Part shown: in pieces, positions 1 through 64,000 of the stretch
Numbering within the stretch: the first letter of the stretch is position 1
How the letters are laid out: every line of letters starts with the position of its first letter
From: Halorhabdus sp. BNX81
GTDB lineage: Archaea > Halobacteriota > Halobacteria > Halobacteriales > Haloarculaceae
NCBI RefSeq assembly: GCF_029229925.1
Contig: NZ_CP107254.1
Location: 1,116,001-1,180,000, forward strand
Direction: 5' to 3'
DNA length: 64,000 bases
The notes under the pieces: model-generated
What the model was told of the DNA's origin: nothing
The model's database searches: none
Seen by the model: only the letters and a program-made list of their open reading frames with translations
Program-made: the position numbers and the translations under genes

Positions 1-182
1 GTAAGGAGGTCGTCCTCGTCTCCTTCGTCGCCACAGGGAGCCTGGAGGGACCGATCTTCGAGGACTATCGGCGGATCAACGTCGCGCTGACGCGGGCGAA
101 GCGTGCACTCGTGCTGATCGGCGATGCCGAGGCACTCTCGACCGACGACCGGTATCGGCGGATGGTCGAGTGGGCGCGCTGA
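1..182 (+). CDS. Superfamily 1 helicase, C-terminal end only (partial)
   Basis: The window opens inside this gene; reading frame begins at base 3 and ends at the TGA at 180-182. About 59 residues remain. They contain the stretch RRINVALTRAKRALVLIGD, which is the motif VI arginine-finger region of UPF1/Dna2-type SF1 helicases (NVALTRAK is diagnostic), preceded by a VSFV strand and GPIFEDY. The role is inferred to be ATP-dependent DNA or RNA unwinding. The N-terminal part, including Walker A and any nuclease domain, lies outside the window, so Dna2-like versus UPF1-like cannot be decided. Confidence 0.8.
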   Translation, partial: KEVVLVSFVATGSLEGPIFEDYRRINVALTRAKRALVLIGDAEALSTDDRYRRMVEWAR

Positions 183-226
183 GAAAGACCGATACCGAAA
201 AGGGTCATCCGACGTAATCGGTCGGC

Positions 227-910
227 GTGTCACCTGCCACGGACGGACCGACGGTCGCCGGGAAGTGCGCACCTGAACCAGCGGCGCTCGCGGCCGCCGC
301 CGATCGGGGGTTCGACGCCGTCGAACTCTATCTCGAACGCCAGCATCTCGACGCGCTCGAGGAGACGGTCCGAACTGTCGAGGACGCGGCCGTCTCGGCT
401 GCTTCGGTTCACACGCCACACGTCACGCCGGACGAACACGAGTACTACGAACTGACAGACCGCCTCGCGGTCGAACTCGATGCCTACCTCGTGCTCCACT
501 CGAAGTACGTCATGCACGTCTTCGCGCCGGACGTGGAGGCGATCGGCTTCGATGCGGCCCACGGCCACGAGAACAACACCGGCGCGAGCGTCATGCACCT
601 AGAGGAGATGATCCTCGCCCGCGGGAACGATCTGGTGCTCGATACGGCCCACCTCTACACGGCAGAGCGCGAGTATCACGACGCTCTCGAGTCCCTGCTC
701 TCGACGTATCCCGACCAGATCGGACTCATCCATCTCACGGACAGCACGCGCCGGGACGACGGGCTTCCGTTCGGTGACGGCGAGATCGACCTGGCGGCGA
801 CGGTGAGAGCAATCCGCGACTCGTCCTTCGACGGCCCGATCGTGCTGGAGGTCAGCCAGGACGCCCAGGCCGACGCGCTGGCGGTGTTCGAGGACTACTG
901 GGCGGACTGA
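227..910 (+). CDS. Sugar phosphate isomerase/epimerase-like TIM barrel protein
   Basis: A 227-residue protein of the xylose isomerase-like TIM barrel superfamily (AP endonuclease 2 fold). Visible family features are an N-terminal AAADRGFDAVELYLER strand-helix, a central HENN segment, LVLDTAHLY with Asp and His typical of metal ligands, LIHLTDS, and the C-terminal pattern FDGPIVLEVS in which the Glu is the usual last metal ligand. It starts with GTG at 227, 44 bases after the helicase stop. It is somewhat short for the family (usually 250-290 residues). Substrate is unknown; the fold is clear, the reaction is not. Confidence 0.75.
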   Translation: MSPATDGPTVAGKCAPEPAALAAAADRGFDAVELYLERQHLDALEETVRTVEDAAVSAASVHTPHVTPDEHEYYELTDRLAVELDAYLVLHSKYVMHVFAPDVEAIGFDAAHGHENNTGASVMHLEEMILARGNDLVLDTAHLYTAEREYHDALESLLSTYPDQIGLIHLTDSTRRDDGLPFGDGEIDLAATVRAIRDSSFDGPIVLEVSQDAQADALAVFEDYWAD

Positions 911-972
911 TCGGCCTCGGGCCGTCGTGGGCAATCCATTTGTGGCCCGCGTCCGTCTCGACACCCGAACAG

Positions 973-2196
973 ATGACATTCGAAGTCCCACGCGGAGACG
1001 GCTACGTCGAGGTCGATCTCCCCGACTGTGACGTGACGATCGCGGAACTCCCCGGCGGCGAACCGGTCGACGTTCGCGAGGCAGCCGAGGCGGCGGTGGC
1101 CGATCCACACGGCCCGCCACTCGCCGAGCGCGCGAACGCCGACGACGACGTCGCCATCGTCGTCACGGACGTCACGCGGGACGCCCCCGACGGGATTCTG
1201 GTCGACGTGCTCTTCGACGAACTCGAGGCCGCCGGCGTCGACCGCGAACAGGTCACCATCGTCCTCGGACTCGGCCTCCATCGCCCGATGGACGAGGCGG
1301 AGATCGAGGCCGAACTCGGCGAGTACGCCGACCTCGCGGAGAACCACGATCCCGACAACACTGTCACGCTTGGCGAGGTCAACCACATTCCGATCGAGAT
1401 CTACACGCCGGTCGCGGAGGCTGATCTCGTGCTCACGACCGGTCAGAGCGAACCCCACCAGTACGCGGGTTTCTCCGGCGGTGCGAAGACAGTCATCATC
1501 GGCGCGGGCGGCGAGTCCTTCATCAAGTACACCCACGGCCCGGACATGCTGGGCCAGGAGTCGGTCAAGCTTGGCAAGATCGACGGCAACCCGTTCCGGG
1601 AGGCCGTCGAGGAAGCGGGCGAACTGGTCGGCCTGGACTTCTGTCTGAACGTCACGCCCGGCCCTGACGGGTTTCTGGATGCTTCCGCGGGTAACTCCGG
1701 CGCGGTGGTCCGGGACCTCGCCGAGACCGCCCGCGAGGCGCTGGCCTTCGAGGTCGACGGCAAGTACGACGCCGTCGTCTCGGGCGTCGGCGCGCCCAAG
1801 GACGCCCAGCTCTACCAGACGACCCGCGGGATCACCTACGTCGTGCTCTCCGATGGCGCACCGGTCAAGGAGGGCGGTCGCGTGGTCGTGCCCGCCGTGC
1901 TCGACGAGGGCTACGGTGCGGGTCGGGGCGAAGAGCGCTTCTACGAGTGGCTCTCGGGTGCCGAGGACGCCGAGTCGGCCTACCAGGCGATGCTACAGGG
2001 CTACGAACCCGGTGCCCAGCGCGGGTTCGTCACGGTGCGGTCGCTGCGTCACGCCGACGCCTACATCACCACCAGCGAGGACCCGGAACTCGTCGAGGAG
2101 TGTCTCATGCACGCCGAGGAAACTGTCGAGGACGCGATCGAACCCGGAAGTGATGTCCTCGTGGTGCCGAAAGCACCCAAGACACTGCTGGTCTGA
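973..2196 (+). CDS. larA: LarA-family nickel-pincer racemase (lactate racemase-like)
   Basis: A 407-residue LarA-family protein (DUF2088). In Lactobacillus LarA the pyridinium nickel pincer cofactor is attached to Lys184 and nickel is also held by His200, with His108 and His174 as acid/base catalysts. Here H162, K172 and H188 have exactly the LarA spacing (10 and 16 residues) in the segment EPHQYAGFSGGAK...FIKYTH, and H103 lies in GLGLHRP. The active site therefore looks complete. The start was taken at the ATG at 973, which begins MTFEVPRG; an upstream in-frame ATG at 940 adds 11 unlikely residues. No larB, larC or larE is in the window, so the cofactor must be made elsewhere. The family includes racemases of several 2-hydroxy acids, so lactate is only the first guess. 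Confidence 0.85.
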   Translation: MTFEVPRGDGYVEVDLPDCDVTIAELPGGEPVDVREAAEAAVADPHGPPLAERANADDDVAIVVTDVTRDAPDGILVDVLFDELEAAGVDREQVTIVLGLGLHRPMDEAEIEAELGEYADLAENHDPDNTVTLGEVNHIPIEIYTPVAEADLVLTTGQSEPHQYAGFSGGAKTVIIGAGGESFIKYTHGPDMLGQESVKLGKIDGNPFREAVEEAGELVGLDFCLNVTPGPDGFLDASAGNSGAVVRDLAETAREALAFEVDGKYDAVVSGVGAPKDAQLYQTTRGITYVVLSDGAPVKEGGRVVVPAVLDEGYGAGRGEERFYEWLSGAEDAESAYQAMLQGYEPGAQRGFVTVRSLRHADAYITTSEDPELVEECLMHAEETVEDAIEPGSDVLVVPKAPKTLLV

Positions 2197-2259
2197 CGGT
2201 CTGGGGTCGACATTACCGCCAAGCGAACGTTTAACCGCGAATTTTGGCTAGCTCCGCGC

Positions 2260-2889
2260 GTGCCGTCGCCGTACCAGATCCTGGAAATCGACCGGGCTGC
2301 GAGCGAAGATGCCATCCACCGTGCGTACCGTCGTCGCGTCAAGGAAGCCCATCCGGACCAGGGTGGCTCGGCCGCCGAGTTTCAGGCTGTCCAATCCGCG
2401 TACGAAGCGTTGCTCTCACAGTGCCGCGAGGACGGGGACGAACAGGCCCGCTCGGATCAGTCAGTCGCACACGTCACTGTCGAGTATCTCGATTACGATG
2501 TCCTGGACGATCACGGATGGGATCTCGATGACGAGGATCTTTTCAGCAAGGCCGCCGGTGCGGATCTCGGTGGGGCTGAGCACGGGACGTTTTCAGTGAC
2601 GTCCGAACGAACCCTGCTGGAATCCGCCGAAGCGACCGGTCACGAGTGGCCGTACTCCTGTCGCGGTGGGGCCTGTGCCAACTGTGCCGTGGCCGTACTT
2701 CGGGGGGAACTCTCCCAGCCGGTTAATCACATTCTGCCGGCCGACGCCATCGACCGCGGGATCCGCCTCTCGTGTGTCGGCGAACCGATCACCGACGAAC
2801 TCACAGTCGTCTACAACGTCAAGCACCTGCCGTCGATCGCCGACCTCCGACTCCCGCCGCGGCCCGCCGACAGTCGCGGAATCGACTGA
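2260..2889 (+). CDS. J-domain / 2Fe-2S ferredoxin fusion protein
   Basis: A 209-residue protein with two domains. Residues 3-58 are a J domain (SPYQILEIDRAASEDAI, then HPD at 31-33), the signature that stimulates Hsp70 ATPase. Residues about 70-200 form a plant-type halophilic ferredoxin: C134, C139, C142 and C172 fit CX4CX2CX29C for a 2Fe-2S cluster, after an acidic hyperacidic segment (VEYLDYDVLDDHGWDLDDEDLF) typical of haloarchaeal ferredoxins. It starts with GTG at 2260 right behind TTAACCGCGAATTTTGG. Function inferred: electron carrier with a possible link to DnaK-dependent Fe-S assembly or repair. It stands alone as a transcription unit. Confidence 0.9.
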   Translation: MPSPYQILEIDRAASEDAIHRAYRRRVKEAHPDQGGSAAEFQAVQSAYEALLSQCREDGDEQARSDQSVAHVTVEYLDYDVLDDHGWDLDDEDLFSKAAGADLGGAEHGTFSVTSERTLLESAEATGHEWPYSCRGGACANCAVAVLRGELSQPVNHILPADAIDRGIRLSCVGEPITDELTVVYNVKHLPSIADLRLPPRPADSRGID

Positions 2890-2968
2890 CTCGACAGGGA
2901 TCGGGCCGATAAAATCCGCATTTGACCCATCGGCACACCCTTTACAGTGGCCGTTTTATCGATCGATC

Positions 2969-3601
2969 ATGGGGAAGTTACTGCCACGCCGTGGTGAGCG
3001 GGCCGACACCGCCGAGGAGCCGCGGGTGCTCGGCCTCAACGAGGGTGCTGCTGACGAGGCGTTTGCCGCCCTCTCCTCGGAGACGGCTCGTCGAGTCCTC
3101 TCACTGGTCTATGAGGAGCCCCGAACACCTGTCGAGATCCGCGAAGAGATCGGCACGTCGCTGCAGAACGTCCATTATCACATCGAGAAACTCGAGTCTG
3201 CGGATCTGATTGAGTCCGTCGGTACCGATTATTCAGTGAAGGGCAACGAGATGAACGTCTACGCGCCGACCAGCGAGGCGCTCGTCCTCGTCGCGGGTGA
3301 GAAAGCCGACGAATCGCTGCTAAAGAGAGCCGTCAGTCGACTGCTGGCTGGTGTTGGCGTCCTCGCCGCCGGGGCACTGGCGTTCGGATTCGCCGCCCAG
3401 CAGTTCCTGGCCGAGTCTGGGGTGGACGGAACTGATGGACAAAGCGGGACCGTCGGTGCGATGGACGCCGAAGCGACTGAATCAGCCGCTGAAGCCGCCG
3501 ACCCGTCGACGCTGCTGACTGAGCCTGCTGTCGCCTTCTTCCTCGGCGGCGCGTTCGTCCTCGCTGTCGTCGGTGTCTGGTGGTACGCACGCAGGCGTTG
3601 A
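2969..3601 (+). CDS. Membrane-anchored winged-helix (ArsR-like) regulator
   Basis: A 210-residue protein. Residues about 25-100 form an ArsR/TrmB-like winged helix (ALSSETARRVLSLVYEEPRTPVEI, then SLQNVHYHIEKLESADLI as recognition helix). Two hydrophobic segments follow, about 118-138 (VSRLLAGVGVLAAGALAFGF) and 185-205 (AVAFFLGGAFVLAVVGVWWY), separated by an acidic Ser/Ala-rich loop, and the protein ends in RRR. This predicts a DNA-binding domain held at the membrane. The ATG at 2969 follows the AT-rich TTTTATCGATCG, so a very short leader is likely. Many haloarchaea carry such one-component membrane regulators; the signal it senses is unknown. Confidence 0.8.
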   Translation: MGKLLPRRGERADTAEEPRVLGLNEGAADEAFAALSSETARRVLSLVYEEPRTPVEIREEIGTSLQNVHYHIEKLESADLIESVGTDYSVKGNEMNVYAPTSEALVLVAGEKADESLLKRAVSRLLAGVGVLAAGALAFGFAAQQFLAESGVDGTDGQSGTVGAMDAEATESAAEAADPSTLLTEPAVAFFLGGAFVLAVVGVWWYARRR

Positions 3602-3687
3602 CGGGTTTAGTGAGTCCTTCACTGTCGATAATCGCCATAGCGACGGATAGCAAGTAGTTTGTGACCTCGTCTGGAAGGCTACGGCGT

Positions 3688-4962
3688 ATGGACGTACAGT
3701 CCATTTCCGACCTTTCGGACCGACGGCGACGAGCGCTCTTCGAGCGAGATTCCGGGATCGGCGAGATCCGCGAGGACGTCCAGGGGATCGTCGAGACGGT
3801 CCATCATGACGGCGACGAGGCCCTCCGGGAGTTCAGTCGCCGATTCGACGGTGTCGAGCTTTCGGACTTCGACGTCACCGAGGCGGCCGCCGCGGCGTAC
3901 GAGTCGATCGACGACGAGATTCGGGAGGCCATCGAGACGGCCGCCGACAACATCCGCGCGTTTCACGAACGCCAGGTACCCGAGGACTGGGCGGTCGAAC
4001 CGAGCGAGGGGCGGGAACTCGGTCGGAAGTACTACCCGCTCGATTCGGCAGGGGTCTACGCACCTGGCGGTACGGCCGCCTACCCCTCCAGCGTGTTGAT
4101 GGGCGTCGTGCCCGCGAAGGTCGCCGGCGTCGAACACGTCGCCGTGGCGACCCCGCCCGCTGAGGAGATCAACCCGGTCACGATGGCGGCGATGCACGCG
4201 GCTGGCGCGGACGCCGTCTACCAGATCGGCGGCGCACAGGCGATCGCCGCGCTCGCCTACGGCACCGAGTCGATCGACCCCGTCGACGTGATCGTTGGCC
4301 CGGGCAACCGCTGGGTGACTGCCGCAAAGGCCGAGGTACGGGGCGATGTCCGCATCGACATGCTCGCCGGCCCCAGCGAGGTGCTGACGCTGACTGACGC
4401 GACGGCAGATCCCGAGATCGTCGCCGCCGAAGTGGTCGCACAGGCCGAACACGACCCGAACGCCGGCGTCGTCGCGGTGACGCCCGACGCTGCCCACGCC
4501 GAAGCGGTCGCCGATGAGATCGACCGCCAGGCACCCGAGCGCGAACGCGAGGGGATCGTCCGTGAGGCCCTTGCAAACGACGCCAGTGGCGTCTTCCTCG
4601 CCGGTTCGATGGATGCGGCCGTGGCGTTCAGCGAGGACTACGCGCCCGAGCACATCTTCGTCCACGCGGCGAACGAGCGCGATCTGCTCGACCGGATCAC
4701 GAACTACGGGAGTGCGTTCGTCGGCGAGTTCACGCCGGTTGCCGCGGGTGACTACGCTAGCGGTACCAACCACGTGCTCCCGACAGGCGGCTCGGCAGCG
4801 ATCGCCAGCGGACTCTCGGTTGACAACTTCGTCCGTCCGGCAACCTATCAGCAACTCTCCGAAGAAGGGCTCGAAACGCTCCGGGAGACGATCACGACAC
4901 TGGCCGAGGCTGAAGGACTCGAAGCCCACGCCCACAGCGTCGAAACGCGCTTTGAGGACTGA
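3688..4962 (+). CDS. hisD: Histidinol dehydrogenase
   Basis: A 424-residue protein that catalyses the last two oxidations of histidine synthesis (L-histidinol to L-histidine, NAD-dependent, zinc). Family signatures are all present: YYPLDSAGVYAPGG, IVGPGNRWVTAAK, DMLAGPSEVL, VVAQAEHDPNA, the catalytic YAPEHIF, and GTNHVLPTGGSA. Length is normal. The ATG at 3688 gives MDVQSISDLSDRRRR, a typical start; an upstream ATG would add unrelated residues. It is monocistronic here, with no other his genes nearby, which is normal for haloarchaea, whose his genes are scattered. Confidence 0.97.
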   Translation: MDVQSISDLSDRRRRALFERDSGIGEIREDVQGIVETVHHDGDEALREFSRRFDGVELSDFDVTEAAAAAYESIDDEIREAIETAADNIRAFHERQVPEDWAVEPSEGRELGRKYYPLDSAGVYAPGGTAAYPSSVLMGVVPAKVAGVEHVAVATPPAEEINPVTMAAMHAAGADAVYQIGGAQAIAALAYGTESIDPVDVIVGPGNRWVTAAKAEVRGDVRIDMLAGPSEVLTLTDATADPEIVAAEVVAQAEHDPNAGVVAVTPDAAHAEAVADEIDRQAPEREREGIVREALANDASGVFLAGSMDAAVAFSEDYAPEHIFVHAANERDLLDRITNYGSAFVGEFTPVAAGDYASGTNHVLPTGGSAAIASGLSVDNFVRPATYQQLSEEGLETLRETITTLAEAEGLEAHAHSVETRFED

Positions 4963-4979
4963 GCCGGGGACCACGCCAC

Positions 4980-5942
4980 TTACCGAACCGTAGAGTCGGC
5001 TTCGTCGACCGGTTGATCGTCCTCCCACTCGCGGAACCCGGACCCTGTTTTTTCGCCGAGTTCGCCGGCTTGGACTTTTGCCCGGAGAATCGCCGGGGGC
5101 TCGAAGCGCTCGCCGAGTTCAGCGGCGAGTCCGTCGAGTGTTTCCAGACGATTGTCCAGTCCGGCCCGGTCGGCGGCGGCCAGCGGTCCCTCGGCGTGCC
5201 CGAATCCCCCTTCGATGACAGCGTCGATCGCTGCGGGCGCGGCCACGTCAGCTTCGACGGCGCGCATCGCCTCGGCTTCGAGCGCGAGTTGGAGCCGACT
5301 CGATATTCGCCCCGGTGCGTCGTTGACGACGACGGGTGTCCACCCCAATCCGTCGAAAAACCCGGTCGTGGTGTCGACGGCTGCGTCATCGGTCTGGACA
5401 GCCCGGACCACCTCGATGACGGCACTAGCTTGCGTATCCGCCTGCGCCGGAGAACCGGGGACGACCATCGAGAGCCCGATCGCGCGCTCGGGGTTTTCCA
5501 GCGCGGCTGCCGCGGCGGTCGGGTCAGCGACGTCAGCCTGGATCGCGATGGTGGTCCCGTCGTCGAGGCGCTCTTCGACGCCGGCGAGGCGACGGCGGAC
5601 CGTTTCGAGGTCGTCTGCCCGTGTTTCGATCACGATGTCCGCGTCGCCGACGGCGGTGTCGAGATCGGTTGTTCCATCGACGCGGTCGAGTCGGTCGGTC
5701 AATTCCGACTCGACCTGATTGTGGAGCGCGTCTTCGAGCGCGTCGACCGCATCCATCACTGCGCTGGCATCGGACCCATACAGCGTGACAGCCGGCGACT
5801 GGCCGGCGGCGTCCGAATCCCCAGTGTCTACCGTGCCTGTTTCGCCCGGTCCTGTATCGGACGACTCTTTGCCATCTCCAAAAAGACACGCGCGGGCGAA
5901 TCGCTGACCCACCGCACCCGTTCCAAGGATCGCAACGTCCAT
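4980..5942 (-). CDS. Divergent 3-hydroxyacyl-CoA dehydrogenase-like protein, catalytic residues replaced
   Basis: A 320-residue protein with an N-terminal Rossmann fold (AILGTGAVGQRFA, GxGxxG) and the C-terminal helical domain of the HAD family (IEGGFGHAEGPLAAADRAGLDN and KVQAGELGEKTGSGFREW). A Ser/Gly/Asp-rich insertion of about 30 residues sits at 22-50 between the first helix and second strand. The catalytic positions are changed: the canonical GMHFFNP reads GLSMVVP (His to Ser at 158), NTSS reads QADV, and the GNR after the lid reads SSR. NAD binding looks possible but ordinary dehydrogenase chemistry does not. It lies 42 bases downstream of the rhodopsin gene on the same strand. Confidence 0.75.
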   Translation of the reverse strand: MDVAILGTGAVGQRFARACLFGDGKESSDTGPGETGTVDTGDSDAAGQSPAVTLYGSDASAVMDAVDALEDALHNQVESELTDRLDRVDGTTDLDTAVGDADIVIETRADDLETVRRRLAGVEERLDDGTTIAIQADVADPTAAAAALENPERAIGLSMVVPGSPAQADTQASAVIEVVRAVQTDDAAVDTTTGFFDGLGWTPVVVNDAPGRISSRLQLALEAEAMRAVEADVAAPAAIDAVIEGGFGHAEGPLAAADRAGLDNRLETLDGLAAELGERFEPPAILRAKVQAGELGEKTGSGFREWEDDQPVDEADSTVR

Positions 5943-5984
5943 GGGAAGTGGATCGACGGCGGGGCCGATAAGCGTTTGTCCCGG

Positions 5985-6701
5985 TCAGTCGTCGCCGGAC
6001 CCGTATCCGGTCGCGTCGGCGACATCGAACGTTTCCAACGTCCCCAGGCCGTTCAGCGCGATCAGGCCGAAGCCGACCTTGGCCACCACGTCGATGTAGG
6101 TGATGACCAGCGACGCGGTTTCGTTGTCCATGAATCCGTAACCGGTCGGCGCGAGCAGCCAGATGATCGGATAGACGAGCCAGAGCACGATCACGAAGTT
6201 CCGGAGCTTCCGGTAGAGGCCCGCCGTCACGTCGTCGCGCTCCGCTGCGTCCTTGGCGGCCTCGATCACCAACAGGTAGACGACGCCGACGAACGCCAGG
6301 CTGCCGGCGATGAAGAACAGTTCCTTCAACGGCGTCGCGAAGACTGCGCCGAGAAAGCCCAGCACGATCGTCGCTGCCTGCAGCGCCGCGGCTTTCGCGA
6401 TCAGCCGCCGCCCGGCCCCCGCGATGAGTGCGATGAAGACCACGTGCAGCGGCGTCGTCAGCAACCAGTCGACGTATCGCGGGACGAAGAGCTCCGCCCC
6501 GCTCGCCGTCGTGATCTCGCCGATGCCGAGGGCCATCAGTCCGTAGGCGACAGTCGCGATCAGCGTGACCACGACGACGTCGGCGTACTCGCGGTGCCGA
6601 TCGCTCGAGAGAGTGACGAACCCGTAGGCGAGGCCGACGCTGCCAAGCGCCATTCCGAGCGTTCCGAGCGTAAACCAGAGTGTGATGTCGATGTCGATCA
6701 T
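5985..6701 (-). CDS. sop2: Sensory rhodopsin II (phototaxis receptor), seven helices
   Basis: A 238-residue microbial rhodopsin. The retinal lysine is K208 in helix G (DVVAKVGFG); counter-ion D78 and R75 lie in PRYVDWLLTTP; D204 matches BR Asp212. The BR proton-donor position (Asp96) is F89, as in sensory rhodopsins, so it is not a proton pump. Y177 (NpSRII Tyr174) and Y202 (NpSRII Tyr199, transducer contact) are kept. Oddly, A207 replaces the Thr204/Ser that precedes the lysine in characterised SRII proteins; BR has Ala there. The start codon overlaps the stop of htrII by four bases (ATGA), so receptor and transducer are co-translated. Membrane-integral; expected to be a blue-green light repellent receptor by analogy only. 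Confidence 0.9.
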   Translation of the reverse strand: MIDIDITLWFTLGTLGMALGSVGLAYGFVTLSSDRHREYADVVVVTLIATVAYGLMALGIGEITTASGAELFVPRYVDWLLTTPLHVVFIALIAGAGRRLIAKAAALQAATIVLGFLGAVFATPLKELFFIAGSLAFVGVVYLLVIEAAKDAAERDDVTAGLYRKLRNFVIVLWLVYPIIWLLAPTGYGFMDNETASLVITYIDVVAKVGFGLIALNGLGTLETFDVADATGYGSGDD

Positions 6702-8983
6702 GCGTTATCCACCGTTGTTGCTTTTCCGCTGATTCCCGCATCCCCTGTCGATTGCTCGACCTCGAAGCGGTCAAGCAGCGACTGGAGTTCGTCGGCCCGA
6801 TCGAGCAGGTCACCGGCCGAAGCCGTCACTTCCGCGATGGAGTCCGTCTGCTCGTCGGCTGCACTCGCGACCGTGTCTGCTTCCGTGACAGTCTGCTGGC
6901 TAATCGCCGTCAGGTCGTCGACCATCGCCATGACCTGCTGGGCCGTCTCCGCCTGGTCGCCCGTGGCGGCGTCGATCTCCTGGATCCCCTGGTCGGCCTC
7001 CTCGGCGCGCTCGACGATCGTCTCCAGGGAGTCGACCGTCTCGGTCACCGTTTCGACGCCGGCGGCCATCCGCTCGCTGGTCGCCTCCATCGTCTCGACG
7101 GTCTCGCCGGCCTGGGCCTGGATCTGTTCGATTCGCGCCTCGATGTCGCCGGCCGCTTCTTTGGTCTCTTCGGCGAGGTTCTTGACCTCGTCGGCGACGA
7201 CAGCGAACCCTTCGCCGCCGTTCGAATGGGCGGCCTCGATCGAGGCGTTGATCGCGAGCATGTTCGTCTGCTCGACGATCTCGGTGATCACGTCGACGAT
7301 CTCGCCGATTTCGTCCAAGTCGGCGTCCAGATCGTTGATCGCTTGTCTTGTCCGTTCGGTTTCTTCCTCGATCGCATTCATCTCCTCGATCGCATCCTCG
7401 GCCGCCTGGCGACCGGTCTCACCGACTTCGGCCGCCTGCTGGGAGGTCTCGGCGACCTCCTGGGCCGAGCTGGCGACCTCCTCGGCCGAGGCCGAAAGCG
7501 TCTCCATCTCCGCGGCGATGTCCTGGAGGCGCTCGCTCTGCTCGCTCGCACCGTCGAAGATTTCGTCGATGGACTGGCTGACCTGGCGGCTGGCTTCACC
7601 GACGCGATCGGCGTTCCGGCGGACGCTATCACTCGATCGGGAAACCTCGTCGGCGAACGCTTCGACATCGGCGACGGTCGTCTCCAGGGCCTCAAGTGCG
7701 GCGTTGAGTTCCTCGCCGACAGTTGCCATCGCGTCGTTTTCGCTGTCGGGGTCGACCCGCTGGGTCAGATCGCCGTCGGCGACCCGATCGAGCACTTCAC
7801 CGTAGGCAGTCGCCTTCGCTTCCAGATGCGTTGAAAGATCTTCCATCTCAGCGCGCTCGCGCTCTGCATCTTCTCGTGCTGCTTCGGCTTCTTCCTGGGC
7901 TGTCTCGGCCTCGTCGATCTTGGCTCTGAGCGAGTCGCGCATCTCCCCGAAGGAACGATACAGCGTTCCGATCTCGTCCTCCCGCTGGGTCGTGAGATCG
8001 ACCTCGAGATCGCCCGCACCCATCTCACTCGCGCGGCTTGCGAGTCGACGCAGGGAGAGGGCCGTGTTCGAGCCGATCGTGACGCCGATCAGTCCCAGGT
8101 TGATGATCGCGAGCAACACCAGACCCAGCAGATCGGAATTGATCTGCGCAGAGAGGGCGTAGGCCGCGTCGGCCGGCTGTTGGGTCAGCACTGTCCAGTC
8201 GTGGCTATCCATCGCTGTCACCCCCATCACAGTGTCCCCCTGGCGGAGAAACGACCCGTTGGTCGCGTTGGCCGAATCGATCGCCTCGCCGTCGTACGAT
8301 TCGAGAATCTTACTCGCGTTGGGATGGGCGACGTATTGCCCGTTGCCGTCCACCACGACGGTCGATGTCTCCTCGCTCGTCGAGAGGCCCGCCGCCCGAG
8401 ATTCGAGATCGATCATATAGACCAGCGCGCGATCCTCGGCACCCTCGATCGGCGAGAGGACAGCCACGATCGGATGGTCGACGATGGGTACTGAGAACGG
8501 CTGGGAAATGTAGACGTCGTTTGGGCTGTCGAAGGTCGGCGGATCAGTCGCAAATGCCGCGCCCTGATCGGCCGGATTGACGCCCTCCATGGCGTCGCTC
8601 GAACTGGCCAGGAACTGCATGTCGGCCGTATCGAGATAGTGGGCGGCGACGACATCGCCGGGCAGGTCGCCGTCCGCGATCATCCCATCGAGTTCTCGAC
8701 CTATCTGATCGGCGTCACCCGAAGCGAAGACGGGGAGTTTCGTCGTCGTTCTGACGTCTCCCTCGACGGCTGATAGCCACGTTTCGAGTTGATCGGCCTG
8801 TGCATTCGACTGTGTCATCAGCTCCCGTTCGACGTCGTTGCGCAGTTCACCCGACGTCTGGGCACTGATGACCCCACCGAACGCGATCATGATGATCACT
8901 GCGAACGCGAGGGCCACCCCGAGCCGTGCGGTGTACCGTTCGCGCACGAACGAAGGGATTGCTCCGTTGCGTTTCTCTGGCAT
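6698..8983 (-). CDS. htrII: Sensory rhodopsin II transducer HtrII (methyl-accepting protein)
   Basis: A 761-residue transducer. TM1 is about residues 22-42 (LGVALAFAVIIMIAFGG), followed by an extracellular domain of roughly 240 residues with dCache character, TM2 about 287-310, HAMP and a long cytoplasmic coiled coil carrying the signalling hairpin QTNMLAINASIEAAHSNGGEGF and FAVVADEVKNLAEET. Gln/Glu-rich methylation segments flank the tip. The large extracellular domain resembles Halobacterium HtrII, which also senses serine, rather than the short Natronomonas HtrII, so dual light/chemical sensing is plausible. It is the first gene of the unit, with the rhodopsin overlapping its end. An AT-rich element about 25-32 bases upstream (9006-9015) can act as TATA box. 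Confidence 0.93.
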   Translation of the reverse strand: MPEKRNGAIPSFVRERYTARLGVALAFAVIIMIAFGGVISAQTSGELRNDVERELMTQSNAQADQLETWLSAVEGDVRTTTKLPVFASGDADQIGRELDGMIADGDLPGDVVAAHYLDTADMQFLASSSDAMEGVNPADQGAAFATDPPTFDSPNDVYISQPFSVPIVDHPIVAVLSPIEGAEDRALVYMIDLESRAAGLSTSEETSTVVVDGNGQYVAHPNASKILESYDGEAIDSANATNGSFLRQGDTVMGVTAMDSHDWTVLTQQPADAAYALSAQINSDLLGLVLLAIINLGLIGVTIGSNTALSLRRLASRASEMGAGDLEVDLTTQREDEIGTLYRSFGEMRDSLRAKIDEAETAQEEAEAAREDAERERAEMEDLSTHLEAKATAYGEVLDRVADGDLTQRVDPDSENDAMATVGEELNAALEALETTVADVEAFADEVSRSSDSVRRNADRVGEASRQVSQSIDEIFDGASEQSERLQDIAAEMETLSASAEEVASSAQEVAETSQQAAEVGETGRQAAEDAIEEMNAIEEETERTRQAINDLDADLDEIGEIVDVITEIVEQTNMLAINASIEAAHSNGGEGFAVVADEVKNLAEETKEAAGDIEARIEQIQAQAGETVETMEATSERMAAGVETVTETVDSLETIVERAEEADQGIQEIDAATGDQAETAQQVMAMVDDLTAISQQTVTEADTVASAADEQTDSIAEVTASAGDLLDRADELQSLLDRFEVEQSTGDAGISGKATTVDNA

Positions 8984-9005
8984 TGTGCAACGCGACGATT
9001 CGAAT

Positions 9006-9017
9006 TACCGTAAATGG
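9006..9017 (-). promoter_or_regulatory. Probable TATA element of htrII-sop2
   Basis: Read on the minus strand, ATTTACGGTAATT lies about 25-32 bases upstream of the htrII ATG at 8983, the normal distance for an archaeal TATA box driving a leaderless or short-leader transcript. No other candidate is closer. Confidence 0.45.
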
Positions 9018-9142
9018 TGACTTCCTATTCTCAGGCCTGATAACTTGGGGCTGGCCAGGCTCCCTTCGACCGTGTTGAACATACCGAAACGCTGATATTC
9101 CTCCCCGATGAGATTCAGCTAACACACACTACGTGGTACCAT

Positions 9143-10627
9143 ATGGCGGACGCCGGCGATACGCGGAGTCCAATCGAGACAGTCCAGTCGGTCCTTGCTG
9201 AGCCAGCGGACAGCGCCGATCTCCTGCCGTATCTGGTCGGGTTACTTGACGAAGACGAGTCAGCGGTCCGACTCGCCGGCGCGTTCGCACTCTGCGTGAT
9301 CGCCGTTGCCGACCCCGACTCAGTTACGTATGTCACCGATCGCCTGTCCGATCGCCTCGATACCGACAACGCGGAGGCGGAACTCGTCTTTGAGTACCTC
9401 GCCACGACGTTCCCGCGACGGGTCGATGCGGGACTGGGGGACGGCACCCGCCAGGAGCGTGACGGTCGGGAGAAGACCCAGGGGGACGCGGATGTGCCTC
9501 CGTCCAGGGACTCGCCGACGGACGAAGTCGGGCGGGTTCGGCCGCCGGGTGTTGGCTTCGATCCCCGAAACGTCGAGCCGAACCCGAGCGTCATCGATCC
9601 GGCGGATCCACAGCGTCACGACGATCCATCCCGCGAACAGACTGGGGGTGGATCGGACACCGGTGAGGCGGCGTCGGCCGATGTGGGGGGCCGATCGCCA
9701 CAGCTGAGTACCGCGGATCGGCAGCGATGGAACGAACTGTTCGAACAACTGTCCGATATCGTCGCGTACAGTCGGTTCGACGAGTTGATGATGCTGTCGG
9801 GCCAGCAACGCGGTCGGTACGCCGATGTGGCACGCGTCCTGACGGTTGCCGACGGGAGCGAGCGTGCCCTTGGGATGCGGTTGTTCCACCGGCCGCCGTC
9901 GGACGCCCCGGAGTCGTTCCGTACCGAACTCGGGAACGCACTCGATCGTTGGCAAGGGATCGATGAGCACCCCCACATCGCCACCGTCTTCGACTGGAAC
10001 CGCGCGCCACAGCCCTGGGCGGCGACTGAACTCTTCGAGGCGACGGTCGCCGATCGTGTCGAGCCGGTCGCTCCCGCCGCTGCGTTCGCGATCGCGATCG
10101 ACATTGCCGACGCACTCGCATACGCTCATAACCACGGGGTGGTCCACGGCGGACTCGATCCACATACTGTTGGACTTCCTGGCGTTACAGACGGGCAAGC
10201 CGAGGAGACGGGAGCGACACTCCTCAACGTTGGCCTGCTCGAAGTGTATCGCTTTCACGTCACGCCGGCTTCGTGTCTCGATCCGCGATACGCGGCCCCC
10301 GAGTACTACGATCGGCAGTTCGGCCGGATCGATCACACGACCGACGTCTACCACCTCGGGGCACTCCTTTACCGACTCCTCACTGGTCGACCCCCGTTTC
10401 TCGGCGAGTTCGACGCAGTTCGTGACGACATCTTGAACGCAGCCCCACCGACGCCGTCGCTCCAGACCGACGTCCCGGAGGCCGTCGACAGCGTGGTCAC
10501 CAAGGCGATGGCCAAACGCACGCTCCGGAGATACGAAACGATAAATGACTTGCGGCAGGATCTGGTGCGTGTGCACGACGAGTTAACCGGACGTGGCGGC
10601 GATCGTAAACGGAGTGACCTGTCGTGA
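9143..10627 (+). CDS. HEAT-like / protein pseudokinase
   Basis: A 494-residue protein. Residues about 8-95 are helical and look like HEAT/armadillo repeats (LLPYLVGLLDEDESAVRLAGAF). A Pro/Gly/Asp-rich linker (about 100-190) leads to a Ser/Thr kinase fold at about 200-485, recognised by IAIDIADALAYAHNHGVVHGG, YAAPEYYD (APE), DVYHLGALLYRLLTGRPPF and the C-lobe. Catalytic motifs are lost: the VAIK lysine region reads LGMRLF (M245/R246), HRDLKPEN reads HGGLDPHT (H335, G336, G337), and DFG reads NVG (362-364). It is therefore predicted to be a pseudokinase acting as a scaffold or allosteric partner. It is transcribed divergently from htrII and followed after 81 bases by a seven-helix membrane protein. 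Confidence 0.8.
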   Translation: MADAGDTRSPIETVQSVLAEPADSADLLPYLVGLLDEDESAVRLAGAFALCVIAVADPDSVTYVTDRLSDRLDTDNAEAELVFEYLATTFPRRVDAGLGDGTRQERDGREKTQGDADVPPSRDSPTDEVGRVRPPGVGFDPRNVEPNPSVIDPADPQRHDDPSREQTGGGSDTGEAASADVGGRSPQLSTADRQRWNELFEQLSDIVAYSRFDELMMLSGQQRGRYADVARVLTVADGSERALGMRLFHRPPSDAPESFRTELGNALDRWQGIDEHPHIATVFDWNRAPQPWAATELFEATVADRVEPVAPAAAFAIAIDIADALAYAHNHGVVHGGLDPHTVGLPGVTDGQAEETGATLLNVGLLEVYRFHVTPASCLDPRYAAPEYYDRQFGRIDHTTDVYHLGALLYRLLTGRPPFLGEFDAVRDDILNAAPPTPSLQTDVPEAVDSVVTKAMAKRTLRRYETINDLRQDLVRVHDELTGRGGDRKRSDLS

Positions 10628-10708
10628 CCGATCGGGCGGGGTGGTACCGATGACCGATCGAATGGCTGGATCGGACGCCACGAGCTGTGTCGGGACCGGT
10701 GACTGGAC

Positions 10709-11437
10709 ATGATCGGCGGCGGTCTGTCGCTACAGGAGATCGCTGGGAACCCGAACCTGACGTTTATCTATTTCGTCGGGTTCGTACTGATCGGTGTGCT
10801 CGGCATCCGGTTCGGGGTGTATGCCCTCTGGAACCGGCGGGCGAGTCAACTACCGTCCCAGGCGTCGATCTGGACGCATCTCACTGGTGTGGGCGCGGCG
10901 GCCTCCCTCTATGGTCTGGTCGGTGTCCTCCAGATCATCACGCCGGAGATGCCGGCCATCCGGCGGCCGATCCTGCTCGCATTCGTCTTCCTGCTTGCGT
11001 TGACGATGCGGCTCATCGCCCGCCAGGGGACGCCGGCGAACGACGAGGCTGACGACGAAGTGACCGCTCGCCAGCCGGCAGTCGCGTTCTCGCTCGTCGT
11101 CGTTGCGGTATTGGTGGCCGAACTCGCGGGTGTCAAGGAGGGGATCGTCGTCGGGATTGCGGGGATCGGCGCGGTGGTTTTCGCCGGATACGGCTTCTGG
11201 CACGGCCGAACACAGCTATCCCGGTCGATGGTCCAGGGGACGATGCTCGATACGCTGTTGCGTCATCTTCTGCCGGTGCTGGCGTTCGGTGCCTTCGTCC
11301 CGGCAGTCGAACTCGTGACCCTCGTGGGGATCGACCGCGCGATCATCCTCCACGTCCAGATCGTCTTCGTGATCATGGCCGCAACGGCGCTGATGACTGC
11401 GAACATCAAGCTCCGGCAGAACCTCGCGCGGCTCTAA
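10709..11437 (+). CDS. Seven-helix membrane protein of unknown function
   Basis: A 242-residue integral membrane protein. Seven hydrophobic segments can be drawn at about 17-38, 53-73, 85-103, 126-142, 145-162, 186-206 and 211-232, with a short acidic loop (PANDEADDEV) between the third and fourth. There is no lysine in the middle of the last helix, so it is not a retinal protein, and I see no known enzyme motif. It lies 81 bases after the pseudokinase gene and probably shares its transcript. Its stop overlaps the stop of the convergent phosphodiesterase gene by two bases. Family not recognised. Confidence 0.7.
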   Translation: MIGGGLSLQEIAGNPNLTFIYFVGFVLIGVLGIRFGVYALWNRRASQLPSQASIWTHLTGVGAAASLYGLVGVLQIITPEMPAIRRPILLAFVFLLALTMRLIARQGTPANDEADDEVTARQPAVAFSLVVVAVLVAELAGVKEGIVVGIAGIGAVVFAGYGFWHGRTQLSRSMVQGTMLDTLLRHLLPVLAFGAFVPAVELVTLVGIDRAIILHVQIVFVIMAATALMTANIKLRQNLARL

Positions 11438-12096
11438 TGGCCGGGACAGGCCGTCGGTTCCTCGGCGACGATCCCGTCGACGTCCATCTTTTCCAGTGAC
11501 TCCGCGCGTTCGATGTCGTTGATCGGCCAGGCATAGACGGACAGGTCCGACCGATGGGCGCGTTCGATCAGCGCGAAGTCGATGAGTCGCCAGTGGGGAG
11601 CGATCCCCGCACATCCGATGCCGGCCGCGCGCTCGATCGCGGCTTCGGAGGCGTCCTCGACGATCAACACGACCGGCCAGTCGGTCGTCTCCGCGGCGGT
11701 CCCAACCACGTCCGTGTCGAACGACGAGAGCCAGACATCGACATCCGTCCCCGCGACGGCCGCCTGGATGTCCTCGATCAATCCTGACTCCTTGAGTTCT
11801 AAGTTCAATCCGACGGCCGGCGGCACAGCGTCAAGAACAGCAGACAACGTCGGCACACCTTCCCCGGAGCCGTCGACGTTCATGGCCGCGAGTTCCTCGA
11901 CCGAATAGTCCGCTACTGCGCCCGTCTCGTCGGTGAGCCGATCGACGGTCTCGTCGTGAAAGACGACCAGTTCGCCCGACCCACATCGTCGGACGTCGAC
12001 CTCGATCATGTCCGCCTGCGCGGCCGCTTGCCGGACGGCTGTCAGGGTGTTCTCGGGGTAGAGCCCGGCGAAGCCACGGTGAGCGATACAGCGCAT
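11434..12096 (-). CDS. Glycerophosphodiester phosphodiesterase family protein
   Basis: A 220-residue GDPD-family TIM barrel. Signatures: IAHRGFAGLYPENTL near the N-terminus (HR and ENT are catalytic/metal residues), IEVDVRRCGSGELVVFHDETVDRLT (ExD metal ligands and second catalytic His), LNLELKE, VWLSSFD, and the C-terminal VYAWPINDIERAESL with final GIVAEEP. It hydrolyses glycerophosphodiesters to glycerol 3-phosphate plus an alcohol, probably in the cytoplasm since no signal peptide is seen. The start at 12096 (MRCIAHRG) was preferred over the upstream ATG at 12180 because the family begins right before AHRG. Convergent with the preceding membrane protein gene. Confidence 0.9.
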   Translation of the reverse strand: MRCIAHRGFAGLYPENTLTAVRQAAAQADMIEVDVRRCGSGELVVFHDETVDRLTDETGAVADYSVEELAAMNVDGSGEGVPTLSAVLDAVPPAVGLNLELKESGLIEDIQAAVAGTDVDVWLSSFDTDVVGTAAETTDWPVVLIVEDASEAAIERAAGIGCAGIAPHWRLIDFALIERAHRSDLSVYAWPINDIERAESLEKMDVDGIVAEEPTACPGH

Positions 12097-12187
12097 ACTG
12101 TCCGTTCCGCGCCCATCCTGAAAGGGCTTTTCGGGGTGGGTCCCGCGAGTGCGATCGATCGTCTCGGCGAGATGGCCCACAATAAAT

Positions 12188-12199
12188 ACCTATAATCCT
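12188..12199 (+). promoter_or_regulatory. TATA-like element upstream of the acidic-tailed membrane protein
   Basis: The AT-rich stretch AATAAATACCTATAATCC at 12181-12198 ends about 27-31 bases before the ATG at 12225, a fit for an archaeal TATA box with a short or absent leader. Confidence 0.45.
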
Positions 12200-12224
12200 G
12201 GCGCTTGAACCAACGCATGAACAT

Positions 12225-13202
12225 ATGAGTGGGGACGGGCCATCGACGAACACTGAGGAACCAGAACCCGGCGACGAGAACGGGTTGGTCGCAACGTACC
12301 GGCGATACGTCCGATCCGACGTCAGTCGCAGGGAGATCTACAGCGGCTTCGGGTTGTTCTTTGCCGGCGTGACGCTCGGTATTGCCGCGTTCGTCGTGTT
12401 TCTGTACAGTGGGACCTATCCCACCGGATCCGAGCCCTACTGGTACATTCGCGAGGTTGCGATCGTCGCCGGGTCACTGATGGTTCCCGCCGTCTCGTTG
12501 AGCGTCGTCATCCTGCTGCCGGTTGGACGTCGAACGCGCGCGGTCAGCGCGGTCGGAACGATCATCATCCTCCTGTCGGTCGTGTGGTTCACGCAGGTCT
12601 ATCCCTGGCAGTGGAGCTCGGCCAACGACATGAGTGTGATCAGCCTCTACGCCGCGGGGGTCGCGTTACTCGTCGGGGCGACGGGGGCTGCGTTAGTTGC
12701 CCAGTACGTCGATCGGGTCACCGAACAGCCGGGCGAGGATGCCCAGGCCGGCGGCCAGGAGTCCTCGGCAGACGACGTCAGCGACGAGGACGTCCGTGCG
12801 GACATCGACGACGCGATGGCTGATTCCTCGTTGACGTGGGGCGGCGTCGAGACTGAACCGACCACGAAACGGCTCAAATTCGACATGCCAGATGCCGCGG
12901 AGGTGGGCAACGTCGACGAAACTGTCGATGCTGTCACGGAGACCAGATCCGCCAGTGGATCCGTCGACGATGCAGTCGACGGGTTGCGAAAGCTCCAGGG
13001 TGGAGAGGATGCGACGGCACGGGCGGAGAGTCCTGACGAGCAGGTCTCCGCGCTTGCAGCGATGCGCGAGCAACAACAGGCCGAGGCCGACGTCGAGACT
13101 GGGGTCGAGCGCCCGGGCCTGATTGCTCGCCTCCGAGAACGAGTGTTTGGCGGTGACGGCGAAGGGCGACTCGCGGCACTCCGGCGACGACTGTTCGATT
13201 GA
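12225..13202 (+). CDS. Membrane protein with long acidic cytoplasmic tail, next to actin gene
   Basis: A 325-residue protein. Four hydrophobic segments are visible at about 41-63 (YSGFGLFFAGVTLGIAAFVVF), 82-102, 107-127 (AVSAVGTIIILLSVVWF) and 139-160. The remaining half is a soluble, highly acidic tail with a conserved-looking element (LTWGGVETEPTTKRLKFDMPD), a Gln/Ala-rich helix (VSALAAMREQQQAEAD) and a basic end (RLRERVFGGDGEGRLAALRRRLFD). I do not recognise an enzyme motif. It lies 166 bases upstream of a haloarchaeal actin on the same strand, so a role as membrane anchor or regulator of the cytoskeleton is a possible inference, not shown by sequence. Confidence 0.7.
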   Translation: MSGDGPSTNTEEPEPGDENGLVATYRRYVRSDVSRREIYSGFGLFFAGVTLGIAAFVVFLYSGTYPTGSEPYWYIREVAIVAGSLMVPAVSLSVVILLPVGRRTRAVSAVGTIIILLSVVWFTQVYPWQWSSANDMSVISLYAAGVALLVGATGAALVAQYVDRVTEQPGEDAQAGGQESSADDVSDEDVRADIDDAMADSSLTWGGVETEPTTKRLKFDMPDAAEVGNVDETVDAVTETRSASGSVDDAVDGLRKLQGGEDATARAESPDEQVSALAAMREQQQAEADVETGVERPGLIARLRERVFGGDGEGRLAALRRRLFD

Positions 13203-13331
13203 TTTTCGGGCTCCGCATATCGGTCGAATTCGACGCGGTACGACGAGACCGCCACGGACGCCCCTGTCGGGGGAGCTTGGATCAGGTCGGCAGGACCGGG
13301 TTCACTGTTTCGTCACGCGAAATGAAAGTAT

Positions 13332-13343
13332 GATAAATTATTT
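13332..13343 (+). promoter_or_regulatory. TATA box of the actin gene with purine-rich BRE
   Basis: The run GATAAATTATTT lies about 26-37 bases before the actin ATG at 13369 and is preceded by CGAAATGAAAGT, a good BRE. Spacing predicts a leaderless or nearly leaderless mRNA. It is one of the most AT-rich promoters in the window, suggesting strong expression. Confidence 0.6.
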
Positions 13344-13368
13344 CTAACCCCTGGTGCAATGTCCCCTC

Positions 13369-14433
13369 ATGGCAAAGGGACTTGACGTGGGGACGATGAA
13401 TCTCCTGTCCGCCAGACAGGAAGGGAACGAAACGGTCTTCGTGCAACAGCGTAACTCGTTCGTCGAGATCGACTACAGCGACATGGCCGATCAGATGCTG
13501 TCTCGCAGCGACGTGTTGCACATCCGAAAGGACGATAAGGTGTATATCGTCGGGGACGACGCGCTCAACTTCGCGAACATCTTCAACGAGGAGACGCGCC
13601 GGCCAATGCAGGCGGGGATTCTTTCGAGCGACGAGAAGTCGGCGATTCCGATGATCAAGCTCATCACCGAACAGGTGGTCGGTGATCCCCAGTATTCCGA
13701 GGAGCGGTTGTTCTTCTCGGTGCCGGCCGATCCGATCGACGACGATACGTCGACGTTGTATCACCAGAAGACCGTCGAGTCGCTGCTCAGCGACATGGGG
13801 TACGATCCCGAGCCGATCAACGAGGGGATGGCGGTCATCTACTCGGAACTGGCCGACAAGGAGTTCACCGGGCTGGGCATCAGCTTCGGGGCCGGCATGA
13901 CCAACGTCTGCCTGTCGTACTACGCGGTGCCGGTCATGAAGTTCTCGATCGCCCGGGGTGGCGACTGGATCGACGAGAAGGCGGCCCAGGCGACCGGTAC
14001 GCCCGTCGACAAGGTTACCTCCGTCAAGGAGGAGGACTTCGCGCTCGACTTCGAGACCGACGTGGGCGGGATCGAAGGTGCGTTGAGCATCTACTACGAC
14101 AACCTGCTCGATTACGTCATCGAGAACATCATCAACGAGGTCGACGAGGAGGACATCGAGGAGGGGCTTGACGTCCCAGTCGTCGTCACCGGCGGGACCT
14201 CGACGCCGGACGGCTTCGAGGAACTGTTCGCCGAACGGCTCTCGGAAGCGGACCTGCCGTTCTCGATCCAGGGCGTCGATCGGGCCGATAACCCGCTGTA
14301 CAGCGTTGCCCAGGGTGCCCTGGTGGCTGCCCGCTCGGAGGAAGAGCGCGACGGCACGAGGGCCGCAGTCGAGGCTGACGACGAAGTGGAAGACGAGCCA
14401 GAAGCGGAGGCGGAAGCCGAAACCGACGACTGA
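13369..14433 (+). CDS. Haloarchaeal actin homologue (salactin/volactin-type)
   Basis: A 354-residue protein of the actin/MreB ATPase superfamily in its haloarchaeal form. Features: [16 protein letters not shown] (phosphate 1 loop with Asp), an [12 protein letters not shown] strand, [12 protein letters not shown], phosphate 2 loop [29 protein letters not shown] with a connecting segment, and the adenosine motif [17 protein letters not shown]. It ends in an acidic Glu/Ala-rich tail. Haloarchaeal actins (salactin, volactin) form dynamic filaments and influence cell shape or partition; I assign this by family only. It follows a membrane protein with an acidic tail. A decayed copy of the 3' end is found downstream. 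Confidence 0.88.
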
Positions 14434-14552
14434 GGTCTCTTCACAGTTCGGTTTTTTGACCCGAGACGTAGCGATGCGTCCACGGACGAGACAGAGGCGG
14501 ACGCGGACGCCGAAAGTGACGACTACGGTCTCGTCACGCTTCGTTTTCTGAC
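14407..14552. repeat. Imperfect duplication of the actin gene 3' end
   Basis: Bases 14407-14460 (the last actin codons, stop and T-run) and 14494-14552 align over about 53 positions with roughly 44 identities. The second copy has a 6-base insertion, has lost one T and reads TAC where the first has the TGA stop. Both are in the same reading phase. The second copy now also encodes the C-terminus of the convergent zinc-ribbon gene. This is a decayed tandem duplication spanning codons and terminator. Confidence 0.7.
14452..14457 (+). terminator. Poly-T terminator after actin gene
   Basis: TTCGGTTTTTTGAC lies 19 bases after the actin stop; a run of six T after a GC-rich stretch is a usual archaeal transcription terminator. 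A diverged copy of this element occurs at 14541-14552. Confidence 0.5.
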
Positions 14553-14869
14553 TTGGTATGGAGCGACGCGGCTACGGTCACCGTCTCTTCGAAGTCGTCG
14601 ATGTCGACTCGGGACTCCGTCTCGAAATCCGGATCGTCGACCGGGACTCGAACGCCTTCTTCCCGGACGACCAGACAGGTGTGCTCCGTCGAGAGATTCT
14701 CATTCTCGAACCGTTCCATCGCCCGATCCCAGCTTTCGGGGGCGGCCCCTTCATACCGGTGTGATGCTGGAACCCCACTGAACCCACAGGAATCACAGAC
14801 CACAGCCGTCGCTTCGGTTCCTCCGACAGCGAAAGTCTCCAGGTTCCCCCCGCAACGTGGACACTCCAT
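14534..14869 (-). CDS. Zinc-ribbon protein of unknown function
   Basis: A 111-residue protein that opens MECPRCGG and has C3, C6, C25 and C28 in two CxxC knuckles, a clear zinc ribbon, followed by ASHRYEGAAPESWDRAMERFE (helix) and an acidic C-terminal half. Such small haloarchaeal zinc ribbons are often transcription or RNA-related adaptor proteins, but no specific role can be assigned. Convergent with the actin gene; its last codons lie within the duplicated actin tail. Confidence 0.75.
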   Translation of the reverse strand: MECPRCGGNLETFAVGGTEATAVVCDSCGFSGVPASHRYEGAAPESWDRAMERFENENLSTEHTCLVVREEGVRVPVDDPDFETESRVDIDDFEETVTVAASLHTKSENEA

Positions 14870-14955
14870 ACGAACACTTAGGACTGTATGGTAATGAATG
14901 TGATGCGACCGTAGCAGGGACGGTATTATGGCTCAGGACTTCGTTGACTCCGAGT

Positions 14956-15756
14956 ATGGCTGAGTTGTCCATTACCGAACGTCAACACGACCGACTGGAA
15001 GACGTGCGCCAGGAGGTCGAAGCCGCGTACGTCGAGTCCTACGGCGAGACCCGACCGCAGGATGCCATCGAGTACCTGCTCGATACCTACACGCCACCCG
15101 AGGAACGGGCGATCGTCGCCGCCTACGAGAAAGTCGCCACCGCCACGTACCCGACGCTGCAGCAGATCGCGAGCGACGTCGAGGACGTCCCGGGCAGCGG
15201 CATCGAGGCCGCGGAGATGCGCGGGCGCTTGCTGGCGGCACTAGGCCCGGAGGCACTTGCCGAACGACTCCGGGCGGCGGAGACGGAGACTGACGAGGAC
15301 GAGAGATCGCCCGCCGACGAATCCGCGTCGGATGGGGAGCCAGATGTCGACAGTACGCCGACCAAGCAAGCGGGACCACCAGCCGAGAAGGGGTCGCCAG
15401 CCACGACCGAGGCATCAACGCAAGCGGGGACCGAGACGGACACCAGCGGGGCTGACAAGTCGACCGTCGACGGGGATGACGGGGACGGATCGCTGTCAGC
15501 AAGCCAGACCGGCTCGTCCGCCGAAAGCCACACCGAATCGGCGTCGGATGGCCAAGCTGAATCGGCATCGGACGATCAAACTGACGCTCCCTCGACGTCA
15601 CCGCTCGCATCGGTCAACAAACTCCTGGATGACCACAGCGAGAAGTGGCGCAAGGGGGAAGGCGATGCCCCGTACGAGGTTGATCTGCCCGATGGGACGA
15701 CGAAATCGGCCCGGACGAAGGACGACGTGCGCCAGTTACTGTTTCGGCACTACTAG
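14956..15756 (+). CDS. Acidic haloarchaeal protein with disordered centre
   Basis: A 266-residue protein of no recognised family. Residues 1-100 are helical ([42 protein letters not shown]), residues about 110-220 are a low-complexity Ser/Asp/Glu/Thr linker with repeated SASDGQ-like units, and the last 45 residues form a compact domain ([14 protein letters not shown] and [21 protein letters not shown]). The start at 14956 gives [10 protein letters not shown]; a longer reading from 14857 looks artificial. Its stop codon overlaps the sucD stop on the other strand by two bases. Confidence 0.65.
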
Positions 15757-16622
15757 GCGATGTCTTCGACCAGGTCGGCGACGTCGCTCGGCGTCTCGCC
15801 GACTTCGACACCCGCGGCCTCCAGGGCGTCGATTTTACTCTGGGCCGTTCCGGTGCCGCCGCCGGAGACGATCGCGCCGGCGTGGCCCATGCGCTTGCCC
15901 GGCGGCGCGGTCCGGCCCGCGATGAACCCGACGACCGGCGTGTCCATGTGTTCGGCGATGTATTTGGCAGCCGCTTCCTCGTCCTCGCCGCCGATCTCGC
16001 CGCACATCACGACGGCCTCCGTTTCCGGATCTGCTTCGAACAGTTCCAGCGCGTCGATGAAGCCCGTCCCGACGATCGGGTCGCCGCCGATGCCGACGGC
16101 GGTCGTCTGGCCGATCCCACGCTCGGTGAGGCTATCGACGATCTGGTAGGTCAGGGTGCCGGACCGCGAGACCAGACCGACCGACCCCTCGCTGAAGATG
16201 TTGCCCGGCAGGATGCCGAGTTTCGACTCGCCGGGGGTGATCACGCCGGGGCAGTTCGGTCCGACCAGGTGCGTGTCAGTGTCTTCGAGTTCGGCGTACA
16301 CCTCGCTGACGTCCTGGGTCGGGATGCCTTCCGTGATCGCGACCACAACATCAAGTGGTGCATCGAGCGCTTCGAAGAGTGCGTCCGCAGCGAAGGCGGG
16401 CGGGACGAACACGACCGAGGCGTCGGCGTCCTCCTCGCGTGCTGCCCGATCGACGGTGTCGTAGACGGGGACGCCGTGGACTTCCTGGCCGCCTTTACCC
16501 GGGACCGCGCCGGCGACGACGTTCGTGCCGTACTCGATCATCTGCTCGGCGTGGAACTCGCCCTCCCCGCCGGTGATTCCCTGCACGATGACGCGGGTGT
16601 CCTCATCGACTAGGATGCTCAT
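15753..16622 (-). CDS. sucD: Succinate-CoA ligase (ADP-forming), alpha subunit
   Basis: A 289-residue subunit of the TCA-cycle enzyme that makes ATP (or GTP) from succinyl-CoA. Signatures: [18 protein letters not shown] (CoA-binding Rossmann), [44 protein letters not shown], and [15 protein letters not shown]; the phosphohistidine loop is [19 protein letters not shown]-like ([13 protein letters not shown]). Length is normal. Its ATG overlaps the sucC stop by four bases. Confidence 0.97.
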
Positions 16623-17764
16623 TGTGCCACCTCCTCGGCGTCGGCGACAGCACGCTGGACGGCTTCCTCGAGCGTTTCCTCGACGGTCACGAGATCGGTG
16701 TTGAGTATCTCCATGCCTTGCACGCTGTTGGTCCCCGCCAGTCGAACAGTGACTGGGTTGGGAATCGTGTCGAACTCTTCGAGGGCCTCGTTGATGCCGC
16801 GGGCGACCTCGTCGCCGCGGGTGATCCCGCCGAAGATGTTGAACACGACGCTGTCGACGTTGTCGTCGGCGAAGACGACCTCCAGAGCGTTGCGGACGCG
16901 GCCGGCTTTCGCTCCCCCGCCGATGTCGAGGAAGTTCGCCGGCGCGCCGCCGTAGTGATCGACGAGGTCCAGCGTCGTCATCACCAGGCCCGCGCCGTTG
17001 CCGATGATCCCGACGTTGCCCGAAAGCCGGACGTAATCGAAGCCGTACTCGTTGGCCATCGCTTCGAGATTGTCGTCGGTGGTTTCCCCTTCCAGTTGGG
17101 CGATCTCGGGCTGTCGGAAGAGCGCGTCGTCGTCGACGTTGAAGACGGCGTCGGCCGCGATCACCTCCCCCTCGTCGGTGATCATCACCGGATTGATCTC
17201 GGCGTCGCTGCCGTCTTTCTCGTCCCAGAGGTCGTACAGCGTCGAGAGGATCGAGGCGACGTCACCGGCGACCTCGCGGTCGACGCCCGCGTCGTAGACA
17301 GCCTTGCGGGCCTGGTAGGGATGGAGGCCGTAGCCCGGGTCGACGTGTTCGCGCGCGATGGCGTCGGGGTCCTCGGCGGCGACCTCCTCGATATTGACGC
17401 CACCTTTCGTCGAGACCATCGCGACCGGCTGGCCCTCCCCGCGGTCCATCGTCACGCCGACGTAGAGTTCGTTGACGAAGTCGACTGCCTGCTCGACGAG
17501 TACCCGGTCGACGGTGAAGCCTTTCAGATCCATGCCGAGGATGTCCTCGGCTGCCGCGCGGGCTTCCTCGGCGTCCTCGACGAGTTTGATCCCGCCGGCC
17601 TTGCCCCGGCCGCCGACGTGTACCTGCGCCTTGATCGCAACGGGGAATCCGATCTCCCCGGCGGCGTCGACCGCTTCCGCGACGGTCGTCGCGAGCGTCG
17701 CATCGGGGACCGGAATCCCGGCGTCGGCGAAGACGCGCTTGGCCTGATATTCGTGGAGTCGCAT
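16619..17764 (-). CDS. sucC: Succinate-CoA ligase (ADP-forming), beta subunit
   Basis: A 381-residue ATP-grasp subunit. It begins [20 protein letters not shown], and contains [17 protein letters not shown] (nucleotide-binding lysines), [26 protein letters not shown], and [17 protein letters not shown] with [19 protein letters not shown] in the CoA-ligase domain. It works with SucD; the two genes overlap ATGA and are one operon, sucC first. AT-rich sequence near 17785-17815 on the minus strand is its likely promoter. Confidence 0.97.
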
Positions 17765-17921
17765 ATCACGACCCGGGAGCGGCGGACGCTTAAATCCCGC
17801 TTTTTGCTACCGTTTCACATAGTCGCGGAGAGATCTGCCGGTACTGGCCGAAATGATGGGTTCCGGGTGGCATAGCAACCGCCGGCCGTCAGCTTTTGCG
17901 TCCACGGGGCAAAGGGGCCGT

Positions 17922-18491
17922 ATGGGCCATCACACGTTCGACGCCGACCGGGCGGACGCGCTGGAAGACGACTCTCGGTACGCGTACCTCTCGGTCGACG
18001 AACTGCTGGGACTGTTCGACTTCGAAGAGACCGACTGCGTCGTCGACCTCGGCAGCGGGACCGGGTTTTATACCCGGTCGGTCGCCGCCCACGTCGATGC
18101 GGTGCTGGCGATCGACATTCAACCCGCCATGCACGCCGCCTTCGAGGCGTTCGGCCGCCCGGGCAACGTCCACCGGGTCACTGCCAGCATCGACGGGTTG
18201 CCGGTCGATACGGACGCCGTCTCGGCCGCGTACTCGACGATGACCTACCACGAATTCGTGAGCGAACGGGCACTTGATGAACTCGCCCGGGCGATCGAAC
18301 CGGGTGGCCGGGTCGCGATCGCCGACTGGTCAGCCGACGGGACTGGCGATCGCGGCCCGCCGCTTGCCGAACGATACGACGCGGCGACGGTCGCCGAGCA
18401 TCTCCGCGAACACGGCTTCGCGATCGACACCGCGGACGAGCGTCGGGAGACGCTGGTGGTGTCGGCACGGTACGTCCCGCCGTCGGCATGA
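17922..18491 (+). CDS. Class I SAM-dependent methyltransferase
   Basis: A 189-residue methyltransferase. Motif I is VVDLGSGTGFYTRSVA, motif II AIDIQPAMHAAF, and the post-I segment STMTYHEF and motif III IEPGGRVAIADWS follow, the pattern of UbiE/MenG-like methyltransferases. Start at 17922 gives MGHHTFDADRADALEDDSRY, which matches related proteins; upstream codons in the same frame lack any family similarity. The substrate is unknown. It is transcribed away from sucC. Confidence 0.85.
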   Translation: MGHHTFDADRADALEDDSRYAYLSVDELLGLFDFEETDCVVDLGSGTGFYTRSVAAHVDAVLAIDIQPAMHAAFEAFGRPGNVHRVTASIDGLPVDTDAVSAAYSTMTYHEFVSERALDELARAIEPGGRVAIADWSADGTGDRGPPLAERYDAATVAEHLREHGFAIDTADERRETLVVSARYVPPSA

Positions 18492-18558
18492 TCTGCAGGA
18501 CAGCCCCCGCAGGCGCGTCCCGACAATCGTAAGGATGCCCCGTGGTGTAACCTATACA

Positions 18559-20061
18559 ATGAGCGACACGGTCGACCCACCGGAACCGTCTGAGACCGGT
18601 GGCGAGGGGTCGATACAACTCGTCGGGACGGCACACGTCTCGGCGGAGAGTGCCGAGCGCGTCGAGCGGACGATCGAGGACGAACAACCCGACGTCGTCG
18701 CCGTCGAACTCGACGAGGGACGCTTTCGCCAACTCAAAGGCGAGTCGCCCGACGACATCGAGGCGAGCGACCTCTTGCAGGGCAATACGGTCTTTCAGTT
18801 CCTGGCGTACTGGATGCTTTCGTACGTCCAGGCGCGTCTCGGCGACCGTTTCGACGTGACGCCCGGCGCGGACATGATGGCCGGTGTCGAAACCGCCGAG
18901 GCCGAGGGAATCGACGTCGCCCTGGTTGACCGGGACATTCAGACGACGATCCAGCGGTTCTGGAAGCGCCTGACGGGCGTCGAGAAGGCGAAACTGTTTT
19001 TCGGCATGCTCGTCGGGATTGCCGGTCCGTGGACGGCGGCCTGGACGATCGGACTGATGGTCGGGATGTTCGCCGGCATACTCGGGTCTGCACTCGGGTT
19101 CTCCATTCTCGGGATACTCGGACTCACTGTGCCATACGCGTCAGTCCTTGATGTATTCCTCTTGGCTGGAGCCGTCGGAACGGTGATCGCCCTGCCGCTG
19201 GTGGCCGCGTTTTCGGGCTTCGACGAGGACGAGGACCCCGAGGAGTTCGACATCGAGCAGTTAACTGACACGGATGTCGTCTCCGCGATGATGGAGGAGT
19301 TTCGGCGGTTCTCGCCGGGCGGTGCCGAAGCATTGATCGACGAACGCGACGCCTACATCGCCCACCAGCTCGTCGGCCTGCGCGAGGAGGGCTATCACGT
19401 CGTCGCCGTGGTTGGGGCCGGCCACCGCGCCGGGATTCAGGGGTATCTCGATCGTCCCGCGGAACTTCCGCCGATGGACTCACTCACCGGCACGATCTCC
19501 GGTCGGCGGTTTTCGCTGTACAAGATCCTTGGGTATCTGTTCACGCTCGGCTTCGCCGCGTTCTTCGTCCTGCTGTTGCTTGGTGGGGCTGAACAGGGAT
19601 GGTTGCTCAGACTGTTCGCAGCGTGGTTCCTCGTCAACGGCGTCATCGCGGCTGCACTGGCAAAGGTAGCCGGCGCACACTGGAGCAGTGCGGGCGTCGG
19701 CGGTGCGGTCGCCTGGCTGACGAGCGTCAACCCGCTGCTCGCCCCGGGCTGGTTCGCCGGCTACGTCGAGTTGCGCTATCTCGATGTCAACGTCTCGGAC
19801 ATCAGCCGTCTCAACGAGTTGCTCGACGATCAAGAGCTACCGATTCCCGAATTAGTCGCCCGGATGCGGGAAGTGCCGCTATTCAGACTCATCCTGATCG
19901 TCGCACTCACGAACATCGGGAGCTTCATCGCGAGCATGCTGTTTGCGAGCACGATCCTGCCACTCATGTCCAACGAGGTCGGCGGTGTCGCCGAGGTCGC
20001 CGAACTCCTGATAATGGGTGCGCAGAACGGGGCCGAAATGCTCTGGAACCTCCTCGGATGA
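18559..20061 (+). CDS. TraB/PrgY-family membrane protein
   Basis: A 500-residue protein. Residues 17-250 are a TraB domain: IQLVGTAHVSAESAERVERTI with GxxH, VVAVELDEGRF with the conserved Glu-x-Asp, and YIAHQLVGLREEGYHVVAVVGAGH. Within and after it lie about six to eight membrane segments (for example AAWTIGLMVGMFAGILGSAL, TLGFAAFFVLLLLGG and LFRLILIVALTNIGSF). The family is related to Tiki/EreA-like putative metalloproteases; the biological role in archaea is unknown. Its stop overlaps the start of an M50 protease gene by four bases, so the two membrane proteins probably act together. Confidence 0.88.
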   Translation: MSDTVDPPEPSETGGEGSIQLVGTAHVSAESAERVERTIEDEQPDVVAVELDEGRFRQLKGESPDDIEASDLLQGNTVFQFLAYWMLSYVQARLGDRFDVTPGADMMAGVETAEAEGIDVALVDRDIQTTIQRFWKRLTGVEKAKLFFGMLVGIAGPWTAAWTIGLMVGMFAGILGSALGFSILGILGLTVPYASVLDVFLLAGAVGTVIALPLVAAFSGFDEDEDPEEFDIEQLTDTDVVSAMMEEFRRFSPGGAEALIDERDAYIAHQLVGLREEGYHVVAVVGAGHRAGIQGYLDRPAELPPMDSLTGTISGRRFSLYKILGYLFTLGFAAFFVLLLLGGAEQGWLLRLFAAWFLVNGVIAAALAKVAGAHWSSAGVGGAVAWLTSVNPLLAPGWFAGYVELRYLDVNVSDISRLNELLDDQELPIPELVARMREVPLFRLILIVALTNIGSFIASMLFASTILPLMSNEVGGVAEVAELLIMGAQNGAEMLWNLLG

Positions 20062-20696
20062 GTGGACTGCGTTCGATTCGGTTTTCCCGGAAAGAGCTGT
20101 TCGATCTTCTCGCCGCGTGGCTCATCTTGAGCGTCGCCTTTACGCTGTTTTTGAACCCGGGACTGCTCGATAGGTGGTCCTACGCCCCCGACCCGTCGGT
20201 CGTGATCGCGGCCTTCGGCGAATCCCTCGTGACGAGCCTTCTGACGGTCGGCGTCGGGTTCATGCTTCACGAACTCGCCCACAAGGTGGTCGCGATTCGA
20301 TACGGTCAGGTCGCGGCCTTCCAGGCCGATTACGGCATGTTGTTTCTCGCACTCGTCTCGGCGATGGCGGGCTTTCTCTTCGCCGCCCCGGGCGCGGTCG
20401 TCCACCGCGGCCGGCTCACGCTCCGGGAGTCCGGACTCATCGCGCTGGCTGGCCCGGTGACGAACCTGGCGTTGGCGAGTTGCTTTGCGCCGTTCGCCCT
20501 CCTTGCCGGTCCGGGACTCGCGTCAGTCGCCTCCTTCGGCGTCACCATCAATCTCCTGCTGGCCGGGTTCAACATGATCCCCTACGGCCCGCTCGATGGA
20601 CGCACCGTTCTCAAGTGGAACCGTGGTGTTTACCTCGCTGTCGCGGTCCCGTCGATCGCGCTCGCGATCGTCGGGTTGTTCGGCCTGGGCTTCTGA
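20058..20696 (+). CDS. M50 family (site-2 protease-like) membrane metalloprotease
   Basis: A 212-residue intramembrane protease with the zinc motif HELAHK (HExxH) in TM2-3 and the third-ligand motif NMIPYGPLDG near the C-terminus, plus five or six hydrophobic helices. No PDZ or CBS domain is present. It is expected to cleave substrates within the membrane. Translational coupling (ATGA) to the TraB-family gene suggests shared regulation and possibly a shared substrate pathway. Confidence 0.9.
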   Translation: MSGLRSIRFSRKELFDLLAAWLILSVAFTLFLNPGLLDRWSYAPDPSVVIAAFGESLVTSLLTVGVGFMLHELAHKVVAIRYGQVAAFQADYGMLFLALVSAMAGFLFAAPGAVVHRGRLTLRESGLIALAGPVTNLALASCFAPFALLAGPGLASVASFGVTINLLLAGFNMIPYGPLDGRTVLKWNRGVYLAVAVPSIALAIVGLFGLGF

Positions 20697-20733
20697 ACGA
20701 TACGCTCTTTTTCCCCGGGCGAGATCCTCGATC

Positions 20734-21918
20734 ATGTGCGAGTTTCGCCCGATTTCCCCGGCGGAGATGACGGCGTTTGACCGGGTTCGGCAGTACGCCT
20801 TCCATCCGGAGGATGGGCCGCTCCCACAGGAAGACAGCGATGACGTCGACCCGCCGCTGGGCACCCGATATGGGCTCTTCGATGGCGGGGATCTGGCGAG
20901 CATCTGCATCCACTACACCTTCGAGACGCGAGTACGGGGGTCCTGGATCGACCTGGGTGGACTCGGAGCCGTCGCGACGCCGCCGGAGCGTCGCCGTGCG
21001 GGCAACGTTCGGCGGCTGCTCCGGGAATCACTCCGGACGTTCGACGACGATATCCCGCTCGTCGCACTGTGGCCGTTTTCGACGGCGTTCTACCGGCAGT
21101 TCGGCTGGGCGAGCGCAAACGAGATCACGCGATACGAAATCACGCCGGAAACGCTGACCGATTTCTCAACGGAAGGTGGTCAATTCCGGCCTGTCGATCC
21201 GGACGACTGGCGGGATCTCCGGAAATGCCACCTGGCCTGTGGCCGCGGGGAGACGCTGTCGATGCGTCGCAGCGAGCAGTGGTGGCGACGCCGGATCTTC
21301 CACAAGTGGGGTGAGGATCGGCGTCATGCCTACGCCTATTACCGGGACGAGACGCCCGCTGGATACGTCATCTACGATATCGAACAGGACGGCGACCGCA
21401 AACTCGATGTCAACTATCTCGGCGCGCGCGATCACGAAGCCTTCCGGTCACTGCTTGGATTTCTCGGCGATCACGATTCACAGGTCGACCGCGTGACCCT
21501 CGACCGCCCAGATGATTCGGCGCTATTCGACGTTCTCGGAGATCCTCAGGCCGCCGACGCCGAACTCCGACCGGGGCCGATGGTTCGTCTCACCGACGTC
21601 ACGACGGCACTCCAAGCGGTTCCGTATCCCGACGATGTCGAGGGGGATGTCACGCTTTCAGTTCGCGATCCCCTTCTCGAAGACAACGACCGAACGTATC
21701 GGCTGGTCGTCGAGGGTGGCGAGGGTCACTGTCGATCGACACCCGACGGTTCACCCGATGCAACCCTCGATGTCGGGTCCCTGTCGCGGCTCGTCGTCGG
21801 CGCGCGATCGGTCGAATCCCTCGCGACGGTCGGCAACCTCTCGGCGGAGTCGGACGCGCGCGGGACGCTCGCCGAGTTGTTCCCGCCTGAGCGGGTGTTT
21901 CTTCGGGAGTTCTTTTGA
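20734..21918 (+). CDS. Eis-like GNAT acetyltransferase
   Basis: A 394-residue protein with the architecture of enhanced intracellular survival (Eis) proteins: an N-terminal GNAT domain (DLGGLGAVATPPERRRAGNVRRL is the acetyl-CoA loop, followed by WPFSTAFYRQFGW), a second degenerate GNAT domain (AYYRDETPAGYVIYDI) and a C-terminal SCP2-like domain (SPDATLDVGSLSRLVVGARSV) that ends in a hydrophobic FLREFF; the terminal carboxylate in Eis is catalytic. Length is normal. Natural substrate in haloarchaea is unknown. A strong hairpin follows. Confidence 0.85.
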   Translation: MCEFRPISPAEMTAFDRVRQYAFHPEDGPLPQEDSDDVDPPLGTRYGLFDGGDLASICIHYTFETRVRGSWIDLGGLGAVATPPERRRAGNVRRLLRESLRTFDDDIPLVALWPFSTAFYRQFGWASANEITRYEITPETLTDFSTEGGQFRPVDPDDWRDLRKCHLACGRGETLSMRRSEQWWRRRIFHKWGEDRRHAYAYYRDETPAGYVIYDIEQDGDRKLDVNYLGARDHEAFRSLLGFLGDHDSQVDRVTLDRPDDSALFDVLGDPQAADAELRPGPMVRLTDVTTALQAVPYPDDVEGDVTLSVRDPLLEDNDRTYRLVVEGGEGHCRSTPDGSPDATLDVGSLSRLVVGARSVESLATVGNLSAESDARGTLAELFPPERVFLREFF

Positions 21919-21924
21919 GAAGAG

Positions 21925-21958
21925 CGAGGTCTCCCTCCGGTCGACCGGAGAGACCTCG
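21925..21958. repeat. Strong inverted repeat after eis-like gene
   Basis: CGAGGTCT, a two-base bulge CC, CTCCGG, loop TCGA, CCGGAG, AGACCTCG: a 14-bp stem with one bulge, starting 7 bases after the stop. It is placed where a transcript end would be, and the following 70 bases repeat GCGAGCGG-type words. It may act as terminator or as a processing site. Confidence 0.6.
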
Positions 21959-22034
21959 GAACGGCGAGCGGGGAGGCCTCGAACCAGGCGAGCGGAGCGG
22001 TGGGCTTTTGACCTCACCGGACGGCCACTCGGGT

Positions 22035-23066
22035 ATGGCCGAACACGAGGCGGACGACGGCGACGAAGGGTCGTCGTCGGACGCGACTGACGAACCTGAC
22101 GAGGGACTTACGTACGCGGACTCCGGCGTCGATATCGACGAGAGCGAAGCGGCGACCGACGCGCTGCTCGACGCGGCGGGCGAGTTCGCCGGCGACTTCG
22201 CCGGACTCGTCGACATCGGCGATCGATACCTCGCGCTGGCGACCGACGGCGTCGGGACGAAACTGCTCGTCGCCGAGGCCCTGGATGACTACTCGACGGT
22301 CGGCATCGACTGCATCGCGATGAACGTCAACGACCTGGTCGCGGCGGGCATCGAACCCGTCGCGTTCGTCGACTATCTCGCCATCGAAGCGCCCGACAGC
22401 ACGACGACCGGCCAGCTCGGCGAGGGGCTTCAGATCGGGGCTGAACTCGCAGATATCGCGCTGATCGGCGGCGAAACCGCGGTCATGCCGGACGTCATCG
22501 ATGGCCTCGACATCGCCGGCACCGCGGCCGGACTGGCTCCTAAAGACGGCCTCTTTTCCGGGGAGGCCGAGGCGGGTGACGCCATCGTCGGGTGGCCCTC
22601 CAGTGGCATCCATTCGAACGGTCTGACGCTCGCCCGGGAGGCTGTCACGCGCGATCACGAGTACGACGACCCGTTCCCGCCGGATCCCTCGAAGACGATC
22701 GGCGAGGAACTCCTCGCGCCGACGCGGATCTACACCGACCTGCTCGATCCGCTTCGCGAACACGGCGCGCATGCGGCAGCCCACGTCACGGGCGGTGGGT
22801 GGCGCAACCTCACCCGCATGGGCCCCTTCCACTACGAAATAGAGGAACCGTTCGACGCTCAACCGATCTTCGAGTTCGTCCAGACGATGGGTGCGGTCAG
22901 CGACGAGGAGATGCACCGCACGTTCAACATGGGGACGGGGTTCGTCGCAACCTTCGATCCCGCCGACGCGATGAACGTCGTCGAGGCGACCGAGGACGGA
23001 CGGATCATCGGCCGCGTCGTCGACGGCGAGGAGGGCGTCTCGATCCGCGGGCTGGAACTGGCCTAA
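22035..23066 (+). CDS. purM: Phosphoribosylformylglycinamidine cyclo-ligase (AIR synthetase)
   Basis: A 343-residue purine-synthesis enzyme that makes aminoimidazole ribotide from FGAM with ATP. Signatures: LTYADSGVDID, LALATDGVGTKLLVAEAL, TVGIDCIAMNVNDLVAAGIEPVAFVDYLA, IGGETAVMPD, GWPSSGIHSNGLTLAR and HVTGGGWRNLTRM. The N-terminal 25 residues are an acidic haloarchaeal extension (AEHEADDGDEGSSSD). Start at 22035 is the last ATG before this extension. Confidence 0.97.
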   Translation: MAEHEADDGDEGSSSDATDEPDEGLTYADSGVDIDESEAATDALLDAAGEFAGDFAGLVDIGDRYLALATDGVGTKLLVAEALDDYSTVGIDCIAMNVNDLVAAGIEPVAFVDYLAIEAPDSTTTGQLGEGLQIGAELADIALIGGETAVMPDVIDGLDIAGTAAGLAPKDGLFSGEAEAGDAIVGWPSSGIHSNGLTLAREAVTRDHEYDDPFPPDPSKTIGEELLAPTRIYTDLLDPLREHGAHAAAHVTGGGWRNLTRMGPFHYEIEEPFDAQPIFEFVQTMGAVSDEEMHRTFNMGTGFVATFDPADAMNVVEATEDGRIIGRVVDGEEGVSIRGLELA

Positions 23067-23094
23067 GCGCGGGCTGATAACGTCGACAGCGTGC

Positions 23095-23529
23095 TCAGTT
23101 CTCGATATTGACGACGAACACCGGCACGTCGGCGTTCTCGATGACTCGCTGGGTGACGCTTCCCAGGTTGGCAAGTCGGTCCCGACCGGTCCGACCGTGG
23201 GTCCCCATGACGATCAGGTCAGCCCCGATGTCTTCGGCGTATGAGAGGATACCACGGTGTGGGATCCCCTCCTGGAGTTCCGTTTCGACGGTGACGCCCG
23301 CATCCTCGACCTGTTCACGGAGGCGAGCCAGGGCCTTCTCGCCGTCGCTCTCGAGGGACTCCATGACTTCGTCCTGGGCATCGTCTTCCGCAGCGAGGTA
23401 CATTCGGCGGTCGAGGACGTATAGCCCGTGGATCGTCGCGTCGTTGTCACCGGCGATCGAGATCGCGTGGTCGAGCGTCTTGGCCGTGCCGCTGCTGCCG
23501 TCCGTCGGTGCGAGGATGGTCTCGTACAT
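23095..23529 (-). CDS. Universal stress protein, UspA family
   Basis: A 144-residue USP domain with MYETILAPTDGS at the start, the nucleotide loop IVMGTHGRTGRDRLANLGSVTQRV, in which Gly-x-x-Gly followed by GS fits the ATP-binding form, and VPVFVV at the end. A longer reading from 23598 adds 23 residues that do not fit the family, so the ATG at 23529 is used. Single gene; convergent with purM and upstream of thrS on the same strand is not linked closely. Confidence 0.92.
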   Translation of the reverse strand: MYETILAPTDGSSGTAKTLDHAISIAGDNDATIHGLYVLDRRMYLAAEDDAQDEVMESLESDGEKALARLREQVEDAGVTVETELQEGIPHRGILSYAEDIGADLIVMGTHGRTGRDRLANLGSVTQRVIENADVPVFVVNIEN

Positions 23530-23612
23530 GCTCCGTCCGAAAATTGAATCGCCAGGCAAATAGTTGTATGTGCCAGGGTGACACACGGTGCCGGGCAACC
23601 CCCGTTTCTGTG

Positions 23613-25475
23613 TTACCGTCCGGTGAAGTTCGGGTGGTTGCTGACGTGCCGGGGCAGATACCGGCTTTTCTGGGGGAGGCCGTCGACGTCGTCGAGGACC
23701 GCCTCGCGGAGGTCCGCGGGCGTCATGTCGATCTCGTCGTCGTCTGCGCGCACGTTGACGCCGATCGTCTCGCCCTCGATCTCTCGATCGCCGACGACGA
23801 CGTAGTAGGGCACCCAGTCAGTCTCGGCTTTGGCGATACGCTTGCCGACGGACTCGTCGCGGTCGTCGATGTCCGCCCGTACGTCAGCGTCTTCGAGTTC
23901 GTCGACCAATCCTTCGCAGTAGTCCAAATGCGAATCAGGATTGACCGGAATGAACCGGACCTGGGTCGGCGAGAGCCACGTCGGCAACTGGGGGGTGTCC
24001 ATCGAGGCAGTGTCCTCAAGCAGGGCAGCCAGCACACGTTCGATGCCGCCGGAAGGCGAGTAGTGGAGGATCGGGGGGTGGTGGCTGTCGGTGCCATCGG
24101 TGTACTCGATGTCGAAGCGCTCGGCGCTCTCGACGTCGATCTGAACCGTGGGGTTCTCGATCGGGCGGCCCAGACCGTCGATCGCGGCGAAGTCGATCTT
24201 GGCCGACCAGTAGTGGTGGCGTTCGGGGATGATCTCGATGAGCGAGGGCTTGCCGAGTTCCGCGACCACGTCTTCGACCCACGCCTCGTTGTCCTCGTAG
24301 AACTCACGAGTCATCCGGATTGCCGGTTCGTAGTTGAGGTCGAGGTCCTCGGAGGTCTGGAGCGCGAGTTCGGCCTGCTTGCGGAGTTCCTCGCGGGCTT
24401 GCTCCATGCTCTCCGTGGCGGTGTGCATGTCCGGCATCGTAAAGGCGCGCAGGCGCTTGAGGCCGGTCACCTCCCCCTTCTGCTCGCGGCGGAAGGAATA
24501 GGTCGACATCTCGTAGATCCGCAGTGGGAGATCGTTGACCGAAATGTGCATGTCCCGCATGATCGAGAACTGGCCGAAACAGGCCGCAAACCGCAGCATC
24601 ATCCGGCGATCGCCCGATTCGAAGCGGTACTGGCGCTCGCCGAACTTCCCGGCGTGCTCGTCGATCGATCGCGCGCCGAGGTCGTACATGATCGGCGTCT
24701 CGACCGGCATCCCGCCGTAGTCGACGACGAGGTCGTTGACGTACTCCATGAGGGCGTCCCGGACGAGTTTGCCGCGGGGGTACCACCGGAGGTTTCCGAC
24801 GTCGCTCAGATCGTCGTAGCCGACTAGTCCCTTCTCCTGCATGAGATCGACGTGGGGTGGCTGCTCGCCCTCGTTGCTGGTGATCCCCTCGACCTCGTCT
24901 TCGATGAAGGCGACGAGATCCTCGCCAACCGACTCTTTGGCATCGACGGCGTTCGTTACGTCTCCGTCGGGCGTCATGACCTTCCACTCGCTGGGTTCGC
25001 GGTCGGGCTCTCCTTCGGATTCGGCTTCGTCATCGTCTTCGTCTCGGTGAGCGGCGACGTGGCGGGACAGTTCCGAGAGCGGGTGGCCCTTACACGAGAC
25101 CTCGAAGGCCTTGTACCAGCCGAATGGTGCCCGGAGAATCTCGTAGCCGGCCGACTCCATCTCCGCTTCGAGTCGTTGCATGACTTCTTTTGCGGCGTCA
25201 GGGCCGGCGAGATCCTCGCTGAGGTGAGCGTAGGGATAGAGGACGACATCGTTGGTGTTGAGCTGGCCGGCGACGTCTTCGAGCTCCGTCAGGGCGTTTT
25301 CGACGACGCCATCGAGGTCCGCCTCGTCGTCGCTCTCGACGGTGATGAATACCGTCACACAGTCCTCCATGCGGCCTTCCATCGGGACCCCTTCGGTCTC
25401 GGCGAGGCCGTCGGGACCCGCTTTATCGGTCGTCTCGAACTCCAGGTGGTCCGAGTGGACGAACAGTAGTTTCAT
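23613..25475 (-). CDS. thrS: Threonyl-tRNA synthetase, archaeal type
   Basis: A 620-residue enzyme. The N-terminal about 145 residues are the archaeal D-Tyr-tRNA deacylase-like editing domain (MKLLFVHSDHLEFE to AFEVSCKGHPLSELSR), which removes mischarged serine. The class II catalytic core has motif 2 in TYSFRREQKGEVTGLKRLRAFTMPD, zinc site Cys in RFAACFGQFSI, and motif 3 in PSGGIERVLAALLE. The C-terminal anticodon-binding domain ends SNHPNFTGR. Start chosen at 25475 because homologues begin MKLLF(V/I)HSD. Acidic insert between editing and catalytic domains (DEDDDEAESEGEPD). Confidence 0.97.
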   Translation of the reverse strand: MKLLFVHSDHLEFETTDKAGPDGLAETEGVPMEGRMEDCVTVFITVESDDEADLDGVVENALTELEDVAGQLNTNDVVLYPYAHLSEDLAGPDAAKEVMQRLEAEMESAGYEILRAPFGWYKAFEVSCKGHPLSELSRHVAAHRDEDDDEAESEGEPDREPSEWKVMTPDGDVTNAVDAKESVGEDLVAFIEDEVEGITSNEGEQPPHVDLMQEKGLVGYDDLSDVGNLRWYPRGKLVRDALMEYVNDLVVDYGGMPVETPIMYDLGARSIDEHAGKFGERQYRFESGDRRMMLRFAACFGQFSIMRDMHISVNDLPLRIYEMSTYSFRREQKGEVTGLKRLRAFTMPDMHTATESMEQAREELRKQAELALQTSEDLDLNYEPAIRMTREFYEDNEAWVEDVVAELGKPSLIEIIPERHHYWSAKIDFAAIDGLGRPIENPTVQIDVESAERFDIEYTDGTDSHHPPILHYSPSGGIERVLAALLEDTASMDTPQLPTWLSPTQVRFIPVNPDSHLDYCEGLVDELEDADVRADIDDRDESVGKRIAKAETDWVPYYVVVGDREIEGETIGVNVRADDDEIDMTPADLREAVLDDVDGLPQKSRYLPRHVSNHPNFTGR

Positions 25476-25657
25476 AGCAAAACCGTTCCGGCGGCCGGTA
25501 AAAAGGGTGCCGAATGCGGTCACACGACTGGGAGCGGATGTGCATCCCAGCGCATCCGATCGAATACGCTCGTCGACGACAGCAATCAACGACACTTGAC
25601 AACAAGTACCAAAATATAAGTAACGGGGCCGAGAACTCATTTTCCGGAGTGGTCCGA

Positions 25658-25891
25658 ATGCAAAAGAACGTCGGTGGCATGGACCGTATCGTCCGGCTCG
25701 TGGTCGGGATCGTGTTGCTCGCTGTCGCACTTGCAGGGTTCGCCGAACAGTTCACCTACGAGATCGGACCGATCACCACGATGATCGGGTCAGCAGTTCT
25801 GGCTGTCGTTGGCCTGATTCTCGTGGTAACCGGTGCGCTCCAGCAATGTGTCCTCAACGACCTGCTGGGGATCGACACCTATCGGGCCTGA
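25658..25891 (+). CDS. Small membrane protein, DUF2892 (YgaP-like)
   Basis: A 77-residue protein with the DUF2892 start KNVGGMDRIVRLVVGIVLL, two membrane helices (about 14-30 and 40-62) and the end CVLNDLLGIDTYRA, matching the family pattern with a Cys before LLGI(D/N)T. The function of the family is not settled; in rhodanese fusions it is a membrane part. Start at 25658 follows a TATA-like AAATATAAGTAAC at 25613-25625. An internal ATG at 25679 (MDRIV) is possible. Confidence 0.85.
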   Translation: MQKNVGGMDRIVRLVVGIVLLAVALAGFAEQFTYEIGPITTMIGSAVLAVVGLILVVTGALQQCVLNDLLGIDTYRA

Positions 25892-25949
25892 TCGACCGGG
25901 GAACCAACACCCTGAACGATTTCTGTCGGCGGACAACGGCCTTGGCGAA

Positions 25950-26768
25950 TCAGTTCTCCTCGTCTTTGAGTGTCTCCAACTCTTCTTCGACGGCCGCATC
26001 CTCGACGTCGCCGAGGTCGACGTCGGCTGTGTCAGCTTCCGTGTCTGCCTCGGCATCCTCGTCGCCGGACTCGTCTCCGACCTCGGATTTCAGCGTCTCT
26101 AGCTCGGCGTCGACTGCCCCCGAGGTCCGGACTTCTTCGAGCTCGCGGTCGAGTTGATCTTGATCGCCAATAGCGTCCTCGATCGCCCCCGTATCGCGAA
26201 GTTCGTCCATCGCGGCCGAGCGGGCTTCCATCTCTTCGGTCTGCTCCTGGGCTCGCTCGATCGCTCGCCCGACGTCCTCGAACTGATCACCAGCGCCCGT
26301 CATAGCTTCCGAGACGCGTGAGGAGGCTTCGGCCGCCTGATACCGAGCTTTCATCGTCTCCTTTTTCGTCCGGAACTGCTCGACCTGGCTCTGGAGTTCG
26401 TTTTTCTGCTCGATCAATCGATCCTGTTGGCCCTGGAGGTCGGCGATCTGGGTCTCCAGGTCCTCGATCTGGTTCATCTTCTGCTTTTTCTTCTCCAGCG
26501 CGCGGCGGGCGAGGTCGTCTCGCCCCTGCTCGACCGCCTCACGGGCCTGGTCGTTGTGTTTCTCGACGTTCTCCTCGAGGCGGCGCTTCTGGATTTCCAG
26601 GCGCTTTTTCTGGGTCGTCAGGTCGGCGATCCCCTGTTTGACGTCCTGGAGTTCGTCCCGGAGCTGTTCGTAGGAGTAATCCAGCGACTCCGAGGGGTTC
26701 TCCGCCCGGTTGAGCAGCGAATTGACCTTCGAGCGGATGACGTAGGAGGCGCGTGAGAGGATTCCCAT
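25950..26768 (-). CDS. pspA: PspA/IM30 (ESCRT-III-like) membrane-stress protein
   Basis: A 272-residue coiled-coil protein beginning MGILSRASYVIRSKVNSLLNRAENPSESLDYSYEQL, the amphipathic helix and first coiled coil of PspA/Vipp1. Heptad-rich segments run to about residue 180, followed by a shorter fifth helix and an acidic Asp/Glu tail of about 60 residues (DADVD..., EDAAVEEELETL). PspA family proteins bind and repair membranes by polymerising. Promoter on the minus strand near 26790-26805 (AAAAGAAATTAAG). Divergent with the next gene. Confidence 0.92.
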   Translation of the reverse strand: MGILSRASYVIRSKVNSLLNRAENPSESLDYSYEQLRDELQDVKQGIADLTTQKKRLEIQKRRLEENVEKHNDQAREAVEQGRDDLARRALEKKKQKMNQIEDLETQIADLQGQQDRLIEQKNELQSQVEQFRTKKETMKARYQAAEASSRVSEAMTGAGDQFEDVGRAIERAQEQTEEMEARSAAMDELRDTGAIEDAIGDQDQLDRELEEVRTSGAVDAELETLKSEVGDESGDEDAEADTEADTADVDLGDVEDAAVEEELETLKDEEN

Positions 26769-26868
26769 ATGTCTCCGTTGGTGGCTCCGGCCTTAATTTC
26801 TTTTATGGGGGTGGTGACCCACGAACACGGGCGAAAATTAAATTTGGTGTCCGCCGGCATTCCAAACG

Positions 26869-27711
26869 ATGGGCCTCGCTGAACCGTTCGGCACGCAGGA
26901 ACCAACTCATCAACTCGTCGTCCGCGAGCGTGATGCCATCGACGATGCTGACCCTGCAGGCGGTCTCGCCGTCGAGAATCGCGTCATCAACGTGTCCATG
27001 CGGCAAGCCACCGCCATCCACCTCTGTATCGACGACACGCTGAACGCGGATCGGCTCGCACATCTTCGAGAGACGCTCCCTGGGGTCGAGGACGACCGCG
27101 TTCTCGAAAACGCCACTCCCGAATACCGTGCCGAACTCCCTGCCGACGCAGATATCGTCACCACCGCACTTTCACTCCCGGAATCGGACACGGCTGTCTG
27201 GCTGGATCGGCTGTTCGGACTCGCGGAACTCGCCGTCGTGACCGACGATTCGTGGCTCTATCGATCCGTCCCACACGAGACGCATATCCGGGAGATCAAC
27301 GCCGAGGCGGTCGAGGCGTATCTCCGGACACTTCACCGGGAACTCAGTGACATCCCGGGAACAGCGATCGTCCCCCATGGCCCACTCGCATCCTGGCATA
27401 CGGACGGCTACCGCTACGAACTGACCTGGGACGCGCTTCGGGAACGCCGAAACGAGGATCAGTGGCGCTCGATCAGCCTCGAACGACTACGCCGGGTCAA
27501 GTCCGAACCCGAGCGATCGGAGATTGTCTTCCAGTGGGACCTTCCCACAGGCGGGTCCCGCGTGGTCCGTGGACTTCGGCGCGCGTTCGGTCGTGAAGCG
27601 GACATCTCACCGATGCGAGTTTCGATCGCGACAGCGGAGGTTGCAACGGTTCTGGACGCGCTTGAAGATCTCAACGGCCGCCTCGGTTACGAGTACGAGA
27701 TCATCGAGTGA
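26869..27711 (+). CDS. Haloarchaeal protein of unknown function
   Basis: A 280-residue soluble protein without recognised domains. It has no signal peptide or membrane segment. Distinct stretches are RERDAIDDADPAGGLAVENRVINVSMRQATAIHLCID near the N-terminus, then FGLAELAVVTDDSWLYRSVPHETHIREINAEAVEAYLR, and a mixed C-terminal domain (VVRGLRRAFGREADISPMRVSIATAEVATVLDALEDLNGRLGY). The start at 26869 lies about 30 bases after the TATA-like AAATTAAATTTGG (26834-26846), supporting a leaderless mRNA. Divergent from pspA, upstream of pyrG. Confidence 0.6.
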   Translation: MGLAEPFGTQEPTHQLVVRERDAIDDADPAGGLAVENRVINVSMRQATAIHLCIDDTLNADRLAHLRETLPGVEDDRVLENATPEYRAELPADADIVTTALSLPESDTAVWLDRLFGLAELAVVTDDSWLYRSVPHETHIREINAEAVEAYLRTLHRELSDIPGTAIVPHGPLASWHTDGYRYELTWDALRERRNEDQWRSISLERLRRVKSEPERSEIVFQWDLPTGGSRVVRGLRRAFGREADISPMRVSIATAEVATVLDALEDLNGRLGYEYEIIE

Positions 27712-27774
27712 GATAAACGAGCGATTCCGAATCGGTCCCGAAACGGTTTAGGTTCGCGCCCGCCCACCGTCGGT

Positions 27775-29433
27775 ATGCCGAACGAGCCTGCAACCGACTA
27801 CGACCCGGAACTGGGTCGGAAGTTCATTTTCGTCACTGGCGGCGTGATGTCCGGACTGGGGAAGGGGATCACCGCCGCGAGCACCGGCCGCCTGCTCGCC
27901 AACGCCGGCTTCGACGTGACCGCGGTCAAGATCGACCCGTATCTCAACGTCGACGCCGGGACGATGAACCCCTACCAGCACGGCGAAGTGTACGTCCTCA
28001 AGGACGGCGGCGAGGTTGACCTCGATCTTGGGAACTACGAACGCTTCCTCGACATCGACATGACCTCCGATCACAACGTCACCACTGGAAAGGTCTACCG
28101 CGAGGTCATCGAGAAGGAACGCGCCGGCGATTACCTCGGCCGGACGGTCCAGATCATCCCGCACATCACCGACGACATCAAGCGCCGGATCCGCGAGGTC
28201 GCCGAAGGCAGCGACGTCTGCATCATCGAGGTCGGTGGCACTGTCGGCGACATCGAGGGGATGCCCTACCTCGAGGCGCTCCGGCAGTTCGCCCACGAGG
28301 AAGACGAGGACGACATTCTCTTTACGCACGTCACGCTCGTCCCCTACTCGAAGAACGGCGAACAGAAGACCAAGCCGACCCAACACAGCGTCAAGGAACT
28401 CCGATCGATCGGCCTCCAGCCGGACATCCTGGTTGGTCGGTGTGAGGACAGACTCGACCCCGACGTCAAGGAGAAGATCGCGCTGTTCTGTGACGTCCCG
28501 ACCGAGGCCGTCTTCTCGAACCCCGACGTCGCGGACATTTATAAAGTGCCACTGGTCGTGCAGGACGAGGGCCTCGATCAGTACGTGATGGACGAACTCG
28601 GACTCGCGGACGAGGCGCTTCCCGCGAGCGAGCGCAGGAACGAATGGCGCGACCTCGTCACTCAGGACACGACCGGATCGATCAACGTCGCACTCGTCGG
28701 GAAGTACGGCCTGGAAGACGCCTACATCTCGATTCACGAGGCGTTGAAACACGCCGGCCTCGAAACGAACGTCGAGGTCGAGACGACCTGGATCCACTCC
28801 GAGGACCTCGCCGAGGGCCACGACGGCCAACTCGACGACGTCGACGCCGTCGTCGTCCCCGGCGGATTCGGTTCCCGGGGAACCGAGGGCAAGATCGAGG
28901 CGACCCGGTACGCACGCGAGAACGACGTGCCCTTCCTCGGACTCTGTCTCGGCTTCCAGATGGCCGTCGTCGAGTACGCCCGGAACGTGCTGGACCTCGA
29001 TGGGGCACACTCGGCGGAGATGGAGCCCGAGACGCCCCATCCGGTCATTGACATCCTCCCTGAACAGGAGGGCGTCGAGGACATGGGCGGGACGATGCGA
29101 CTGGGGGCACAGGACACCGAGATCGAACCCGGAACGCTGGCGCACGAACTTTACGACGACACGACGTGTCGGGAACGCCATCGGCACCGCTACGAGGTCA
29201 ACCCAGAGTACATCGACGACATCGAGGCCGCCGGGATGACGTTCTCGGGCGTCTCGAACCGTCGGATGGAGATCCTGGAACTCGATCCGGACAGCCATCC
29301 GTACTTCATCGGCACGCAGTTCCATCCCGAGTTCCGGTCGCGACCCACGCGCGCCTCGCCACCGTTCGTCGGCCTCGTCGAGGCCGTGTTGAACAGTTCT
29401 GAATCGGACGAACCGAAGGAGGTCGAGCACTAA
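27775..29433 (+). CDS. pyrG: CTP synthase
   Basis: A 552-residue enzyme that aminates UTP to CTP with glutamine and ATP. The synthase domain starts [18 protein letters not shown] and has [19 protein letters not shown]; the glutaminase domain starts near residue 300 ([26 protein letters not shown]) and has [10 protein letters not shown], the nucleophile in [19 protein letters not shown], and the His/Glu of [12 protein letters not shown]. The N-terminus has a short acidic extension ([13 protein letters not shown]). It shares one base (TAATG) with the GMP synthase gene that follows. Confidence 0.98.
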
Positions 29434-30350
29434 TGGTCGACGTCGAGACGTTCATCCCGGAGGCGAAAGCCGAGATAGCCGAGGCGATCGGTGACGACAA
29501 CGCCGTCATCGCCCTCTCGGGTGGCGTCGACTCCTCGACGGCTGCTGCGCTTGCCTACGACGCGATCGGCGATCAACTGACGCCCGTCTACGTCGACACC
29601 GGTTTGATGCGCAAGGGCGAGACCGAACAGATCCGCGAGACCTTCGAGTACATGGACAGTCTCCGGATCGTCGACGCCACGGACCGCTTTCTCGACGAAC
29701 TCGAAGGCGTGACCGACCCTGAGGAGAAACGCCACGCGATCGGCGAGCAGTTCATCCGGGAGTTCGAGACGGTCGCCCGCGAGGTCGAGGCCGACTACCT
29801 CGTCCAGGGGACGATCTATCCCGACCGCATCGAGAGCGAGGGGACGATCAAATCCCATCACAACGTCGGCGGACTGCCCGACGTCGTCGACTTCGACGGG
29901 ATCGTCGAACCTATGCGGGACCTCTACAAGGACGAGGTCCGGGAGGTCGCCCGGGAACTCGATCTCGAGGAGATCATCTCAGAACGGATGCCGTTCCCCG
30001 GCCCCGGCCTCGCGGTTCGGATCATCGGCGAAGTCACCGCGGAGAAACTCGAAGTTGCTCGGGAGGCCAACCACGTCGTCGAGGAGGAACTCGAAGAATA
30101 CGAGCCCTGGCAGGCCCTGGCGGCGGTCATCGGCAAGGCCACCGGCGTGAAGGGGGACAACCGCGTTCACGGGTGGGTCGTCGCCGTCCGATCCGTGGAA
30201 TCCCGGGACGGGATGACCGCCCGCGCCCAGGAGATCGACTGGGAGACGCTCCAGCGCATCCAGAGTCGCATCACCGGCGAGAACGACACCGTCTCGCGGG
30301 TCGTTTACGACGTAACTCACAAACCGCCCGCGACCATCGAATACGAGTGA
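29433..30350 (+). CDS. guaAB: GMP synthase subunit B (ATP pyrophosphatase/synthetase part)
   Basis: A 305-residue archaeal-type subunit that adenylates XMP and accepts ammonia from the separate glutaminase subunit (not in the window). It has the PP-loop [41 protein letters not shown], and the dimerisation domain ([26 protein letters not shown]). It is joined to pyrG by TAATG and to the next small gene by TGATG, so all three are translated as one unit: two amidotransferase-type enzymes of nucleotide synthesis. Confidence 0.97.
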
Positions 30351-30676
30351 TGCGGGTAATTGTTGCTGGAGCCGACGAAGGCGGGATCGGCGAGGCGATC
30401 AGCGCCGAAGGTCACGAGGTCACGGCCGTCGATGTCGCCGATGGTGAGTCACTGGAAGCCGCCGGTATCGAGGAGATGGACGCGTACGTGCTGACCGAGA
30501 TGGCACAGGCCACCTCGATCGCCGTCGCCAAGGACCACAACCCCGAGATACGGGTTGTGGTGTACGCCGAGGGGTCGCTGCCTGACTTCGCCACCCGACA
30601 GGCGGATCTCGTCGTGGATCCGTCGTTGCTCGACGCTGACGCCGTCGCCGCGGAGTTCGATGCGGGTGCCAACTAA
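30350..30676 (+). CDS. Small TrkA-N-like (NAD-binding) protein
   Basis: A 108-residue protein reading [32 protein letters not shown], a Rossmann-like GxxxGIG start, then VLTEMAQATSIAVAKDHNPEIRVVVYAEGSLPDFATRQADLVVDPSLL, the pattern of a TrkA-N half. It overlaps the GMP synthase stop by one base, so it is translationally coupled. It may bind a nucleotide and regulate the pathway, but this is inference. Confidence 0.75.
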   Translation: MRVIVAGADEGGIGEAISAEGHEVTAVDVADGESLEAAGIEEMDAYVLTEMAQATSIAVAKDHNPEIRVVVYAEGSLPDFATRQADLVVDPSLLDADAVAAEFDAGAN

Positions 30677-30783
30677 TCGGCCGAACTCACACCGGCTCTG
30701 TGTGTCACTCGTCTCGACAGCCCGGTCGTGAAAGTCGTCCCATTCATAATCTTTTTTCATGATGAACTTGTACGCCCATACAG

Positions 30784-31080
30784 ATGCGCCACTCAGAAAC
30801 GAGACAGTTGTTCGAACAGACGTTTGAGTTCCCGGCCGACCACGACACGGTTGTCGAGCAGTTAGGTGACGTGGAGTTGACGTCGCCGGTCGGCGACGTT
30901 GTCACGATTCGGAGTATCTTAGATCGAACGAACGAAACAGCCTACCACTCGGCAGATGGGCTCTATACGACGCTTTTGGGCGGTCTCGAAGACGGATTCA
31001 TCGGCCGGAAGTACTACGACGACCGCGGCGGGACGGCCATGGATTCGGACACGTTCGGCGGCGAGGCGGAATCGTTTTGA
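30784..31080 (+). CDS. DUF5789-like small haloarchaeal protein
   Basis: A 98-residue protein with the haloarchaeal pattern SETRQLFEQTFEFPADHDTVVEQLGDVEL, a central YHSADGLYTTLLGGLEDGFIGRKYYDDRGG and an acidic end. I recall this as DUF5789 but cannot verify. It resembles small RNA- or DNA-associated regulatory proteins, without known function. TTCATAATCTTTTTT at 30743-30757 may be its promoter or a terminator of the operon upstream. Confidence 0.65.
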   Translation: MRHSETRQLFEQTFEFPADHDTVVEQLGDVELTSPVGDVVTIRSILDRTNETAYHSADGLYTTLLGGLEDGFIGRKYYDDRGGTAMDSDTFGGEAESF

Positions 31081-31150
31081 CCAAGCGTCCGTCGTCAGCG
31101 ACACGCTTGATGTGTCCCGCAGGGCCGGCGCGCGGTGACTGACCGCGCGC

Positions 31151-31762
31151 CTACGGGTCAGTGGCTTGGGCGACGAGTGAGTCGAGCGTGTCCGCGAGGA
31201 TGGTTTCGACGGCAAAGCGCGCCGCGTCCGCGTCGCCGGGGAGACAGAACACGGGCGTCTCGTCGCTGACACCCGCTGTGGGTCGCATTCCGACGACGTT
31301 CGGTCCAGCGCGGTCGAAGTACTGCACTCGAAATAGTTCGCCAAACCCCGGCATCGACGTATCGAGTAGGGGCTCGATCGCTTCGACTGTGACATCCGAT
31401 GGACCGATGCCGGCGCTGCCGACGGTCACGACTGCCGAGACTGCTCGCCTGCCGAGGGTCCGATCGACGGTCCCCTGGACGGCGTCGTAGGTACTGTCAG
31501 CTGTCTCGTGGGCGACGACGGTCCAACCGGCACGCTCGATCGAGCCCGCGACCGCGTCACTCGCCGAGTCGCTGCTTTCGGAGTCGCCATTTTCGCCGAT
31601 GGCGACGATCGCCACGCCGAGTTCGACTTCGGTCTCGTCCGTCTCTTGGATGTCCCTCGCGTCAGCAGTGTCCGCTGCCTGCTCGTCGGCTGTCGATGAC
31701 TCGTCCGGTTCGTCGTCGGTCAGCGAGCCACGAGTGGTGTCACGTGACTGGAAATCGACCAT
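31151..31762 (-). CDS. MoaB/MogA-like molybdopterin biosynthesis protein
   Basis: A 203-residue protein with the MoCF-binding fold: VAIVAIGENGD, IERAGWTVVAHETADSTYDAVQGTV, VVTVGSAGIGPSDVTVEAIEPLLDTSMPGFGELFR (usual GGTG is replaced by SAGIG, followed by the conserved D-T-E type triad DVT..E), and PVFCLPGDADAARFAVE. It has an N-terminal acidic extension of about 50 residues. Likely adenylates molybdopterin. The start at 31762 (MVDFQSRDT) is preferred to the much longer alternative. SAGIG instead of GGTG is a deviation worth noting. Confidence 0.8.
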   Translation of the reverse strand: MVDFQSRDTTRGSLTDDEPDESSTADEQAADTADARDIQETDETEVELGVAIVAIGENGDSESSDSASDAVAGSIERAGWTVVAHETADSTYDAVQGTVDRTLGRRAVSAVVTVGSAGIGPSDVTVEAIEPLLDTSMPGFGELFRVQYFDRAGPNVVGMRPTAGVSDETPVFCLPGDADAARFAVETILADTLDSLVAQATDP

Positions 31763-31890
31763 GGTGGGGACGGGTCGCCCTGCCTCAAAAACCCGGTGGA
31801 GGCCCACGCCGGCACGGCTCGGATCTTTCCGTCCTCGATTCGATGCCCCAACCCCGAGGTTTTTGTCCAGCCCACCCCGACTCGCTGGGC

Positions 31891-32139
31891 ATGGGTAACC
31901 CCTCGAGCCGATCGGAGAGCGAGACAACGTCCGCACGCGAGGGCTGGCTCATCGTCGTCGCACTGGCGATCGCGCTGGTCGTGATTCCGTGGTCGTTGAT
32001 CGTTTTGCCGTCGGCGCAGGGGGTCGTCGAAGCCCTCGGGTTCACTCTCAGGGATGCGTATCTGGTCGTACCACTCGTGCCGGCGATCGGGCTGGGACTG
32101 GTCGGGGTCTGGACGGCGCTTCGATCCCGGCGCTCATGA
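31891..32139 (+). CDS. Small two-helix membrane protein
   Basis: An 82-residue protein with Ser/Arg-rich N-terminus and two hydrophobic segments (LIVVALAIALVVIPWSLIVL at about 21-40 and LVVPLVPAIGLGLVGVWTAL at about 57-76) and the end RSRRS. No family recognised. Followed by the histidine kinase gene after 54 bases on the same strand; a functional link is possible but not shown. Confidence 0.6.
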   Translation: MGNPSSRSESETTSAREGWLIVVALAIALVVIPWSLIVLPSAQGVVEALGFTLRDAYLVVPLVPAIGLGLVGVWTALRSRRS

Positions 32140-32193
32140 TGACGCCGATCGGTCGCCAATCCTTTTGTTCGCCCCGATGATGGTCCGAGTGTA

Positions 32194-33897
32194 ATGGCGG
32201 TTATCTATCTGGCACTGGTCCTGTTTGCCGGGATACTCGGCACCGGCGTTGCGATGTACGCGCTCTTGCATCGGGATACTCCCGGTGTTGGGCCACTCGG
32301 CCTGCTGTTGCTCGCTGCCGCGATGTGGTCGTTCACCGAAGGGCTCAGCCTGGCGGCCAACGGCTTGGGTAGCACAGTGTTTTGGGCCAAGTTTCGGCTG
32401 TCGATCTCGACGATCATCCCTCTGGCCTGGCTGCTGCTGACGGTCGAGTATACCGGCAACGACCGGCATATCACATGCAACCATCTGATCGCGCTCTTGG
32501 TCGAACCGATCGTCTTTATTGCGATGGTCTGGACGAACGGCGTCCACAAATTGGTCTGGCAGTCGCGGGATCTCGTCTTCACTGTTGGTGGCTCTGGGGT
32601 GGTCGCGAACAGGGGCATCGCCTTTTGGGGCCACGTGAGTTACTCGTATCTGCTGGTTGCCCTCGGTGCCTTCCTGCTCGTCAGGCTATCGATGCGGACC
32701 GATCAGCTCTTTCGGTCCCAAAGTACGTCACTGCTCGCCGCGATCACCGTCCCACTTATCGCCAACGCGGCGTTCCTGTTTCAGTTCACGCCACCGGGGA
32801 TCGATCCGACGGGCGTCGCCTTTGTTGCAACCGGGACGATCATCACGGGCGCGATCCTGCGCCGACAGTTGCTCGCTGTCACGGCCGGCACGCGCGAGCA
32901 CGGCCGGGACGAAATCCTGGCCGAACTCGAGGACCTAGTCTTCATCGTCGATACACGGGGCGTCGTCGTCGATTGTAATCAGTCGGCACTCCAGGCGCTT
33001 GAGACGACGGCTGATGACGTGATCGGACAGCAACTTGCGACAGTCGCCCCGTCACTCACGGAGCCCCTTCCGGACGACGCCACCGAGTACCATCGCGTCG
33101 AGGCGGTCAATCTTGACGGCTCCGTCCGAAAGTTCGACGTCCAACAGTCGCTTATCGAGCGGCCGTTTGGCGATTCGGAGACGAGAATTCTCAGCCTCCG
33201 GGACGTGACCGACCGGACGCGCCGAGAACAGCAACTCGACGTGCTCAATCGACTGTTGCGTCACAACCTGCGCAACGAAATGAACGTGATCCGTGGTCAC
33301 GCCGAGTTACTTGCCGAAGCCGCCGACGATCCGGCCGTTGATCGCCATCTCGACCGGATCTTCGACACCATCGATACTGTCACCGAACGCAGCGACAAGG
33401 TCGGGACGCTCACGCGTGCTTTCGACGCCGCTGGCCCTCAATCCGTTGACCTTACGCTCACACTCCGTGATGCGATCGGCACGGTACGGGAAGCACATCC
33501 CCCGGCAACGATTCAGTTCGACCCCGACGAGGCGAGCGGCTTACGGGTCAACAGCGGCGCGTCTATCGGCCTCGCCTTCGAGGAATTGCTGTCCAACGCG
33601 ATCGAGCACAACGACGGTGATCCCACGGTTACAGTCGGTGTCGACTCCGACGCGACCGGCGTAACGGTGCGGATCGCCGACGACGGCCCCGGCATCGGTG
33701 AGCAGGAGCGAACGGTGATCGAGCGGGGACGCGAGACACCGCTCGCACACAGCAGCGGCATCGGACTCTGGCTGGTCGCCTGGATCGTCCGGACTGTCGG
33801 CGGGACGATCCGCTTCGAGACGACTGACGACGGGACGACTGTCGTCGTCCGGTTACCACGGGACGGGGATTCCGACCGCGCCGCCACGGAGCGTTAG
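32194..33897 (+). CDS. Seven-helix membrane sensor histidine kinase with PAS domain
   Basis: A 567-residue kinase: seven membrane helices in residues 1-225 (7TM histidine kinase N-terminal domain type), a PAS domain at about 240-340 (LAELEDLVFIVDTRGVVVDCN), a phosphoacceptor helix with H357 in LLRHNLRNEMNVIRGH, and HATPase with N-box EELLSNAIEHN, DDGPGI and GIGLWLVAWIVRTVGG. The ligand is unknown. There is no response regulator beside it, which is common for haloarchaeal orphan kinases. Stop overlaps the stop of the CopZ-like gene by three bases. Confidence 0.9.
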   Translation: MAVIYLALVLFAGILGTGVAMYALLHRDTPGVGPLGLLLLAAAMWSFTEGLSLAANGLGSTVFWAKFRLSISTIIPLAWLLLTVEYTGNDRHITCNHLIALLVEPIVFIAMVWTNGVHKLVWQSRDLVFTVGGSGVVANRGIAFWGHVSYSYLLVALGAFLLVRLSMRTDQLFRSQSTSLLAAITVPLIANAAFLFQFTPPGIDPTGVAFVATGTIITGAILRRQLLAVTAGTREHGRDEILAELEDLVFIVDTRGVVVDCNQSALQALETTADDVIGQQLATVAPSLTEPLPDDATEYHRVEAVNLDGSVRKFDVQQSLIERPFGDSETRILSLRDVTDRTRREQQLDVLNRLLRHNLRNEMNVIRGHAELLAEAADDPAVDRHLDRIFDTIDTVTERSDKVGTLTRAFDAAGPQSVDLTLTLRDAIGTVREAHPPATIQFDPDEASGLRVNSGASIGLAFEELLSNAIEHNDGDPTVTVGVDSDATGVTVRIADDGPGIGEQERTVIERGRETPLAHSSGIGLWLVAWIVRTVGGTIRFETTDDGTTVVVRLPRDGDSDRAATER

Positions 33898-34091
33898 GCT
33901 TTGGCTTCGTAACCGGCGTCTTCGACCGCTTCGATGAGTGTATCCGGGTCGGCGTCGCCGTCGACGGTGGCCTGTTCGGACTCGTGATCGGCCGTCGCGC
34001 TCGCCACGCCGTCGACGGCCTCGAGCGCTTCTTGGACGGTCTGTTCACAGTGTTCACAGCTCATGCCGGTGACGGTCAAGGTCTGTGGCAT
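33894..34091 (-). CDS. Heavy-metal-associated domain protein (CopZ-like)
   Basis: A 65-residue HMA domain with the metal motif GMSCEHCEQ and the usual beta-alpha-beta-beta-alpha-beta pattern, ending DAGYEAKA. It carries Cu(I) or another soft metal for delivery to a P-type ATPase, none of which is in the window. The ATG at 34091 gives MPQTLTVTG; longer readings lack family similarity. Confidence 0.92.
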   Translation of the reverse strand: MPQTLTVTGMSCEHCEQTVQEALEAVDGVASATADHESEQATVDGDADPDTLIEAVEDAGYEAKA

Positions 34092-34230
34092 ACACCGACG
34101 TATGTGCTGGTGGTTTTTCGGGGTTGCGACTATCATTCCACGCCTGGTTCGCCGGCGCACGTTTGGAAAAGAAAATCAGATACCGGTCAGGGCTGTAATT
34201 CGAACCTGGATCCGGATACTGACGATGCGC

Positions 34231-34794
34231 TTAGTCGAGATCCCGGCGCATTGCGATCTCGAACCACGGACACAACCGGAGTTGGCGGTACCAGCGCGGG
34301 TTCTCGTAGAGGCGGTCGTATGGGACCCACATCAGGCCGGCGACTTCCGCGGGATCGGGGTCGAGTGATCGGTCCGTCAGCGTCGCCTGCAACACCGAGC
34401 AGACCTCGTATTCGAGGCCCTCGTCCATGTAGTAGCGCTTGTACTCGAACCGGTCGGTCACCTCCAGACTGTCGTACTGGTCGGGCGTGACGCCGAGCTC
34501 TTCCTCTAACCGCTGGCGGGTCGCCTCGACCTGTGTCTGCCCCTGGACGGGATGGGAGGCGACGGTCCCGTCCCAGTAGGTGTCCCAGAGTCGTTTCTCG
34601 GGTGAGCGTTGGGCGAGTAAGATGTTGCCCTCGGTGTCGAACAGCAACGCCGTGAACGCCCGGTGGCGAATCCCCTCGCCGGTATGGGCGTCGAGTCGGT
34701 TGACGAGACCCTCCGGATTGTCCTCACCGTCGACCGCGATGACGTCCTCGCCCGCGTTCTCGTGTGCCACCGTCGAATCAGCGTCCGTACTCAT
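34231..34794 (-). CDS. idi: Isopentenyl-diphosphate delta-isomerase type I-like, lacks active-site Cys
   Basis: A 187-residue Nudix-fold protein aligned with E. coli Idi. The metal ligands are kept: H37 and H44 (AHTGEGIRH, same spacing as His25/His32), H81 (HP), E128 and E130 (EYEVC). The catalytic Cys67 of VCGHP is replaced by Ala: the sequence reads VASHP (A79, S80). The family reaction is IPP to DMAPP, used for archaeal lipids and carotenoids. Whether this enzyme is active, or uses another residue, is unclear; it could be a Nudix hydrolase. Acidic extension at the N-terminus (about 30 residues). Confidence 0.85.
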   Translation of the reverse strand: MSTDADSTVAHENAGEDVIAVDGEDNPEGLVNRLDAHTGEGIRHRAFTALLFDTEGNILLAQRSPEKRLWDTYWDGTVASHPVQGQTQVEATRQRLEEELGVTPDQYDSLEVTDRFEYKRYYMDEGLEYEVCSVLQATLTDRSLDPDPAEVAGLMWVPYDRLYENPRWYRQLRLCPWFEIAMRRDLD

Positions 34795-34906
34795 TAGCTA
34801 CCACGTAGGAAGGCTGGTTCAAACAGTCTTCGCTTCCGCCCCTAGGAACTCATTCCAGAACGCATTCCTGCGTCGACGGATCCTCGACATCTCCGACAGC
34901 CGCTCA

Positions 34907-35320
34907 CTACCCCACTCGCTCCTCAAGGATCAACCGCGTCTTCGTCCCCATGACTTCCTCCCGCTCCCGGGCCCGCGTGATCAGGTCGTTCACCTCTCCG
35001 GTGTCGGCACAGTCGACGATCAACACGACGTCTTCCTCGCCGCTGACCTCCCAGACGAAGTCGACCTCGGCCCACTCGACGAAGTCGTCCGCCAAGGCGT
35101 TGTGGTCGACGTCGACGTCGACGGCGATCTCGATCATCGCCTTGACATTACCCGTCCGAGTCGCGATCGTGAACCGTTCGATGACACCCTCCTCGGTCAG
35201 GCGTTCGACGCGGTTGCGGACCGTCCCCTCGGAGGTACCCACCTCGTCGGCGATCTCCGTGTAGGGCGTGCGGGCGTCCCGCCGGAGGATGCTCAGGATC
35301 TTGCGGTCGAGGTCGTCCAT
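34907..35320 (-). CDS. Lrp/AsnC family transcription regulator
   Basis: A 137-residue regulator: N-terminal HTH (DDLDRKILSILRRDARTPYTEIADEVGTSEGTVRNRVERL) and C-terminal RAM ligand domain (VKAMIEIAVDVDVDHNAL; WEVSGEEDVVLIVDCADTGEVNDLI). Transcribed divergently from carA with 102 bases between the starts. The intergenic region holds two operator-like palindromes, and the nearer one overlaps the expected TATA/BRE zone of this gene, which suggests it regulates itself and carA; amino-acid or nucleotide effector is not known. Confidence 0.9.
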   Translation of the reverse strand: MDDLDRKILSILRRDARTPYTEIADEVGTSEGTVRNRVERLTEEGVIERFTIATRTGNVKAMIEIAVDVDVDHNALADDFVEWAEVDFVWEVSGEEDVVLIVDCADTGEVNDLITRAREREEVMGTKTRLILEERVG

Positions 35321-35356
35321 CGAGATGTGTGGCTACCGCGGGTCGGTACTTGAGAA

Positions 35357-35371
35357 TTACGAATTTCGTAA
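35357..35371. promoter_or_regulatory. Operator-like palindrome 1 in lrp/carA region
   Basis: A perfect 15-base palindrome: TTACGAA, T, TTCGTAA. It sits 37 bases from the lrp ATG and about 20 bases upstream of the carA TATA-like CTTATCT at 35391-35397. It matches the dyad style of archaeal Lrp sites. Confidence 0.6.
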
Positions 35372-35408
35372 CTCTGCTTCGAAAGCAACGCTTATCTGCC
35401 GACCTTTC

Positions 35409-35423
35409 ATACGGATCTCGTAA
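35409..35423. promoter_or_regulatory. Operator-like site 2 at the carA start codon
   Basis: ATACGGATCTCGTAA matches palindrome 1 at 12 of 15 positions and lies exactly 52 bases downstream (about five helical turns). Its last base is the A of the carA ATG. With carA probably leaderless, binding here would block initiation. Confidence 0.5.
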
Positions 35424-36469
35424 TGACAGACGCCTATGTGGCCCTGGAAGGTGAGCGCGTCGTTCAAGCGCGTGCTCGCGCACCGGGAACGACCCGCGGC
35501 GAACTCGTCTTTACGACTGCCTACACCGGCTACGAGGAGAGCCTGACGGATCCCTCCTACGAGGAGCAGATCCTCACCTTCTCGTACCCGCTGATCGGTA
35601 ACTACGGCGTCCGGGAGGAACGCTTCGAGTCCGATCACGTCCACCCGAAGGGCGTCGTCGCGCGTGAGTTGACCGACGACGTCGCCGAGTGGCTCCAGGC
35701 AGAAGGGCGGCCCGCCGTCGATCATATCGACACGCGCGAACTCGTCACGGAGATCCGGGACGAGGGCGCGATGAAATGTGGCATCGCGGCCGGCGAGGAC
35801 GTCACCGAAGAGGACGCACTGGCCGAACTCCGCCAGTGCAAGCACATGAGCGATCACGCGGACATCGGGAGCCAGGTCAGTGTGAGCGAGCCGACGGTGT
35901 ACAACGCCGACGGCGACGGCCCCGACGTCGCGCTGATCGACTGTGGTGCGAAGGGTTCGATCCAGGAATCACTGGTCGAACGCGGCGCGGTCGTCCACGT
36001 CCTGCCCTACGATACGACGCCTGCCGAGGTCGAAGAGCTCGATCCCGACCTCCTGTTTATCTCGAACGGGCCGGGCGACCCCGAGAACTTCGAAGCGGCG
36101 GCCGATCTCGTCGACGAGTACGTCGGTGAAACGCCGCTGGCTGGTATCTGTCTCGGCCAGCAGGTCGTCGCCAACGCGCTGGGTGGCGAGACCGAGAAGA
36201 TGGAGTTCGGCCACCGCGGCGTCAACCAGCCCGTCCGGGACCTCCGGACCGACCAGGTCGTGATGACGACCCAGAACCACGGCTATACGGTCGCCGAACC
36301 CGGCGACACGCTCGAAGTGACCCAGATCAACGTCAACGACGACACGCCGGAGGGCTTAGAGAACGACGACCTGGGGATCATCACGCGCCAGTACCACCCC
36401 GAAGCGAACCCGGGACCCAACGACTCGCTGTCCTTTTTCGACGACGTGCTCGACCTGGTCGAGGGGTAG
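35423..36469 (+). CDS. carA: Carbamoyl phosphate synthase small (glutaminase) subunit
   Basis: A 348-residue subunit that supplies ammonia from glutamine for carbamoyl phosphate, the precursor of arginine and pyrimidines. N-terminal domain: YVALEGERVVQARARAPGTTRGELVFTTAYTGYEESLTDPSY; glutaminase: SNGPGDPENFE, nucleophile in LAGICLGQQVVANALGG, and QYHPEANPGPND. The large subunit carB is not in the window. Probable TATA at 35391-35397, about 27-32 bases before the ATG, so a leaderless transcript is likely. Confidence 0.97.
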   Translation: MTDAYVALEGERVVQARARAPGTTRGELVFTTAYTGYEESLTDPSYEEQILTFSYPLIGNYGVREERFESDHVHPKGVVARELTDDVAEWLQAEGRPAVDHIDTRELVTEIRDEGAMKCGIAAGEDVTEEDALAELRQCKHMSDHADIGSQVSVSEPTVYNADGDGPDVALIDCGAKGSIQESLVERGAVVHVLPYDTTPAEVEELDPDLLFISNGPGDPENFEAAADLVDEYVGETPLAGICLGQQVVANALGGETEKMEFGHRGVNQPVRDLRTDQVVMTTQNHGYTVAEPGDTLEVTQINVNDDTPEGLENDDLGIITRQYHPEANPGPNDSLSFFDDVLDLVEG

Positions 36470-36479
36470 GACTCGCCGA

Positions 36480-37106
36480 TCAGGAATCCTCGACCGGCTT
36501 TCCGCGATAGGTCACGGTGCGATCGCTGTCCGACTCTCCGGAACTCCCGGTCAACTGGTCGCGGTTTACAGGCCGCCCGCGGTACATGACCCGGCTCGCG
36601 TCGTCGCCGTCGGTCGGCTCCGGGTCCTCGGGCTGTCGCTCCTCGATGAACTCGGTCGTCGCATCCAGCAGCGCTTCCGTCGTTTTTCGGTGAATCCAGC
36701 AGTGATACTGCTGACGAGGCGTCCGGAGGGCGATCCGATTGGCACGCAGGCCTGTGCTGTAGGCGGCTTTGGCAACTGACTCGTGGGGGATCTCGATCAC
36801 TTCGTCGTCGGATTCTCCCCCGACCAGACATAGCGTTCGCCGCCCAGTTACCAGGATAACTGTCCGGCGCTCGCCCGTCGGTGACGTCGTGTTTCGCTTC
36901 GATCCGAGTCCGATCCCTCGCTTCTTGTTCGTCAGAACGTACGCCGGGGCTTCCGTGTCTTGGAGGTATGTCACCGGCGGTGCGGCGAGCGGTGTCGTCG
37001 TCGAGAACTGCCCTTCCCGGCCAGCCAGTACTTCCGCAGTCACTGAGTCGTCCGGCGCCATCTTCGCGAGCGTTTCGGCTTTCTCGACGATCCGCTGGTC
37101 GATCAT
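36480..37106 (-). CDS. PH-like domain protein with C-terminal YRGxPV repeats
   Basis: A 208-residue protein. The middle (about 20-150) looks like a bacterial PH-domain fold (APAYVLTNKKRGIGLGSKRN; RTVILVTGRRTLCLVGG; IPHESVAKAAYSTG; NRIALRTPRQQYHCWIH) and the end has two copies of a short motif, RVMYRGRPVN and TVTYRGKPVE, resembling DUF4278-type repeats. The linker is acidic. The start is ATG at 37106 (MIDQRIVEK), 12 bases downstream of an in-frame GTG. Function unknown. It is convergent with carA. Confidence 0.65.
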   Translation of the reverse strand: MIDQRIVEKAETLAKMAPDDSVTAEVLAGREGQFSTTTPLAAPPVTYLQDTEAPAYVLTNKKRGIGLGSKRNTTSPTGERRTVILVTGRRTLCLVGGESDDEVIEIPHESVAKAAYSTGLRANRIALRTPRQQYHCWIHRKTTEALLDATTEFIEERQPEDPEPTDGDDASRVMYRGRPVNRDQLTGSSGESDSDRTVTYRGKPVEDS

Positions 37107-37313
37107 TCCGGCTCCCACCTGACCCGTCTCCCGGTCAGCCGTTGCATGACAGATCGATCCGGCGTCACTGATATTAGCGTTACGAACGTGTCGGTATTAT
37201 CCGCTCAGGAGATTTATTATGGGGTTTTTCACCGGAAACAGAAACGCAATCGTCGTCATCACTCCGGGATTTCTTGAAATATCTGCAGTTTTACCTCCGC
37301 GGTCCGGCTTCGA

Positions 37314-38171
37314 TCACCGCCGCGCCGTCGCTGTCTGCATCGCGTCACTGTTGTACGCACTGCCGGCGGTTCCATCCTCAGCCAGGACGATGACGCCCGC
37401 GGTGCCCACGGCACGTTCCTCGAACGATTCGATCGCTTCCCGGGCTGCGGTTTGCGGGGAGCCCCCTGATTCAAGGCGTTCGACTGCGGCCCGCGCAAGC
37501 GCCTCGCGGGCGATGTCCTCGCCGGCCCCGGTCGCGCTCGCGCCGCCCGCCGAAGACGTATAGAAACCCGCGCCGATCTGTGGCACGTCACCGACACGGC
37601 CGGCGAGTGCGCCCCACCGCCCGCCAGTCGACGTCCCGGCGGCGATTCGTTCGCCGTCGGTTGCGACCGCGCCGACGGTGTCGTGGCCCCCGAAGTGGTC
37701 GGCGAGCCACGCGAGGTGGTCGCTGACTGACTCCCCTGGTGAGGCGTCCTGCCAGCGATTTCGTGTCCGTTCCGTCCAGAGGTTGCTGTCCGTCTCGATC
37801 CCGTGGGCGAAAGCGAAGTCCCTGGCCGGCTCCCCGGCCAGGAGGACGTGGGGCGTCTCTTCGAGGACGGCGCGGGCAACGTCGACGGCGTGTTCGACGC
37901 CCGTCATCGCACAGGCCGCGCCGACCTCGCCGTCGTCGGTCATCAGTCCCGCGTCGGTCCGAATGTCCCCGTCGCTCTGGACTGCGCTCCCGACGCCGGC
38001 GTTGAACGCGGGGTCGGATTCGAGGACGTTGATGGTCGCGACGACAGCGTCGAGCGGGGTCGCCGCGTCGAGTCCGCGTGCGGCGGCATTGTCGAGAACG
38101 GCCTGGCGTGAGGACGGGTCGTCCGGCGGTGAACCGGCCCCGCCGTGAGCGATTACATCCACGGGCGTCAC
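37314..38171 (-). CDS. Isoaspartyl peptidase/L-asparaginase (Ntn hydrolase)
   Basis: A 285-residue Ntn-hydrolase precursor with the N-terminal IAHGGAGS and, at about residue 170, HDTVGAVATD, in which the Thr after Asp becomes the nucleophile after self-cleavage. The ligand motif STGGRWGALAGRVGDVPQIGAGFY fits the family except that the usual K/M before GRVGD region is altered. It hydrolyses isoaspartyl dipeptides or asparagine. Starts with GTG at 38171, overlapping the UPF0179 stop by four bases (GTGA), so the two are coupled. Confidence 0.92.
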   Translation of the reverse strand: MTPVDVIAHGGAGSPPDDPSSRQAVLDNAAARGLDAATPLDAVVATINVLESDPAFNAGVGSAVQSDGDIRTDAGLMTDDGEVGAACAMTGVEHAVDVARAVLEETPHVLLAGEPARDFAFAHGIETDSNLWTERTRNRWQDASPGESVSDHLAWLADHFGGHDTVGAVATDGERIAAGTSTGGRWGALAGRVGDVPQIGAGFYTSSAGGASATGAGEDIAREALARAAVERLESGGSPQTAAREAIESFEERAVGTAGVIVLAEDGTAGSAYNSDAMQTATARR

Positions 38172-38620
38172 TCCGACTCGGGGGGTGCGAGTTCGACCTG
38201 TGTGAGATCGCGATCCAGCATGCAGTACTCGTGTGGTGGATCGCCGATCACGCTGTCGATCCGGTAGGTCGTCTCGAAGTCGGCCCCCGCCGGCTCACAG
38301 AGGCCGTGGCTCGGACACTCCTCGTGGGGACAGGGGCCGTCGAGTTCAACCTTACTGCCGGCGTAGGCACTTTGCTTCGGGACGTTCGCCTGGATCGGTG
38401 CCGGTTCAACCTCGACGGCGGTGACGCCGTCGTCGTGGACGGCACATTCGAGGGTGTTGGCCCCCTCGCGGATTGACGTGACCCGGTACCGTCGGCCGAT
38501 GTCGAGATTGAGACACTGCTCACGGTAGGGACAGCCGTCGCAGGCGGGTGATTCTCCCTGATACACAAATTCCGTGTCGGGTTCGGCGAGACGGGTTCCG
38601 AGAAGCGTGATCTGAGCCAT
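38168..38620 (-). CDS. UPF0179 family Cys-rich protein
   Basis: A 150-residue archaeal protein with many cysteines: CDGCPYREQCLNLDIGRRYRVTSI, then CPHEECPSHGLCEPAGADF and EYCMLDRDLTQVEL. The cysteine clusters suggest a metal site (zinc or Fe-S). The family is conserved in archaea without a known function. It is the first gene of a two-gene unit with the asparaginase. Confidence 0.9.
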   Translation of the reverse strand: MAQITLLGTRLAEPDTEFVYQGESPACDGCPYREQCLNLDIGRRYRVTSIREGANTLECAVHDDGVTAVEVEPAPIQANVPKQSAYAGSKVELDGPCPHEECPSHGLCEPAGADFETTYRIDSVIGDPPHEYCMLDRDLTQVELAPPESE

Positions 38621-38646
38621 TACGGCGACTTACGCCGGCACGCCGA

Positions 38647-39102
38647 TTAAGTCCCTCGGCCCGTAAGTTCGTCGAGACGATCGAGGTACGCCGATCGGGG
38701 CACCTGATACCACGAGCGATAGTCCAGATCGCCGGCGTCGAACGCCTTCGCGAGCTCGCGTGCACCGGAGAGCGCCCCCTCGCGATCGTCGTAGACTTCT
38801 CTGGCTCCCTCCACCTCGGGTTCGAGATAGAGCGTCACGTACCACGGATCGTCAGCGTCGGGATCCGGGCGACCGGGACGGCGGTCTCGTGATCCTTTTG
38901 TCACGTACAGCGTCGGCAGACACGGGGCAGGAAACGCCTCGGTGTCGAAAATGTCGGGTCGGTACACGACGACGAGTCTGGTCGGCTCCTCGCTCCAGAC
39001 CTCCCACCCGGTCGGTAGCTCTGCAATGGTCACAGATTCCGTTCGGTCCCTCGATGCAAGAACGTCTCGTTTGGAGTCGTCTCCCCGAGTGTACCGCGGC
39101 AT
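38647..39102 (-). CDS. Haloarchaeal protein, DUF5820-like
   Basis: A 151-residue protein with the conserved-looking core LPTGWEVWSEEPTRLVVVYRPDIFD, FPAPCLPTLYVTKG, and WYVTLYLEPEVEGAREVYDDREGALSGARELAKAFDAG. I associate this with DUF5820 from memory only. No membrane segment or catalytic motif is clear. The start at 39102 gives MPRYTRGDDSKR. It is followed on the plus strand side by a 385-base gap before prkA. Confidence 0.65.
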   Translation of the reverse strand: MPRYTRGDDSKRDVLASRDRTESVTIAELPTGWEVWSEEPTRLVVVYRPDIFDTEAFPAPCLPTLYVTKGSRDRRPGRPDPDADDPWYVTLYLEPEVEGAREVYDDREGALSGARELAKAFDAGDLDYRSWYQVPRSAYLDRLDELTGRGT

Positions 39103-39487
39103 GGTCCAAGACACTGTCCCCGGTCTCCGTCCCCCCGCCACCGATCCCCCGATGATATTGTCGTCGGTTGTGGCCCGCTCAGTTTTCCATCGAAGCCGAT
39201 GCGACTTTCCGGCCCATCTCAGCGCAGTATCGATGTGTCCGGTCTGCTGGGGTTCTCGTGTGGGTCACGTCTCCCGTGCCAGGACAACGTTTAAGTACTT
39301 GAAAAACTTCTAGCATAAAACGTCGGTGGTTTCCTGCTATCGCCGCTCTGCCGGGATGCGTCTCTCTCGGGCCGGCCTTGGTATGTACACACATCACAAT
39401 ATATGCACCCGCATCAATACCCGGCCCCGGACAGGTCGCTGGCGTGTCCCGGAAACAGGCGAGGTGGGATGAACCGATCGTGATAGC
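39103..39487. promoter_or_regulatory. 385-base intergenic region carrying the prkA operon promoters
   Basis: No gene is seen. It holds two AT-rich promoter-like elements on the plus strand: GTTTAAGTACTTGAAAAACTTC at about 39289-39311 and ACAATATATGCA at about 39397-39408, the latter about 80 bases before the prkA ATG at 39488, giving a leader of roughly 50-60 bases. AAGTACTT (39293-39300) is a perfect 8-base palindrome within the first element. The long leader is unusual compared with the leaderless genes around. Confidence 0.45.
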
Positions 39488-41560
39488 ATGAATGGCACCA
39501 GAAACACCCTCGAAACGCTCAACGAACACTACCGGGATTCGATCCCGGCCGACCTGCGGGAAACCCGTTCGTTCCAGTGGTATCTGGACGAACTCCAGGC
39601 ATCACCGAAGATCGCCCGCAACGCCCACCAGCGGGTCGCGGACATGTTCGACCACTACGGGACGACCTACGACGAGGACGAGGGCGTCGTCGAGTATGCA
39701 CTCGCCGCGACAGACCCGCTCGACGAGGGTGAAAACACCTTCTACGGACGGGTGATCCACGAAGCGATCCACGAGTTCGTCAACAAGGTCAAGAGTGGCT
39801 CGCGGGGACTCGGCCCCGAGAAACGGATCAAACTCCTGTTGGGTCCCGTCGGGTCCGGCAAATCCGACTTCGACCGACAGGTTCGGCGGTACTTCGAGGA
39901 TTACACCATGCGGGACGCCGGCCGGATGTACACCTTCCGGTGGACGAACCTCCGGGACGTCATCCCCGACCAGGACCCTGACGACGATACCGTGCGATCG
40001 CCGATGAATCAGGACCCACTGGTCCTGTTGCCCCAGGAACAGCGCGACCGGGTTCTCGAGGATCTCAACGAAGCCCTGGAGGCACCGTATACGATCCGTA
40101 ACGAGCAGTCTCCCGATCCCGCCAGTGAGTTCTACATGGATCGCCTGCTCACCCACTACGACGATGACCTCCAGGCTGTCCTTGAAAACCACGTCGAGAT
40201 CATCCGGCTGGTGGCCGACGAGAACATGCGTCAGGCGATCGAGACGTTCGAGCCCAAGGACAAGAAAAACCAGGACGAGACGGAACTCACCGGTGACGTC
40301 AACTACAGCAAGATCGCCGTCTACGGTGAAAGTGATCCGCGCGCGTTCGATTATTCGGGGGCCTTCTGTAACGCCAATCGCGGGATCTTCTCCGGAGAGG
40401 AGCTCCTCAAGCTTCAACGGGAGTTCCTCTATGACTTCCTCCATGCGACCCAGGAGCAGACGATCAAACCGCGCAACAACCCGCGGATCGACATCGATCA
40501 GGTGATCGTCGGTCGGACGAACATGCCCGAGTACCGCGAGAAGAAGGGCGACGAGAAGATGGAGGCGTTCAACGACCGGACCAAGCGCATCGACTTCCCG
40601 TACGTGCTCTCCTACGGGGACGAGGCGATGATCTACCGGAAGATGCTCCGGAACGCCGACCTGCCGGACATCCACGTCGAACCTCACACCCTGGAGATGG
40701 CCGGCCTGTTCGGCGTGCTCACCCGCATCGAGGAACCCGACGAGTCGTCCGTCACGATCCTCCAGAAGGCAAAGGCCTACAACGGCGAGAGCGAGGGGGC
40801 CGAGGACGTCGACCTCAAGAAACTCCGGGAGGAGGCCGCCGAATCGGCCGATATCGGCGAGGGCATGGACGGCGTCTCGCCGCGGTTCATCGGCGACGAG
40901 ATCGCCGAGGCGATCATGGACTCGATGCACCGCGATCGGGACTTCCTCTCGCCGTTGACGGCGTTCAACCACTTCGAGGCCAACCTCGAACACCACGGGT
41001 CGATCCCCGCCGAGCGCTTCGATCGGTACTACCGCTACCTCGAACTCACCCGCGAGGAGTACCGCGACCGGGCGATCGACGACGTGCGCCACGCGCTCGC
41101 CTACGATGTCGAGGAAATCCAGCGTCAGGGCGAGAAGTACATGGACCACGTCATGGCCTACATCGACGACGACACCGTCGAGGACGAACTCACCGGCCGG
41201 GAGGCCGAACCCGACGAGCAGTTCCTCCGCAGTGTCGAGGAGCATCTCGACATCCCCGAGGATCGCAAGGACGACTTCCGCCAGGAAGTGTCCAACTGGG
41301 TCTCCCGTCGTGCCCGTGAAGGAGACACCTTCAGCCCGCAGGACAACGAACGGCTTCGTCGGGCCCTCGAACGAAAGCTCTGGGAAGACAAGAAACACAA
41401 CATCAACTTCTCCGCGCTGGTCGCCAGTTCGGAGATGGACGACGACGACCGCAACGCCTGGATCGAGGCCCTGATCGAACAGGGCTACTCCCGGGACGGT
41501 GCCGTCGAGGTCCTGGAGTTCGCGGGCGCGGAGGTCGCCAAGACCGAACTGGAAGAATGA
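39488..41560 (+). CDS. prkA: PrkA-type AAA protein kinase, first paralogue
   Basis: A 690-residue protein of the PrkA family (Ser protein kinase/AAA ATPase, known in bacteria as YeaG). The Walker A motif is GPVGSGKS at about residues 119-126; other family stretches are YGESDPRAFDYSGAFCNANRGIFSGEELLKLQREFLYDFLHA, IDFPYVLSYGDE and IYRKMLRNADLP. The C-terminal part resembles the PrkA C-terminal domain. It is the first of four overlapping genes with a second PrkA, a DUF444 protein and SpoVR. In bacteria this set responds to starvation; the archaeal role is inferred. Confidence 0.92.
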   Translation: MNGTRNTLETLNEHYRDSIPADLRETRSFQWYLDELQASPKIARNAHQRVADMFDHYGTTYDEDEGVVEYALAATDPLDEGENTFYGRVIHEAIHEFVNKVKSGSRGLGPEKRIKLLLGPVGSGKSDFDRQVRRYFEDYTMRDAGRMYTFRWTNLRDVIPDQDPDDDTVRSPMNQDPLVLLPQEQRDRVLEDLNEALEAPYTIRNEQSPDPASEFYMDRLLTHYDDDLQAVLENHVEIIRLVADENMRQAIETFEPKDKKNQDETELTGDVNYSKIAVYGESDPRAFDYSGAFCNANRGIFSGEELLKLQREFLYDFLHATQEQTIKPRNNPRIDIDQVIVGRTNMPEYREKKGDEKMEAFNDRTKRIDFPYVLSYGDEAMIYRKMLRNADLPDIHVEPHTLEMAGLFGVLTRIEEPDESSVTILQKAKAYNGESEGAEDVDLKKLREEAAESADIGEGMDGVSPRFIGDEIAEAIMDSMHRDRDFLSPLTAFNHFEANLEHHGSIPAERFDRYYRYLELTREEYRDRAIDDVRHALAYDVEEIQRQGEKYMDHVMAYIDDDTVEDELTGREAEPDEQFLRSVEEHLDIPEDRKDDFRQEVSNWVSRRAREGDTFSPQDNERLRRALERKLWEDKKHNINFSALVASSEMDDDDRNAWIEALIEQGYSRDGAVEVLEFAGAEVAKTELEE

Positions 41561-43881
41561 GTCCCGAACGCACCGATCGACGGGGAAGCGACCGGGCCGG
41601 CGGAGACGCCGACAGCTACGTCGCCGCCGCCGACCGCCAGCTGGCCGAGACCTACGAGCCCCCGATGAGTCTCGCGGCCTACGTCGAGACGATCCTCGAA
41701 GAGCCACACCTGGCCGCGGGCGCGAGCACGTATCTCCTCGACGCGATCGAGGCCGCCGGGACCCGGACCGTCGTCGAGGAGGGCGAGGAGCGCGAGCGCT
41801 ACTGCTTCTTCGACGATCCCTACAACGACGGCGAGCACGCCATCCTCGGCAACACGGACGTCCTCAACGGGCTGGTCGAGGACCTCCGGACGATCGCCGC
41901 CCGCCGCGGGAAGGCCGAGAAGATAATCTGGCTGGCCGGCCCGACCGCGACCGGCAAGTCCGAACTCAAACGGTGTCTGATCAACGGCCTACGAGCGTAC
42001 TCCTGGACGGAAGAAGGACGGCGATACACCGTCGAGTGGAACGCCTCGGGTGCGGGGAGTGCCGGCGGCGGGCTCACCTACGGCGACGTCCCTGACAGCG
42101 ACGATGAGGACTGGCTGGAGAGTCCGGTCCAGACTCATCCCCTCTCGGTCTTTCCGCGGGAGGTCCGTGCCGACGTTGTCGCCGATCTCAACGACCGACT
42201 CGGCGACCATCCCGACGTGACCATCGAGACCGACCTCGACCCGTTCTCGCGGGAGGCCTACGAGTACCTCGAAGAGCAATACCGCCGGGACGGCGTCGAG
42301 GGGCTGTTCTCGGCCGTGACCGACCCCCACCACCTCCGGGTGAAGAACTACGTCGTCGACGTCGGCCAGGGGATCGGCGTCCTCCACGCCGAGGACGAGG
42401 GCACGCCCAAGGAACGGCTGGTCGGCTCCTGGATGGGCGGGATGCTCCGGGAGTTGAACTCCCGGGGCCGGAAGAACCCTCAAGCCTTTTCCTACGACGG
42501 CGTCCTCAGCCAGGGCAACGGCGTCCTGACGGTCGTCGAGGATGCCGCTCAGCACGCCGACCTCCTGCGGAAGCTGCTGAACGTCCCCGACGAGCGCTCG
42601 GTGAAACTCGATCGGGGCATCGAGATGGACGTCGACACCCAGCTGTTGATCATCTCCAATCCCGATCTGGAAGCCCAGCTCGATCAACACGAACAGCGCG
42701 GTGACGCCGATCCGCTGAAAGCACTCAAACGCCGCCTGGACAAACACCGCTTCGCCTACCTCACGACGCTCTCGCTGGAGGCCGAACTCCTCCATCGGGA
42801 GCTGACCGGCGAGACGGCCGTCTGGACGGCTGATTCCTACGCGGAACTTGCAGAACGTATCCGCGAACCCGTCCACGTCGAGGTCCGGGAAGCCGAGGGC
42901 ACGACCGACATCGAACTCGCCCCCCACGCGATCGAGGCCGCAGCGCTGTACGACGTCGTCTCGCGGCTCTCGACGTCGGACCTGCCCGACGCCCTGGACC
43001 TGGTCGACAAGGCCCTGCTGTTCGATCAGGGCTACCTGGAGGAGGGTGACGAGCGCATCGACGCCGCGGAGTTCGCCTTCGAGGAGAACACCGAGGACGG
43101 CGAGCGCGGCATCCCCGTCACCTACACCCGCGACGTGATCGCCGACCTGCTGTACGCCGACCGCGACCGTCACCACCCCGACCTGGACGTCGGATCGGTG
43201 ATCATGCCCCGGGACGTGCTGGAGGCGATGGCCGAGGGCCTGTCGGGTGCGCCCGTCTTCGGCGAGAGCGAGGTGGAAACCTTCGAAGAGCGAGTGAATC
43301 AGGTCCGGACGTACGTCAGTTCTCGCCAGGAGGAGGACGTGCTGGCGGCGATACTCAAGGAAAAGCGCGTCGAGCGCGAGACCGTCGCCGAGTACGTCGA
43401 AGCCGTCTACGCGTGGGCGACCGACGGCCGCGTCGAGAACGACCGCGGCGAGGAGGTCCCACCGGACCCGCTGACGATGCGGGTCTTCGAGGTCGAGCAC
43501 CTCGGGCGCTTCGACGAGAGTCACTACGACGGCGACGAACCCGGCGAGGCCGTCCGTGCATTCAGGAACGACAAGATCGTGACGGCGATCAACCGCCACG
43601 CCTGGGAGTCCCGCGACGAGGGCTTCGCCGTCGAGGCGTTCGACCCCGAGTCGATCCCGGTCATCGAGTCGATCCTCGGCAGTCACGACTGGGACGCCGT
43701 CCGGCGCACCTTCGAGGACTTCGACCCCCACCAGTGGGCCGATCCGCCGGCGGGCACCGAGACCGAGCGCGTCAAGGAGCGGACGATCGACGTGCTGGTC
43801 GGAGATTACGGCTACAGCCCCGCCTCGGCGGAGTTGACCAGCCGGTACGTCTTGGCGGAGGTGGCCCACCGATGGGACTGA
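41557..43881 (+). CDS. prkA: PrkA-type AAA protein kinase, second paralogue
   Basis: A 774-residue PrkA-family protein, overlapping the first paralogue by four bases (ATGA). Walker A is GPTATGKS at residues 128-135. It has [28 protein letters not shown] (AAA core) and [20 protein letters not shown]. It is longer than the first paralogue and its N-terminus has an acidic stretch. Two non-identical PrkAs in tandem suggest a heteromeric complex. It overlaps the next gene by ten bases. Confidence 0.9.
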
Positions 43882-45182
43882 GGGAGGACCTCGAGCGCTA
43901 CCGCGAGGTGGGCGAGCAGCGCCGCCAGGACCTCGCTGAGTTCATCCAGTACGGCGACCTCGGGGAGAGCCGCGCCGACGCGGTGCGGATCCCCATCAAG
44001 ATCGTCGACCTTCCGGAGTTCGTCTACGACCGCCGCGATCGGGGCGGCGTCGGCCAGGGCCAGGGGGAACAGCCGGACGTCGGCGATCCCGTCGGCCAGC
44101 CCGAACCCGGTGACGGCGACGAGGAGTGGGATCCGGGCGAGGAGGGTGGCGAACACGATTACTACGAGATGGATCCAGAGGAGTTCGCCCAGGAACTCGA
44201 CGAGGAACTCGGCCTCGACCTCGAACCGAAGGGCAAGACCGTCGTCGAGGAGACCGAGGGCGAGTTCACCGACGTCGCCCGGACGGGCCCCTCGAGCACC
44301 CTCGATTTCGAGACGCTGTTCAAGCGCGGGATCACCCGCAAGCTGGCGATGGACTTCGACGGCGAGTACGTTCGCGAGGCACTGAAAGTCGAGGGCTGGG
44401 GGCCCGAGACGGTCTTCAAGTGGGCCCGGGCCGACGGCATCCCCGTCTCGCTGGGCTGGATCGAGGGCGAGTACGACGACCTGCCGGCGGGCGAACGCGG
44501 CAAGTGGGATTCGATCGAGGCGATGGAGGCGGCCGTCGAGCGCGAAGGGGCGGTCGAGCGGGTCCGCCGGGAGGGCATCGACGACGTGCCCTTCCGCCGG
44601 CAGGACGAGCGCTACCGCTACCCCGAGACGATCGAACGCAAGGAGCGCAACGTCGTCGTGGTCAACATCCGGGACGTCTCGGGGAGCATGCGCGAGCAGA
44701 AGCGCGAACTCGTCGAGCGGACGTTCACGCCACTGGATTGGTACCTCCAGGGCAAGTACGACAACGCCGAGTTCGTCTACGTCGCCCACGACGCCGACGC
44801 CTGGGAGGTACAGCGTGAGGAGTTCTTCGGCATTCGGTCGGGCGGCGGAACGCGGATCTCAAGCGCCTACGAACTGACCCAGGAGATCCTCGAGGCCAAG
44901 TACCCCTTCAGCGAGTGGAACCGCTACGTGCTGGCGGCCGGCGACAGCGAGAACTCCAGCAACGACACCGAGGAACGCGTCATCCCCCTGATGGCGGAGA
45001 TCGACGCCAACCTCCACGCCTACGTCGAGACCCAGCCGGGCGGCGAAGCGATCAACGCGACCCACGCCGAGGAGGTCAACCGCAACTTCGCCGGCAGCGA
45101 CGACGTGGCGGTCGCGTTCGTCAACGAGCCGGGCGACGTCACCGACGCCATCTACGAGATTCTCAGCACGGAGGAATCATGA
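43872..45182 (+). CDS. DUF444 (YeaH/UPF0229) von Willebrand A-like protein
   Basis: A 436-residue protein of the YeaH family. The N-terminal half is acidic with a Gly/Gln-rich linker; the vWA-like domain at about 260-430 has the MIDAS-like DVSGSM (D268, S270, S272), then [13 protein letters not shown] and [10 protein letters not shown]. In bacteria yeaG-yeaH-ycgB form one unit, as here prkA-prkA-DUF444-spoVR. Start at 43872 gives [19 protein letters not shown] and overlaps the previous stop. Confidence 0.93.
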
Positions 45183-47197
45183 GCACCATCGACAACCGCA
45201 CCGACGCGAAAGAGACCGCACGGCGACTCCGGGAACCGGTCGAGGAGGCCCGAAAGCTGGCTCGCAGCCTCGGACTCGATCCCTACCCCGTCAACTACTG
45301 GATCGTCGATCACGACGAGATGAACCGCCTGATCGCCTACGGCGGCTTCCAGGAGCGCTATCCCCACTGGCGGTGGGGCATGGCTTACGACCGCCAGCGA
45401 AAGCAGGGGCAGTTCCTCGGCGGAAAGGCCTTCGAGATCGTCAACAACGACAACCCGGCCCACGCGTTCCTCCAGGAGTCCAACGCCCTGGCCGACCAGA
45501 AGGCCGTCATCACCCACGTCGAGGCCCACGCCGACTTCTTCGCGAACAACGAGTGGTTCGGGCTGTTCACCGACGGGGTCGACGACCGGGCCGCCGCCGA
45601 CCGCCGCGGACCGGACGCCACGGCGATGCTCGCCCGTCACGCCGACCGCATCCGGGAGTTCATGGAGGACCCCGAGATCGACCGGGAGGCCGTCGAGCGC
45701 TGGATCGACCACGTACTGTGTCTCGAGGACACGATCGACCAGCACGCCGCCTACGCCCCCGTCAAACAGACAGAGGAGGACGGAGAGATCGACGGCCCCG
45801 ATCCCGAGGCGGCTATCGAGGAACTCGATCTCTCGGCGGAGGTCACGGGCCAGGTGTTCGACGAGGCGTTCTTCGCCGACAGCTCCGACGAGGACGCGGG
45901 CTTCCCGCCCGAACCCGTCGAGGATCTCATCGGGTTCCTGGCTGTCCACGGCAAACAGTACGACGAGGAGACCGACAGAGCCCTCGAGATGACCGACTGG
46001 CAGCGGGAGATCCTCGAACTACTGCGCCGGGAGGCCTATTATTTTGCCCCGCAGAAAATGACAAAAGTAATGAATGAAGGGTGGGCGGCCTACTGGGAGT
46101 CGATGATGATGGGCGAGGAGGCCTTCGCCGGCACTGACGAGTTCCTGACCTACGCCGATCACCAGGCTCGCGTGCTGGGATCCGGCGGGCTGAACCCCTA
46201 CAAGCTGGGCAAGGAGCTCTGGGAGTACGTCGAGAACCGGACCAACCGCCGGGAAGTCCTCGAACGCCTGCTCCGGGTCGAGGGGATCACCTGGCGCAAT
46301 CTCGAAAGCGAGGTCGACTTCGCGGCCGTCCGTGAGCGACTCGAACCGCCGGCCTGGGTACAGAACGTTTCCGGGTGGCTGGAATCCATCGCTCCGGACG
46401 ATTCACGGGTCGACGCCGACGCACTCGCAAAGGCCCGTGACGGCGGGATCGACGTCGATCGCTACCCCTGGAAGGTCCTGACCTACGAGGGACTGGCACA
46501 GCGACACTACTCGCTGTTGAAGCCACAGTCTCGGGGCTTTCTCGAGCGGGCGAGCAACTCGGAGCTCGAGTCGATCGCGCGGTACCTCTTTGACGACCAG
46601 CGCTACGATAGCATCGAGGCGGCCCTGGCAGATGTCGCGTACACCCGCGGCTGGGATCACATGCGGGAGCTCCGGGAGAGTCACAACGACGTGACGTTCA
46701 TCGACGCGTTCCTGACTGGTGAATTCGTCACGGCCAACGACTATTTCGCCTACGAGCACAGTCACAAGACCGGCGACTTCCGGGTCTCCAGTGTCGATCC
46801 CGAGGACGTCAAACGGAAGCTGATGCTTGAGTTCACGAACTTCGGGAAGCCGACGATCGTCGTCGAGGACGCAAACTACGATAACAGCGGGGAACTCCTG
46901 CTGGCTCACCGGTACAACGGGGTTATGCTCGATATCGAGGAGGCGACCGACGTCCTCAAACGTATCTTCGAGTTGTGGGGTCGGCCAGTCAATCTGCTCA
47001 CAATCACGACGGAGTTCGACGATCGCGATGTCGAGATGGCGCGACGGCGCGATCAGGAACCCAAGTCCGTCGAGGTCGGCAAGCGTCTCCGATACGACGG
47101 CGACCACGTCACGGTCGAAACCGTGGAGTGGGAGACTGTCGAGCATCTGGCGGCCGAGGACATCGATTACGACACCAAACCCGACGAGTGGCTGTGA
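45179..47197 (+). CDS. SpoVR family protein (YcgB-like)
   Basis: A 672-residue SpoVR protein: [62 protein letters not shown], and [11 protein letters not shown] with [25 protein letters not shown]-like segments. His/Glu-rich stretches suggest metal binding. In bacteria SpoVR affects sporulation cortex and stress survival. It ends the PrkA operon; a T-run (47209-47213) follows twelve bases after the stop. Confidence 0.95.
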
Positions 47198-47208
47198 GTG
47201 GGCAAGCG

Positions 47209-47213
47209 TTTTT
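47209..47213 (+). terminator. T-run terminator of the prkA-spoVR operon
   Basis: GCAAGCGTTTTTGTCC, five T directly after the operon's last stop codon (47197); archaeal T-rich terminator by position and composition. Confidence 0.4.
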
Positions 47214-47237
47214 GTCCGGCATCGCCGACATTACGGT

Positions 47238-47621
47238 ATGGTTGGGAGCCTATCTATCAGTACTGACGAACGGCTGTCAGTCATCGACGTGACTGACAAG
47301 GTCGAAAATGCGCTACCGCCAAATGCGAACGGAACGGCAACCGTGTTCGTCCCGCACACCACGGCCGCAGTCACGATCAACGAGGGCGAGCCTCGGCTCA
47401 TCGGTGACCTCGAAACGGCGTTGTCCGAACTGGTCGACGACAATGGCTGGCACCACGACCAGATAGACAACAACGCCGATTCCCACATTCGAGCGTCGCT
47501 GATCGGCCCCAGCGAGACAGTGCCAGTCAGCGACGGTAGTCTCGATCTGGGGACCTGGCAGTCGATCCTTTTCGTCGAGTGTGACGGTCCCCGGACCCGG
47601 TCGCTGGAAGTTCGAGCCTGA
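47238..47621 (+). CDS. YjbQ/UPF0047 family protein
   Basis: A 127-residue protein with the family core NANGTATVFVPHTTAAVTINEGEPRLIGDLETAL, HHDQIDNNADSHIRASLIGPSETVPV and GTWQSILFVECDGPR. YjbQ proteins have weak thiamine-phosphate synthase activity in bacteria. His residues (H41-like in PHTT, H in HH, SH) are likely metal ligands. The start at 47238 gives MVGSLSISTDERLSV. Confidence 0.93.
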   Translation: MVGSLSISTDERLSVIDVTDKVENALPPNANGTATVFVPHTTAAVTINEGEPRLIGDLETALSELVDDNGWHHDQIDNNADSHIRASLIGPSETVPVSDGSLDLGTWQSILFVECDGPRTRSLEVRA

Positions 47622-47688
47622 GCGGACTGTCGGAATCGCTGGGTCGCCAGTCGCGTGCTTTTTCGCCGTGGGGGGCCAACGGACGGGC

Positions 47689-48525
47689 ATGAATACTGAG
47701 GCAGCCTGGTTTCAAGGTCTGTCAGCCGACGACGAATCGGCTGCCCAGGCCCGGATTCGGGATGGGGAGGCCGACGAACCGGCCGATTGGCCACACCGTG
47801 CCGTCGAGGCCGGCTACGCCGCGGATGCCCAAGCGTATTACGATGCGTTACATTCAATCACAACGGCAGCAGCCAAGGCCACAGTCCAGGAGCGCGAACG
47901 GGCCGACGATCAGCAGCTGAAACACGCGGTTCGGGCGATGGACGACTGCGAGCGAACGGCGAACGAACTCGCCGAGCGGGTCGCCGAATGGGCGGGGACG
48001 CGGTTGCCGGATGCCGGGTCCGGCGTCGAGTACGCCCGGGAACTTCTGGACGACGAGCCGGCCGATTCTGCTGAGGCTGCACTCGTCTCGCTGGCCCAGC
48101 GGGTCGTCGATCTCGCTGATGAGGCGGCCGACCTTCGAGGGAACATCGAGACGACTGCGCCGGCGGTCGCGCCGAACCTGTCGGCGCTCGCGGGACCAGT
48201 GTTGGCCGCACGACTCATCTCGCTCGCCGGTGGACTGGAATCCCTGGCGAAAAAGCCCAGTGGGACAGTCCAGGTTCTCGGTGCCGAGGACGCACTGTTC
48301 GCACACCTCCAGGGATCCGCACCCTCGCCGAAACACGGGATCATCTACACCCACGAGTACGTCAGCGGAACGGCCCCAGCCGAGCGCGGTTCGGCCGCAC
48401 GGGCGCTGGCTGGCAAGCTGACTATCGCCGCACGGATCGATCACTACAGCGGTGACCGACGAACCGAACTCGACGCGGAACTCGACGACCGCATCGAAAC
48501 CATTCGCTCGCGGGGTGATACATGA
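47689..48525 (+). CDS. nop5: Nop5/Nop56-58 box C/D RNP protein
   Basis: A 278-residue haloarchaeal Nop5. It forms the box C/D sRNP with fibrillarin and L7Ae for 2'-O-methylation of rRNA and tRNA. The C-terminal Nop domain is clear: ETTAPAVAPNLSALAGPVLAARLISLAGGLESLAKKPSGTVQVLGAEDALFAHLQ and PKHGIIYTHEYVSG; the N-terminal part binds fibrillarin and is shortened and acidic. The gene overlaps flpA by four bases, so the two partners are made together. Confidence 0.93.
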   Translation: MNTEAAWFQGLSADDESAAQARIRDGEADEPADWPHRAVEAGYAADAQAYYDALHSITTAAAKATVQERERADDQQLKHAVRAMDDCERTANELAERVAEWAGTRLPDAGSGVEYARELLDDEPADSAEAALVSLAQRVVDLADEAADLRGNIETTAPAVAPNLSALAGPVLAARLISLAGGLESLAKKPSGTVQVLGAEDALFAHLQGSAPSPKHGIIYTHEYVSGTAPAERGSAARALAGKLTIAARIDHYSGDRRTELDAELDDRIETIRSRGDT

Positions 48526-49148
48526 CGCTGCCCGATGGCGTCCGGCGACGTACGTTCGACGGCATGGACGCGCTGGCAACAAGAGGAGAGCCCGTCTACG
48601 GGGAAGCCGTTGCGGACGGATGGCGACAGTGGATCGCCGATCGGTCGAAGCTGGGGGCCATGCTGGAACTCGGTATCGATACTGGACTGGCGGGTGGCGA
48701 GACTGTCCTGTATCTCGGAGCGGCGAGCGGGACGACTGTCAGTCACGTGGCCGACTTCGCGGGGCCGACTTACGCGGTCGAGTTTGCGCCCCGGCCGATG
48801 CGGGATCTGGTCGAGGTCGCCGAAGGTCGTGATCGACTTTTTCCCCTCCTGAAGGATGCACGGGCCCCCGAAACGTATGCTCACGTCGTCGAGCCGGTCG
48901 ACGTGATCGTTCAGGACGTGGCCACACGTGGCCAGGCGGACGTGGCCCTGGCCAACCGGCGATTTCTCACCGACGACGGGCGGCTCATCATGGCAATCAA
49001 GGCCCGAAGCGAGGACGTCACCCGGGAGCCGGATGCCGTCTTCGCGGACGTGATCGACCGGCTGGAGACCGGCTACGAGATCCTCGACCGCCAGTCTCTG
49101 GAGCCCTATCACGACGATCACCTGGCCGTGATCGCTCGTCCCCGCTGA
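48522..49148 (+). CDS. flpA: Fibrillarin, rRNA/tRNA 2'-O-methyltransferase
   Basis: A 208-residue fibrillarin with the SAM-binding [52 protein letters not shown] and [14 protein letters not shown]. It is the catalytic partner of Nop5 in the box C/D RNP. Co-translated with nop5 (ATGA). Confidence 0.96.
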
Positions 49149-49228
49149 GTTGCTGCCGTACCGATTCGATACGCCGTTCCGTCGGGGAACAGAACCCTTT
49201 AGCCGGCCCGAATCTAACGCTCGTAGCG

Positions 49229-50311
49229 ATGGAGACGGCTTCGGAGAGTCCGTTTACGGAGCTGGGAACGCTGGGTATCGAAGAGGAGTTCTTCGTCGTT
49301 GATGAGTCCGGCCGGCCGGTCTCTGGAACTGACACACTCGTCTACGACACCGAACCGCCGGCGATCCTCGAGGACCGCCTCGACCACGAGCTGTTCAAGT
49401 TCGTGATCGAGTCACAGACGCCGATCATCGAGGAGCCGGGGGACGCTGCAGCCATGCTCGCCGCTGTCCGCGGGGCGCTCGTCGAGCACGCACGCGAGCA
49501 CGGATTCGGTATCGCCGCGGCTGGATTACACCCCGGTGCCAGATGGCGGGAGCTCGAACACGCCGAAAAGCCCCGATATCAGTCACAACTCGATCGAATC
49601 CAGTACCCACAACACCGGAATACCACCGCAGGCCTTCACGTTCACGTCGGCGTCGATGACGCCGAGAAGGCGGTGTGGATCGCCAACCAGCTCCGGTGGC
49701 ATCTGCCGATCATCCTCGCGCTATCCGCTAATTCGCCGTACTGGAACGGGTTCGATACTGGGCTGGCTTCGGCGCGGGCAAAACTTTTCGAGGGGCTGCC
49801 CAACACCGGCATGCCGACGGCGTTTGATTCGTTCGCGGCCTTCCAGCGGTTCGAACGACGGATGATCGAGACAAACTCGATCAGCGATCGGGGGGAACTC
49901 TGGTTCGACGTGCGCCCACACACGGAGTATGGGACTGTGGAGGTGCGCACGGCCGATGCCCAGGCCGACATCGACCGCGTGCTGGCGCTCGTTGAGTACG
50001 TCCACGAACTCGTCCTCGATTTCGCCGCGCGATACGAGGACGGCGAGCGCGGCCAACCGATTCGCCGAGAACTGCTGGACGAAAACAAGTGGCGCGCGAT
50101 CCGGCACGGCCGGGACGCCTCGTTCATTACTCGCGATGGTGCGGACACGATCGATCTCACAACGGCCATCGAACGTGATGTTTCACGCCTCACTCTGGAC
50201 CGCGTCGCGCCGTTCTTGGCCGGCGAGAGCGGTGCAACCCGTCAGCGTCGTCGACATGAAGAGGGTGTCGACGCGCTGTACTCGTCGTTGCTGGTCGAAG
50301 ATCCCCGGTGA
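49229..50311 (+). CDS. gshA: Glutamate-cysteine ligase, GCS2-type
   Basis: A 360-residue GCS2-family enzyme. The start [17 protein letters not shown] is the family signature, with the Glu cluster binding metal and [25 protein letters not shown] and [20 protein letters not shown] follow. Haloarchaea use gamma-glutamylcysteine as main thiol; no second step enzyme is needed. Promoter-like ACCCTTTAGCC precedes the start. Confidence 0.93.
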
Positions 50312-50375
50312 GCCGAGCTATCTGAGGCGAGGACTTTTCACTTTCTGGACCTCCCGTCCTTATAGAGGCAACAGT

Positions 50376-50891
50376 ATGGAGGACGACACCACCGACGAGG
50401 AGCACACTGATAGCGACGTTCGGTCGCGACTGGAGGAGGGGGCAGACCGGGCCGTCGAAGAGTTCGACGAGCGGCTGATCGACGTGCTGTCGTGGGTTCT
50501 GGATACGGAGACGCGCGCCAGACTCTACGTTCATCTGCGGGCCACCCCGGAGCAGACGAGCGAAGAGATCGCGAGCGGGACCGGATTGTACCCGAGTACC
50601 GTCCGGGAAACACTGGCCAACCTCCACGCCGAGGACATCGTCACTCGTGAGAAACGCGAACACGAGGGGACCGGAAACAACCCCTACGAGTACAGCGCGA
50701 TCGCGCCGAGCGAACTCGTCACCGACGTGATCGGGGAGATCCAGGACGAGTTAAACACCGTCGTCAACCTGGACGCGTACCTGAGTGACGAGAACGAAGA
50801 GACGAACGAACCCGTCACGATAACGGTCACGGATGCATCTGAAGCAGACGATACTGGCGAAGCTGAGCCGAGTGAGGATGTCGACGACTAG
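50376..50891 (+). CDS. Winged-helix HTH regulator
   Basis: A 171-residue protein: acidic N-terminus, winged helix at about 45-115 (LDTETRARLYVHLRATPEQTSEEIASGTGLYPSTVRETLANLHAEDIV, then TREKREHEGTGNNPYEYSAI as the wing), and an acidic C-terminus (DENEETNEPVTITVTDASEADD). Resembles ArsR/TrmB-type haloarchaeal regulators. Targets unknown. Starts 64 bases after gshA and follows TATAGAGGCA, which gives a short-leader start. Confidence 0.8.
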   Translation: MEDDTTDEEHTDSDVRSRLEEGADRAVEEFDERLIDVLSWVLDTETRARLYVHLRATPEQTSEEIASGTGLYPSTVRETLANLHAEDIVTREKREHEGTGNNPYEYSAIAPSELVTDVIGEIQDELNTVVNLDAYLSDENEETNEPVTITVTDASEADDTGEAEPSEDVDD

Positions 50892-51019
50892 ATAGTGTCG
50901 ACCGGACACGTCGTGACACTCATGTATTGTCCGTAGTTCGGTGGATTTCCTGACCAGATAGAAACAGGTCCGCACCGAGCATCGTAGAAGCTAAATCGCC
51001 AGGCGCAGTTGCCAACGGT

Positions 51020-51508
51020 ATGAAGGTCGCGCTGGGGGGTACGTTTGATCCGATCCACGACGGCCATCGGGCACTGTTCGACCGTGCCTTCGAACTCGGG
51101 GACGTGACAGTTGGGCTGACCAGCGACGAACTCGCTCCGACGACTCGACAGGAGGGCCGGCCCGTTCGCTCGTACGACGATCGACTCGCCGACCTCGACG
51201 CGGAACTCTCGGACTTTGCTACCGAGTACGATCGCGATTACACGATCAGAAAACTCCGGGAGCCGACCGGAATCGCAACCGAGGAGCAATTCGACGTACT
51301 CGTGGTTTCACCCGAGACCGAGACCGGGGGCAAGCGGATCAACGAGATTCGGGAGAAACACGGGCGTGATCCGCTTTCGATCGAGGTCGTCGATCACGTC
51401 ACGGCCGAAGATGACAAACCGATTTCGAGTACGCGCATCGTCCGCGGCGAAATCGACGAGCATGGCAATCTCACACCGGACCGCGACGGACGCCAGCCGG
51501 CGGAGTGA
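51020..51508 (+). CDS. coaD: Phosphopantetheine adenylyltransferase, archaeal type
   Basis: A 162-residue nucleotidyltransferase with the signature KVALGGTFDPIHDGHRALFDRAFELG and the second motif ISSTRIVRGEIDEHGN (ISST). It makes dephospho-CoA from 4'-phosphopantetheine. Archaeal proteins of this family differ from bacterial CoaD; length is normal. It ends exactly where the convergent gene ends. Confidence 0.95.
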   Translation: MKVALGGTFDPIHDGHRALFDRAFELGDVTVGLTSDELAPTTRQEGRPVRSYDDRLADLDAELSDFATEYDRDYTIRKLREPTGIATEEQFDVLVVSPETETGGKRINEIREKHGRDPLSIEVVDHVTAEDDKPISSTRIVRGEIDEHGNLTPDRDGRQPAE

Positions 51509-51817
51509 TCACCAGTCGGGCGCGTCGAATCCGGTTTCTTCGAGCAGTTCCTTCCAGCGTTGCTGGATGGTGAGTCGGGAGACATCGGCAGCTTCGGCGA
51601 CGGCCGACTGCGAGCGCCGGTCGCCGGCAACCAGCGCGCCAACGTAGACGCTCGCCGCGAGAACCGCCCGTTTGGATCGCTTTTCTTCCGGCAGATTCGA
51701 GAGGAAAACGTCCGTGGCGCGTGACTGGGCGGTGTCACTGAGACCGAGGCGATCGGCAACGGATTCGATGGCTTCGATCCACTCTTCGTTGGCCAGTTGG
51801 TCGCGAGCGCGATACAC
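51509..51817 (-). CDS. Small TFB-like (cyclin-fold) protein
   Basis: A 102-residue protein reading VYRARDQLANEEWIEAIESVADRLGLSD, then SRATDVFLSNLPEEKRSKRAVLAASVYVGALVAGDRRSQSAVAEAADVSRLTIQQRWKELLEE, the second cyclin-type repeat of transcription factor B without the zinc ribbon. A longer frame starts at 51874, but TTTATATTCC on the minus strand (51838-51848) lies about 26 bases upstream of the GTG at 51815-51817, the right distance for a TATA box driving a leaderless mRNA from this GTG, so the shorter form is used. Possibly a TFB modulator; function unknown. Confidence 0.7.
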   Translation of the reverse strand: MYRARDQLANEEWIEAIESVADRLGLSDTAQSRATDVFLSNLPEEKRSKRAVLAASVYVGALVAGDRRSQSAVAEAADVSRLTIQQRWKELLEETGFDAPDW

Positions 51818-51837
51818 AAGGTCGCTTTGGCGTGATG

Positions 51838-51848
51838 GAATATAAATC
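51838..51848 (-). promoter_or_regulatory. TATA element deciding the TFB-like start
   Basis: On the minus strand TTTATATTCC lies about 26 bases before the GTG at 51817; this supports that GTG as first codon rather than the ATG at 51874. Confidence 0.5.
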
Positions 51849-51900
51849 ACCGCCCGGCGAAAGGTAAGTTTCATTTGATTCGGGTCGAAGGTGAAATTGC

Positions 51901-51984
51901 GCGCGGGTAGCCAAGCCAGGAAACGGCGTAGCGCTTAGGACGCTATCCCGTAGGGGTCCGCCGGTTCAAATCCGGTCCCGCGCA
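51901..51984 (+). tRNA. tRNA-Leu (anticodon UAG)
   Basis: A class II cloverleaf. Acceptor stem GCGCGGG pairs with CCCGCGC (discriminator A at 51984), D arm GCC...GGC, anticodon stem TAGCG/CGCTA with loop CTTAGGA (anticodon TAG in DNA), a long variable arm (TCCCGTAGGGGTCC) and T arm GCCGG/CCGGT with loop TTCAAAT. No CCA is encoded. Reads CUA/CUG codons. Downstream are two further copies of its 3' end. Confidence 0.97.
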
Positions 51985-52209
51985 TGAGCGAACGAAGTGA
52001 GCGAAGAGCAGGAGCGGATTTGTGGTAGACCGAGGTTCTGCGCCGACGGCGCAGGTTCTCGGGGGTGGTTCAAATCCGGTCCCGCGCACTTCTCCGCGAA
52101 CAAACCGTGAGCGGAGAATGCGTCATTAGGATTTGTACCCTGGAAGTCGCGCGCAACGAGCGAAGCGAGTGAGCACGTCTTCATCCGGTTCAAATCCGGT
52201 CCCGCGCAT
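51963..52209 (+). repeat. Three direct copies of the tRNA-Leu 3' end (att-like)
   Basis: The 22 bases GGTTCAAATCCGGTCCCGCG plus CA occur at 51963-51984 (inside the tRNA), 52067-52088 and 52187-52208; the first and third share CC before them too. Spacing is 104 and 120 bases. The segment covers T loop and acceptor stem, the usual integrase target site. Spacers contain 7-8 bp hairpins at 52038-52054 and 52090-52118. No integrase gene remains. Confidence 0.85.
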
Positions 52210-52255
52210 TGCTGGCGGGTTCTATGACACGCTGGCCAACGAGTGCAACCCAGTG
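51985..52255. other. Gene-free spacer between tRNA-Leu and lipoprotein gene
   Basis: Apart from the repeats, this stretch holds CGAACGAAGTGAGCGAAG, the hairpin CTGCGCC-GAC-GGCGCAG, TTCTCCGC...GCGGAGAA and ACGAGCGAAGCGAGTGAGC. No coding region is supported. Confidence 0.6.
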
Positions 52256-53668
52256 TCAGTCTTCGACGAGGCAGTAGGCGTGGCCGGGTTCGACGAGTTC
52301 GAATTCCTCATCGTCGTCGTAGTAGCCGTCGATGACAGCCCGTTCGGCGTAATAGATCCGTCCGTCGAGCGGGACGGGCGCGCTCGTGACGTCGCCGCGA
52401 TTCTCGATACGCCATCGTCGCTTGCCCGTCTCCTTTTCGAGAGCGTAGACGTACGAACCGGAGGACCCGACCAGCACCGTTTCGTCAGTGACAGTCAGCG
52501 AGCCGATGACGCGACCGCCGACGTTCGTCGACCACAGCTTCTCGCCACTTTCGGCGTCGAGCGCGTAGACGTTGTGATCCGAACTCCCGACGTAGACAAC
52601 GCCCGCGTTCGGATCGGCACCTGGATTCGACATCACGATGTCTCCGGTCTCGAACGACCACAGCTCCTCGCCGTCCGTGACGTCCAGACAGTAGACGTGG
52701 TCGTCCCAGGAGCCGACGAAGACGCGGCCGTCGAACGTCGGGGCCGTGCCCTTGACCTGTGCGCCGTGGTTGAACTCACCGTCAGCCTTGGTTTTGCCGT
52801 CTGGCCCTCCCTCCGGACCCGTCTGAAACTTCCACTCGAATTCTAGACACGGGAATCGCCAGCAGTAGACGACGCCGTCGTTCGACCCGGAGATGAGCCG
52901 CTCCTCCTGGATGTCGATCGTCGCCGAGGGATGTGGTTGACCCCACATGCGATCGTCGACGTGGATCGGCTCGCCGGTCTCGGCGTCGATGGCCCACAGC
53001 GCCCCGGAGGACGGGTCCCAGTACTCGGCGACGACGTAGAGAATGCCCTCGTAGTATGCTGGACTGGAGCCGATAGCCAGCGCGCCGGCGAGATCCTCCG
53101 ACGTAGTGTGCCACTCCAGTTCGCCCGATTCAACGTCGAGCGCGTAGAGGTCGCCGTTGTAGCCGCCGATGTACGCGGTGCCATCCACGATGGCCGCCGA
53201 GCCGTGGAATCCCTTCTCCGTGGCGTTCGTTTGGGTCGACCAGTCCATCTTGCCCGAGGGTGCGTAGGATTCGACGCGACCGGTATCCCCGGCGAAGAGG
53301 ATCTGCTCGCCGTCCGGTGTCGGGACCGGACTGGATTTGGCGGCGGTGTGACCGACGTAGTTGATCGGGAACGTCCAGTTGACCGAGACTGAATCGGGGA
53401 CGGTCTCCTCGGGATAGTAACCGAGTCGCCGGAGCCCCCCTCGCCACATGCGCACATCGCCGTTCGGATGACTCCGGTACTCGGCGTTCGTCTCTTCGAC
53501 ATCGATCGGACATGACTGGAGTTCCCCAGCCCCCTTGTTTCCGCCGAGTGGCAGCGTACACCCGGCCAGCCCTGCTGTCACAGCAGCGCCGCCGGCACGG
53601 AGCAGCTTCCGTCTCGATGGCGTCGCTGTGGCGGGCTCCTTGTTTGGTTGCCGATCCGCTCGGTTCAT
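52256..53668 (-). CDS. Secreted PQQ-like beta-propeller lipoprotein
   Basis: A 470-residue protein. The N-terminus carries a Tat-type signal (SRRKLLRAGG, then AAVTAGLAGC with lipobox LAGC), so it is exported by Tat and lipid-anchored at that cysteine. The mature part has repeated beta-propeller blades with VYxGSxDxxVYALDxxSGExxW (for example GTAYIGGYNGDLYALDVESGELEW, VYVGSSDHNVYALDAESGEKLW). Propeller proteins of this type bind PQQ or act as scaffolds; no cofactor or partner genes are nearby. The start at 53668 is the ATG (MNRADRQPNK). Confidence 0.88.
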   Translation of the reverse strand: MNRADRQPNKEPATATPSRRKLLRAGGAAVTAGLAGCTLPLGGNKGAGELQSCPIDVEETNAEYRSHPNGDVRMWRGGLRRLGYYPEETVPDSVSVNWTFPINYVGHTAAKSSPVPTPDGEQILFAGDTGRVESYAPSGKMDWSTQTNATEKGFHGSAAIVDGTAYIGGYNGDLYALDVESGELEWHTTSEDLAGALAIGSSPAYYEGILYVVAEYWDPSSGALWAIDAETGEPIHVDDRMWGQPHPSATIDIQEERLISGSNDGVVYCWRFPCLEFEWKFQTGPEGGPDGKTKADGEFNHGAQVKGTAPTFDGRVFVGSWDDHVYCLDVTDGEELWSFETGDIVMSNPGADPNAGVVYVGSSDHNVYALDAESGEKLWSTNVGGRVIGSLTVTDETVLVGSSGSYVYALEKETGKRRWRIENRGDVTSAPVPLDGRIYYAERAVIDGYYDDDEEFELVEPGHAYCLVED

Positions 53669-53829
53669 TACTGTCCTATCTCGATGGGGACGATGCAAAA
53701 AAGATCACGGAATCGGGTCTGGGTGGTTGCATGCTGGGTACGGACCGACAGTCGGACGGGTTTTCAGTCAGAGGTCGTCACTGCATCCGGATAGCAACAG
53801 CCAAAGGTCGATGCCGACTACGAACGGCC

Positions 53830-54585
53830 GTGCAGATTGTGGGCTATCGACCGCGTGTCGAGGAACCAGCCGCGCTCCTGGTGAGTCGCGACGCCGATGT
53901 CCAACGCATCTGGCTCGAACCTGGCGTCGAACTCACGTACACCCTGGCGAACCGCCACTGTGCAGGGACGGTCGACGACGGGACGCACATCGCCTGTGAT
54001 AATGCAACGGCCCCGTACTGTTCGAGCCATACCGACCGCTGGCCGTGTGCTCGGTGTCAGGGGGAGTGCACGCTACCAGTAGCATCCTGTCGTGAGGAAC
54101 ACGCCATCTATCTCGCGGCGTTCGCGCCGGACGCGTTCAAGGTCGGCGTCACCCGCTCGTGGCGACTCGAAACCCGTCTCCGCGAGCAGGGGGCCGATCG
54201 TGCGGCACACATACGAACCGTCGAAAACGGTCGAACCGCCCGCCGGATCGAACGCGATATCGCGACCGCTGTCGGCGACAGCGTCCGGGTCGACCGCAAG
54301 CGGCGGGGACTTCATCGGACCGTCGATAGTGACGCCTGGGAGCGACTACTCGCGGACTTCGAAGTCATCGAGCGCTTTGCCTTCGAGCACGGGCTGGAGC
54401 TGACGGAGCGACCGGTCGCGGAGACGTTGGCAACGGGGACGGTTCGCGGGACCAAAGGGCGGTTGCTGGTCATCGAATACGGCGGGAGTACCTATGGAGT
54501 GGATATGCGGGACCTAGTCGGATTCGAACTGCACGACGGCAAGACCGATCGAAATCTGCAGGCAAGCCTCGGCTCGTTCTCGTGA
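53830..54585 (+). CDS. DUF2797 protein with zinc-finger-like Cys and GIY-YIG-like domain
   Basis: A 251-residue protein starting at GTG 53830 (VQIVGYRPRVEEPAALLV), matching the family start. The N-terminal half has a Cys/His cluster (CAGTVDDGTHIACDNATAPYCSSHTDRWPCARCQGECTLP), followed by a GIY-YIG-like stretch (EHAIYLAAFAPDAFKVGVTRSWRLETRLREQGAD). Residues up to the end are mixed. A longer frame from 53512 is rejected because it lacks similarity. Function unknown; a nuclease-like fold is possible but catalytic residues are not certain. Confidence 0.78.
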   Translation: MQIVGYRPRVEEPAALLVSRDADVQRIWLEPGVELTYTLANRHCAGTVDDGTHIACDNATAPYCSSHTDRWPCARCQGECTLPVASCREEHAIYLAAFAPDAFKVGVTRSWRLETRLREQGADRAAHIRTVENGRTARRIERDIATAVGDSVRVDRKRRGLHRTVDSDAWERLLADFEVIERFAFEHGLELTERPVAETLATGTVRGTKGRLLVIEYGGSTYGVDMRDLVGFELHDGKTDRNLQASLGSFS

Positions 54586-54666
54586 TGGACAACGCGAACG
54601 GCCGCTCGCCTTTTCAGTCGACATCGGACGGCAACGCTTTTCCGACGCCATCGCAAATTTCGCCCC

Positions 54667-55065
54667 ATGACGGACGACGCCGAGGAGCCGACTGAATCGG
54701 ATGGAGAATCAGGCGACGACGAACAGTCGTTCCGTGAGCGTGTCGAGGAGATCCGCCAGGAACGCGCTGAGGAAGGGAGCGAGGACATGGACATGGAGGA
54801 TCGACGCGAGCGCATGGAGGAGGCCATGGGTGGCGGCGGTCCCGGCGGTATGGGTGGCGGCAACCCGTTTGCCCAGATGATGAGCGGCATGATGGGTGGC
54901 GGACCGGGCGGTCCCGGCGGACGTGGCCCCGGGCAGATGGGTCCCGAAGACGAGAGCGAGACCGGCGGGAACGAGGAACTCACCCGGGAAGTTCGCAAGC
55001 TCCGGGACGAAGTCCACGACGTGCGACGGGAACTCGGACGGATCGCCGACGCCCTCGAAGAGTAG
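54667..55065 (+). CDS. Gly/Met-rich protein with flanking coiled coils
   Basis: A 132-residue protein: acidic N-terminus, a charged helix (FRERVEEIRQERAEE), a Gly/Met-rich low-complexity centre (MGGGGPGGMGGGNPF, MMSGMMGGGPGG), an acidic turn and a C-terminal coiled coil (LTREVRKLRDEVHDVRRELGRIADALEE). The Met/Gly-rich centre is unusual in this acidic proteome. No family recognised; possibly an oligomeric scaffold. Confidence 0.6.
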   Translation: MTDDAEEPTESDGESGDDEQSFRERVEEIRQERAEEGSEDMDMEDRRERMEEAMGGGGPGGMGGGNPFAQMMSGMMGGGPGGPGGRGPGQMGPEDESETGGNEELTREVRKLRDEVHDVRRELGRIADALEE

Positions 55066-55172
55066 CTGGTTGTCCTGCCGTTTCGTCGAGAATGTCACAT
55101 TCCACGCGGTATACGTTATTTTCCGCTGATCGAAACGACTATTGGCTCGCTCGTTGCATATAAACCACGTAG

Positions 55173-56351
55173 ATGGAGTCTTCCCGTCCGCGGTCGTGGA
55201 TTCCGATAGTGGGGTTCGCCATCTTGCTGATCGGTAGTAGCGTCGCGGTCGGGGTCTGGGTCAGTGCTGACTCTCAAGCCCCGAACTTTGCGGGGTCCGT
55301 CAGCGAGCGATACGATTCCCTCGATGGATTTTCAGCCGAAAAGCGGACTGTGATCCATCGTGAAAACCGGACGTTCCGCTCGCTGGATCACGTCTCTCGA
55401 CGGCCGGGGACGGGGCAGTTTCGCATCGAGGACATCACGGATAATCTGACGGCTCGGGAAATACAGGTCTCCGATGGGAACACGCTATGGATCTATACGC
55501 ACGGCGAGAGCGAAGCGAAACGGATCGACGGCGTGAACACCTCTCGATCGCTCCCGTCGCGTCTCGATCGATTGTTTTCGGTTGTCGAACGCGGGGCTTC
55601 GGCGGACGGGACCACTCACGACATTGAACCACTGCCTTTCGTGCCGGAAGGAAGCGACCGGACGGATGGAACCGCCGGATCGATGGCAGTGAGTTACGAG
55701 GGGGTCGAAACCGTCGACGGTAGGCCGACGTACGTGTTGTCTCTACACTCCAACGCCACCACGGCGGGCGTCGTCGAGGACTTCGAGCAACGATTGTGGA
55801 TCGACAAGGAGTGGTACGTTCCGCTCAAGCGGACGACCGAGTACGTCCGGGACGGCGACGCCGTTTCGATAACCGTCTCGTACCGAAACGTGACGTTCAA
55901 TCCCGGCTTGCCCGCGGACACGTTCCAGTTTGACCCGCCATCGAACGTGACTGTCGTCGACGCCGATAGCACACGACAGGAGCAGTTCGTCGATATCGCC
56001 GGTCTCCGTGCTGTCGCGTCGTTTTCAGTTCCAGATCCGGACGTTCCCGAAACGTTCCGGCTGGTCGAAGCGACACAGACTGTGACCGACCGCGTCCGAA
56101 GTATCGGCCTCAAGTATGCGAACGAAACGGCTGTCCTGTCGGTCTCGAAGAGTAACCTCACCGGATACGTCCCGAATACGGACGGACAGGCGGTACCGGT
56201 CGGCGACTACGATGCAACGCTTCGCAACCTTGGCACCGAGTTGCGCGTCTCCTGGACGACGCCAAACGCCCGGTACTCGGTTGCCGGGAGCGGCGTTTCG
56301 AAGTCGGTACTCGTTGAGTTCGCCCGTTCCGTCGCAAGAGCGGACTCCTGA
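55173..56351 (+). CDS. Membrane-anchored LolA-like protein
   Basis: A 392-residue protein with one N-terminal membrane segment (PIVGFAILLIGSSVAVGVWV) and an extracellular part of LolA-like/DUF4367 character: YDSLDGFSAEKRTVIHRENRTFR, YTHGESEAKRIDGVN, LSLHSNATTAGVVEDFEQRLWIDKEWYVPLKRTTEYV and FNPGLPADTFQFDPPSNVTV. Such haloarchaeal proteins may handle lipids or lipoproteins at the surface. The ATG at 55173 follows CATATAAACC by only a few bases; if that is the TATA box, the true start may be GTG at 55209, but this would remove part of the signal. Confidence 0.75.
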   Translation: MESSRPRSWIPIVGFAILLIGSSVAVGVWVSADSQAPNFAGSVSERYDSLDGFSAEKRTVIHRENRTFRSLDHVSRRPGTGQFRIEDITDNLTAREIQVSDGNTLWIYTHGESEAKRIDGVNTSRSLPSRLDRLFSVVERGASADGTTHDIEPLPFVPEGSDRTDGTAGSMAVSYEGVETVDGRPTYVLSLHSNATTAGVVEDFEQRLWIDKEWYVPLKRTTEYVRDGDAVSITVSYRNVTFNPGLPADTFQFDPPSNVTVVDADSTRQEQFVDIAGLRAVASFSVPDPDVPETFRLVEATQTVTDRVRSIGLKYANETAVLSVSKSNLTGYVPNTDGQAVPVGDYDATLRNLGTELRVSWTTPNARYSVAGSGVSKSVLVEFARSVARADS

Positions 56352-56542
56352 CTGCCTTCTCGGCCGGCCGTGAGTCCCTGCAATCCCCACGTAAGCCAGT
56401 CGCACTTCAATTCGCCACGAGCGGGCCGGCGAGGCTTGAATCACGTCCAGACGTGCTCGCTTCATTGTGCGCGACTGGTCTCCGTCAAACCCTTTCGCCG
56501 ACGCACAGCAGACGCTCGCGAGTTTGCGAGCGCCAGAGAGAG

Positions 56543-56564
56543 CGGGCCGGAAGGGATTTGAACC
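56543..56564 (-). repeat. Copy of the tRNA-Lys 3' end
   Basis: CGGGCCGGAAGGGATTTGAA plus CC, identical to 56679-56700 (the gene's own 3' end) for 22 bases, 136 bases away and in the same orientation. A weaker copy begins at 56421 (AGCGGGCCGG then TTGAA). Confidence 0.8.
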
Positions 56565-56622
56565 GCGCCGAGACATTCCGGGTCGCTCGCTCCGCTCGCT
56601 TCCCGGGCTGTGACTCGTCTAC

Positions 56623-56635
56623 TTCAAATCCCTTC
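56623..56635 (+). repeat. Inverted T-arm fragment of tRNA-Lys
   Basis: TTCAAATCCCTTC, the T-arm of tRNA-Lys, appears on the opposite strand to the gene within the spacer, forming an inverted pair with 56549-56561. Confidence 0.55.
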
Positions 56636-56678
56636 ATAGCGCATTTGCTGCTCGCGGGTTGCTCGCAGCAAAATGCTA

Positions 56679-56752
56679 CGGGCCGGAAGGGATTTGAACC
56701 CCTGACCGTCTGATTAAGAGTCAGACGCTCTGCCGGACTGAGCTACCGGCCC
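56679..56752 (-). tRNA. tRNA-Lys (anticodon CUU)
   Basis: On the minus strand: acceptor GGGCCGG/CCGGCCC with discriminator G at 56679, D arm GCTC...GAGC, anticodon stem TCTGA/TCAGA with loop CTCTTAA (anticodon CTT in DNA), and T arm with loop TTCAAAT. No CCA is encoded. Decodes AAG. Confidence 0.97.
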
Positions 56753-56897
56753 CAAGCACTCATGGGTTTCGTCGGGCGATTCAAATACGTTTCCTTTCGG
56801 GCTGGGCAGTCGCACTCGGGCGGCGGCTTCGGGGAGTTTTTCGAATCGAGAACAACCTCGATGATATAAGAGTCTGGGATCCTTCGGTTTCGTCACT

Positions 56898-58355
56898 ATG
56901 AGTAGCGGAATCACGATGGCGACAATGTCTTCGTATGCTATCTTGGGGTGTGGAAGTGTCGGCCACGCCGTCGCGGAAGAACTCGAAATGGAAGGCAAAG
57001 ACGTCCTCATTTTGGACCGCGACGAGAGCCGCGTCGAAGCCCTCCGAGATCAGGATCTCAATGCCAAGACCGCGGACATCCGTGACGAGTCGATCGTCGA
57101 CGAACTCGCCGACCGGGACGTCGTGTTGATTCTCTCTTCGGACGTCGAGGCCAACGAGGTCGCCGTCGAGAACCTCCGGACACACAACGACGAGCAGTTC
57201 ATCGTCGCCCGTGCATCCGATCCGGTATCTGCGGATGATCTTTCGGAACTCGGCGCGAACGTCGTCATCAATCCGTCTGCAGTGATCGCCGATTCGGCAC
57301 TCCGCGCACTCGAAACCGGCGAACTCGAACATAAAGCCCGCCAGCTCGCTGCCGTCATTGATTCGACCGACGAGCGGATGGCGATCTTGATCCATCGCGG
57401 CCCCGATCCGGACTCGATCGCCAGTGCGGTCGCACTGCAGGCCATCGCCGAACACCGTGACGTCGAGGCGGATGTCATCTACGAGGGTGAGATCGGACAT
57501 CACGAAAATCGCGCGTTCGTCAATCTTCTCGGTCTCGAACTCGTATCGAGCGCGTCGGTCGACCTCGCTGATTACGATACGTCCGCCCTCGTCGATTATG
57601 CGAAAAGCGGCGAACTCTCCTCGAACGTTTCCGGGCCGATCGACATCGTCATCGATCACTACGAGGTCGAAACCGAGATGGACGCTGAATTCACGGACGT
57701 CCGGCCCAACGTCTCGGCCACCTCGACCATCCTCACGAAATACGTCCAGGAGTTCGATCTCAGCCTCGATCAGGAAGTCGCTACCGCGCTTCTGTATGGC
57801 ATTCGCGCCGAGACGCTTGACTTCAAGCGCGACACGACGCCGGCTGATCTGACTGCCGCTGCCTATCTGTATCCGTTCGCGGATCACGACACCCTCGAAC
57901 AGGTCGAATCGCCGAGTATGAGTCCGGAGACGCTGGATGTCCTCGCCGAGGCGATCCGGAACCGACAGGTCCGCGGCAGTCACCTGGTCTCGAACGCGGG
58001 GTTCATCCGCGACCGCGACGCCCTCACCCAAGCCGCTCAACAACTCCTCAATCTCGAAGGGATCACGACGACTGCGGTGTTCGCTATCGCCGACGACACG
58101 ATCTACCTGGCCGCCCGCTCGAAGGATATCCGGATGAACATTGGCAACGTCTTAGAGGAGGCCTTCAGCGACATCGGCGAAACCGCCGGGCACTCCACAG
58201 ATGCCAGCGTCGAAATCCCACTCGGTATCTTTACCGGGATCGAAACGAGCGACGACAATCGGGACACTTTGCTCGAACTCACTGAGGAAGCCGTTCGGTC
58301 GAAGCTCTTCGAGGCGATGGGCGTCGAAGGAAGCGACAGTTCAAACGGAAGTTGA
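56898..58355 (+). CDS. TrkA-N / DHH phosphoesterase fusion protein
   Basis: A 485-residue protein. Residues 12-125 form a TrkA-N Rossmann domain (YAILGCGSVGHAVAEELEMEGKDVLILDRDE); residues about 150-460 form a DHH/DHHA1 phosphoesterase (IHRGPDPDSIASAVALQAI with metal Asp, then PIDIVIDHYEVE, with DHY in place of DHH, and NAGFIRDRDALTQAAQQLL). Likely a cyclic-dinucleotide or nanoRNA-type phosphoesterase regulated by a nucleotide-binding domain. GATATAAG at 56863-56870 lies about 31 bases before the ATG, so the start is consistent with a leaderless mRNA; ATGs at 56916 and 56925 are alternatives. Confidence 0.85.
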   Translation: MSSGITMATMSSYAILGCGSVGHAVAEELEMEGKDVLILDRDESRVEALRDQDLNAKTADIRDESIVDELADRDVVLILSSDVEANEVAVENLRTHNDEQFIVARASDPVSADDLSELGANVVINPSAVIADSALRALETGELEHKARQLAAVIDSTDERMAILIHRGPDPDSIASAVALQAIAEHRDVEADVIYEGEIGHHENRAFVNLLGLELVSSASVDLADYDTSALVDYAKSGELSSNVSGPIDIVIDHYEVETEMDAEFTDVRPNVSATSTILTKYVQEFDLSLDQEVATALLYGIRAETLDFKRDTTPADLTAAAYLYPFADHDTLEQVESPSMSPETLDVLAEAIRNRQVRGSHLVSNAGFIRDRDALTQAAQQLLNLEGITTTAVFAIADDTIYLAARSKDIRMNIGNVLEEAFSDIGETAGHSTDASVEIPLGIFTGIETSDDNRDTLLELTEEAVRSKLFEAMGVEGSDSSNGS

Positions 58356-58370
58356 GCCGAAAATACGCAG

Positions 58371-58682
58371 TCACGCGACGATGTCTTCACTGGAGCCGTC
58401 AGCTTCAGTCCCGTGAACGTGCTCGACGATGTCGTTGACGATGACGACGTCACCCACAGCCTGTACCCAGCGATACGGGACGATCGCCCCGCGGGCACTT
58501 GCCGTCTCGGCGTTGAACAGTTCCGTATTTAGCTGGTGGAGGGCAAGCCCAGTGACGGCTTCGGCGTCGAGATCAAGGCGTAGATCCTCGATTTCGCCCA
58601 CGTAGACGCCGTTGCTCGAATACACCTCTCGCCCCACCAGTGATGTGATCTCCTGTGGTGTTGCCTCTGGGTCGATCGACAT
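58371..58682 (-). CDS. PRC-barrel domain protein
   Basis: A 103-residue protein: ITSLVGREVYSSNGVYVGEIEDLRLDLDAEAVTGLALHQLN, then GAIVPYRWVQAVGDVVIVNDIVEHV, a PRC-barrel. Archaeal PRC proteins include cell-division factors (CdpB family), a possible but unproven assignment. The start at 58682 gives MSIDPEATPQE. It is convergent with the TrkA-N/DHH gene and divergent from menB. Confidence 0.85.
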   Translation of the reverse strand: MSIDPEATPQEITSLVGREVYSSNGVYVGEIEDLRLDLDAEAVTGLALHQLNTELFNAETASARGAIVPYRWVQAVGDVVIVNDIVEHVHGTEADGSSEDIVA

Positions 58683-58787
58683 ATAGGGATCGTAGGGAGG
58701 GGGTCCCTTAACTTTTGGCAGAGCGTCAGACACCCGGCGTCTCCAACGTCGGGGAACGCTTTTGCGCCGGCCGCCCGGATTCCCGGT

Positions 58788-59687
58788 ATGGTTTCGGAGT
58801 TGTTCGACCCGGATCGATGGGACCCGATCGAATCGTTTGACTTTTCGGACATCACGTATCACCGGGCACGCGACGTCGGCGCCGTTCGAATCGCCTTCGA
58901 CCGCCCCGACGTGCGAAACGCCTTCCGGCCCGAGACGGTTGACCAACTCTCCACTGCGCTCGACCACGCCAAGCGCCAGGCCGATGTCGGCACCGTCCTG
59001 CTGACCGGCAACGGCCCCTCCTCGCAGGACGGCGGCTGGGCGTTTTCCGCGGGCGGCGACCAATCGATTCGCGGCGACGCCGGCTACGAGTACGCTGAGG
59101 ACGGTGACCCGGACGAACGTGACGGCCAGGAGGCCCCTCGCCTGCACATCCTGGAAGTCCAACGTCAGATCCGCCACATGCCAAAGCCAGTCGTCGCGGT
59201 CGTGCCCGGCTGGGCAGTCGGCGGCGGGCACTCGCTGCACGTGATCTGTGACATGACGCTCGCCAGCGAGGAACACGCGAAGTTCCTCCAGACCGATCCC
59301 GATGTGGGGAGTTTCGACGGCGGGTTCGGATCTGCCTATCTTGCCCGCCAGGTCGGCCAGAAGAAGGCCCGCGAGATCTTCTTCCTCGGAAAGACCTACG
59401 ATGCCGAGGAAGCCGCCGATATGGGCATGGTCAACGACGTCGTCCCCCACGAGGAACTGGAGGAGACCGCCCTGGAGTGGGCCAAGCGCATCGAGGGCAA
59501 GTCCCCGACCGCGATGCGGATGCTCAAGTACGCCTTTAACCTCCCCGAGGACGGCATGGTCGGCCAGCAGGTGTTCTCGGGGGAAGCCACACGCCTCGCG
59601 TACATGACCGACGAGGCGCAGGAAGGCCGGGACGCCTTCAACGAGGGGCGGGAACCGGACTTCGACGAGTACCCCTGGCACTACTAA
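58788..59687 (+). CDS. menB: 1,4-dihydroxy-2-naphthoyl-CoA synthase
   Basis: A 299-residue crotonase-fold enzyme of menaquinone synthesis, closing the naphthoate ring. Signatures: AFSAGGDQSIRGDAGY, VAVVPGWAVGGGHSLHVICDMTLAS, TDPDVGSFDGGFGSAYLARQVG and NDVVPHEELE. It is followed by T-run and a hairpin-rich region, so it may be its own transcript apart from menA-C-E. Confidence 0.95.
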   Translation: MVSELFDPDRWDPIESFDFSDITYHRARDVGAVRIAFDRPDVRNAFRPETVDQLSTALDHAKRQADVGTVLLTGNGPSSQDGGWAFSAGGDQSIRGDAGYEYAEDGDPDERDGQEAPRLHILEVQRQIRHMPKPVVAVVPGWAVGGGHSLHVICDMTLASEEHAKFLQTDPDVGSFDGGFGSAYLARQVGQKKAREIFFLGKTYDAEEAADMGMVNDVVPHEELEETALEWAKRIEGKSPTAMRMLKYAFNLPEDGMVGQQVFSGEATRLAYMTDEAQEGRDAFNEGREPDFDEYPWHY

Positions 59688-59692
59688 ACGAC

Positions 59693-59930
59693 CTTTTTAC
59701 GTCGGTGGGTTCGCAAGCGAACCCACCTCGCAAAAAGCTCTCTTGCTGAGCGAAGCGAAGCAAGGCTCGATAGACGAGCATAGTGAGTCTATCGGTGGAT
59801 CAAAAACTCCTGCTGGCTCGTTGCTCACGGCTCCCGTCGGTCGCCGTTCGCAATTCCGAGGCTCTCACTCCGTTCGAGCCTCGCTTCACTCGCCAGCAGT
59901 GAAACGGCTCGCCGGGGCGAGCCGTATGCT
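59693..59930. repeat. Cluster of perfect short hairpins between menB and menA
   Basis: Right after a T-run (59693-59697) come GGTGGGTTCGC/GCGAACCCACC (59704-59727, 11-bp stem with loop AA), CGATAGAC/GTCTATCG (59768-59794), CGAGGCT/AGCCTCG (59857-59883) and ACGGCTCGCC/GGCGAGCCGT (59904-59925, loop GG). No gene is supported in this 320-base gap. Probable transcription-termination or RNA-structure elements; alternatively relics of a mobile element. Confidence 0.6.
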
Positions 59931-60007
59931 CACAGCTGTCTGTCTCGGTGTTATTTCGATGACGCGCTCCGGTACCTTAACACGGACGCGGCCCCGAAAC
60001 CGACCTA

Positions 60008-60961
60008 ATGAGTAGGCCAGCGGCAGACGTCTCCAAGCGGAAAGCGTGGGTGATGGCCGCCAGACCGCACACGCTCCCGGCCGGGACCGCGCCGGTCATC
60101 GTTGGTGTCGGCGTCGCCGTCCACGACGGCGTCTTCGCCCTCTTCCCGACACTCGCGGCGCTGGTCGGCGCACTCTTAATCCAGATCGGTACCAACTTCG
60201 CTAACGACTACTTTGACGCCGTGAAGGGGGCCGATACGGACGAACGCGAGGGCTTCACCCGCGTTACCTCGAGTGGCCTGATCGAACCCGACGAGGTCAA
60301 GCGCGCAATAATCGTCACGTACGGGCTGGCGATCGTCGTCGGGCTGTATCTCGTAGCGATCGGCGGCGTGCCCATCCTCTTCGTCGGGCTCTCCGGCATC
60401 GCCGCAGGGATTCTCTACACCGGGGGGCCGTATCCCTACGGCTACTACGGCCTGGGCGACCTGTTCGTGTTCGTCTACTTCGGCGTCTTTGCCGTGGTCG
60501 GGACGTACTACGTCCAGGCAGCGTCGACGATGGCCGACCTGTTCCCGCTGTGGGTGCCGAGCGGGACAGTCAGCCTTGCGGTCGTCGTCGCGAGCCTGCC
60601 GGCCGCGACCCTCTCGACCGCCATTTTGAACGTGAACAACATCCGCGACATCGAGACGGATCGGAAGGCCGGCAAGCGTACGCTCGCCGTCATCCTGGGC
60701 GACCGACTGAGTCGCCTCGAATACGTTTTCATGATCGGGACGGCGTACGTTGTCCCGGTCGTCTTCGCATTCGATTCCGACTTCGGATTGCCGGCGTTGC
60801 TCCCGCTATTGACGCTTCCACTTGCGGTATCGGTGACGTTGACTGTGCTGACTGAATCGGGGGGCGACGTCCTCGATCCGGCACTCGAACGGACCGGCCA
60901 GGTCATGGTCGCCCACGCCGTGCTGTTCGCGGTCGGACTCGCCCTGCCGCAGGTGATCTGA
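60008..60961 (+). CDS. menA: 1,4-dihydroxy-2-naphthoate polyprenyltransferase
   Basis: A 317-residue UbiA-family enzyme with about nine membrane helices. Asp-rich motifs: NFANDYFDAVKGADTDER and NNIRDIETDRKAGKRTLAV. It attaches the prenyl chain in menaquinone synthesis. It starts behind TACCTTAAC (59972-59980) and shares one base with menC (TGATG). Confidence 0.95.
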   Translation: MSRPAADVSKRKAWVMAARPHTLPAGTAPVIVGVGVAVHDGVFALFPTLAALVGALLIQIGTNFANDYFDAVKGADTDEREGFTRVTSSGLIEPDEVKRAIIVTYGLAIVVGLYLVAIGGVPILFVGLSGIAAGILYTGGPYPYGYYGLGDLFVFVYFGVFAVVGTYYVQAASTMADLFPLWVPSGTVSLAVVVASLPAATLSTAILNVNNIRDIETDRKAGKRTLAVILGDRLSRLEYVFMIGTAYVVPVVFAFDSDFGLPALLPLLTLPLAVSVTLTVLTESGGDVLDPALERTGQVMVAHAVLFAVGLALPQVI

Positions 60962-62001
60962 TGGAGGTCGACCCCGTTTCGTTGCCCCTCGCCTCGCCGC
61001 TCTCGACGGCTACTGGCACGATCGAACGCCGGGAGGGCTTTCTCGTCAGGCTCGAAGACTCACCGGGGATTGGCGAGGCGATGCCACTCCCTGGCTGGAC
61101 AGAGTCACTTGAGGACTGTCGGGAGGTGCTTGAAACGACGAAGTCGGTGGTCCGCAAGCGCGGGCTCGACACTGCGCTTGACGAACTCGACCCATCGGAG
61201 ACGCCGGCAGCGCGCCATGGACTCGATCTCGCGATCGTCGACCGCCATGCTCGCGAGGCTGGACAGTCGCTGGCGGCGTCTCTGGATCCGTCCCCAAGTC
61301 AGTCCGTCCCTGTCAACGCAACCGTCGGGGACGGGCCTCCCGAAGAAACGGCCGAACGGGCATCAGCCGCCATCGATGCGGGATTCGAGACGGTCAAGCT
61401 CAAGGTCGGTGCTCGCTCGATCGGCGAGGACGTTTCCCGCGTCCGGGCGGTCCGTGATGCGATCGGCCCGAAACCGCAAGTTCGCGTCGACGCGAACGCT
61501 GCCTGGACGGTCGCTGACGCGCGCCGGGCGATCGACGGTCTGGCACCCCTCGACGTCTCGTACATCGAACAGCCGCTGGCCGCCGATGATCTCGACGGTC
61601 ACGCGGCGTTGCGGGATCGCGGCGTCGAGATCGCACTCGACGAGTCGCTTCGCAAGCGAACCCTGGACGAAATTCTCGCGGTGGAGGCGGCGGATGTTCT
61701 CGTCCTGAAACCGATGGCAGTGGGCGGGATTCGACGGGCGCGGACGCTGGCACTCGAAGCGAGACAGCAACATCTCGATCCGGTATTTTCGACGACGATC
61801 GATGGGGTCTTCGCCCGGACCGCTTGCGTCCACCTGGCGGCGAGTCTGGGGATCGAGCGGGCTTGCGGTCTCGCGACGGCCGACCGACTCGCGGACGATT
61901 TCGCGCCCGATCCTGCACCGGTTCTCGACGGCCGGATGCCCGTGCCCGATAGTCCCGGCATCGGGGTCGACCTCGATCGTCTTCAGACACCGGGCGAATG
62001 A
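60961..62001 (+). CDS. menC: o-Succinylbenzoate synthase (enolase superfamily)
   Basis: A 346-residue enzyme dehydrating SHCHC to OSB. Enolase-superfamily residues appear in TVKLKVGARS, RVDANAAW (metal Asp), YIEQPLAADDL (Glu), IALDESLRKR (Asp) and LKPMAVGGIRRA (Lys). Its start overlaps menA by one base. An enol-racemase alternative is less likely given the men context. Confidence 0.9.
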   Translation: MEVDPVSLPLASPLSTATGTIERREGFLVRLEDSPGIGEAMPLPGWTESLEDCREVLETTKSVVRKRGLDTALDELDPSETPAARHGLDLAIVDRHAREAGQSLAASLDPSPSQSVPVNATVGDGPPEETAERASAAIDAGFETVKLKVGARSIGEDVSRVRAVRDAIGPKPQVRVDANAAWTVADARRAIDGLAPLDVSYIEQPLAADDLDGHAALRDRGVEIALDESLRKRTLDEILAVEAADVLVLKPMAVGGIRRARTLALEARQQHLDPVFSTTIDGVFARTACVHLAASLGIERACGLATADRLADDFAPDPAPVLDGRMPVPDSPGIGVDLDRLQTPGE

Positions 62002-62062
62002 CCTTCGAAGAATCTGAGAATCGTAGCGCCGTTCAAGTGTTGCGGGGTCTGAGGACATGCTA

Positions 62063-63559
62063 ATGCGAACGCTCGACGCCTGGCCCCAGGTCGATCCACT
62101 GACTGCGCGCGCGAGTTCGACCCCCGATCGAACCGCAGTCATCGAGTCGGAAACGGGGGAACGTTGGACATACGAGGCGCTATTCGACGAAGCGGACTGG
62201 CTGGCGGGCCGGATCGAAACTGCCTGTGAGGGACGGCCCAACCGGCTCGGAATCGCCATGGAGACGGGGATCGATTTCGTCCGGGCGACACACGCAGCCT
62301 GGCGACTCGGGACGGCGATCGTGCCGCTTGACACCCGCGAGCCGACTGAGCAACTCGAGTTCCTCGCCGAGAAGGCAGCCGTCGACGCCATCGTCGCGAC
62401 GGATCGAACTGCCGAGTCGATCGCTGATATCGACGGATGCCCTCGCTTCAGTGTCGATGAGACGGACACCTCCGGGGTCGAGACGCTCCCGTCTCACGAT
62501 GGTGGAACAGCCCCACGGGCGCGATACCCGTCGGATACCCATCTCATCATGTTCACATCCGGGACGACCGGCGAGCCGGCGGGCGTGAAACTCACGCTGA
62601 CAAATCTCTTTGCGAGCGCGATCGCATCGGCGTTCCGACTGGGCCTCACTCGCGAGGATCGATGGCTGGTTTCAGTCCCGATGGTGCACATGGGCGGACT
62701 GGCACCGTTGATCAGGTCGACGTTGTACGGAACGAGTGTCGTCCTCCAGCGCGAGTTCGAACCGGCCGAGACCGCAGCAGCGATCGAGGATTTCGATGTG
62801 ACCGGCGTCTCGTTCGTCCCGACGATGCTTTCCCGACTGCTCGAGGCGGGGTGGTCGCCGCCCGAATCACTCCGGTTCGTGTTGCTGGGTGGGGCCGCCG
62901 CGCCCCGGGACCTCATCGAACGGAGCGAGAAAGCCGGGGTGCCGGCGTATCCCACCTACGGGATGACCGAGACAGCGTCCCAAGTGGCGACCGCCACGCC
63001 CACGCAAGCCTTCGAGAACCCGGGCACGGTCGGCCAGCCGCTCATGTTCACGAAGGTCGCGATCATCGACGACGGCGCGTCGTCCCCGCCGGGCGAGACC
63101 GGCGAGATCGTCATCGACGGGCCGACTGTGACGCCCGGCTATCTCGATGACGACGCGACACGCCGTGTCTTCGACGAGCGTGGCCTCCATACGGGCGATC
63201 TCGGCTATCGGGATAGCGACGGCCGGCTCTACGTCGTCGGGCGGATCGACGACCGGATCGTCACCGGTGGCGAGAACGTCGATCCAAACGAAGTGCAATC
63301 GGTCATCGAATCACACCCGGGTGTCGCCGAATCAACCGTCGTCGGCATCCCCGACGAGGAGTGGGGCGAACGTGTCGGCGCGCTCGTCGTCCCCGAGAAC
63401 GGGACCGAGCCGGCACCCGACGAGATCGAATCGATCTGTCGGGACGAACTCGCATCGTTTAAAGTGCCAAAGTCTATCGCCGTCAGCGAGACGATCCCCC
63501 GGACGGTCTCGGGGACGGTCGATCGCGAAACCGTCATCGAGCGGATTCGCCACGGCTGA
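62063..63559 (+). CDS. menE: o-Succinylbenzoate-CoA ligase
   Basis: A 498-residue acyl-adenylate-forming enzyme. AMP-binding motif FTSGTTGEPAGVKLT, then PTYGMTETASQVATATPTQAF and YRDSDGRLYVVGRIDDRIVTGGENVDPNEVQ, and KVPKSIAV with catalytic Lys region. The start at 62063 is preferred to 62057 because GAGG at 62051-62054 has the right eight-base spacing to it. It completes a menB...menA-C-E menaquinone cluster; menD and menF are not in the window. Confidence 0.93.
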   Translation: MRTLDAWPQVDPLTARASSTPDRTAVIESETGERWTYEALFDEADWLAGRIETACEGRPNRLGIAMETGIDFVRATHAAWRLGTAIVPLDTREPTEQLEFLAEKAAVDAIVATDRTAESIADIDGCPRFSVDETDTSGVETLPSHDGGTAPRARYPSDTHLIMFTSGTTGEPAGVKLTLTNLFASAIASAFRLGLTREDRWLVSVPMVHMGGLAPLIRSTLYGTSVVLQREFEPAETAAAIEDFDVTGVSFVPTMLSRLLEAGWSPPESLRFVLLGGAAAPRDLIERSEKAGVPAYPTYGMTETASQVATATPTQAFENPGTVGQPLMFTKVAIIDDGASSPPGETGEIVIDGPTVTPGYLDDDATRRVFDERGLHTGDLGYRDSDGRLYVVGRIDDRIVTGGENVDPNEVQSVIESHPGVAESTVVGIPDEEWGERVGALVVPENGTEPAPDEIESICRDELASFKVPKSIAVSETIPRTVSGTVDRETVIERIRHG

Positions 63560-63628
63560 TCGACCGCGACCGTGCGGGCTCTGTGTATTCTCGACGGACG
63601 CTGTCCCGACACCGATTGCCACCGGTGT

Positions 63629-64000
63629 CTATCGTCGTGTGGTCCGCTGGAGGCGCGCCATCGCGTCCCACGCCGGGTCACTCGCCGGTGGTTCGACCCG
63701 TTCACCGTCGAGGACGACCCCCGGTGATTCACTACCGGCGTCGCGCACCGACCCGATGATCGCCGCCGGCGTGCCGCGTGATTCGAGGGCGGCAACGACG
63801 TCTTCGGCCGCCGATGGTGGGGCCGTAATGAGAAGGCTTCCCGCGCTTGTCACGGTCCACGGATCCACGTCAATCCCATCACAGACAGCCTCAACTCCCG
63901 GTTGAACCGGCGCAGCCTCCCGTTCGACAGCAAACGTGACGTCGGCCCCTGTCGCCATCTCGGCGAGGCCGCCGACCACGCCACCTTCCGTCGCGTCGTG
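63629..64000 (-). CDS. AIR synthase/HypE-like protein, C-terminal part (partial)
   Basis: The gene runs off the window's right end. Visible on the minus strand is HDATEGGVVGGLAEMATG, the HypE/AIR-synthase motif, followed by ADVTFAVE, and TSAGSLLITAPPSAAEDVVAALESRGTPAAIIGSV, typical of the C-terminal ATP-binding domain. It may be a thiamine-monophosphate kinase- or HypE-like protein. The N-terminus is outside. Confidence 0.75.
   Translation of the reverse strand, partial: HDATEGGVVGGLAEMATGADVTFAVEREAAPVQPGVEAVCDGIDVDPWTVTSAGSLLITAPPSAAEDVVAALESRGTPAAIIGSVRDAGSESPGVVLDGERVEPPASDPAWDAMARLQRTTRR

Follow-up and report, generated by a model that had tools for sequence, protein, structure and literature searches.

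Alanine in place of the Thr204 hydroxyl in a sensory rhodopsin II of Halorhabdus and its haloarchaeal relatives

Sensory rhodopsin II (SRII) of haloarchaea mediates repellent phototaxis to blue light. A single hydrogen bond from Thr204, the residue that immediately precedes the retinal-binding lysine, is the usual explanation of how it signals. In NpSRII, the hydroxyl of this threonine bonds Tyr174 and the backbone carbonyls of Leu200 and Asp201, an arrangement held to stiffen helix G (PMC3274258, PMC11992208), and Thr204 also lengthens the signalling state (PMC11992208). A review reports that mutation of either Thr204 or Tyr174 disrupts NpSRII phototaxis, and that bacteriorhodopsin (BR) gains weak signalling activity when that Thr is added (PMC3274258). 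The receptor and its transducer, HtrII, are joined by two specific bonds, Tyr199-Asn74 and Thr189-Glu43/Ser62, and Thr204 is not conserved among sensory rhodopsins I (SRIs) (PMC3274258).

Here, we describe a rhodopsin-transducer locus of Halorhabdus sp. BNX81 lying in a window of 64,000 nucleotides (the whole stretch of DNA that was analyzed), in which the rhodopsin carries Ala207 at the Thr204 site. The rhodopsin matched the Pfam family Bac_rhodopsin (E=5.4e-49), its closest solved structure is NpSRII (PDB matches, E 3e-42), and Halorhabdus amylolytica is the nearest named relative by sequence match. Alignment with NpSRII, BR, HsSRI and green proteorhodopsin (PR) equates Ala207 with NpSRII Thr204, BR Ala215, HsSRI Ala204 and PR Asn230. 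Of the reference sequences behind this mapping, HsSRI and BR each had a 100% match in a genome and NpSRII had one of 98%; the PR sequence is assumed to be correct. Residues of the Halorhabdus proteins are given in their own numbering (Table 1), and sites compared across families in that of NpSRII.

Table 1. Coordinates of the rhodopsin, its transducer and the residues discussed, as positions in the window
Feature	Position	Strand	Basis
Sensory rhodopsin, SRII type, 238 aa	5985..6701	(-)	Pfam, PDB matches, tree placement
Lys208, codon AAG, retinal Schiff-base lysine	6078..6080	(-)	translation + alignment
Ala207, codon GCC (= NpSRII Thr204)	6081..6083	(-)	translation + alignment
Tyr202 (= NpSRII Tyr199, contact to HtrII Asn74)	6096..6098	(-)	alignment
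Asp192 (= NpSRII Thr189, second HtrII contact)	6126..6128	(-)	alignment
Tyr177 (= NpSRII Tyr174)	6171..6173	(-)	translation + alignment
Phe89 (= NpSRII Phe86, proton-donor site)	6435..6437	(-)	alignment
His86 (= NpSRII Ile83, BR Leu93, PR Leu/Gln105 colour-tuning site)	6444..6446	(-)	alignment
Thr82	6456-6458	(-)	translation
Asp78	6468-6470	(-)	translation
HtrII-type transducer, 761 aa, HAMP + MCP signalling domains	6698..8983	(-)	Pfam; PDB
Transducer Asn295 (= NpHtrII Asn74)	8099..8101	(-)	alignment
Transducer Ser283 (= NpHtrII Ser62)	8135..8137	(-)	alignment
Transducer Gln42 (= NpHtrII Glu43 position)	8858..8860	(-)	alignment

Lys208, the counterion Asp78 and the Pfam match identify the protein as a type 1 rhodopsin. 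The residues on which the original prediction was built, namely Ala207 directly before Lys208 together with Tyr177, Tyr202 and Phe89, are all present in the translation and alignment. As supporting evidence, only Tyr202 held its value: all 136 htr-linked SRII-type proteins have Tyr at the 199 site, where BR has Val. The 174 site is Tyr in all 208 haloarchaeal rhodopsins sampled, pumps included, so that Tyr177 carries no information, and Phe89 is uninformative because NpSRII itself has Phe at the donor site. The protein differs from a BR-type pump in having Phe89 instead of Asp at the BR Asp96 site and an htr gene upstream, and from SRI in that it does not group with HsSRI and its transducer is not of the HtrI type. 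As expected of an SRII, it has no Asp or Glu proton donor, a trait that goes with a slow photocycle, and it is linked to an HtrII-type transducer with Asn295 as the partner for Tyr202; it departs from NpSRII in lacking a hydroxyl at the 204 site. The only other rhodopsin of the genome is a BR-type pump (L001, G000:C1:1245682-1246392) with Asp at both the counterion and donor sites, a search of the genome returned no SRI match, and CheW homologues and archaellins are present.

The first sequence scan of contigs yielded two relatives only, and whole-genome searches were then used, covering 391 genomes at class level and 146 at family level, with the proteins of the retrieved loci aligned. The best matches were sampled first, so the residue counts below are not population frequencies. 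In the resulting tree, the protein falls inside SRII and not within SRI, BR or HR. Its SRII branch, of 67 members and with support of 100/100, divides into a sub-branch of 38 members with Ala or Ser at the 204 site (90/85), to which the protein belongs, and a sister sub-branch of 29 members, including a Haloarcula-like genus (g3), with Thr (96/63). A 29-row branch had an SH-aLRT value of 100, and the node uniting it with the NpSRII branch had no more than 85.

Whether the Ala is clade-wide was the check proposed with the original prediction, and the answer is affirmative. All seven Halorhabdus genomes encode Ala at the 204 site; the Ala/Ser sub-branch comprises 32 Ala, 6 Ser and no Thr, and the sister sub-branch is uniformly Thr (29/29). 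Ala also occurs in further SRII lineages (L064; L067/L071/L079/L222; L080/L087/L214), in BR and HR, and in 38 of 38 sampled SRIs, HsSRI included. By the refuting standard given with the original prediction, these results go half way, Ala being clade-wide and also the residue of a proven phototaxis receptor, HsSRI. Across 136 htr-linked SRII-type rhodopsins, the split is 56 Thr, 40 Ser and 40 Ala, and the 204 hydroxyl thus does not define the SRII family across haloarchaea. The Ala codons of the branch vary silently (GCG 25, GCC 4, GCA 3), and this rhodopsin gene compared with those of other Halorhabdus gives a dN/dS of ~0.11-0.29, which together indicate that Ala207 is selectively maintained. 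Ala207 is therefore real and fixed but no peculiarity of this protein, being ordinary in its branch and unusual in comparison with NpSRII. The literature searched, in which most subscription papers were beyond reach and prior notice is possible, contained no description of an SRII with Ala at 204.

Exchanges between Ala and a hydroxyl residue number at least 7 on the wide tree. Within the 67-member branch there are at least 5 changes, 1 between the sub-branches and 4 between Ala and Ser, some on poorly supported forks; these ~4 Ala/Ser switches suggest that the 204 hydroxyl is labile. For the root of SRII, three-state likelihood favours Ala, binary likelihood leans the opposite way, and parsimony is tied at 7 vs 7. 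Because the likelihood result depends on the model and parsimony is tied, we claim no direction, neither a loss of Thr nor its original absence.

The transducer has NpHtrII as its best PDB match (2f95_B, E=1.6e-24), and the end of its gene overlaps the start of the rhodopsin gene by 4 bases, the rhodopsin lying directly downstream. Throughout the Ala/Ser branch, each genome has an htr gene directly upstream of the rhodopsin, and the Asn74 equivalent is found in 37 of 38 members and in 30 of the 31 that combine Ala at 204 with His at the 83 site; this motif was not found in HtrI in the transducer comparison. The second SRII-HtrII contact is altered here, with Asp192 for Thr189 and Gln42 for Glu43. 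The 189 site is Asp, Asn or Gln in the SRII branch of the protein, and Asp in most members. The extracellular region of the transducer (~220 aa, 8140-8860 on the minus strand) shows weak similarity to dCache_1 (E=0.0039, below the cut-off), so that the transducer may sense a chemical besides light. Adjoining the transducer is a gene with a divergent Ser/Thr protein kinase domain (9143-10627, plus strand; Pfam Pkinase, E=8e-10).

We favour the reading that this is a functional SRII-type photoreceptor that works with its own HtrII and signals without the Thr204 hydroxyl, and would put its probability at roughly two thirds. What is observed in its favour is that Ala207 is fixed, that the residues of the receptor-transducer contact are intact, that a transducer gene is linked, that selection is purifying and that the genome encodes chemotaxis machinery. 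With Ala at 207, the Thr204-Tyr174 side-chain hydrogen bond cannot form, and since Ala is fixed in the branch, the light signal must travel from retinal to transducer without that bond. All other features that signalling requires are retained and conserved, and we infer from this that isomerized retinal would push Trp174 and helix F outward, and that the movement would be relayed through the contact between Tyr202 and Asn295 of the transducer, as the SRII model has it except for the Thr hydroxyl. More tentatively, His86, at a site that lies beside retinal C15 in proteorhodopsin, might together with Trp174 and position 207 take on some of what Thr204 contributes to tuning, constraint or kinetics; the photocycle is predicted to be shorter than that of NpSRII unless His86 compensates. 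By analogy, SRI shows that a haloarchaeal receptor is able to work with Ala at 204. Against signalling without the hydroxyl stand the dependence of NpSRII on Thr204, the fact that the His86 association amounts to about one event, and a protein (L238) that joins Asn at the 83 site with Ala. Thr201 (position 198) was considered as a compensating hydroxyl and rejected, as Thr or Ser also occurs there together with Thr204 (L053, L115) and is missing from the Ala-bearing L071 group.

His86, which the original prediction did not mention, sits at the colour-tuning site, where His is found in 37 of the 38 members of the Ala/Ser sub-branch and Asn in 29 of 29 members of the Thr sister. The other rhodopsins sampled have Leu, Ile or Met, and among all 208 His is confined to the Ala/Ser branch. 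It is paired with Ala 31 times, with Ser 6 times and never with Thr, and Asn is paired with Thr 29 times and with Ala once (L238). A side-chain triad, Gln105-Trp197-Asn230, has been proposed for blue proteorhodopsin (PMC10807816), and in our alignment these positions map to 83, 171 and 204 of NpSRII, a coincidence that makes a His86-Ala207 link physically plausible. It is possible, if doubtful, that His86 (Asn in the Thr sister) bonds Trp174, Tyr177 or water and so replaces the hydrogen-bonding role of the threonine, keeping the logic of NpSRII with another donor; this would be a special case of the reading that we favour, with which its probability overlaps. An independent-pairs test of the 83/204 pairing was without power, there being about one His/Asn event on the tree and the one exception, so the link stays hypothetical. 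Moreover, the Ala-bearing L071 group and L064 have Leu at the 83 site, and neither His nor any polar residue is thus required for Ala. That a large natural SRII branch signals through a retinal-pocket relay of His86, Trp174 and position 207 instead of the Thr204-Tyr174 bond seems rather unlikely; if it did, a single site would serve both colour tuning and signalling, and the 'essential' threonine would be just one solution among several.

Signalling in the manner of SRI, with Ala204 and a conformational change that is SRI-like in direction or mechanism, perhaps with an attractant response or with a two-photon M state, would fit the uniform Ala of SRIs, of which HsSRI is a proven phototaxis receptor; as Halorhabdus lacks an SRI, the receptor could also cover that role. 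We consider this quite unlikely in view of its position within SRII, of Tyr at 199, where SRI usually has Phe, and of a transducer that is of the HtrII type and carries the Asn74 motif missing from HtrI. The protein might instead be a weak, non-signalling or decaying receptor, or an attenuating one comparable to Haloarcula SRM, which attenuates phototaxis (PMC6450946). Ala at 204 is shared by L188-L191, presumed to be SRM-like, and NpSRII is impaired by Thr204 mutations (PMC3274258), but purifying selection, a transducer directly upstream throughout the branch and the lack of a second sensory rhodopsin in Halorhabdus make this very unlikely.

The original prediction had offered two readings, signalling by another route or an intermediate between pump and sensor. 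The first is the better one, given a position deep in SRII, the linked HtrII contact, purifying selection and the status of sole sensory rhodopsin. An evolutionary intermediate on the way from proton pump to sensor is hardly tenable: BR and HR do have Ala and three-state models place it at the SRII root, but the branch is nested deep within SRII, has no Asp donor, carries Tyr and not Val at 199 along with the other sensor contacts, and an ancestral Ala is unsupported by binary models and parsimony. A better candidate for a pump/sensor mixture than the Ala207 protein, as far as its residues tell, is the htr-linked L073 (G021:C14), with Asp at the donor site (86), Thr204 and Tyr199. Three further htr-linked SRII-like proteins (L080, L087, L214) have Gln for the counterion Asp75, Ala for Thr79 and Ala at 204; their counterion region reads YAQWLLATP or YLQWILATP, and two have very short transducer frames (~443 aa).

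As an entire branch of receptors that are normal in other respects has Ala as its norm, the textbook Thr204 hydrogen bond is probably not the sole way in which such receptors relay light. In a non-random sample, some 30% of the SRII-type receptors with a linked htr have no 204 hydroxyl at all, and gains or losses of this hydroxyl have occurred on several occasions. The protein is a natural SRII variant useful for testing the textbook mechanism, its functional properties being inferred, and the branch supplies natural matched pairs (Ala/His vs Thr/Asn, and Ala vs Ser at constant His) that could separate the roles of the bond in signalling, colour and photocycle length.

Among known systems, NpSRII/NpHtrII shares with this locus Asp75, Thr79, Phe86, Trp171, Tyr174, Tyr199, Asp201 and Lys205, transducer Asn74 and Ser62, and an htr gene directly upstream; here, in contrast, Ala replaces Thr204, His replaces Ile83, Asp replaces Thr189 and Gln replaces transducer Glu43, and the transducer carries an additional extracellular domain. 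The SRII of the Haloarcula-like genus g3 shares the 67-member branch, a similar transducer length and contacts, and Asp at 189, but combines Thr204 with Asn83 where the Halorhabdus protein has Ala and His. HsSRI, the proven receptor, likewise has Ala at 204 and a transducer gene upstream, but differs in Phe at 199, Leu at 83, the type of transducer and the branch of the tree. Blue proteorhodopsin (Gln105) resembles the Halorhabdus protein in having a polar residue at the same site, beside Trp197 and the residue preceding the retinal lysine, but is a bacterial pump with Asn before the lysine, whereas the Halorhabdus receptor has Ala before the lysine and His at the colour site.
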